The notes beneath the pieces are model-generated. The model was not told the DNA's origin. It searched no databases and worked only from the letters and a program-made list of their open reading frames with translations. From Nitrospirota bacterium (GTDB lineage: Bacteria > Nitrospirota > Thermodesulfovibrionia > Thermodesulfovibrionales > UBA6898), in the NCBI GenBank assembly GCA_024275975.1, contig JAJRYC010000018.1, positions 1 to 32,562 on the forward strand: a stretch of DNA of 32,562 nt, given 5' to 3'. The position numbers and the translations under genes were made by a program. This document shows positions 1-32,562 of the stretch, one piece after another. How positions within the stretch are numbered: the stretch's first letter is position 1; each line of letters starts with the position of its first letter.

Positions 1-87
1 ATCTCTGAAAACAGGTTCCCCTGCGTTGCCTCTTGAGGTTACGTGATATACTGCCCCTTCATATTCTATTCTTAAGGGTCTTGCCAT
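1..87 (-). CDS. REP-associated tyrosine transposase (Y1/RAYT), N-terminal part, cut by window edge
   Basis: Reading the minus strand from the ATG at 87-85 gives 29 codons that run off the window start. The peptide begins MARPLRIEYEGAVYHVTSRG, which is the typical N terminus of the IS200-like Y1 transposase family associated with REP sequences: the MARPLR opening, then Y-H-V-T-S-R-G-N, where the His lies in the first beta strand of the Y1 fold. The HUH motif and catalytic Tyr lie outside the window, so activity cannot be judged. Degenerate copies of a motif of the kind found beside these genes lie directly upstream at 117-423. The family moves or maintains short palindromic repeats by single-strand cleavage. 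Confidence rests on the N-terminal signature alone. Confidence 0.8.
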   Translation of the reverse strand, partial: MARPLRIEYEGAVYHVTSRGNAGEPVFRD

Positions 88-116
88 GTAGTGACTTTAT
101 CAGTTTTGTCTCAAAA

Positions 117-144
117 ATGCAAGAAACAAGACTTGACCCCATTT
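117..144 (-). repeat. RAYT-associated flanking motif, copy A
   Basis: On the minus strand this reads GGGGTCAAGTCTTG followed by TTTCTTGCAT, 30 bases upstream of the transposase start. The same words (GGGTCA, TCTTG, TCTTGCAT) recur in the same order and orientation at 391-423. I infer that these are recognition or flanking repeats of the transposase at 1-87; this is a pattern match, not a database result. Confidence 0.5.
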
Positions 145-362
145 CGATGTTGAGCAACAACGCAAGAAAGCCAAAACGCTGCCTCGAGATCCCCAAGAAG
201 ACCCAAGCCGAAGTCCTATCAGCCTTTGGCCACTATGTGGATGACAGTGGGGTCTTACAACCGGTGCGCAGCTAAAGTGCCGTCAATACTGGCTATGCGG
301 CGTGGTCTAATAAGTTATCTCTTAAACTCCTGTTTAATGATACGAGCCCCGGCGGTGAAATG

Positions 363-423
363 ACCTGACCCTATTGTTCTATGACTGGTTATGCAAGATG
401 CAAGACATGAACCTGACCCTATT
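363..423 (-). repeat. RAYT-associated flanking motif, two further copies
   Basis: The 13-mer ACCTGACCCTATT occurs identically at 363-375 and 411-423. The second copy is preceded by ATGCAAGATGCAAGACAT (391-408), matching copy A at 117-144 in order and orientation. The stretch 145-362 between the copies shows no convincing gene; a short open frame on the plus strand there runs antisense to the transposase start and resembles nothing I know. Confidence 0.5.
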
Positions 424-489
424 CACGGTCGACTCACCTGGAAAGACGGAGAGAGAGCAATCTCTTCTCCTGCCTGATAAGTTTTTATG

Positions 490-894
490 TTATTTCAAAT
501 ACTTGTCAAGGAATTCGCGCGGTTTTAAAACTGATATCTCTTGGTAACCTGATAGTTTCAACAGATGTTTATCTCCACTTATGATTAGATAACACTTTCC
601 AACTATCGCACATTCAAAAAATTTGTTGTCATCAGGATCTACACATTCTGTGATTTTTATTCTTTTCGTATCAACCACTTCGGAATGTATTGTAAGCAAC
701 TCAAGTATGTTGTCAACATGGATATCTGGAAATTGCTTTTGTAGTTCGTCGGCTACTCGTTGATATTCTGAAAGTATCTGCTCAGACGTAATTATTCTTA
801 TAATTCCTTTTTGCCAAGCTCTCAAAATTTCAGAGGGTGGACCTGAGAAAAAAATGCCTGATATCAAGACATTGGTATCAAGCACAACCTTCAT
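490..894 (-). CDS. PIN-domain toxin (putative endoribonuclease) of a type II toxin-antitoxin pair
   Basis: The 134-residue protein has the layout of a COG1569-type PIN toxin. It starts with VVLDTNVLISG (Asp6), then has an acidic Glu43 in LSEYQRV, Asp86-Asp89 in CVDPDDNKFF with Glu94, and Asp108 in SGDKHLL. These make up the usual acidic metal-binding cluster of PIN nucleases, which cut RNA with Mg2+ or Mn2+. Its ATG overlaps the TGA of the upstream AbrB-type antitoxin (ATGA, 891-894), so the two are translationally coupled, the standard order for this pair. It sits next to transposon debris, as expected of a mobile stability module. The RNA target is unknown. Confidence 0.9.
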   Translation of the reverse strand: MKVVLDTNVLISGIFFSGPPSEILRAWQKGIIRIITSEQILSEYQRVADELQKQFPDIHVDNILELLTIHSEVVDTKRIKITECVDPDDNKFFECAIVGKCYLIISGDKHLLKLSGYQEISVLKPREFLDKYLK

Positions 895-1154
895 TTTTTA
901 TCTCTCACTTTCGCTATGGCATTCTTAATGTCGGTTTTTTTTAATCCGGCTTGTTTTGCCGCCTTACGTGCCTTCAGGATAAGTTCATCGAATTCGTCAA
1001 TTGATGGAGGAGATATACTTTTAAGAATTACAACATCCTTGCCCCCTACTACTACAAATTGAGATCCGGTTTTTAGTTTCAATTTTTTTCTGATATTTTC
1101 GGGGATTACCACTTGCCCCTTTGACGACAATTTCGTTGTAGCAATATTTGCCAT
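891..1154 (-). CDS. SpoVT-AbrB-type antitoxin
   Basis: About 87 residues. The N terminus TTKLSSKGQVVIPENIRKKL is the swapped-hairpin AbrB DNA-binding domain, followed by a basic helical tail (DEFDELILKARKAAKQAG) that would wrap the PIN toxin. Two ATGs lie six bases apart (1160 and 1154). The AAGGAGA ribosome site is one base from the first and about seven from the second, so I choose 1154. Proteins of this family repress their own operon with the toxin as co-repressor, and a perfect palindrome overlapping the -10 box upstream (1181-1196) fits that. The stop overlaps the toxin start. Confidence 0.9.
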   Translation of the reverse strand: MANIATTKLSSKGQVVIPENIRKKLKLKTGSQFVVVGGKDVVILKSISPPSIDEFDELILKARKAAKQAGLKKTDIKNAIAKVRDKK

Positions 1155-1180
1155 TGCCATTCTCCTTTTGCTGGATTAAC

Positions 1181-1196
1181 ATCTTACTAGTAAGAT
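1181..1196. promoter_or_regulatory. candidate antitoxin operator, perfect 16-bp palindrome
   Basis: ATCTTACTAGTAAGAT is its own reverse complement across all 16 bases. It covers the last two bases of the -10 box and the presumed transcription start of the antitoxin-toxin operon, so a dimer bound there would block the polymerase. AbrB-type antitoxins bind such sites; that this one does is inference. Confidence 0.65.
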
Positions 1197-1223
1197 TATA
1201 TCGGCTTGGCAAGAAAGAAGCAA
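1195..1223 (-). promoter_or_regulatory. sigma-70-type promoter of the antitoxin-toxin operon
   Basis: Minus strand: TTGCTT (1223-1218), a 17-base spacer, then a consensus TATAAT (1200-1195), about 40 bases upstream of the antitoxin start. The start region is overlapped by the palindrome at 1181-1196. Confidence 0.75.
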
Positions 1224-1366
1224 GGTTGATTTTTCAAGCGCGCAGCGACACGGTAACATTCAATATATGAATTTTCAACACACTGCCCCCGCTTAATGAT
1301 TAAAATATAGCACATCTGGAGAATTTTTCACAGAGAAAAATCACATAGAATCAATAGGTTGTTTGT

Positions 1367-1534
1367 TTGTCGCAGTTCCAGGATTTTATTCTGGCGAAGA
1401 AACATGTGCTGAACCAAATCTATGCCAGAGGGGTCAGCAGGTTTATCTCCATTATCCCGGCAAGACAGATTACGAAAGAGGGCGGCGATACCGGGGTTTT
1501 CTTAAAGCGGTTTTATTTCGATCCGGTTGCCTGA
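1367..1534 (+). other. unidentified open frame, possible gene remnant
   Basis: After an in-frame TAG at 1355-1357 this frame stays open for about 55 codons (only a TTG could start it) and ends with TGA at 1532-1534. The peptide has ordinary protein-like composition, with segments such as KKHVLNQIYARGVSRFISII and ITKEGGDTGVFLKRF. I cannot assign it to a family. It overlaps the 3' end of the VOC gene on the other strand by about 33 bases, has no clear ribosome site, and may be the relic of a gene cut by rearrangement. Apart from it, 1224-1500 shows nothing I can name. Confidence 0.2.
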
Positions 1535-1882
1535 AAAGTCCTGGATGAAATAGACGGTCTTTTCATTGTATGAACCTTTAATCACACGAGCCCCGGCAGC
1601 TTTTGTCTTTTCAATGAATTCCGGAAGGTCAGGTACCTGAATGCAGAAATGGGGAATGTTCGGCGTGGAGGGATTCCAGTCCGGGATGATGAATATTTCT
1701 ACCTTGATGTTCCCCTTGCCGAAGACCAGCATCTTTATATCCTCTGAAACAGAAAATAACTGTTGGCAGAGTTCGGCTGCAACAACGGACTCTTTTATCT
1801 TTTCGAGCCCCAGGAGACCCTGGTAGAACCGCATTGCCTCTTCCTCGCTTTTACTGATAATACCTGTATGATCGAATACCAT
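1502..1882 (-). CDS. VOC (glyoxalase/bleomycin-resistance fold) family protein
   Basis: A single-domain VOC protein of 126 residues with two beta-alpha-beta-beta-beta modules. It opens with FDHTGIISKS, whose His4-type residue is the usual first metal ligand; IPHFCIQVPD supplies the second-module His, and GNRIEIKPL at the end supplies the usual C-terminal Glu. Lyase, epimerase and dioxygenase members share this scaffold, so the substrate cannot be read from the sequence. It follows pyk on the same strand after about 70 bases and has a good ribosome site (AGGAG, nine bases before ATG). The gap contains only a short CTCTT/AAGAG hairpin. Confidence 0.85.
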   Translation of the reverse strand: MVFDHTGIISKSEEEAMRFYQGLLGLEKIKESVVAAELCQQLFSVSEDIKMLVFGKGNIKVEIFIIPDWNPSTPNIPHFCIQVPDLPEFIEKTKAAGARVIKGSYNEKTVYFIQDFSGNRIEIKPL

Positions 1883-1949
1883 TTTATTAAACTCCTGAAA
1901 TATTATTTTCTCTTAGCCGAAGAGAAGCGATAACTTAACCATAAACTGT

Positions 1950-3359
1950 CTATTCACCTATCTGGTGGAGTTTCATGAAGTTTGTCTTACCCATTGTTGA
2001 GAGGGGAGAGCTTGCTATGATGACTATCCTGTCACCTTTTTTTACCAGCTTTTCATTAATGAGCGTCTTTTCGACTTCCCTCAGCATCTGGTCGGTATTT
2101 TCGAGGGCCTTCATGAATTTCGGTATCACCCCCCAGTAAAAAGGCATCTGTCTCAATACTTCCGGATTCGGGGTGAAGGCTATCACCGGTACCCTGGGCC
2201 TGAACTTCGAGACTAGCCGCGCCGTAAATCCGTACCTGGTGAACGCAACAAGGATCTTCGCCCCGATATCCTCGGAAGCCCTGCATGCCGCGTCAGCCAG
2301 TGCGCCGGTGTATGAACTTCCCCGGACGTAAGAAGAGGTCTGCTTCCGGGCGTGCTCGGTATACCTGATTATCCTGTTCATCATCCTGAAGGCGGCTATA
2401 GGATATGCCCCAACAGCAGTCTCGGCGGAAAGCATCAGGGCGTCCGTGCCGTCGATAACGGCGTTCGCCACGTCCGTGGCCTCGGCCCTGGTCGGCCTGA
2501 GATGCTCTTTCATGGATTCGAGCATTTGTGTGGCTGTAATGACGATCTTGCCCTTGATGTTAGCCCTTTCGATCAGGTCCTTCTGTATCAACGGGACTTT
2601 TTCAGGCGAAACTTCGACCCCAAGGTCACCCCTTGCAATCATTATACCGTCGGACACGTCGAGTATTTTATCGATGTTTAAAACCGCGGCCGGTTTTTCT
2701 ATCTTTGCTATTATGGGTATGTTGCGACCTCTTTCTCTCAGCCATTCCTTGATGATCCTGATGTCGTCCGCTGTCCTGACAAAAGAGATCGCTACATAAT
2801 CAACGTCCATTTCAAGGCCGAATTCAAGGTCTTTCCGGTCTTTTTCCGTAAAAGCTTTCAGGGAGATCTTCATGCCGGGGAAGTTGACGCCTTTATTGTC
2901 CCTTATTATCCCGCCCTCGATTACCTTTGCCGTCAGGGCCTTCCGGGATTTCCTAACTACGGTGAGCTGGATCAGGCCGTCGTCAAGGAGTATCACGTCG
3001 CCTTTTTTCGCGTCTCTCAGCAGGGACGGATAAGAGACATATACATTTTTTTCGTTGCCGGTGCCTGAGCCGGGAAAGATGCTGACGTCACTGCCTTTTT
3101 TGAGTTCAGCCTCTCCACCACTGAAAGGGCCGGTGCGTATCTTTATGCCCTGCAGGTCCTGTAATATGGATACGGGCTGATTGTATTTTCGGGAGATCTC
3201 CCTCAGGAGTTGTAAGGTCTTTTTATGGGATTCATAATCCCCGTGAGAGAAATTCAGTCTTGCGACGTCGAGCCCCTCTTTTACCATGGTCGAAATAACT
3301 TTCCTGTTTGCGGAGGCCGGACCCATCGTGCAGACTATACTGGCTTTTCTATGTTTCAT
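1950..3359 (-). CDS. pyk: pyruvate kinase
   Basis: 469 residues, the normal length for a bacterial pyruvate kinase. The enzyme makes pyruvate and ATP from phosphoenolpyruvate and ADP in the cytosol. Signatures in order: ARLNFSHGDYESH (active-site Arg and Asn), a lid domain at about 70-165, IAKIEKPAAVLNID (catalytic Lys), MIARGDLGVEVSPEKVP (metal-binding Glu/Asp), TATQMLESM, and SAETAVGAYP, then the C-terminal regulatory domain. It starts three bases after the nadB stop and in the same frame. The stop is TAG (1952-1950), followed four codons later by an in-frame TAA. The end (KLHQIGE) is where the family normally ends, so the TAG is a real terminator here. Confidence 0.95.
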   Translation of the reverse strand: MKHRKASIVCTMGPASANRKVISTMVKEGLDVARLNFSHGDYESHKKTLQLLREISRKYNQPVSILQDLQGIKIRTGPFSGGEAELKKGSDVSIFPGSGTGNEKNVYVSYPSLLRDAKKGDVILLDDGLIQLTVVRKSRKALTAKVIEGGIIRDNKGVNFPGMKISLKAFTEKDRKDLEFGLEMDVDYVAISFVRTADDIRIIKEWLRERGRNIPIIAKIEKPAAVLNIDKILDVSDGIMIARGDLGVEVSPEKVPLIQKDLIERANIKGKIVITATQMLESMKEHLRPTRAEATDVANAVIDGTDALMLSAETAVGAYPIAAFRMMNRIIRYTEHARKQTSSYVRGSSYTGALADAACRASEDIGAKILVAFTRYGFTARLVSKFRPRVPVIAFTPNPEVLRQMPFYWGVIPKFMKALENTDQMLREVEKTLINEKLVKKGDRIVIIASSPLSTMGKTNFMKLHQIGE

Positions 3360-3362
3360 TGG

Positions 3363-4949
3363 CTAGGCTGATTGGCATTCATTGCTGTAAACCGGTTTCG
3401 GATTCTCCGGCAGAAAGCTGAGTTTATTTTTGTTATATCTGCTATGCTGCTGCCACTCTCTGCCTCTTTCTTTAAAATCAGACCTGTAGTGTGCTCCGAT
3501 GCTCCCTTTTCGGGCCAGGGCGGCCTCAACAATAATACTTGCAACCGTAATCATATTTTTCAGTTCGAGTTCATTTCTGGTGAAATAGTTCTCTTCCGTG
3601 ATTTTTTTCCACGAAATCAGTTTTTCCTTTGCCTTCCCTAAAGACTCTGCGCATCTGATAATTCCGGCTCTCTCCCACATCAGCTTTCTCATCGTCCTTC
3701 TTATCTCCTCGGTGTCTTTTATTGTCGAGGTCTCAGAATTATATTTCATTACACCGTTGGGGTTTATTGTTGTTTTTAACGCGTGAGAGCCTGCCCTGGC
3801 GCCGAAAACAAGTCCTTCAAGCAGACTGTTTGAGGCAAGCCTGTTCGCGCCATGGACGCCTGTGCAGGCCACCTCTCCGGCGGCATACAGGCCTTTTATG
3901 GTTGTTTCCCCGTTCAGATTGGTCGCTACCCCGCCCATCATATAGTGGGCGGCGGGTGATACCGGGATTAAATCATCCGAGATATCGATATCATACTGAA
4001 GACATGTCGCGTAAATTCTCGGGAAACGCTTTTTTACAAACTCTTTTCCCATATGTCTGAGGCCGAGATAGACATGGCTGCTCCCGGTTTTTACCATCTC
4101 GGAAATTATGGCCCTTGATACAATGTCCCTGGGCGCGAGTGCCGCCATTGGATGGTAACCGTCCATGAATCTTTTTTTGTTTGTATTCAGCAGTACTGCG
4201 CCTTCCCCTCTCATGGACTCACTCAGGAGAAACGGGGGCGCCGCGGGTGAATAGAGGCTTGTAGGATGGAACTGGACAAATTCCATGTCTTCAAGTTCAG
4301 CTCCCGCCCTGAATGCGATGGCCATACCGTCCCCTGTGGTGACCATCGGATTTGTTGTCCTTAAATAGAGCTGACCGGCCCCACCTGTGGCGAGTATCGT
4401 CGCCCTGGCGAAAAGAGCGACCACTTCTCCCTTTCTTAGGACATAAGCTCCGTGACATTCCAAGTCATTTATTATCAGGTCGATTGTATAGGCAAAAGGA
4501 TATTTCCGGACTGACTCTAAAGAGAGGACCTTCTTGAGAAGAACCCTCTCGAGTTCCCTGCCTGTTGAATCGCCGTGGGCATGGAGTATCCTCCTTCTGG
4601 AATGCGCCGCTTCGATAGTGAGCGCCAGTTCCAGCCCCTCTTTGTCGAATTCAGCCCCCTACGATATGAGTTCCATTATCCTGTCGGGACCTTCCTCAAC
4701 AAGTGTTTTAACCGCCTATTCCCGGCAGAGTCCGTCCCCCGCCTTTAGTGTATCCTCAAAATGTATGCCGACCTCGTCCTCGTCGCTCATCACCGCTGCT
4801 ATGCCGCCCTGTGCGTATTCCGTGCTGCTTTCGGACGGTTTTTCTTTTGTGACAACGACCACATTCCCATGCGGGGCAAGCTCTATTGCCGCCCTGAGAC
4901 CGGCCACACCGCTTCCGATTATAAGGAAATCGACTATTTCACTCTTCAT
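3363..4949 (-). CDS. nadB: L-aspartate oxidase interrupted by two in-frame amber codons
   Basis: NadB oxidises L-aspartate to iminoaspartate with FAD, the first step of de novo NAD synthesis. The full frame has 529 codons, the normal family length. Visible are the FAD dinucleotide motif IIGSGVAGLRAAIELA near the N terminus, STEYAQGGIAAV, FVQFHPTSLY, MRGEGAVLLN, the AAHYMMGGV segment and GLYAAGEVACTGVHGANRL near the FAD-binding end. Codons 78 (4718-4716) and 97 (4661-4659) are TAG. Homology runs unbroken through both (GDGLCRE-stop-AVKTLVEEGP and MELIS-stop-GAEFDKEGLE), so nothing is frameshifted. From memory of the family the first site is usually Glu; the second varies (Trp, Tyr, Gln). Either UAG is read through, or the gene is dead, or the bases are wrong. 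No nadA or nadC lies beside it. Confidence 0.85.
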
Positions 4950-5096
4950 AACTCAAGAATACAGGGATGAGATGCAGGAAATCAAGCTAAACCGCGTCAG
5001 GGCGGTGAATTGCGAAGTTATATGTAAGTGCTCTAATATGTTATAATTAATTACAAAAATACAGGCAGAATAATTTTTTTTCGACGAATATATCAA

Positions 5097-5145
5097 TAAT
5101 AATAAAGAACCGGTAATAATAAAGAACCGGTAATAATTAAACCGG
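5097..5145. repeat. 17-bp tandem repeat in the leader of the FKBP gene
   Basis: TAATAATAAAGAACCGG occurs at 5097-5113 and again at 5114-5130. A shortened third copy, TAATAATTAAACCGG, follows at 5131-5145. It lies between divergent nadB and the FKBP gene, just before the latter's ribosome site. It could be a slippage product or clustered protein-binding sites. Confidence 0.85.
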
Positions 5146-5168
5146 AGAGAGAACATAAAGGAGAGAAT

Positions 5169-5591
5169 ATGGCAACAGTAAAAGTAGCGGACACAATAAG
5201 GATACATTATGTCGGAAAGCTGGATGACGGGACGGTGTTTGATTCTACGGAAGGCGGCGCTTCACTTGAGTTGAAGGTTGGCGGAGGTGAGTTTTTAAAG
5301 GCCCTTGAGGAGGGTGTTATTGATATGAGCCCCGGTGAATCAAAGACGATTAAGATAGCCGATGCGTATGGTCCCCGCAATGAAGAGATGACTTTTGAGT
5401 TTGACAGGAAAAAGTGGCCTGAAAACTTTAATCCCGCGATAGGCGACCGGCTGCAGATGAATCGGGCCGATGGTAAGCCGGTGATGGTGACTGTGGTCGA
5501 AATAAAAGAAAGTTCGTATCTGCTTGATTGTAACCACCCGCTTGCAGGGAAGAACCTGACATTCGAAGTCAACCTTGAAGAGATCTGCTAA
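5169..5591 (+). CDS. FKBP-type (SlyD-like) peptidyl-prolyl cis-trans isomerase
   Basis: 140 residues, the usual size for the short SlyD/FkpB type. The start VRIHYVGKLDDGTVFDST pattern is present (here IRIHYVGKLDDGTVFDST), then GGGEFLKALEEGVIDMSPGE and a large insert-in-flap domain (AYGPRNEEMTFEFDRKKWPE), then NHPLAGKNLTFEVNL, which closes the FKBP barrel. It catalyses prolyl isomerisation and acts as a chaperone in the cytosol; there is no signal peptide. The metal-binding His-rich tail of E. coli SlyD is absent. A strong ribosome site (AAGGAGAG) sits five bases before the ATG. It is a single gene, divergent from nadB. Confidence 0.92.
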   Translation: MATVKVADTIRIHYVGKLDDGTVFDSTEGGASLELKVGGGEFLKALEEGVIDMSPGESKTIKIADAYGPRNEEMTFEFDRKKWPENFNPAIGDRLQMNRADGKPVMVTVVEIKESSYLLDCNHPLAGKNLTFEVNLEEIC

Positions 5592-5824
5592 GATGCGACA
5601 GTTTTTGCCTGTCAGGACACTAGATACATAACGTCGGATTTTTAAATGTTGAGGGGGATTCCTGCCTGCTGATGTAGTGCTCGCGGGGGTTTTTGACCCG
5701 CGTTATTCACAAATCCGCCTTGCTTAAACCTGTTTTTTTTGGCTCTTCATAGAAACTCATGGGTAGTTCACTCTTAATTCCCTTCTCCTTACAATTCCAT
5801 GAAGAACCGTCTTTTAAATAATTC
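5592..5824. other. intergenic stretch with one hairpin
   Basis: I see no gene here. A perfect six-bp hairpin (CGCGGG 5682-5687, CCCGCG 5697-5702) has a T-rich loop rather than a T-tract after it, so it is not a classic terminator. The remainder is AT-rich leader for the gene at 5860. Confidence 0.5.
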
Positions 5825-5853
5825 TTCAAACTTTTGCTTTTTTTGTTTATAAT
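5825..5853 (+). promoter_or_regulatory. promoter placed for a near-leaderless transcript
   Basis: TTCAAA (5825-5830), a 17-base spacer, then a consensus TATAAT (5848-5853). Transcription would start at about 5860, the A of the ATG of the M48 peptidase gene. No ribosome site precedes that ATG. Confidence 0.5.
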
Positions 5854-5859
5854 TCATTC

Positions 5860-7278
5860 ATGGTGAAGAGAATAATCGTCATACTTGTCTGTTTTTTTAT
5901 GATGTATGGCTGCGCGATAAAACCTGTTACCGGCGAAAGGGGGTTAATGCTGGTTTCGGAAGAGCAGGAGCTGCGGATCGGCGGTCAGGCGGCCCATTCT
6001 CTGAACTGGAGTTTTGGGGGTGAATACAGGGACGCTGAACTCGAAGATTACCTCGGTCGGATAGTTAACCGTATCTGGAGCATTTCAGAAAGGCCACATC
6101 TGCCTGTATCTTTCCATATACAGAACACATCCATGCCAAACGCCTTTGCCCTGCCCGGATATGTGGCGATAACAAGGGGTCTGCTGGTTGAACTTGATAA
6201 TGAGGCCCAGTTTGCGGCGATTATAGGGCATGAGATCGGACACGTAATGGCAAGGCACTCCGCCGGCAGTATATCCCTCGGCATACTTCAGCGGGCCGGT
6301 CTGGGCATGGGCGGGGTGGGGCTTTCCGACGACAGGGGCGCTGACGTGCTGATGGCCCTTGGGTCGGTCGGTTCATCGCGTCTTTTACTCAGATATACCT
6401 ACTCACAGGAGCTTGAAGCGGACAGGCGCGGAGTTATATATTCTGCGAAGTTGGGGTATGAGCCTTATGAAACCGTAACTGCGTGGCAGAGGCTTGAGAT
6501 TGCCGTTGGCCGGTATCTGAAGCGTGAGGGAAAAGGCTCGTGGAACGGTGGATTCCTCCGTGATATTTTCTCTACTCATTTAGTGGGGGAAGAAAGGGAT
6601 GAATCAATAATGAGCATGATTGATGAACTGCCTCCATACCTGTTGCATGGTGATGGAAAGTTTTCACCGTTTTTTCTGAGCGTGACCGGCGGGTTGAGAG
6701 ATGTCAACAATGCCTACCTTGTATTTGACGATGCTGAAAGGGCTTTTGAAGAAAATAATTATCAGGGAGCGGCGGAACTTCTGAATCAGGCGATAAAGAT
6801 AAATCCGGAGCAGGCGCCTTTTTATTTTCTCAGGGGAAGGATCTCTCTGACAATGCAGAGCTATGATGAGGCCAATGATGATTTTAACCTGGCGCTTTCG
6901 CTTGATAACGCTTACCAGCCGGCCTTTTACGCGCTTGGGGTGAGTGAATATAAAAAGGACAACATCTCTTATGCCCTCGAATACCTCAAGCAAAGCCTTT
7001 CTCTTTACCCGAGACACCCCGGCTCTTTATATCTGTCGGGACTATGTTATCACGCAATAAACAGGCCGGATGACGCACTCGAATATTTTGTGAAGTTCAC
7101 CGGCATAGTCCGGAAACACCATGATGTTTACGGCTTAATTGGGATGGACTATGAAAAAACCGGCAGAATAAGTCAGGCCGTTAAGGCCTACAACGCCCAG
7201 ATAAACGTGGAGCCGAACAACCGAATGGGGCTTTATGCCAGACAGAGACTTTCAGTGCTCAGAGGGTATCGGCGATAA
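5860..7278 (+). CDS. M48-family metallopeptidase lipoprotein with C-terminal TPRs (BepA-like)
   Basis: 472 residues. A basic N terminus, a hydrophobic stretch and a Cys at 18 (FFMMYGC) form a lipoprotein signal, so it should be anchored in the envelope. The M48 zinc site is complete: HEIGH at 124-128 and the third ligand Glu184 in SQELEAD. From about 280 on there are several TPR helices (AERAFEENNYQGAAELLNQA, ALGVSEYKKDNISYALEYL, ALEYFVKFTGI). This architecture is that of BepA/YfgC, which checks assembly of outer-membrane proteins by degrading stalled ones. The function here is inferred from that family. No ribosome site is visible before the ATG, and the promoter sits so close that the mRNA may be leaderless. 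Confidence 0.88.
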   Translation: MVKRIIVILVCFFMMYGCAIKPVTGERGLMLVSEEQELRIGGQAAHSLNWSFGGEYRDAELEDYLGRIVNRIWSISERPHLPVSFHIQNTSMPNAFALPGYVAITRGLLVELDNEAQFAAIIGHEIGHVMARHSAGSISLGILQRAGLGMGGVGLSDDRGADVLMALGSVGSSRLLLRYTYSQELEADRRGVIYSAKLGYEPYETVTAWQRLEIAVGRYLKREGKGSWNGGFLRDIFSTHLVGEERDESIMSMIDELPPYLLHGDGKFSPFFLSVTGGLRDVNNAYLVFDDAERAFEENNYQGAAELLNQAIKINPEQAPFYFLRGRISLTMQSYDEANDDFNLALSLDNAYQPAFYALGVSEYKKDNISYALEYLKQSLSLYPRHPGSLYLSGLCYHAINRPDDALEYFVKFTGIVRKHHDVYGLIGMDYEKTGRISQAVKAYNAQINVEPNNRMGLYARQRLSVLRGYRR

Positions 7279-7483
7279 TTTTTTGGCTGAAATTTCATGA
7301 TATGACGGGGTATGGGGCGTTATCGCCCGACCGAGTTATACGCTGAAATTTTTGTTTATGTTTTATTTGTTAAATATGTTAATCTTTATTAAAGATGTTC
7401 CGAATTATATTCCGTGAAAAATATACAGGTTTCGGGTATACTATAAAGTTCAAGGATTTATACAAAAGAGGTGTTGTTTTTTT

Positions 7484-8065
7484 ATGAATAAGGAAATTAA
7501 GGAAATCATCCAGCTCGGCATGAAACTTGATGAGCTGTCAGGTGAAACATATGCTCTTTTTGCTAAAAGAGAGGATTTTGACAAAAAACTTGTCAATTTC
7601 TGGGCTGATATGGCCGAGATGAAGAAGAGGCATGCTAAATACTGGAAGAAGATGTTGAAACTGATCGTCTACAGGAATATGTTTAACAGGAATGCCAGTG
7701 ATCTTAAGATCATAATCAAGCAGTTAAAGAGCATTCAGGTGGAGATCGTTGAATTCCTCAGAAGATTAAGAAAGAAGAAGGTGAGCCAGGATGAAGCGAT
7801 CGCCCAGACAATCCTTAGTGAATTATGCCTGGTGTCTGATATTTTTCTTGAGTTGTTCTATACATATGACGAGACGTCTGGAGACTGCTCGATAAGCTGT
7901 GTGGAAGAGTGCGAAACCCATCTCGTGAGAATGGCGAATACTCTAAAGCCTTACCTGAAGCTGAACCCACTGTACGCCGTGCTGTTGAAATCAATTGTAG
8001 AGCTTAACCAGAAGTATGACTTTCTGTTGTCAACCTACAAAAGCATGAAGAAAGTAGCCGGATAA
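7484..8065 (+). CDS. unrecognised all-helical protein, possibly ferritin-like
   Basis: 193 residues; I do not recognise a named family. The sequence is rich in Lys and Glu and predicts as a helix bundle. Segments such as LDELSGETYALFAKREDF and WADMAEMKKRHAKYWKKML look like the first two helices of a rubrerythrin-type four-helix bundle (Glu, then Glu-x(3)-His), and SCVEECETHLVRMANTL could supply a later Glu and His. Three Cys cluster near 140-146 (DCSISCVEEC). There is no signal peptide or membrane segment. A GAGGTG box lies about 13 bases before the ATG, rather far. The 200 bases upstream (7279-7483) hold a small GGGCG/CGCCC hairpin and AT-rich promoter-like sequence. Confidence 0.6.
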   Translation: MNKEIKEIIQLGMKLDELSGETYALFAKREDFDKKLVNFWADMAEMKKRHAKYWKKMLKLIVYRNMFNRNASDLKIIIKQLKSIQVEIVEFLRRLRKKKVSQDEAIAQTILSELCLVSDIFLELFYTYDETSGDCSISCVEECETHLVRMANTLKPYLKLNPLYAVLLKSIVELNQKYDFLLSTYKSMKKVAG

Positions 8066-8352
8066 ATCCGGCGTTCCTAAGCACTCTAATAGATTCTGCC
8101 CATAAATTCAGTTTCTCTATCTGTCATTCCGACAGTCCTTAACTTACCATGTTGCACATATTTGACTGGACACCGGAGAGTTATTTAATTAAATGGAGCT
8201 CCGCCCCTTCCCCCGGTTCAAAGAAAAGCAACAGAGCAACGGATAAAGACGCATGGCGCAAAGCGCATAGCAAGAACAAAGACATAAAGAACGGAACCAA
8301 GAAAATGCACCCCGCGATTCTTTTTTAACGGTCTGCTTCCGGTCTGCCCGCT

Positions 8353-8392
8353 AAATTCAAGAAACTCGCTTCGCTCAGACAGTCTTGAATTT
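8353..8392. repeat. inverted repeat, 10-bp arms
   Basis: AAATTCAAGA (8353-8362) pairs perfectly with TCTTGAATTT (8383-8392) around a 20-base loop containing ACTCGCTTCGCTCAG. It resembles a dispersed chromosomal hairpin repeat; copy number elsewhere is unknown. Confidence 0.6.
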
Positions 8393-8550
8393 TAAACGCG
8401 TTCAGCCTCGGAATCATCCCTAAAATAATCAAAGGGGAATGAAAGAAAGGCATAGCGCAGAGAGCATGGCGCATAGCGTTAAAGCCTGGAAACAGAAGAC
8501 CAGGATGAAAAGTAATACCAACTGATGATAATTATAAAATCCCCCTCAGT

Positions 8551-8569
8551 CCCCCTTTACAAAAGGGGG
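8551..8569. repeat. hairpin repeat CCCCCTTT/AAAGGGGG
   Basis: A perfect 8-bp stem (8551-8558 with 8562-8569) around a 3-base loop. A second CCCCCT run precedes it at 8541. C-rich/G-rich hairpins of this type are common dispersed repeats in related genomes as I remember them; it could also stop transcription leaving arsM. Confidence 0.6.
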
Positions 8570-8639
8570 AGACCTGAACAGTTACCCTTACTGTTTAATT
8601 CAAGAGCATTATACGTTACTGTATTTAAAAAATTGGGTA

Positions 8640-9443
8640 CTAAGCGGGAGGTTTCCTTGCCTTTATATATGCTGAAAACACCATCTTTTCAACCCCTTTC
8701 CCGAAATTCCAGCTTCTGATTATCTCGTCGCTGTTGTCCTTGTCCTGAATAACAATATCTGTAAAACCTGCTCCGGTCAGGATTTCCTTCAGTTCCTCCA
8801 CGGGAACCGCGCCGGTTATTCAGCCGCTGTATGCATCTTCATTGTTCCTTATCTCCTCGGAAAAATCACCCTTTTTTAGTACATCGGAAATCGCCAGTCT
8901 GCCCCCTGGTGTTAGCACGCGGAAGGCCTCATTTATGACGGACTGCTTGTCTGGTGAAAGGTTGATCACGCAGTTGGATATGATCACATCGATCGATGAA
9001 TCATCAACAGGCAGGTGCTCAATGTCTCCAAGCCTGAATTCCACGTTTTTAACCCCAAGCCTGTCGGCGTTCTCCGTTGCCCTTTCAACCATTTCCGGCG
9101 TCATGTCCACGCCCGTAACAAAACTCTTCGGACCCGCCTTCATGGAAGCAAGGAAGGCGTCGAATCCCGCGCCGCTTCCCAGGTCGAGAATATGTTCGCC
9201 TTCTTTAAGATCGGCAATCGCATGTGGATTGCCGCAGCCGAGGCCGAGATTCGCCTCGCCAAGCCCTGTTTTCAATTCTTCATCGGAATAGCCAAGCCGC
9301 CGCCCTGTTTCAAGAATACTTACAGACCCTGAATTTGGAGAGCAGCAACTGGCGGAAGGAAGAGAGGACGCCTCATTTAATGCTACTTTTGAATAGCTTT
9401 TAATTACAAGATGTTTGATGCTTAATCTCCCTCTGTCTGTCAT
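8640..9443 (-). CDS. arsM: ArsM-type arsenite methyltransferase, candidate selenoprotein (Sec at UGA 8822-8820)
   Basis: Class I SAM methyltransferase: SAM motif ILDLGSGAGFDAF at 85-97 and the ArsM hallmark GLGCGNP (Cys70). Family members methylate As(III) using SAM and conserved Cys residues. The frame meets TGA at codon 208, inside AYSG-stop-ITGAVPVEELKEIL; in homologues this position is the catalytic Cys (CmArsM Cys174). Homology continues for 59 more codons (FTDIVIQDKDNSDEIIRSW, then GVEKMVFSAYIKARKP, the usual C terminus) to TAG at 8642-8640, giving 267 residues. A SECIS-like hairpin follows the TGA. I therefore read it as Sec; a TGC to TGA mutation is the alternative. The ribosome site GGAGG lies four bases before the ATG. 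It follows htpG by about 65 bases on the same strand. No selA, selB or selC is in this window. Confidence 0.8.
8790..8809 (-). promoter_or_regulatory. candidate bacterial SECIS element
   Basis: In the mRNA, CGGUUCC pairs with GGAACUG (7 bp, one G-U) around the loop CGUGGA. The stem begins 10 bases after the UGA and the loop 17 bases after it. The second loop base is G. These match the published general features of bacterial SECIS hairpins (loop roughly 16-37 bases from UGA, a G among the first two loop bases). Folding was done by eye. Confidence 0.65.
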
Positions 9444-9509
9444 TTAACCTCCATTAAGGATTTTTTCCGTGGTCCCGCCGGCTTTTTATTGTGCAACTTC
9501 CCCGGGTCT

Positions 9510-11426
9510 TCACGCCTGGAGGCGTTTTGTCTTATCAACCATCAGTTCGGCAACGGCTTTTGTAAATGCGGTCGGGTCTTTCGGCTTTGAGCCCTCCAGC
9601 AGAAGGGCTTGATTATAAAGCAAATCCGTGAACTCTTCAAGCAGGCGGTTGTTCTTATTATCTTCAAACAGCGCGTTCATGGTCTCGATGACCGGATGGG
9701 AAGGGTTAATCTCGAGAATTCTTTTGGACGCTGGAATGTCCTGTCCCATCGCCTTCATGAGTTTCTCCATCTGCGGGTCCATACCCCCTTCATCGGCGAC
9801 AAGACAGCAGGCTGAATCTTTCAGTCTGCCCGAGAGCCGGACCTCCTTGACGTCGTCTTTCAGCCGGTTGCTGATAAGCTCAATCAGTTTTTCATATTCC
9901 TTCCTGGCCTTCTTCTTGTCGTCTTCCCCTGATTTATCAAGATCCAGGTCCCCTTTTACCGCGGATTTGAGCTTTTTCCCTTTGTAAGTGCCCAGCCCTG
10001 TCATGATGATATCGTCAATTTCGTCCAGCATTATAAGCACTTCGTAATCTTTTTCTTTAAATGCTTCAAGATACGGGGACGTTATTATTTCGTTACGGGA
10101 GGCGCCGGTTATATAGTAAATGTCTTCCTGCCCCTCTTTCATGTTGTAGACATATTCCTGGAGACTCACATATTCGCCTGGTTCTTTTTTTGTCGACTCA
10201 AAAAGAAGCAGGTCGGCTATCTGTTCCCTCCTGGAGAAATCGAAATGTATCCCTTCCTTTAATACCCTTCCGAATTCTCTGTAAAAATTGAGGTATTTGG
10301 CGGGATCGTTTTTCTTCATATCAGCGATTGTATCGAGCACCAGTTTCGTAATGTTTTTCCTGATGACCGTGATATACCTGTTGTTCTGGAGCAGTTCTCT
10401 TGAGACGTTTAATGGGAGATCCGAGGAGTCGACCACTCCCTTCACAAACCTGAGGTATACAGGGAGCAAATCCTCGCAGTGGTCCATTATCCGGACCCTT
10501 TTGACATACAGGGCAGGGCCGATCTTGTAATCTTTATAAAGGATATTAATCGGGGCCCGTGAGGGTATGTACAGAAGCGCCGTAAATTCGGAAGTCCCTT
10601 CGGCCCTGTAGTGAATTACGTCGGCGGGTTCAGAAAAATCACCCGAGATATGTTTGTAGAATTCAGTATACTCATCCTGACTGACTTCGGACTTGGGTTT
10701 AAGCCAGATCGCCTTGCCCGAATTCAACCTCTCTTCTTCCCTGACCGTGTATTTTTGTCCCTTTTCGATCGTACTCTCTTTTTCACGCTCTACATCCATG
10801 ACGATGGGGTGCTCAATGTAATCGGAATACCTCTTTACTATGTCGCGTATCTCCTCTTCATTGAGATATTTCTTCTCTTCTTTTTTTATGTGCAGAATAA
10901 TATCAGTGCCCTTGTCCGCCTTTTCTATGTCTTCCACGGTAAACGCGCCGTCGGATGACGATTCCCATTTAACGCCTTTTTTATCTTTCCTGCCGGCTTT
11001 TCTGGACAGTACCGTGACCTTGTCGGCAATCATAAAGGACGAATAGAATCCAACGCCGAACTGACCGATCAGCCCGGGGTCGTTTTTTGTCTCCCTGTCG
11101 CGCAATGCCTTGATGAAGTCCTGAGTCCCGGAATGCGCGATTGTTCCCAGCGCCTCTATTATCTCCTCCCGGGTCATGCCTATGCCGTTGTCATGTATGG
11201 TCAGAGTTCCAGCGTCCTTGTCCGCTGTGATTTTGATCTTCCATTCTCCGTCCCCTTCCAGGATATCTCCGTTTGTGAGAGATTCATAACGCGCCTTGTC
11301 TATGGCGTCCGAGGCATTGGAGATGAGTTCCCTCAGGAATATCTCCTTGTGGGAATAAAGGGAGTGTACCATCAAATCCAGTAATTGTTTGACTTCTGCT
11401 TTAAATTCAAGACTTTCTACGGCCAT
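9510..11426 (-). CDS. htpG: molecular chaperone HtpG (Hsp90)
   Basis: 638 residues, full length for bacterial Hsp90. The N-terminal GHKL ATPase domain shows LRELISNASDAIDKARYESL (Asn and Asp for Mg-ATP), DNGIGMTREE and GQFGVGFYSSFMIADKV. The middle domain carries the LPLNVSRELLQNNRYI segment with the catalytic Arg, and the C-terminal dimerisation domain starts around 510. It acts in the cytosol on partly folded clients. The ATG at 11426 has AAGGAGT about 10 bases upstream. It ends with TGA, then arsM follows on the same strand, so the two may be co-transcribed. The 150 bases upstream hold no CIRCE-type inverted repeat that I can see. Confidence 0.96.
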   Translation of the reverse strand: MAVESLEFKAEVKQLLDLMVHSLYSHKEIFLRELISNASDAIDKARYESLTNGDILEGDGEWKIKITADKDAGTLTIHDNGIGMTREEIIEALGTIAHSGTQDFIKALRDRETKNDPGLIGQFGVGFYSSFMIADKVTVLSRKAGRKDKKGVKWESSSDGAFTVEDIEKADKGTDIILHIKKEEKKYLNEEEIRDIVKRYSDYIEHPIVMDVEREKESTIEKGQKYTVREEERLNSGKAIWLKPKSEVSQDEYTEFYKHISGDFSEPADVIHYRAEGTSEFTALLYIPSRAPINILYKDYKIGPALYVKRVRIMDHCEDLLPVYLRFVKGVVDSSDLPLNVSRELLQNNRYITVIRKNITKLVLDTIADMKKNDPAKYLNFYREFGRVLKEGIHFDFSRREQIADLLLFESTKKEPGEYVSLQEYVYNMKEGQEDIYYITGASRNEIITSPYLEAFKEKDYEVLIMLDEIDDIIMTGLGTYKGKKLKSAVKGDLDLDKSGEDDKKKARKEYEKLIELISNRLKDDVKEVRLSGRLKDSACCLVADEGGMDPQMEKLMKAMGQDIPASKRILEINPSHPVIETMNALFEDNKNNRLLEEFTDLLYNQALLLEGSKPKDPTAFTKAVAELMVDKTKRLQA

Positions 11427-11579
11427 ATTCAGAATACTCCTTGCTTTTGATTTAAATTTAACCCAAATACTATTTAATTGGCGGGTTTAACCGCTATCTT
11501 TGGGTCAGTGAAAGCACAATGCTCATTTTTAAAATATAAAATTAAAGAAAAAAAATCAATACACGGCATCCCGTTATCT

Positions 11580-12695
11580 CTAATGATGCCTCCTCCACAG
11601 GATTTTTCTTATAATCCCGCCGTAAAATGTCTCCCTTGCGCTCAGCGCCCCGTACGGACAAAACTCTATGCAGCAGTAACACCTGATGCATCTGTCGTAG
11701 TCGAAGCTGATTCCATTTTTAGTTACTGTTATTGCCTTTGCATGGCAGTAACGCAGGCATTCGCCGCAGAGCCTGCATATTTTATCATCCGGAACGGGTC
11801 TCTGTACCAGGTGTCTTCTCATGAAGCCGTGAAGCTTTCTGGGGCCGAAGATTACGGGGACTGTTTCAGGCAGCCTGAAATCCTTTATCACTGGAAAGTC
11901 GCCTTCTTTCTCTATTTCTTCGCTGACGAAGCCTGCCGCTCTGGCGGCTTTATTTGTGAACAGTCTGTCCGGATCAATACCCAGCAGCTCGCAGACAGTG
12001 ATGTCTAGAGCAACCGCATCACTGCCGCCCATAAGCAGACCCAGATGTTTTGGAATTCCGCTTCTGCCCGGCCCCGCTCCTTCCATCGCCAGTATGCCGT
12101 CAATAATCGTCAATGAGGGGCGGAGCGCTTTGTATATCCTGACTAGCAGGCCGGCGAACATCTCACTGTCAACCCCTGTCCTGAAATGCCACTCCGGTTT
12201 TCTCATGCCGACAATACAGCCGAACAAATTTTTCACCCCGAGCGTCAGTAGCATCTGGGTATGTGTTTTTAGTTTTGGGAGGTTTATAATAACATCCGCG
12301 TTTACAGCGTCTTCAGCGATCTCGATTTTGTTAAACGGAGGGCCGATGTCAAAGGGCACGGAACGCCTGAACTCCGTGCAATCTATATTCAGACCATTCA
12401 GCGCTTTTTTTATGCCGCTCTCCATGATCACTTTATCGAATGCCCCTGACCCCGGGCTGTCTGATATCTGTGGGACAGCCCCTTTCGCCAGCACATATTC
12501 CGCTGAAGCCCTGATGATCAGCGGATGCGTCAGTATTGCGCTCTCCGGCGGGGCGGGTGCGAGCAGGTTCGGTTTTATTAAAACCCGGCTGTTTTTTCTG
12601 ATATGACCGGAGTCGATGGATTCCAGAAGCTCAAAGATTTGAGGCTTGAGTTCTTCATAATTGTAAGATGATTTTTTCAGTATTACTTTCGGCAT
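11580..12695 (-). CDS. DUF362 protein with two C-terminal [4Fe-4S] ferredoxin motifs
   Basis: 371 residues. About 1-290 is the DUF362 domain (RVLIKPNLLAPAPPESA; DVIINLPKLKTHTQMLLTLG; VKNLFGCIVG; IDGILAMEGAGPG). The C terminus has two complete CX2CX2CX3CP-like clusters: Cys307, 310, 313, 317 and Cys336, 339, 342, 346. That suggests a cytosolic electron carrier or iron-sulfur maturation factor; the family has no settled biochemical role. It ends with TAG, AGA, TAA, i.e. a second stop two codons later. No ribosome site is visible before the ATG. The neighbouring genes do not suggest a pathway. Confidence 0.88.
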   Translation of the reverse strand: MPKVILKKSSYNYEELKPQIFELLESIDSGHIRKNSRVLIKPNLLAPAPPESAILTHPLIIRASAEYVLAKGAVPQISDSPGSGAFDKVIMESGIKKALNGLNIDCTEFRRSVPFDIGPPFNKIEIAEDAVNADVIINLPKLKTHTQMLLTLGVKNLFGCIVGMRKPEWHFRTGVDSEMFAGLLVRIYKALRPSLTIIDGILAMEGAGPGRSGIPKHLGLLMGGSDAVALDITVCELLGIDPDRLFTNKAARAAGFVSEEIEKEGDFPVIKDFRLPETVPVIFGPRKLHGFMRRHLVQRPVPDDKICRLCGECLRYCHAKAITVTKNGISFDYDRCIRCYCCIEFCPYGALSARETFYGGIIRKILWRRHH

Positions 12696-12788
12696 GCTAA
12701 ATCATAATATCTTAAAATATCGGGGGAAATAGTTGATCTTGCAATATTCAGTTCCTGAACAGGCACTGGGAAATGATCAGGAAAATAA

Positions 12789-12818
12789 AAATCCGCCCCG
12801 GATATACGGGGCGGATTT
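12789..12818 (-). terminator. rho-independent terminator of hflK-hflC
   Basis: A perfect 12-bp GC-rich stem (AAATCCGCCCCG at 12789-12800 with 12807-12818) has a 6-base loop. On the minus strand it is followed by TTTTTATTTT, five bases beyond the hflC stop. Confidence 0.9.
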
Positions 12819-12822
12819 CCGA

Positions 12823-13776
12823 TTATTTGCCGGACGACTTCCTCAGATATTTAAAGAAATCGCCTTTTGTCGACAAAATCAGCCAGTCTTTTTCGGATAA
12901 TGTCGTCTGATAGGTCTCCATGGTCTTGATGAAGCCGTAGAACTCACGGGATTCAGGACTCTGGTTATAAGCGCCGGCATATATAGCGGATGCCTCTCCG
13001 TCGGCCTGGCCGATGATTTCCTGGGCGGTTTTATAGGCCTCGGACTGAATCTTTTTCAGGTCGCGTTCCTTGTCGCCAAGGATCTTGGATGCCTCACCCT
13101 GACCTTCAGAGCGAAATTTGTCCGCCATCCGCTTGCGCTATGTAATCATCCGTTCGAATATCTTCTCCCGGACTTCTTCCACGTAATTAATTCTCTTGAA
13201 TCTCAGGTCAAGCAGTTCGATCCCGAGTGCAAGGGTCCGCTTGCCGGCTACCTCAACGATGGCCTGTGTTATTTTTTCCCTGCCGTACTTGATTTTACGT
13301 AAAACCTCGGCCTTTTCCCTCTCCGTCAATTCCTCGCTTACCTGGTATTCCCGGTTTGTCGAACGGATTATCTCAACCAGCTCGTAAGTGGCGATCGCGT
13401 TTCGGACCTCGCCGTCCAGAATATCATCCAGCCGGCTTTGCGCGCCACGTTCGTCACGTACCCGCTGAAAGAACAACAGCGGGTCTGCTATCCGCCAGCG
13501 AGCGTAAGTATCAACCCAGATAAATCTTTTATCCCTGGTGGGCACCTGGTTGGGATCGCCGTCCCATTCCAGAAACCGTCTCTCGAAATAATTGGCTGTC
13601 TGGACGAAGGGTATCTTGAAATGGATACCCGGGCTCACCACCGGCTCGCCAACCGGCTTGCCGAATTGCGTGATTATGACCTGTTCTGTTTCGTTGACAA
13701 TATAAGCGGAAGACATAATGGCAATCAGGGCCAGAAACACTATGCCTGCAAGCACAATATATTTTTTGTTATTCAT
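12823..13776 (-). CDS. hflC: HflC, SPFH-domain FtsH modulator, with one in-frame amber codon
   Basis: The whole frame encodes 317 residues, the normal HflC length. An N-terminal membrane anchor (IVLAGIVFLALIAIMSSAYI) is followed by the SPFH domain (VNETEQVIITQFGKPVGEPV, PGIHFKIPFVQ, TRDKRFIWVDTYARWRI). Codon 213 is TAG (13140-13138) in KIFERMIT-stop-RKRMADKFRSEGQGEA, the most conserved stretch of the family, where I would expect Glu; the same frame then runs 104 codons to TAA. With HflK it forms a membrane ring around the FtsH protease. Its ATG overlaps the hflK stop (ATGA). Truncation at the TAG would remove the coiled coil needed for the ring. A second internal ATG at 13128-13126 could restart a fragment, but it has no good ribosome site. 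Confidence 0.87.
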
Positions 13777-14771
13777 CTTGAACCTCCCTTATCGAACTGA
13801 AACAGCGGCAGTATACCTGTGGCTTCCTCGTCTGTGATAAGCTTTCTTCCGACATTTTGCATGACATCATTCATGGTTTCCAGGTAAATACGTTGACGCG
13901 TCACCTCTTTTGCTTTCAGGTATTCTTTAAAAACAGCATCGAATTTTGCAGCTTCGCCGCGCGCATTATTGACACGTTCCATTGCGTATCCCTTAGCTCC
14001 TTCAATAGACCTCTCTGCCTCTCCACGTGCCCTGGGGATTACCTTGTTATATTCAGACAGTGCCTGGTTAATCAATTTTTCCCCCTCCTGCTGAGCTTCA
14101 TTGACTTCATTAAAAGCGGGTTTTACGGATTCGGGCGGATTAACGTCCTACAGCACAACCTGTACCACCTTTATTCCCATTTCGTACTGGTCGCATAATT
14201 CCTGGAGTTTCGCGGCGACGGTGTTAGCGACTTCCTGACGTCCGATGGTCAGCACCTCGTCCACCGAACGGTCACCAACAATCTTACGCATCATCGCTTC
14301 ATTGATGTCCCTGAAGGTCTGTTCCGGATGTCTCACGCGAAACAGAAAGTTGTAAGGATCCTTGATGCGGTATTGCGCGATCCATTCCACTTCAGCGGCG
14401 TTCAGGTCACCCGTTAACATCAATGACTCTTCCTGATAGCCTTTTGAAGTATATCGGGAGTTAGTGCTGGACGCTCTCGTCCGGAATCCAAATTCAAGTT
14501 TTAATTGCCGCTCGACCGGTACCTTGTAGACCTGTTCTATTCCAAATGGTAATCTGAAATTCAGGCCGGGATTGACTGTACGGGTGTATTTGCCCAACTG
14601 CAGAATAACTCCGACTTCAGCCGGTTCAACGGTGAAGACCGAAGAAAGCAGAAAGACCAAAAGCAGTACCGCAAGCGCCACGCCGATGATTATTTTGGGG
14701 TTAAATTTTGGCAGCCGGAAATCCTTTGGTAACTGAAGATCTTTAATATCAAACGGGGTTTTCGGATCCAT
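13773..14771 (-). CDS. hflK: HflK, SPFH-domain FtsH modulator, with one in-frame amber codon
   Basis: The whole frame encodes 332 residues. It has one transmembrane segment (IIIGVALAVLLLVFLLSSVF) followed by SPFH signatures (VEPAEVGVILQLGKYTRTV, PGLNFRLPFGIEQV, AEVEWIAQYRIKDPYNFLF). Codon 208 is TAG (14150-14148), in VVQVVL-stop-DVNPPESVKPAFNEV. The family nearly always has Gln here (LQDVNPPE). The same frame continues through NEAQQEGEKLINQALSEYNK and the coiled coil to TGA. A GAGGAGG ribosome site precedes the ATG at 14771. It pairs with hflC in one operon ending at the terminator 12789-12818. Downstream of 14771 to the tRNA at 15064 there is no gene. Confidence 0.87.
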
Positions 14772-15063
14772 CTGTCATTACCTCCTCTGGCGCTGTCATT
14801 ACCGGCTTGACCGGAAACCCAGAACCATTCAAATTAATAAACTCTCTGAGCCACTCCGCATCAAGCGTGCAATGGGGCAGAGGGTAACAGTTTTCCTGTT
14901 CCTGATACCTCGCGGCACCGCTGTGTTACAGGTAACATGAATAATAAAACAAAAAAAGGGAAAAATACAACTATTTTGCGATTTGTTATGACCGGAGGCC
15001 GGCTTTCCGTGAACATCGAAATTGCAGGTGAGCTGAACGGGATAATTTATATCGACGCTGGAC

Positions 15064-15141
<78 letters not shown>

Positions 15142-15239
15142 AAGAATATATACTATATGATAACAAAAATAAAAATCAAACAAATGAAGGTTTACGCGGG
15201 GTTATTCGTGACTACGGCGCCGCGTGATATTCATACAGG

Positions 15240-15956
15240 TCAATAATTAAGAATTTCCAGGTAGTCCCTGATGTCCCTGGCGTCAGCGCCTGTCGACTTA
15301 TGTTTTTTCAGCTCCAGGTCTTCCCGGGCCCTTTCCGTATCATCCTGATAACCGGGGTCGAGTTTTATCGCCTTTGTCATGGCCGAGGACGCGTCGCCGT
15401 ACCGGCCCAATGCGTTAAAACAGAGAGCCAGCCCGAGGTAAGGCGTGCTTAAGTCAGGGGCCCTTTTAATTGCTTCACTATAGGATTTGACGGCTGATGC
15501 GAATTTGCCGAGCCTGTAATATGAATTGCCCATACTGATGTACGCTTTTTCAGGCGTGGGATAAGTGAGGTTGGAGACGGCCTTTTGATAGTAAGATATT
15601 GCTGTTTCATACCGGCCTGATTTTTCATACGCGTAGCCCAGGTTATTGTTCGCGTCGGAATAGTCAGGATCGATCTTTAAGGCCTTTTTGAAATGTTTTA
15701 TGGATTCCTCTGTCTCGTTAAAGTGAAGAAGATAGATAATGCCGATCGCATTGAGGACCCTTTGATCGTTCGGGTTGAATTCGTATGCCTTCTGGAATTC
15801 CACGAACGCCCTCTGTATTTTATTGGTATCAAGAAACGCGACGCCGAGCTTATAATGCGCGGTCGCGTCTTCAACGCTAATTTTTGTTCCGGTGAAGGCA
15901 CATGAAATCACGGAAGAAAAAAGAAGTAAAACAGCAAAAAAATTCAGTCTCTTCAA
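15240..15956 (-). CDS. TPR-repeat lipoprotein (PilF/PilW-like)
   Basis: 238 residues. The signal FFAVLLLFSSVISC ends at a lipobox Cys near residue 19, so it should be lipidated and exported. About five TPRs follow, e.g. AHYKLGVAFLDTNKIQRAF, ANNNLGYAYEKSGRYETAI, AYISMGNSYYRLGKFASAV and PYLGLALCFNALGRYGDAS. Length, lipobox and a TPR-only body match PilF/PilW, the outer-membrane pilotin for type IV pilus secretin assembly. No other pilus gene is nearby, so a general scaffold role is equally possible. It ends with TGA. Confidence 0.82.
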   Translation of the reverse strand: MKRLNFFAVLLLFSSVISCAFTGTKISVEDATAHYKLGVAFLDTNKIQRAFVEFQKAYEFNPNDQRVLNAIGIIYLLHFNETEESIKHFKKALKIDPDYSDANNNLGYAYEKSGRYETAISYYQKAVSNLTYPTPEKAYISMGNSYYRLGKFASAVKSYSEAIKRAPDLSTPYLGLALCFNALGRYGDASSAMTKAIKLDPGYQDDTERAREDLELKKHKSTGADARDIRDYLEILNY

Positions 15957-16036
15957 AATTTATTGCCTCCTGTGAAAAATTTAATAATCTTGAGTTTAAG
16001 CAATTTCAGCAACAGTATTCAAGGAAGTTCAGGCGA

Positions 16037-16564
16037 CTACCGGCGGCCTGAATAATATTCAGCGACCTCAATGGCGTCCCATGGCCGGCAGTCCTCTTTC
16101 GTGAATCCCAGCAGTCCGGCGGATCTGTATACTGTTTTAATGTCAGTGCCTTCAATCTCCAGAAATTCAGGGATGTACTCATATTCATCATGGTACTTGT
16201 CGAGTTCGAAATGGACCCCTTCAAGTTCATAGGTTGTCCTGTCTTTTTTCATCTCCATCCATGCCGAAAAACCGGCTGATTCGAGAATAATCCTCATTGT
16301 ATCGAAGTCCGATACTCTAGTCTCTTTTTCTTCCCTCACCTTCGCTTCAGTATCCACGATATCTTTTTTAAATGTAATGACGGCCTTTTCCCCTTCTTTT
16401 CTGAGCCTGAGCATTCCCCCGTTTTTCCGGATCGAATTATCGGTGGAATCGTAGTATATCGCGTATATTTCACCATCGAAGACCTTTTTTGCTCCCAACG
16501 AGACGAGTTTCTCTGCTGTCTTTTTTCTGTCTATATCGAGAATCTTTATTTCTATCTCGCGCAT
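16037..16564 (-). CDS. CYTH-domain protein (class IV adenylate cyclase / CyaB-like)
   Basis: 175 residues covering a complete CYTH triphosphate-tunnel domain. The opening REIEIKILDID carries the ExExK motif. Alternating basic and acidic strands follow: LRLRKEGEKAVITFKK, VREEKETRVSD and YELEGVHFELDKY with EFLEIEGTD. Such proteins hydrolyse or cyclise nucleoside triphosphates or bind inorganic triphosphate. The class IV cyclase name comes from the closest family style, not from proof of activity. It ends with TAG, followed by TGA six codons later. It lies between the GGDEF and TPR genes on the same strand. Confidence 0.85.
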   Translation of the reverse strand: MREIEIKILDIDRKKTAEKLVSLGAKKVFDGEIYAIYYDSTDNSIRKNGGMLRLRKEGEKAVITFKKDIVDTEAKVREEKETRVSDFDTMRIILESAGFSAWMEMKKDRTTYELEGVHFELDKYHDEYEYIPEFLEIEGTDIKTVYRSAGLLGFTKEDCRPWDAIEVAEYYSGRR

Positions 16565-16632
16565 ACCTGAATCTTTTTGTCAACGGCGGACATGCTGAAG
16601 TGGCCGCCCTGAATCGTGAATGACACGGAACG

Positions 16633-17781
16633 TTATAGCACGGACTGTTCCGCCCAGAGGAAAGTTTTGTTTTTTCCACGCATTTTTGCCGTGTACAGCG
16701 CCTTGTCGGCGTTTCTTATCAATTTCTTCGGATTGTCGTTATCAAAGGGATAGGATGAAATACCGATACTTATAGTTATATCTTCTTTAGGATACAAGTT
16801 CCATGAACGGTCGAGCTTTTCTCTCACTGTGTTTCTTATTCTTTCGGCAACGAAGAACGCCTCGTCTTTGTCCGTCTGGGGCATAATTACGGCGAACTCC
16901 TCGCCGCCGATCCTTGCCAGAACATCGGTCGCTCTCAGCGATTTATTGATTACCTGAGTCAGGTTTTTCAATAGCTCGTCGCCGGCTGGATGGCCCTCCG
17001 TATCATTGAACAGCTTGAAATCATCAATATCTATAATACACAAGGAGAAACTCAGGTCGTGACGTTCTGAGCGGTCCAGCTCCTCAGCCAGTCTGTCCTG
17101 AAAATATCTCCTGTTGAAGAGGCCGGTTAAATGGTCAGTCATCGAGAGTTCTTTCATCTGTTCGGCCAGATTGTAGTAACTCAGGCTTTTTATCGCTATG
17201 GATGCATAGTTTGCGAAGTTCCGGATAATTGCCAGGTCATCATCAATAAAGACATCGCCCGTAGTCTTGTCCGAGACATTCAGTATGCCTATTAATTCCT
17301 TGCCTATGAGTAGAGGAATACTGATGAATGATGCGGTCCTGTAGGCAGTTTTTTTTCTTATGGAGAAGTCTTTTTCGATGTCCCGGGAGATAATGGGCGT
17401 CCGCTCCCTGAAGACTTTCCCCGCGATTCCCTCTCCAGGCACGATTTTTACTTTCTCCACAAGCCATTTATTTATCCCGTGTACCGCGATAATGCTCAGC
17501 TCTTCCTTGTCGTTGTCGGCAAGCATCAGCGAGCCTCTTCCTGCTTTTGAAAGTTCTACCGCGGTATCCAGAATTGATTTGTAAAGGATTTCGGGCTTGT
17601 CGAACATCAGGTTTAATCCCGACGCGGCATGGTTCAGTACACTCACTAAATTAATATGTTCAGCGGTCATTTTTGACTCAAACAAGACTAAGAATGAAGT
17701 AGTATATAGCTGTTGAATAAGTAAATCAAGGTGACGCAAACTATAGGGATAATTCATGCTCTCCGGAGCCTTTATTTTCAT
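16633..17781 (-). CDS. GAF-GGDEF diguanylate cyclase
   Basis: 382 residues. A GAF sensory domain spans about 50-200 (LSIIAVHGI, GEGIAGKVFRERTPIISRDI, FISIPLLIGKELIGILNVS). The GGDEF domain follows (LTGLFNRRYFQDRL, IDDFKLFND, RIGGEEFAVIMPQ, ITISIGISSYP). The active-site signature GGEEF is intact, so it should make cyclic di-GMP from two GTP; an RxxD inhibitory site is not obvious. The likely start is uncertain: ATGs at residues 1, 9 and 38 all lack a perfect ribosome site, and homology starts around residue 40. It is divergent from the HU gene. Confidence 0.9.
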   Translation of the reverse strand: MKIKAPESMNYPYSLRHLDLLIQQLYTTSFLVLFESKMTAEHINLVSVLNHAASGLNLMFDKPEILYKSILDTAVELSKAGRGSLMLADNDKEELSIIAVHGINKWLVEKVKIVPGEGIAGKVFRERTPIISRDIEKDFSIRKKTAYRTASFISIPLLIGKELIGILNVSDKTTGDVFIDDDLAIIRNFANYASIAIKSLSYYNLAEQMKELSMTDHLTGLFNRRYFQDRLAEELDRSERHDLSFSLCIIDIDDFKLFNDTEGHPAGDELLKNLTQVINKSLRATDVLARIGGEEFAVIMPQTDKDEAFFVAERIRNTVREKLDRSWNLYPKEDITISIGISSYPFDNDNPKKLIRNADKALYTAKMRGKNKTFLWAEQSVL

Positions 17782-17803
17782 GATAAAGAAAGGCTTTTTG
17801 GTC

Positions 17804-17832
17804 TTGACAAAAGAACTGGTTCTTGATACTGT
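17804..17832 (+). promoter_or_regulatory. probable promoter of the HU gene
   Basis: A consensus -35 TTGACA (17804-17809) stands 17 bases before a weak -10 TACTGT (17827-17832), about 55 bases upstream of the HU start. A shifted -10 (GATACT) is possible. Confidence 0.5.
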
Positions 17833-17886
17833 TATCTAAGTCTTATTATTAAAGAATAAGATATAACAATGAAAAAGGGGGCAGAT

Positions 17887-18162
17887 ATGACAAAAGCGGA
17901 GCTTATTGACAAAATAGCATCTTCCGCGGGACTCAGCAAAGCGGACGCAACAAGGGCGCTGGATTCAACCTTAAATGCCGTTAAGGCATCGCTGAAGAAA
18001 GGCCAGAAGGTAACTCTTGTCGGATTTGGAACCTTCTCGATAACAAAGAGGAAGGCAAGGAAAGGCCGTAATCCGAAGACAGGAGAAGTAATTAACATCC
18101 CTGCCGCCAAGACACCAAAGTTTACAGCTGGCAAGGCGCTGAAAGACGCAGTCAAAAAATAG
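17887..18162 (+). CDS. HU-family DNA-binding protein
   Basis: 91 residues from the second ATG. I choose 17887 over 17869 because the family begins [18 protein letters not shown] and an AAGGGGGC ribosome site sits just before it. The hallmark [20 protein letters not shown] is followed by [12 protein letters not shown], the beta-arm that enters the minor groove (with the conserved Pro), and [14 protein letters not shown]. It acts as a dimer that bends DNA and organises the nucleoid. It ends with TAG, CTT, TAA, so any readthrough adds one or two residues. It is transcribed away from the GGDEF gene. Confidence 0.96.
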
Positions 18163-18183
18163 CTTTAAAATTTTATTTTGTGA

Positions 18184-18204
18184 GGGGCAAACTATGTTTG
18201 TCCC
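18184..18204 (+). terminator. weak hairpin after HU
   Basis: GGGGCAAAC pairs with GTTTGTCCC (one G-U) around a 3-base loop, 20 bases after the HU stop. No T-tract follows, so it may only slow or protect the transcript end. Confidence 0.4.
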
Positions 18205-18269
18205 ATCCTTCCGGATTTATTCATTTGGAGTGCCATAGGTCTTAAATTCTTTCAAAAGAGGAGTGAGCA

Positions 18270-18575
18270 ATGCTCATTGAATTCAATGTTGTTCCTATCG
18301 GTTCCGGCGACAGCATAGGTGACAGTCTGGCGGAAGTCCTGAAGATAGTTGATTCAAGCGGCATCCCTTATAAAATCAATCCCATGGGTACTGTCGTGGA
18401 AGGCGAATGGGATGAGTTGTTCGAGCTTATTAAAAAATGTCATATGACCATGCTGAAAAATGAGGAAAGGGTCACAACTCATATTTCTATAGACGACCGC
18501 AAGGGAAAACCGAACAGGCTTGAACTGAAGGTTAAGTCTATAGAAAAGAGGATTGGCAGGAAACTCAGGAAGTGA
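18270..18575 (+). CDS. MTH1187-family (DUF77, thiamine-binding-like) protein
   Basis: 101 residues. MLIEFNVVPIGSGDSIGDSL followed by VDSSGIPYKINPMGTVVEGE is the recognised start of MTH1187/YkoF-type proteins, small ferredoxin-like folds that form tetramers. Some relatives bind thiamine or hydroxymethylpyrimidine, but no thi gene is near, so a thiamine role is only family knowledge. The C terminus LKVKSIEKRIGRKLRK is basic. An AAGAGGAGTG ribosome site precedes the ATG. It follows HU after about 105 bases and ends with TGA. Confidence 0.85.
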   Translation: MLIEFNVVPIGSGDSIGDSLAEVLKIVDSSGIPYKINPMGTVVEGEWDELFELIKKCHMTMLKNEERVTTHISIDDRKGKPNRLELKVKSIEKRIGRKLRK

Positions 18576-18717
18576 CCTCTCTGATTATTTCCTGAACAGA
18601 GTTTGTAATTATAGATTTTCCGTATCGAACTTGCAAGGTATTCATCCTGGTGCTTATTGACAGAGGTTATTGACTATGATAACGTGTAAAAAGAACCTTA
18701 AGAAAAGGAGGAATCAT

Positions 18718-18810
18718 ATGGCCTGCAAAACAAAAGGTGGTTCATGCTGTACAACCAAAAAAACCGCCCCGAAGCCGAAAGCAAAACCTGAGAAGACAAG
18801 CAAAAAATAA
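18718..18810 (+). CDS. 30-residue Cys- and Lys-rich miniprotein
   Basis: ATG at 18718 follows a near-perfect ribosome site (AAAAGGAGG, six to seven bases spacing). The frame encodes 30 residues ending with TAA: MACKTKGGSCC at the start (three Cys), then a Lys/Pro/Ala tail. I do not know a family for it. Translation signals and an immediately following 19-bp hairpin (18829-18872) mark it as a separate expressed unit. A TTGACA at 18657-18662, 17 bases before TAACGT, is a possible promoter. The three Cys could bind a metal; that is speculation. Confidence 0.65.
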   Translation: MACKTKGGSCCTTKKTAPKPKAKPEKTSKK

Positions 18811-18828
18811 AAACCCTTGAATTGTTTT

Positions 18829-18872
18829 CAGACACAGGAAAGGATGGATGATGCCGTCCTTTCCTGTGTCTG
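18829..18872 (+). terminator. strong 19-bp stem-loop behind the miniprotein gene
   Basis: Bases 18829-18847 pair with 18854-18872 (one G-U) around the loop ATGATG. The tail is CTCTTT rather than a long T-run. It lies 18 bases after the TAA, so it is most likely a terminator or a 3' stabiliser. Confidence 0.75.
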
Positions 18873-18957
18873 CTCTTTACTATGATTTCGATTTCCGCCG
18901 TACTTCAATCAAAAGGACCCTCCCATTTGTAATATATAAATGTGATAAGATCTCACT

Positions 18958-20091
18958 GTGTTTGAAAAAGAACTGAAAAGAATAGAAAAGCTGCAACTGG
19001 ATCGTCATATAATCTCACGCTCATCGTCTCCGGGACCCGTGATAACTGTCAAGGGCAGGAAATATATAAATTTTTCTTCAAATGATTATCTCGGCCTTGC
19101 CGGACATCCGAAAGTTATTAAATCCGCAATAGAGGCTGTAGGGAAATACGCGTTGGGTTCGGGCGCCTCCAGGCTGCTTGCCGGCGGGACGGTGCTTCAT
19201 GAAAGACTTGAAGCGAGGGTTTCAGAGTTTAAGAGGACTGACGCCGCATTGGTGTTTAATTCAGGTTATGCCGCAAATACAGGCGTAATCCCGGCGCTCG
19301 CCCGTGATGGAGCTGTAATCTTCAGTGATGAATTAAACCATGCGAGCTTAATAGACGGATGCCGGCTAAGCAGGGCCAGGACGGTCATATACAGGCACGG
19401 GGACACAATTCAACTCGAAAAACTGATAAAAGAAGAGGGGAAGGGCGAAAAGGTTATCGTTACGGACTCTGTATTCAGTATGGATGGCGATATCGCACCT
19501 CTCGGGGACCTTTATGAGATATGCAAAAAATATAAGGCGGTTCTTTACATTGACGACGCCCACGGCACCGGTGTGCTCGGAAATGGAAGGGGAGCGCTTG
19601 AGCATTTCAATATCAGGCCCGAGCCATGGATTATTCAGATGGGGACATTCTCAAAGGCCATAGGCTCTTTCGGGGCCTTTATCGCCGGGAGTGAAGATGT
19701 CATCAGATGGGTTTTGAACACTGCACGGAGTTTTGTCTTTTCGACGGCACTTCCCCCCGGTGTTATAGCTGCGTCCATTACGGCGCTCAAGCTTGTAAGA
19801 ACCGACAGGGTATTAATAAAGAGACTCTGGGCAAACAGGGAAAGGCTTATAGCCGGTATCAGGAACGCGGGTTTCGATACCGGGGGAAGTGACACTCCAA
19901 TTATCCCGATAAAGACCGGCACTATCAGTGGGGCGCTCGGGATATCCGGATTCCTGTACGGAAAGGGCATATACGCCCCCGCCGTCAGGCCGCCCGCCGT
20001 CAGAGAGCCGAGGGTCAGGATCACTGTCAGCGCGGCGCATAATGACAGTCATATAGACGCGTTTCTTTATGCGCTTAAGGGGCTGGATTAA
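18958..20091 (+). CDS. bioF: alpha-oxoamine synthase, probably 8-amino-7-oxononanoate synthase
   Basis: 377 residues, PLP fold type I. Visible are INFSSNDYLGLAGHPKVI, GSGASRLLAGGTVLHERLE, SGYAANTGVIPAL, DDAHGTGVLG (199-208, PLP-binding Asp and His) and MGTFSKAIGSFGAF with the PLP Lys at 233. BioF joins pimeloyl thioester and alanine to start biotin assembly; Kbl (glycine plus acetyl-CoA) is the main alternative. TVLHERLE and FSTALPP lean to BioF. No other bio gene is beside it. The start is GTG with no clear ribosome site; an AT-rich GATAAG-like -10 lies only about 10 bases upstream. It ends with TAA; 20092-20257 carries only AT-rich promoter-like sequence. Confidence 0.75.
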   Translation: MFEKELKRIEKLQLDRHIISRSSSPGPVITVKGRKYINFSSNDYLGLAGHPKVIKSAIEAVGKYALGSGASRLLAGGTVLHERLEARVSEFKRTDAALVFNSGYAANTGVIPALARDGAVIFSDELNHASLIDGCRLSRARTVIYRHGDTIQLEKLIKEEGKGEKVIVTDSVFSMDGDIAPLGDLYEICKKYKAVLYIDDAHGTGVLGNGRGALEHFNIRPEPWIIQMGTFSKAIGSFGAFIAGSEDVIRWVLNTARSFVFSTALPPGVIAASITALKLVRTDRVLIKRLWANRERLIAGIRNAGFDTGGSDTPIIPIKTGTISGALGISGFLYGKGIYAPAVRPPAVREPRVRITVSAAHNDSHIDAFLYALKGLD

Positions 20092-20257
20092 CCACTGCGG
20101 TCTTTTATCCGATACGATGAGCGGTCTGGCCGGAGTTTAGTGCCTGAAAATGAAAATGCTCTTTCTTTTTTAATAGTTTTAAAACGTATTATTTTATAGT
20201 ATAGTATGTGAATATCAGACATATCCAGTTTAAAAATAAATCTACAACGGAGTTCCG

Positions 20258-20752
20258 GTGATAACAGGAAAAGAAGATATGCTGCAGTCGCTCATTGAGG
20301 TGTTTTTGATGGAAAAGGGGACAAGTGAGTTTTATTCCGGCGCCGCCGCAAAGGCGGTTAATCCAGGGGCTAAAAAAACCTTTGAAGATATCTCCGGGTG
20401 GGAAGAAAGGCATATGGCATTCGTACGCTATCTGTATCAGTCCGTAATGGATGAAAGGGACATAAAGGGTTTTGAAGCTTTCGAGAAAATGACGGATGTG
20501 CCGGATACCGAGGCGGGGATTCCGCTGAAAGAACTTGAGGCGAAATCAGAAGAGTATATTTTTACTGACGGCCTCGGCGCCCTGGCGATGGCGTTTGAGA
20601 TTGAAGGCAGGGCATACGGTCTATACAGGCGGCTTTCCGAATAGGCGGCGGACAGCAATGCCAGGGTTGTATTCAGCGGGATGATGGAGCAGGAGCTTAA
20701 TCATATCGCCTATCTGGAGAAGATGAGGATGAGACTTGCTGAAACTTCGTGA
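20258..20752 (+). CDS. ferritin-like (rubrerythrin-type) diiron protein with one in-frame amber codon
   Basis: GTG start behind CGGAG (six to seven bases). The full frame of 164 residues has the four helices of a rubrerythrin-like bundle: FLMEKGTSEFY, WEERHMAFVRYLY (Glu-x2-His type), LAMAFEIEGRAYGLYRRLSE and, after the interruption, MMEQELNHIAYLEKM. Codon 129 is TAG (20642-20644), followed in frame by AADSNARVVF. Stopping there would remove the fourth helix with its Glu and His iron ligands, so function would need readthrough. The last 17 bases overlap the fumarase alpha start, which suggests translational coupling. Expected chemistry: peroxide reduction or iron storage, inferred from the fold. 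Confidence 0.78.
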
Positions 20753-21581
20753 CGGTATAGTAGAATTATATAAAAAAGTCGCTACATCCATACCGCCGGA
20801 TATTGAGGAGGCGCTAAAGTCCGCTTACAAAAATGAAATCAGTGGCTCCGTAGCAGGATCATCGCTCGGCATTATCCTTGAGAATATAAATTTGGCCAGG
20901 AAGACCGTGCGACCTGTCTGCCAGGACACCGGTATTCCGGTCTTTTTTGTTCGTGTGCCTGCGGGATTGAGCCATGTTGAATTAAAAAAGAGCTTTGTTG
21001 AGGCTACCCGAATCGCCACGGAAAGGATACCGCTGAGGGCGAACGCCGTTGATATAATCACTGAAAAAAACTCCGGGGACAACACAGGTACCGGATTCCC
21101 TGTAATATACTTCGAAGAGGTCCAGGGCGGTACCCTCACCATAGATCTTATGTTAAAGGGCGGGGGATGCGAAAATGCCGGACGGATTTACAAGCTGCCC
21201 GCTGAAGAACTGAACGCGCAGCGCGACCTTGACGGCGTCAGGAAATGTGTTATCGATACCGTACAAAAAGCTCAGGGCAGGGGCTGTCCTCCATATGTTC
21301 TCGGCGTCGGCGTCGGTGGGTCGGTAGACCAGGTCGCCGTACTCGCCAAGAGGCAGCTTCTATGTAAATTAACCGATACAAACAGGATAGGGGAACTTGT
21401 AAAGATCGAAGAACGCCTCTTGAGAGAGATTAACCAGCTCGGGATCGGTCCTTTGGGATTGGGTGGCGAATCAACTGCCATCGGAGTTAAGATAGGCGTT
21501 AATCATCGTCATCCAGCGTCATATTTTGTGGATGTTTCCGTGAGCTGCTGGGCGACCAGGAGAGGGCGGCTGATATGGTAG
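20736..21581 (+). CDS. fumA: fumarate hydratase class I, alpha subunit
   Basis: 281 residues. The two-subunit class I fumarase interconverts fumarate and malate with an oxygen-sensitive [4Fe-4S] cluster. VCQDTGIPVFFV (Cys62), KGGGCENAGRIYKL (Cys145) and GRGCPPYVLGVGVGGS (Cys184) supply the likely cluster ligands and substrate site. The best start is TTG at 20736 with GAGGATGAGAC before it; it overlaps the end of the ferritin-like frame. It ends with TAG within the beta subunit ATG (ATGGTAG), so the subunits are tightly coupled. SCWATRRGRLIW is a normal family end. A related tartrate dehydratase is the alternative, less likely here. Confidence 0.9.
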   Translation: MLKLRDGIVELYKKVATSIPPDIEEALKSAYKNEISGSVAGSSLGIILENINLARKTVRPVCQDTGIPVFFVRVPAGLSHVELKKSFVEATRIATERIPLRANAVDIITEKNSGDNTGTGFPVIYFEEVQGGTLTIDLMLKGGGCENAGRIYKLPAEELNAQRDLDGVRKCVIDTVQKAQGRGCPPYVLGVGVGGSVDQVAVLAKRQLLCKLTDTNRIGELVKIEERLLREINQLGIGPLGLGGESTAIGVKIGVNHRHPASYFVDVSVSCWATRRGRLIW

Positions 21582-22165
21582 GGCCAAAAAAAATTAAACT
21601 TCCGCTCTCTTCTGAAGACGTTGCCGGTCTTAAAGTCGGGGACCTGGTGCTGCTGAGCGGAAATATAGTAAGCGGCAGGGACAGGATGCATAAATACCTT
21701 GTTGAAAAGAGACCCGCTCCGGATGACATTCCTTTTAATCTGTCGGGTGCGGTCATTTACCACTGCGGCCCTGTTATCAAAAAGGTCGATGATAACTATA
21801 TGGTCATAGCCGCCGGGCCGACAACAAGTATGCGGGTTGAGATGTATGAGGCCGCGGTAATACGGGAATACGGCATAAAAGGCATTATAGGGAAGGGGGG
21901 CATGAGCGGCAACACGCTCAGGGCGCTTCAGGAAACCGGCTGTGTTTATTTTAATACCATAGGGGGGGCGGCTGTTTATCTCGCAGACAGGATCAAAAAG
22001 ATACTTGATGTTTGGAAACTTGATGAGTTTGGCCCGACAGAGGCGATGTGGCTCTTTGAAGTTGATGAATTTCCGGCGATAGTGACCATGGATGCCCATG
22101 GGAATAATATGCATAGAGATATTGAAGAACTGTCTCTCCGGAAATTTTCAGAATTAACGAGGTAG
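21575..22165 (+). CDS. fumB: fumarate hydratase class I, beta subunit
   Basis: 196 residues. The C-terminal swivelling domain of class I fumarase: LSGNIVSGRDRMHKYLVE, LSGAVIYHCGPVI, AGPTTSMRVEMYE (substrate-binding Thr/Ser/Arg), GIIGKGGMSG, then VDEFPAIVTMDAHGNN. It pairs with the alpha subunit, which overlaps its ATG by seven bases. The stop is TAG at 22163-22165; the following AAT GAC ATG puts the epimerase in the same frame, so only this amber codon separates the two proteins. Confidence 0.9.
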   Translation: MVGPKKIKLPLSSEDVAGLKVGDLVLLSGNIVSGRDRMHKYLVEKRPAPDDIPFNLSGAVIYHCGPVIKKVDDNYMVIAAGPTTSMRVEMYEAAVIREYGIKGIIGKGGMSGNTLRALQETGCVYFNTIGGAAVYLADRIKKILDVWKLDEFGPTEAMWLFEVDEFPAIVTMDAHGNNMHRDIEELSLRKFSELTR

Positions 22166-22171
22166 AATGAC

Positions 22172-23059
22172 ATGATATTTATTACGGGAGCTACGGGTTT
22201 TGTCGGAGGACACCTGGTAGACCGCCTGCTTGATAAGGGTCTGAAATTAAAATGTCTGGTCCGTTCTGAAAGGGCTGTGGACTCGCTTACCGCAAAGGGA
22301 GTAGAAGTGGTCCGGGGCGACATAACCCTGCCGGAGACACTTGAGGGGATTCTTCATCCGGATGATTTTGTCATTCATCTTGCGGGCATTATCATCGAGA
22401 AGGGAAGTGCCACATTCGGTTCCATCCACGTTGACGGTACCTCCAACCTTGTAAACGAGGCGAAAAAATCGGGTGTAAGGCATTTCTTTTATCAGTCGGC
22501 GCTCGGAGCAGACAAGAATTCCCGGGCGACTTACCTTAAGACCAAGGCCGAGGCCGAGGATATAGTAACCGGAAGCGGACTTGAGACGACGGTATTCAGG
22601 CCTTCTCTCATAATAGGACCCTGGGACGGTTTCACTGCTAAACTCGCCAACATGATCAAACTCTCCCCTGTACTGACTATTCCAGGGGAAGGCAAGGCAA
22701 GGTTCCAGCCGGTCTACATAAAAGACTGGCTGAAATGTATCGATAAAGTTATTGATAATCCAGGCGGCTATCTTGCGACATACGAAATCGCGGGTCCGGA
22801 ATATATTGAATTCAGAGAAATCATAGAGATACTGTCAAGGTCCATGGGACGCGTGAAACCCGTCTTCAAGGTGCCGATGGGCCTGATGAAGTTAGCCGTC
22901 GGTTTTTTCGGGGCACTTCCTGTTTCTTTTCCCGTGACATCCGAGCAGCTTGAACTTCTTGAGACCGATAATATCTGCGACATGGACGTTGTGAAAAAAA
23001 ACTTCGGCTTCAGTCCGGTAAAGTATGAAGACGCACTGAAGGACTTTATTTCACTATAA
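22172..23059 (+). CDS. NAD(P)-dependent epimerase/dehydratase family (complex I NDUFA9-like)
   Basis: 295 residues, atypical short-chain dehydrogenase with the N-terminal Rossmann motif FITGATGFVGGHLVD. A Tyr-x3-Lys pair lies in ATYLKTKAEAE. FRPSLIIGPWDGF and LSPVLTIPGEGKARFQPVYI are typical of the group that includes the mitochondrial NDUFA9 relatives, often called NAD-dependent epimerase or nucleotide-sugar epimerase. No substrate can be named. It follows fumB after six bases and converges with the usp gene, overlapping it by about 14 bases. Confidence 0.8.
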   Translation: MIFITGATGFVGGHLVDRLLDKGLKLKCLVRSERAVDSLTAKGVEVVRGDITLPETLEGILHPDDFVIHLAGIIIEKGSATFGSIHVDGTSNLVNEAKKSGVRHFFYQSALGADKNSRATYLKTKAEAEDIVTGSGLETTVFRPSLIIGPWDGFTAKLANMIKLSPVLTIPGEGKARFQPVYIKDWLKCIDKVIDNPGGYLATYEIAGPEYIEFREIIEILSRSMGRVKPVFKVPMGLMKLAVGFFGALPVSFPVTSEQLELLETDNICDMDVVKKNFGFSPVKYEDALKDFISL

Positions 23060-23462
23060 GCACATCGCAGGTAGCGTGATCGATTATTTTGGATGAAACG
23101 CTGCCCAGCAGGAATTTTCCGGCCCCGTGCCTTCCGTGACAACCGGTAATAATAATATCCGCTTTTATCTTTTTGGCCATTCTGAGTATCTCTTCCGGGG
23201 GATTACCCTCGGTTACGACCGTCTTTATAGCTTTGATCCCTTTAGCGCGGGTTTTTATTTTCAGCATAATTTTATTCGCTTCCTCATTGAGTGTTTCGAG
23301 TATTCTCTCCCTGTCAATATTGGTTAATTCCGTAAGATAGAGTTCAGGCACAACCGAGATGACCGTTATGGAAGAATTGAATTTTCCTGCAATTTCGATC
23401 GCCTTTTTCAATGCCTTATCGGATGACACGGAACCGTCATGAGCCAAAAGAATTTTTTTCAT
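23046..23462 (-). CDS. universal stress protein (UspA family)
   Basis: 138 residues from the ATG at 23462. I reject the upstream start at 23486 because AAGGAGGG lies five bases before 23462 and the family starts MKKILLAHDGS. The ATP-binding pattern GCHGRHGAGKFLLGSVSSKI (G-x2-G-x9-GS) is complete, so it should be a nucleotide-binding dimer. Such proteins help survival under stress and often flank metabolic genes without a fixed partner. It is divergent from metK. Confidence 0.9.
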   Translation of the reverse strand: MKKILLAHDGSVSSDKALKKAIEIAGKFNSSITVISVVPELYLTELTNIDRERILETLNEEANKIMLKIKTRAKGIKAIKTVVTEGNPPEEILRMAKKIKADIIITGCHGRHGAGKFLLGSVSSKIIDHATCDVLIVK

Positions 23463-23582
23463 TGAGTCCCTCCTTATTAGATGCACTATTCTTATTTTAT
23501 CAGAAAATAGGTTATTTTCCTTTTTTTTTATCGAGAAAAAGTTTAATATATATCTTCAGATCGAATTGAAAGGAGAAAATTT

Positions 23583-24734
23583 ATGGCAAAGAAAGACTAT
23601 TATTTTACCTCTGAGTCTATTACGGAAGGCCATCCTGATAAAATAGCCGACCAGATTTCAGATTCAATACTCGACGCGATACTGGCCCAGGATCCTATTG
23701 CTAGAGTAGCCTGTGAGACTCTCGTTACAACAGGACTTGCTTTTGTCTCGGGTGAGATTTCCACGTCATGTTATGTACACATTCCCGACATAGTCAGGGA
23801 AACGATTAAAGATATAGGATATACAAGGGCAAAATACGGTTTTGACTATGAAACATGCGCGGTGATAACCTCTATCGACCATCAGTCGTCGGACATAGCA
23901 ATGGGAGTAGATACCGGAGGCGCGGGCGACCAGGGACTTATGTTCGGCTTCGCGTGCAACGAGACCCCGGAGTTAATGCCTCTGCCAATTATGCTTGCGC
24001 ATAAACTCGCGATGCGGCTCGCTGAAGTCAGAAAAAAAGACATTCTTGGATATCTCAGACCTGACGGCAAGACACAGGTGACGATCGAATATCAGAACGG
24101 CAAACCAGTGAGGATCGATACTATCGTCGTCTCTTCACAGCATAGTCCTGACATTACGCTGAAGGAGATGAAGGAAGATATTATCGAGAAGGTGATAAAA
24201 CCTATTCTTCCCGTGGAACTGCTTAACGAAGAGAATATCAAATATTATATCAATCCTACGGGACGCTTTGTCGTTGGAGGGCCCATGGGCGACACCGGCC
24301 TGACCGGCAGGAAGATAATAGTCGACAGTTATGGAGGCGTCGGCAGCCACGGCGGCGGATGTTTTTCAGGGAAAGATCCGACAAAGGTCGACCGCTCGGG
24401 TGCTTATATATCAAGGTATATCGCAAAAAATATTGTTGCCTCTGGTATAGCCGACCGGGCGGAAGTTCAGATCGCCTATGCGATCGGTGTGCCGGAACCC
24501 GTGTCCATTCTCGTTGACACATATGAGACAGGAAAGATACCCGAAGATAAAATCGTAAAGATTGTGCGGGATAATTTTGATTTAACGCCGAAGGGAATAA
24601 TTGAACATCTGAACCTGAGAAGGCCTATATACAAGAAGACCGCCGCGTACGGTCATTTCGGCAAAAATGACCCTGATTTTACATGGGAAGCAACTGACAA
24701 GGCGGAAAAATTACGGAAAGACGCCGGTCTTTAA
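23583..24734 (+). CDS. metK: S-adenosylmethionine synthetase
   Basis: 383 residues, standard length. It makes SAM from methionine and ATP. Signatures: [39 protein letters not shown], a long central domain with [20 protein letters not shown], and [19 protein letters not shown] (P-loop-like with the conserved Lys and Asp). AAAGGAG precedes the ATG by about six bases. It supplies SAM to the ArsM-type enzyme and other methylases in the cell. I see no SAM riboswitch in the 95 bases upstream. Confidence 0.97.
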
Positions 24735-24839
24735 AGAATTTCGTACGATCGGCTCTGATCTGAATCCTCAGGCGTTTCGTTGGGCGCGTAGGTGCTCTTG
24801 GACAGTACGGCATCTGGCGGGTTATTGACGGGAGGTTCC

Positions 24840-25280
24840 ATGGCGAGTGTCATATCGGTTAATATCAGCGATAAAAAGGGCATGAGAAAAAGACCGGTTG
24901 GCGAGGCACTCTTAAAGGTCGATTACGGCATTGATGGTGACGCCCACGCGTCTTCGGAATGGCACAGGCAGGTGAGCCTTCTTGCGATGGAAAGCATTGG
25001 GAAGATGCGGAAGCTGGGCCTTAGTGTTTCCCCCGGTGATTTTGCCGAGAACATAACAACAGAGGGTATAGACCTTTGTGATCTCCCGGTCGGTACAAGG
25101 CTGCTGATAGAAGATTCCGAGATAGAGATAAGCCAAATAGGAAAAGTCTGTCATCAAAGATGCGCGATATATGACCAGGCGGGTGATTGCGTGATGCCGA
25201 AAGAAGGGGTCTTTGTCAGAGTGATAAAGGGCGGCAGGATTAGAAAAGGCGATAAAATAGAAGTTAAAAGTGAAAAATGA
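24840..25280 (+). CDS. MOSC-domain protein
   Basis: 146 residues from the ATG at 24840 behind GGGAGG; an upstream TTG at 24792 would add an unlikely N terminus. It shows VISVNISDKKGMRKRPV, DGDAHASSEWHRQVSLL, GDFAENITTEGIDL, LPVGTRLLIEDSEIEI and CHQRCAIYDQAGDCVM, which includes the MOSC Cys region. Proteins of this type carry sulfur for molybdenum-cofactor enzymes and are often fused to MogA; here mogA follows as a separate gene 65 bases later. It ends with TGA. Confidence 0.88.
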   Translation: MASVISVNISDKKGMRKRPVGEALLKVDYGIDGDAHASSEWHRQVSLLAMESIGKMRKLGLSVSPGDFAENITTEGIDLCDLPVGTRLLIEDSEIEISQIGKVCHQRCAIYDQAGDCVMPKEGVFVRVIKGGRIRKGDKIEVKSEK

Positions 25281-25289
25281 TGAAATTAT

Positions 25290-25313
25290 CCGGGCCTTCC
25301 CGGCAAGGCCCGG
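25290..25313 (+). terminator. hairpin between MOSC and mogA
   Basis: A perfect 9-bp stem, CCGGGCCTT (25290-25298) with AAGGCCCGG (25305-25313), has a 6-base loop and is followed by AAGATTTTCTC. It may be an intercistronic attenuator or mRNA processing or stability element rather than a full terminator. Confidence 0.5.
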
Positions 25314-25345
25314 AAGATTTTCTCGGGTGACCTGGGAATTGTAAA

Positions 25346-25828
25346 ATGCTTGAAGTAGCTGTTTTGACATTAAGCGATAAAGGCTCCCGCGGAGAACGTG
25401 AAGACCTTAGCGGTCCGGTCGTGAAAGAACTTATGCGAAGGATTAATGCCGACGTCAAGTATTATGAAATCCTGCCCGATGAGAAGGATTTAATTAAAGA
25501 GAAACTGATAGATTACAGCAGTAAGGTTGATCTCATTGTAACGACCGGTGGCACCGGCCTTTCCCCCAGGGACGTAACACCTGATGCGACACTCGAAGTA
25601 ATCGAGAGGGAAATTCCGGGAATTGCGGAAGCGATGAGGTCCGAGGGCATTAAAAATACTAAAAGGGCGATGCTTTCGAGGTCTGTCGCCGGTATAAGGG
25701 GAAACGCTCTGATAATAAACCTGCCGGGTAGTCCCAATGCCATAAAAGAGAGCTTGGAGGCGGTACTGGATGTAATTCATCATGCCGTTGAGAAGATTCA
25801 GGGCGACACGGAGGATTGCGCTGTATGA
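25346..25828 (+). CDS. mogA: MogA/MoaB-family molybdopterin adenylyltransferase
   Basis: 160 residues. It would activate molybdopterin by adenylation before molybdenum insertion. Signatures: LTLSDKGSRGEREDLSGPVV, LIVTTGGTGLSPRDVTPDAT, IPGIAEAMRSEGI, RSVAGIRGNALIINLPGSP. The MPT-binding loop TGGTGLSPRD is intact. The ribosome site is weak (GGGA). Its TGA overlaps the ATG of ccdA (ATGA). Close MOSC support makes a molybdenum-cofactor function the natural reading. Confidence 0.92.
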   Translation: MLEVAVLTLSDKGSRGEREDLSGPVVKELMRRINADVKYYEILPDEKDLIKEKLIDYSSKVDLIVTTGGTGLSPRDVTPDATLEVIEREIPGIAEAMRSEGIKNTKRAMLSRSVAGIRGNALIINLPGSPNAIKESLEAVLDVIHHAVEKIQGDTEDCAV

Positions 25829-26559
25829 GTGAGTTTTTTAATACTTTTCCTTTTGTCGGCGCTCTTCTGGCCGGGATATTCTCTTTCCTTTCGCCCTGTG
25901 TTCTTCCCCTTGTGCCATCCTATCTGTCATATATAACGGGTGTTTCGTTTGAGGATCTCAAGGGCGGCGCCGACAGCAAAAGGATCCGCTTTCTTACATT
26001 AACCAATTCCCTGGCGTTCGTGTTCGGTTTCTCACTGATTTTTATCATGCTCGGCGCTTCTTCGTCAGTGATCGGCGGTTTCCTCTTCGAATATCAGGAC
26101 AGTATAAGGATCATCGGGGGTATCCTCATTATCTTCTTCGGAGTATTTGTCGCTGGATTCATCAGGCTGGATTTTCTGACGAAAGAGAGAAAATTTCATG
26201 TTAGTGGGAAACCCGCCGGTTATATGGGGTCATTTCTTATCGGTATAACCTTTGCAGCCGCCTGGACGCCATGTATAGGCCCTATTCTCGGCTCCATCCT
26301 GTTGTATGCCGGTTCCAAGGGGTCGGCCACCTATGGCCTGAAACTGCTTGCTGTTTATTCTCTGGGCCTTGCCTTGCCTTTTCTGATGGCGTCTTTCGGA
26401 TTTAACTCGTTCCTGAGTTATTCGACAAAAATACGCGCGTATATGAGAGGCATCATGATGGCGAGCGGCGTTGTTCTGATTATGTTCGGCCTTCTTCTGC
26501 TGACCGATAATGTTCGCCGCCTGACTTCCATGGTTCCCGACCTTGGTATTAGTTTCTGA
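25825..26559 (+). CDS. ccdA: CcdA-type thiol-disulfide transmembrane protein (DsbD family)
   Basis: 244 residues starting at ATG 25825, which overlaps the mogA stop and has GGAGG 10 bases before it; the TTG at 25816 is too close to that site. Six or so hydrophobic segments are visible (e.g. GALLAGIFSFLSPCVLPLVP, IIGGILIIFFGVFVAGF). The redox Cys pair is complete: Cys25 in SPCVLPLVPS and the Cys in AAWTPCIGPILG. It carries electrons from cytosolic thioredoxin to the outside, for cytochrome c maturation or periplasmic thiol redox. No cytochrome gene is adjacent. Confidence 0.9.
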   Translation: MSEFFNTFPFVGALLAGIFSFLSPCVLPLVPSYLSYITGVSFEDLKGGADSKRIRFLTLTNSLAFVFGFSLIFIMLGASSSVIGGFLFEYQDSIRIIGGILIIFFGVFVAGFIRLDFLTKERKFHVSGKPAGYMGSFLIGITFAAAWTPCIGPILGSILLYAGSKGSATYGLKLLAVYSLGLALPFLMASFGFNSFLSYSTKIRAYMRGIMMASGVVLIMFGLLLLTDNVRRLTSMVPDLGISF

Positions 26560-26725
26560 GCATCAGGGATATGGTACACTGTATCTGAAATTAAATAACG
26601 ACCGCGAGCTTCTATGATTTTTTTATGCGACAGAATGAGTTAATAGTGGAAATACCCCGGGGTCCCGTCCATGCACGGAAATATCTCTGATCCCCAGTCA
26701 ATAACATCACCCATCCGGTTATCAT

Positions 26726-27874
26726 ATGCCGGCATTTAGACGATTATTCCTCTCTTTTCTAAAGCTCGGACTTACGGCCTTTGGCGGGCCTGTGATGGTG
26801 GCCTACATAAAAGAACTTTCGGTGAAACGCAATAAATGGCTCGATGAGGGGACATTTAACGAGGGCGTCGTGCTCTGCCAGTCGATACCAGGAGCAACCG
26901 CCATGCAGATGGCTGCCTATGTAGGACTTCGCGCCGGTGGGATCAGGGGAGCATTATCGGCATACATCGGCTTTGGATTGCCCGCGTTTGTCCTGATGAT
27001 GATCTTCTCGGCGTTATACGTCAGTTCACATGATCTTCCGAAGGTGATGGCCCTGTTCAGCGGTCTTCAGGTGATGGTGATCGCCATCATAGCAAGCGCC
27101 ACCTATTCATTCAGCAGGGAAATACTCAGGAATTACAGGCATGCGTCTCTTGCCGTTGCGGCCGCGCTCCTGTTCTGGTCCGGCGTAAGCCCGTTTCTTG
27201 TTATTGCAGGGGCCGCGCTGACAGGCGTATTCCTGTTCAAATATGAAATTTGTAACCCCAGTCCCATTCGGCGGGTTGAAAGCCATGGACCGGTACTGAA
27301 AAAAATCGCGGTCTTATCAGGTCTGGTTGTGTTCGGACTTACGGCACTCTTTTTTTATGATGTCAGACTCCTGAAACTGGCGCTATTGATGTTCAAGGTT
27401 GACATTTTTGCCTTTGGCGGCGGTTTTGCTTCGCTGCCGTTAATGCTCCATGAAGTAGTGGATGCGCGGGCATGGATGGACAGCAAGACATTTATGGATG
27501 GCATCGCATTGGGTCAGGTCACTCCTGGGCCTATTGTCATTACTTCGACATTCATAGGGTATTTGGTATATGGTTTTTGGGGCGGGGTAACAGGCACGAT
27601 AGCTATATTTACGCCTTCTTTTCTTATGCTGGTTTTCGCAACACCTTTTTTCGACAGGCTGAAGTCGTCAGTTTTTTTTCTGCGTGCGACAAAGGGCATA
27701 CTTGCCTCCTTTGCGGGGCTCCTCCTGTTTGTGACGGTCAAATTCTCATCGGCTGTAACCTGGGATTTTATGAGGCTACTCCTGCTGTCGGTCTCCCTTA
27801 CCGCGCTGCTCCGGAAGGTTGATATATTATACGTTGTTCTGGCGGGGGCCGCCCTGTCAGTAATCATGTTTTAG
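26726..27874 (+). CDS. chrA: chromate transporter (ChrA, two CHR domains)
   Basis: 382 residues, the long two-domain form. Each half carries the CHR pattern: FLSFLKLGLTAFGGPVMVAY and QSIPGATAMQMAAYVG in the first, KVDIFAFGGGFASLPLML and LGQVTPGPIVITSTFIGYL in the second, with about ten hydrophobic helices. Such proteins export chromate with ion exchange, or have related anion roles. No ribosome site is obvious before the ATG. It ends TAG, CCG, TGA. The 166 bases upstream (26560-26725) hold small hairpins (e.g. CCGT/ACGG near 26670-26683) but no recognised element. Confidence 0.9.
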   Translation: MPAFRRLFLSFLKLGLTAFGGPVMVAYIKELSVKRNKWLDEGTFNEGVVLCQSIPGATAMQMAAYVGLRAGGIRGALSAYIGFGLPAFVLMMIFSALYVSSHDLPKVMALFSGLQVMVIAIIASATYSFSREILRNYRHASLAVAAALLFWSGVSPFLVIAGAALTGVFLFKYEICNPSPIRRVESHGPVLKKIAVLSGLVVFGLTALFFYDVRLLKLALLMFKVDIFAFGGGFASLPLMLHEVVDARAWMDSKTFMDGIALGQVTPGPIVITSTFIGYLVYGFWGGVTGTIAIFTPSFLMLVFATPFFDRLKSSVFFLRATKGILASFAGLLLFVTVKFSSAVTWDFMRLLLLSVSLTALLRKVDILYVVLAGAALSVIMF

Positions 27875-28008
27875 CCGTGATTGTCCCTGGGGTCTCTTTT
27901 TAGCCCTGATCGTGGTTATTCAGATCAGGAGTATAATTGACATTATATATGAAAGAGTGTATAAGGGTAATTAGGTGTATAAATCAGAATCGGAAAGGAG
28001 ATTAAGAG

Positions 28009-28293
28009 ATGCCAAGATATGTGGTATTGAGCACGCTGACGGATGAGGGAAGAAAGACGATAAAAGACAATCCGAAGCGTATTATGGAAGTTAACAAGGA
28101 ACTCGTAAAAATGGGAATAAAGGTGAAGGACCAATACGCTGTTCTGGGTCCGTATGATTTTGTCAGTATTGTTGAGGCGGAGGATAATTACGCGATCATG
28201 AAGATGTCGGTTGAACTCGGGGCCAGAGGGTCGGTACAACTTCTGACATTGGCGGCGATTCCTGTTTCGGACTTTGTCAAAAAGCTGAAATGA
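28009..28293 (+). CDS. GYD-domain protein
   Basis: 94 residues. The pattern YVVLSTLTDEGRKTIKDNP, then LGPYDFVSIVEAEDNYAIMK and GARGSVQLLTLAAIP is that of GYD proteins (LGPYD stands at the Gly-Tyr-Asp position). The family is a small ferredoxin-like fold of unknown biochemistry, common in anaerobes. AAAGGAG precedes the ATG. It is a single gene with about 130 bases of AT-rich upstream sequence. Confidence 0.85.
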   Translation: MPRYVVLSTLTDEGRKTIKDNPKRIMEVNKELVKMGIKVKDQYAVLGPYDFVSIVEAEDNYAIMKMSVELGARGSVQLLTLAAIPVSDFVKKLK

Positions 28294-28367
28294 ATTAAAC
28301 GAAATAATATATTCTATCAATGGGAACAGTAACCTTAACGTTGCATAAACGTACTCATATTTAATCC

Positions 28368-28399
28368 GTCATTCCCGCTCAAAAGACCACGGGAATGAC
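28368..28399. repeat. inverted repeat with 10-bp arms
   Basis: GTCATTCCCG (28368-28377) pairs with CGGGAATGAC (28390-28399) around a 12-base loop. It resembles a dispersed REP-like hairpin; it may also end transcription of the GYD gene. Confidence 0.65.
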
Positions 28400-28453
28400 T
28401 GTTTGGCAGGCTTCGGACATGAAAAAAGATTAAAGGATATATTGCTTGAAAAG

Positions 28454-28482
28454 TTGAAATTAATTGTTTAATAGTTTATAAT
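28454..28482 (+). promoter_or_regulatory. sigma-70-type promoter of tusA
   Basis: TTGAAA (28454-28459), a 17-base spacer, then a consensus TATAAT (28477-28482), about 35 bases before the tusA start. Confidence 0.75.
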
Positions 28483-28518
28483 CTTATTGACAATTAACTT
28501 TCGTATCAGGAGGAGAAA

Positions 28519-28755
28519 ATGAGCGATATTAAGGCGGACGTAATACTGGATACTAAAGGGCTGAGCTGCCCGATGCCGGTTCTGAAAACCAAGAAGGCGA
28601 TAGACGGACTTCAATCTGGTCAGGTCCTTGAAGTCATTGCGACCGACCCCGGATCCAAGTCCGATATACCTGCTTTGTTAAGAAGGCTGGGGCATGAGCT
28701 GGTTCAGACAAAAGAAAACGGCGATGTAATAGAGTTTTATATTAAGAAGGCGTAA
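28519..28755 (+). CDS. tusA: TusA-family sulfurtransferase
   Basis: 78 residues. The active-site motif GLSCPMPVLKTKKAI is complete; the Cys accepts persulfide sulfur. The tail VLEVIATDPGSKSDIPALLR is typical. In cells it relays sulfur to tRNA thiolation or molybdenum-cofactor enzymes, or to dissimilatory sulfur metabolism. It has its own promoter (28454-28482), a strong AGGAGG ribosome site and a terminator, so it is a single-gene unit. Confidence 0.93.
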   Translation: MSDIKADVILDTKGLSCPMPVLKTKKAIDGLQSGQVLEVIATDPGSKSDIPALLRRLGHELVQTKENGDVIEFYIKKA

Positions 28756-28790
28756 GACGTTATCTCTCCAGTGGTAAATTGAATAATACG

Positions 28791-28822
28791 GAAAAGCCGG
28801 ACGATCCGGCTTTTCTTTTTTT
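28791..28822 (+). terminator. rho-independent terminator of tusA
   Basis: A perfect 11-bp stem (28791-28801 with 28805-28815) around a 3-base loop, followed by seven T (28816-28822). On the opposite strand it may also serve the converging TSUP gene. Confidence 0.92.
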
Positions 28823-28845
28823 ACTGCCCAACTCTTCCGGTACGA

Positions 28846-29571
28846 CTAAGGAAATATCAAGAACTTCAAGGCGACCATTCCCAATAACGATGTAATTATC
28901 AAACGAAATAACCGTTGTGGTACGAAATTAACTATCTTCCTCGCGACATATGCTCCCGAAAAAGATATGGGTATTAAGAGAATTAAAATATAGAGCAGCG
29001 GCTGTGGCAGAGCGGTCCCTCCGGTAAAATATCTGAAAATTCTGGATGTATCAATAAAAAGGGCGATCATGCCGGATGTATAGATATACATTTCTTTTGG
29101 TAAATCATAAGCGGCCAGAAACGCGCTTCTTATTGCGCCGCCGACCCCGAAGATGCCCGCGAAGAAGCCTGATAAAGAACCGCCCACAAAAGCCGCCCGA
29201 TCTGTTTTACGGATTTTCCAGGATTGTTTTTTAAAAAGGAAGAATACGTAGATAAAAAGAAATCCTCCGAGCAATCTTTTCAGAAAGAGGTCAGGCGCGT
29301 TTAATGATATCGAAGCTCCTGCATAACTCGCGATTATTCCCGGGATTCCAAAACCGAGAATCAGCCTCCAGTTAACACCTTTTCTGAAAAATATGACTTT
29401 CCAGACATCACCACAAAGGTGGATGAGCGCCACGAAAAGCAGTGTCAGGTGGATAGGATAAAACAGGGACATTACAGGAATCATGATGGTGGATATCCCG
29501 AAGCCGCTGATTGTTCCGAGCAGCGACGCGATAAAAGTAAGCACGGCGAATAAAATAAATTGGTCGATCAT
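28846..29571 (-). CDS. TSUP-family (TauE/SafE) permease
   Basis: 241 residues with about eight hydrophobic helices and the two TSUP repeats. The first starts ASLLGTISGFGISTIMIPVM, the second GFFAGIFGVGGAIRSAF (the Gly-rich motif). Family members export sulfite, sulfoacetate or other organic anions. Its position next to tusA hints at sulfur but does not prove a substrate. It converges with tusA at the terminator. The end is TAG (28848-28846), and readthrough would run far into the terminator, so the TAG must act as a stop. The 250 bases beyond its start (29572-29823) carry no gene. Confidence 0.85.
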   Translation of the reverse strand: MIDQFILFAVLTFIASLLGTISGFGISTIMIPVMSLFYPIHLTLLFVALIHLCGDVWKVIFFRKGVNWRLILGFGIPGIIASYAGASISLNAPDLFLKRLLGGFLFIYVFFLFKKQSWKIRKTDRAAFVGGSLSGFFAGIFGVGGAIRSAFLAAYDLPKEMYIYTSGMIALFIDTSRIFRYFTGGTALPQPLLYILILLIPISFSGAYVARKIVNFVPQRLFRLIITSLLGMVALKFLIFP

Positions 29572-29823
29572 CTTGCTTTCTTTCTTCTAACGCACGTCCA
29601 AAAATATTCGTATATGAAATTTTACACTAGGCAATACAAATTTTACTCTGGAATTGATCCGCACCCGCATTGTCCCGGTAAAAAATGATACCATGTAAAT
29701 GGTTGGGCGTGACAGCAAATTCATCCGTAAGCTGCCTGTAAAAAGACCCTCGTATTTTCTCCTGCTTCCCGGTATTTCAACCCGGCTTGTCTTTTTAGTG
29801 GATATTTTGTATGTTATAACGTT

Positions 29824-29911
29824 GCCGGAGTGGCGGAATTGGTAGACGCAAGGGACTTAAAATCCCTCGGGTCTAAAGCTCGTGCCGGTTCGAGTCCGGC
29901 CTCCGGCACCA
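29824..29911 (+). tRNA. tRNA-Leu(UAA)
   Basis: Class II tRNA, 88 bases with encoded CCA. Acceptor GCCGGAG (29824-29830) pairs with CTCCGGC (29901-29907). The anticodon loop CTTAAAA gives TAA, the variable arm is long, and the T arm has GGTTCGAGTCC. Confidence 0.97.
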
Positions 29912-29985
29912 ATGATCCGCAGAGTGGAATCCTTAAAAGACTATGATATTTCATTATAAGCTAATAAGCTATTCATAAGCATCTA

Positions 29986-29994
29986 TGTTATAAT
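29986..29994 (+). promoter_or_regulatory. extended -10 promoter element upstream of galU
   Basis: TGTTATAAT fits TGn followed by a consensus -10 (29989-29994), about 30 bases before the galU start. No good -35 is present, as is usual for extended -10 promoters. Confidence 0.55.
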
Positions 29995-30025
29995 TCAGGA
30001 AATAGATAAACTTAAGAGGTGGTTT

Positions 30026-30916
30026 ATGTCAGAAATGATTAAGAAAGCAATATTCCCCGTAGCCGGTCTGGGGACAAGGTTTCTCCCCGCAACCAAGGCA
30101 TTGCCTAAGGAGATGATGCCTATTGTCGATAAACCGATGATCCAGTACGGTATCGAAGAAGCTCTTGCCTGTCATATTAAGCAATTTATTGTTGTCACCG
30201 GAAAACAGAAGAGAGCCATCGAAGATCATTTTGATTGTGCCTTCGAGCTTGAGGAGAAACTCAGGAAAAGCGGAAAGAAGAGACTCCTGGAGGAAATAAA
30301 GAAGCTGAATGAAATCAATATCGCATATATCAGGCAGGGCTATCCTCTCGGTCTTGGACACGCCATACTCTGCACAAAACCGTTTGTAAAGGATGAAGCC
30401 TTTGCCGTTATTTTAAGTGATGATATCATAGCCCCCGAGGATACCCTTCTAAAGGATATGATGAAACTTTACAAAAAGGTCGCCGCACCTATTCTCGCGC
30501 TGCAGCGGGTCCCCAAATCAGAAATACACCGTTATGGGGTTATAGACGGAATTGAAGAAGAACCCGGCGTCTTCCGGATAAAAAAACTGGTAGAGAAGCC
30601 TGAACCGGAAGAAGCGCCCTCGGACCTTGCCATTATCGGTAGATATATTTTGACACCGGACATTTTTGAAATCCTCGAGAAATCAGAACCCGGCAAGGGC
30701 GATGAGATACAGCTTACCGACGCATTAAACAAGTTGCTTAGAAAGAGGCCTGTTTACGGTTATGTTTTAAAAGGCAACAGATATGATGCTGGCGACAAGT
30801 TTGGGTACCTGAAGGCAACAGTCTAATTCGCGCTGAAATACCCCAAGCTATCAAAACAGTTCAAGTCGTATTTACACGACCTGATCGATGGTCAGCTCGA
30901 AAAACAGAATAAATAA
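30026..30916 (+). CDS. galU: UTP-glucose-1-phosphate uridylyltransferase with one in-frame ochre codon
   Basis: The full frame has 296 sense or recoded codons, the normal GalU length. It makes UDP-glucose from UTP and glucose 1-phosphate. Visible: PVAGLGTRFLPATKALPKEM (nucleotide-binding GxGTR with Lys), VDKPMIQYGIEEA, AVILSDDII, VEKPEPEEAPSDLAIIGRYI, GDEIQLTDALNKLL and YDAGDKFGYLKATV. There TAA occurs at codon 267 (30824-30826). The next 29 codons (FALKYPKLSKQFKSYLHDLI and on) are the family's normal C terminus, where ATV is followed by Glu. So this looks like a GAA to TAA change or a recoded site. The catalytic core is upstream; a protein lacking the last 30 residues might still act. A GAGGTGG ribosome site precedes the ATG. 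Confidence 0.88.
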
Positions 30917-30937
30917 CCCAGATAGTTAGGAGACGGG

Positions 30938-32562
30938 ATGTCAGAGATAGATCGGAAGAATGATAAAAATGAGAAAGAAGCGGTGATACCGGATAATCTG
31001 CCTGTACTTCCCGTGAGGGATATAGTTGTTTATCCGTATATGATAATTCCGCTTTTTGTCGGAAGAGAAATATCAATTAAGGCGATAGATCATGCCCTGA
31101 ACACAAGCAGGATGATTCTGCTTCTGACCCAGAAGGATTTATCCGTTGAAAACCCCGTGGCTGAAGATTTATACAAAATCGGGACCGTCGGGATGATAAT
31201 GAGGATGCTGAAACTGCCCGACGGAAGGGTGAAAATTTTAGTTCAGGGGCTGACCAAGGTGAGGGCCGTGAATTTCACCCAGAATGAACCTTTTATAGCC
31301 GCTGATATAGAAAAGATAACGGAAGAGAAACCGGCATCACTTACGATCGAAGAGGAGGCCCAGATACGGACGGTCAAGGAACAGCTTGATAAGGCTGTTT
31401 CGTATGGAAAGACTATCCTTCCCGACATTATGATCGTTATCGAAAACCTTGATGATCCGGGCAGGCTCGCGGACCTGATTGCTTCAAACCTCGGATTGAA
31501 GTCAGATCAGGCGCAGGAAGTCCTCGAAATATCGGATCCGATGGAGAAATTGAGGCGTGTGAGCGACATCCTGAGCCGGGAGTTGGAGCTTCTCGTCGTC
31601 CAGCAGAAGATACAGTCTGACGCAAGAGGTGAAATTGACAAGACTCAACGTGAATATTTCCTGAGAGAGCAGTTGAAGGCCATAAAGAGGGAACTCGGAG
31701 ATATAGACGAAAGAAGCGAGGAAATAAAAGAGTACAAAAAGAAGATTGAGGATGCGAAGATGCCTGAAAAGGTGAATGAGGAGGCTGAAAAACAACTCAG
31801 AAGGCTCGAAAAAATGCATCCCGACAGCGCGGAATCCGCGACAATACGGACTTATCTTGATTGGCTTGTTGAACTCCCCTGGTCTGTCGCCACAAAAGAC
31901 AAGCTGGATATAAAAGCGGCCAAGAAGGTGTTGAACCAGGACCATTATGATCTCGAAAAAGTAAAAGAGAGGATACTCGAATATCTGAGCGTACGCAAGT
32001 TGAAAGAGGACATGAAGGGGCCGATACTCTGCTTTATAGGTCCTCCCGGCGTTGGAAAAACATCTCTTGGAAAATCCATAGCACGCGCCCTGGGCAGGGA
32101 ATTTGTGCGGATGTCGCTTGGAGGCGTCAGGGACGAGGCCGAGATCAGGGGACACAGGAGGACATATGTCGGAGCCCTGCCCGGCAGGATAATACAGGGT
32201 ATAAAGCAGGCGGGAACGAACAACCCTGTTTTTATGCTGGATGAGGTAGACAAGGTAGGTATGGACTTCAGGGGAGATCCATCCTCGGCGCTTCTTGAGG
32301 TGCTTGATCCCGAGCAGAACTTTGCGTTTGCCGATCATTACCTGACGGTGCCTTTTGATCTCAGTAAGGTTATGTTTATTACAACCGGCAACCTGGCCGA
32401 CCCTATCCCGGGGCCACTCAGGGACAGGATGGAGATAATATATCTTTCGGTCTATACAACGGAAGAAAAACTGGGTATCGCGAAAAAGTATCTTATCCCG
32501 AAACAACTGGAGGCACACGGCCTCAGCAGTAACATAGTCACCATTTCGGATCCTGCGGCCAC
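30938..32562 (+). CDS. lon: ATP-dependent protease Lon, N-terminal two thirds (cut by window end)
   Basis: ATG at 30938 behind TTAGGAGACGGG. It is open for 541 codons with no internal stop. The N-terminal substrate-recognition domain starts [20 protein letters not shown] and is followed by a coiled coil ([18 protein letters not shown]). The AAA domain has Walker [10 protein letters not shown] at about residue 368, then [20 protein letters not shown] and Walker B FMLDEVDK near 435. The arginine-finger region reads [12 protein letters not shown]. The Ser-Lys protease domain lies outside the window. Lon degrades damaged and regulatory proteins in the cytosol. It starts 21 bases after galU and is probably in the same operon. 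Confidence 0.96.

Follow-up and report, generated by a model that had tools for sequence, protein, structure and literature searches.

A probable selenoprotein arsenite methyltransferase gene, with an in-frame UGA, recurring across the order Thermodesulfovibrionales

A minus-strand gene in the window (the whole 32,562-nucleotide stretch of Nitrospirota DNA analysed here, contig JAJRYC010000018.1) very probably encodes a 267-residue SAM-dependent arsenite methyltransferase (ArsM) with one selenocysteine (Sec), the most likely role of which, judged by homology and by gene context in relatives, would be the detoxification of arsenic by methylation. An ArsM-type selenoprotein with a UGA-encoded Sec had originally been predicted from this DNA alone, and the prediction is supported by three lines of evidence: the recurrence of the TGA in homologous genes, a hairpin immediately downstream of it and the presence of the sel genes in the genome.

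The reading frame and its recurrence in relatives

The ArsM frame comprises 267 codons with a single in-frame TGA, at residue 208 (Table 1), while the plus strand over the same bases is not open. Translation with TGA read as U gives MTDRGRLSIKHL...AYSGUITGAVPVEEL...AYIKARKPPA, and past U208 the homology runs on for 59 codons to the normal C-terminal end. Translation and homologue alignment together thus bear out the earlier claim that the frame is broken by TGA alone and that homology resumes after it. The full-length protein scores 321.3 bits against the NCBIfam arsenite methyltransferase model NF008823 (cut-off 263) and contains a Pfam Methyltransf_31 domain (139 bits), in keeping with a SAM-binding Rossmann methyltransferase fold. 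Ordinary gene calling returns only the front part, a product of 207 residues at 8820-9443.

Table 1. Features of the arsM locus in the window
Feature	Coordinates	Strand	Basis
arsM selenoprotein gene (ATG 9443-9441; TAG 8642-8640)	8640..9443	-	translation with TGA as U; NF008823
In-frame UGA, putative Sec208, column of the arsenic-binding Cys224 of CmArsM	8820..8822	-	alignment; codons of homologues
bSECIS hairpin, 7-bp stem, loop CGUGGA (8802-8797), 17 nt from UGA to apical loop	8790..8809	-	structure kept in relatives with altered sequences
Cys158 codon, arsenic ligand, equivalent to CmArsM Cys174 (SNCVINLS)	8970..8972	-	invariant
Cys70 codon, third arsenic ligand, equivalent to CmArsM Cys72 (GLGCGNP)	9234..9236	-	invariant
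Cys33-Cys34 pair in the N-terminal segment	9342..9347	-	present in most homologues
htpG (Hsp90), 66 bases upstream of arsM, same strand	9510..11426	-	Pfam HSP90, 457 bits; context only

Alignment of ArsM homologues had been proposed as a way of counting Cys and UGA at this site. Among the 109 homologous loci covering the residue-208 column, the codon is TGA in 36 (33 distinct sequences), and the other 73 have TGC (38) or TGT (35), so that the column holds Cys or UGA and nothing else; one fragment, L045, ends before it. In the 176 genomes of the order that were searched, a full or nearly full arsM with an in-frame TGA is found in 28, the window genome included, and the other TGA genes of the order are 62-79% identical to the one in the window. 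Fragments of a TGA-containing arsM in two more genomes (G161 and G092) raise the count to at least 30. A scan of contigs from many phyla also detected TGA genes beyond the order, at six loci (L049, L050, L051, L105, L115 and L116) in genomes labelled Deltaproteobacteria or Desulfobacteraceae/Desulfonatronum; the ArsM regions of two other loci, L047 and L048, are equal to those of two genomes of the order (L034, L032). In a plasmid collection only distant matches to arsM of the Cys type were found.

This distribution bears on the possibility that the TGA is a mutation or misreading of TGC or TGT in a pseudogene or a faulty assembly, leaving a dead fragment of 207 residues. The defect would be confined to one codon, a single base away from TGC or TGT, and arsM decay is known in the group: a copy in G102 (L174, G102:C14:34800-35600) has lost its middle part, and its two halves lie in different frames. 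Against this, the identical TGA recurs in no fewer than 30 genomes of the order, each assembled separately, and is found in other phyla as well; homology continues to the C terminus, and the downstream hairpin is selected in TGA genes only. Close relatives carry TGA at this site, not a TGC from which one contig has departed by error. Assembly error and pseudogene were thus rejected on the conservation of the same TGA in many relatives, and the chance that either applies is close to nil.

A maximum-likelihood tree built from 103 proteins places 32 of the 33 Sec sequences in one clade (support 98/92), within which no Cys form was found in this sample; the 28 sequences of the order make up a clade of their own, connected to sequences of the Desulfobacterota type. 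The remaining Sec sequence, L105, lies outside the main clade at the end of a long and weakly supported branch. On this phylogeny Sec may have had a single origin, L105 being weakly placed; several independent gains were also considered.

The hairpin, the decoding machinery and the genetic code

The element following the UGA, CGGUUCC-CGUGGA-GGAACUG, has a predicted energy of -7.9 kcal/mol and was found exactly as first described: a 7-bp stem and a 6-base loop with G in second position, beginning 10 bases downstream. It was compared with the published rules for bacterial SECIS elements (stem of 4-16 bp, loop of 3-9 nt with a G among its first two positions, a distance of 16-37 nt from the UGA, minimum free energy of -7.5 or below) and agrees with all of them, while an Rfam search of the site matched no RNA family. 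By itself the energy is only mildly unusual, being equalled or bettered by 7 of 200 shuffles, and since the folding energy of a single sequence is weak evidence, a comparative test with synonymous codons was used. Across the 33 distinct TGA genes the mean length of the best SECIS-like stem is 6.85 bp (at least 6 bp in 32 of them), as against 4.57 +/- 0.23 bp, with a maximum of 5.18 in 100, when codons are randomised synonymously and the protein is kept; the 33 sequences are interrelated and do not represent 33 independent tests. Among 72 Cys homologues the mean stem, 4.375, matches that after randomisation (4.36). Diverged TGA genes have other hairpin sequences in a slightly shifted register at the same place, such as GGUUUC-CGUG-GAAACC in L040 and UUUCACC-CGGUGA-GGUGAAA in L050, indicating that the structure is kept while its sequence changes. 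By this sequence comparison, TGA genes show selection on the hairpin over and above that on the codons, whereas Cys genes show none.

A search of the genome for the Sec machinery had also been suggested, and all four genes were found in the window genome (2.51 Mb, 97% complete): selA (596 bits), selB (371 bits), selD (348 bits) and the gene for a tRNA-Sec with anticodon UCA (selC). The selD gene itself (L128, G000:C68:27926-28849) has one in-frame TGA, in the active-site motif SSCAGUASKF, and represents a second selenoprotein of this genome. In the order as a whole, selA is present in 29 of the 30 genomes with a TGA gene and in 124 of the 146 others, a co-occurrence that is not significant (p = 0.13), since selA is almost universal in the order. 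The TGA-carrying genome G167 (96% complete) is without selA and without a full selB. In G143, G150 and G170 the two genes are neighbours on a single contig, G143 and G150 being the same-family relatives of G167 that were checked; since selA and selB adjoin in relatives, a single missing stretch would explain their absence, and this is the likely reason for it.

The tRNA content is also relevant to the alternative that UGA is read as another amino acid, either by reassignment to Trp or Gly or as Cys through a tRNA-Cys of the selC* type. Relatives do use Cys at the residue-208 column, and the genome holds a tRNA-Sec-like tRNA-Cys (G000:C91:10675-10768; L002 1501-1592, minus strand), which scores 57 bits against the tRNA-Sec model, above its cut-off, and is additional to the canonical tRNA-Cys on C98. 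Nitrospirae are among the anaerobes in which selC* tRNA-Cys have been reported (PMC7609411), and this tRNA fits that description. Its anticodon, however, is GCA, which reads UGC and UGU rather than UGA, and decoding by this tRNA was rejected for that reason. Moreover, among the tRNAs found in the genome tRNA-Sec is the only one with anticodon UCA, the one tRNA-Trp found has CCA, and UGA serves as a stop elsewhere, ending 2 of the 17 firm genes in the window; tRNA content and stop usage led to the rejection of a change in the genetic code. With the hairpin and the full sel gene set favouring Sec, any such alternative decoding is very improbable.

The active site, gene context and proposed role

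The original prediction had placed the UGA at the catalytic Cys of the family, as the equivalent of Cys174. Its position at a catalytic, arsenic-binding Cys is upheld, but the residue is a different one. In a HMMER alignment with solved structures, counted along its length, U208 stands opposite the Cys of the CmArsM motif YGECLGGAL (4kw7), that is, Cys224, while CmArsM Cys174 is the first Cys of SNCVCNLS and is represented here by the intact Cys158; Cys70 matches CmArsM Cys72. All three positions are invariant in an alignment of 35 homologues in which C was written for U. In CmArsM arsenic is bound by Cys72, Cys174 and Cys224; the first methylation requires all three, and the C174A and C224A variants are inactive in both methylation steps (PMC3877260). 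The three ligand positions are thus all present in the window protein, as Cys70, Cys158 and Sec208, with Se predicted to replace S in the last. Since U208 occupies the column of the required Cys224, the UGA falls at an essential ligand, and a protein ending at codon 207 would therefore lack it.

An AlphaFold model with Cys in place of Sec has a pLDDT of 87.8, and its best fold match is CrArsM, followed by CmArsM, with human AS3MT also scoring high; the same three proteins are the closest sequence matches in the PDB. The TM-scores are moderate (about 0.6) with a large rmsd, so that domain placement in the model is not to be over-read.

Within the window no ars genes adjoin arsM. Its only close same-strand neighbour is htpG, which does not imply a functional link. 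Downstream, about 575 bases (8066-8640) are without convincing genes and include an inverted sequence, CCCCCTTT/AAAGGGGG, near 8542-8570. In relatives the context is more telling of arsenic: at L047, where arsM is 71% identical to that of the window, a SaoE-like permease, arsR and a thioredoxin-type arsC precede the gene, and at L050 an ArsR-type regulator lies upstream. A separate type of frame in the order, exemplified by L172 82-1401 (G098:C1), fuses the arsenosugar radical SAM protein ArsS (TIGR04167, DUF3641; its C-terminal part was seen) to an ArsM domain; about 15 similar frames, of 640-740 residues, also occur in the order, and the ArsM part is without an in-frame stop.

A stand-alone TGA paralogue was also observed in the order (L173 75-839, G144:C1), in which Sec again occupies this column (WSDUVGGA). 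In this protein Gly replaces the Cys158-equivalent ligand (SNGVLNLS), and CGVGNP stands where the window protein has GLGCGNP. Its top scores are to ArsM fusion selenoproteins, yet far below their cut-offs, and it is below the ArsM cut-off too, so that its substrate may not be arsenite. Similar TGA matches occur in G150, G153, G157, G160-G165 (several), G170 and G172.

The window protein could likewise be a selenoprotein methyltransferase acting on another thiophilic substrate, for example selenium, antimony, bismuth or an organoarsenical, instead of arsenite. The lack of ars genes in the window would suit this, as would the L173 paralogue, which keeps Sec without the Cys158 equivalent and indicates that Sec is not tied to the three-ligand arsenic site. 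The window protein, on the other hand, retains all three ligand positions and scores above the NF008823 cut-off, and its homologue at L047 adjoins arsR and arsC; a substrate other than arsenite is accordingly an unlikely, though not far-fetched, reading.

For an arsenite methyltransferase containing Sec, the following mechanism can be proposed. SelB would bring Sec-tRNA-Sec to the UGA; in the finished protein, Cys70, Cys158 and the Sec208 selenolate would together bind As(III), which would accept a methyl group from SAM, after which the oxidised active site would be reduced, probably by thioredoxin. A low pKa, strong binding of arsenic and easy re-reduction are general traits of selenolates. 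A Se ligand could thus be deprotonated at cell pH, bind As(III) tightly and be quickly re-reduced. Methylation of As(III) by Sec-ArsM is inferred from homology and gene context in relatives, and any benefit of the selenium from general selenium chemistry. More tentatively, and with the odds rather against it, Sec may have been fixed early in the ArsM of the order and kept since the Se-As bond alters the rate, the product (more or fewer methyl groups) or the redox recycling of the enzyme in anoxic habitats. If so, Sec-ArsM would be a functionally distinct arsenic enzyme, not interchangeable with Cys-ArsM.

Implications and relation to known systems

Gene calling that ends at residue 207 loses the C terminus as well as an essential arsenic ligand, and the arsM of the window is likely mis-annotated by standard annotation. 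Because standard calling stops there, the gene can be missed or misinterpreted in surveys of the arsenic cycle, both in this order and among related bacteria. The system also offers a natural exchange of Se for S at a single, defined ligand of arsenic, and many Cys homologues can serve as a reference, so that the influence of selenium on arsenic methylation can be tested directly.

The algal CmArsM and CrArsM and human AS3MT (4fr0, 5evj, 8xt7) share with the window protein the fold and the three arsenic-ligand positions, but have Cys at position 224 where the window protein would have Sec; moreover, the algal chains are of 377-387 residues, compared with 267 here. The fusion selenoproteins NF041537 (ArsM/AhpD), NF041536 (ArsM/DUF2284) and NF047649 (methyltransferase/UXPK-star), reportedly described by Haft and Tolstoy in 2025, likewise have Sec in the UxxG of an ArsM-type domain. 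They differ in having a second domain and further Sec residues, whereas the window protein has one domain and one Sec and falls well short of their cut-offs (168 vs 510, 163 vs 575 and 150 vs 460 bits, respectively).

For the selenoprotein arsenite methyltransferase itself, the reference that reviews give is Fomenko et al. 2007. The existence of selenoproteins in this family had been described in the original prediction as something proposed; their existence stands, and "proposed" proves too weak a word, as two reviews list arsenite methyltransferase among the experimentally verified selenoprotein families (NF008823, motif UxxG, WP_011987699.1; PMC13188914, PMC9312934). The window protein, which reads SGUITG, has NF008823 and UxxG in common with WP_011987699.1 and comes from a different organism, the likeness being one of family and motif as listed. 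The selenoprotein kind of ArsM is already known; the present analysis adds a Sec clade with good support that recurs throughout this order.
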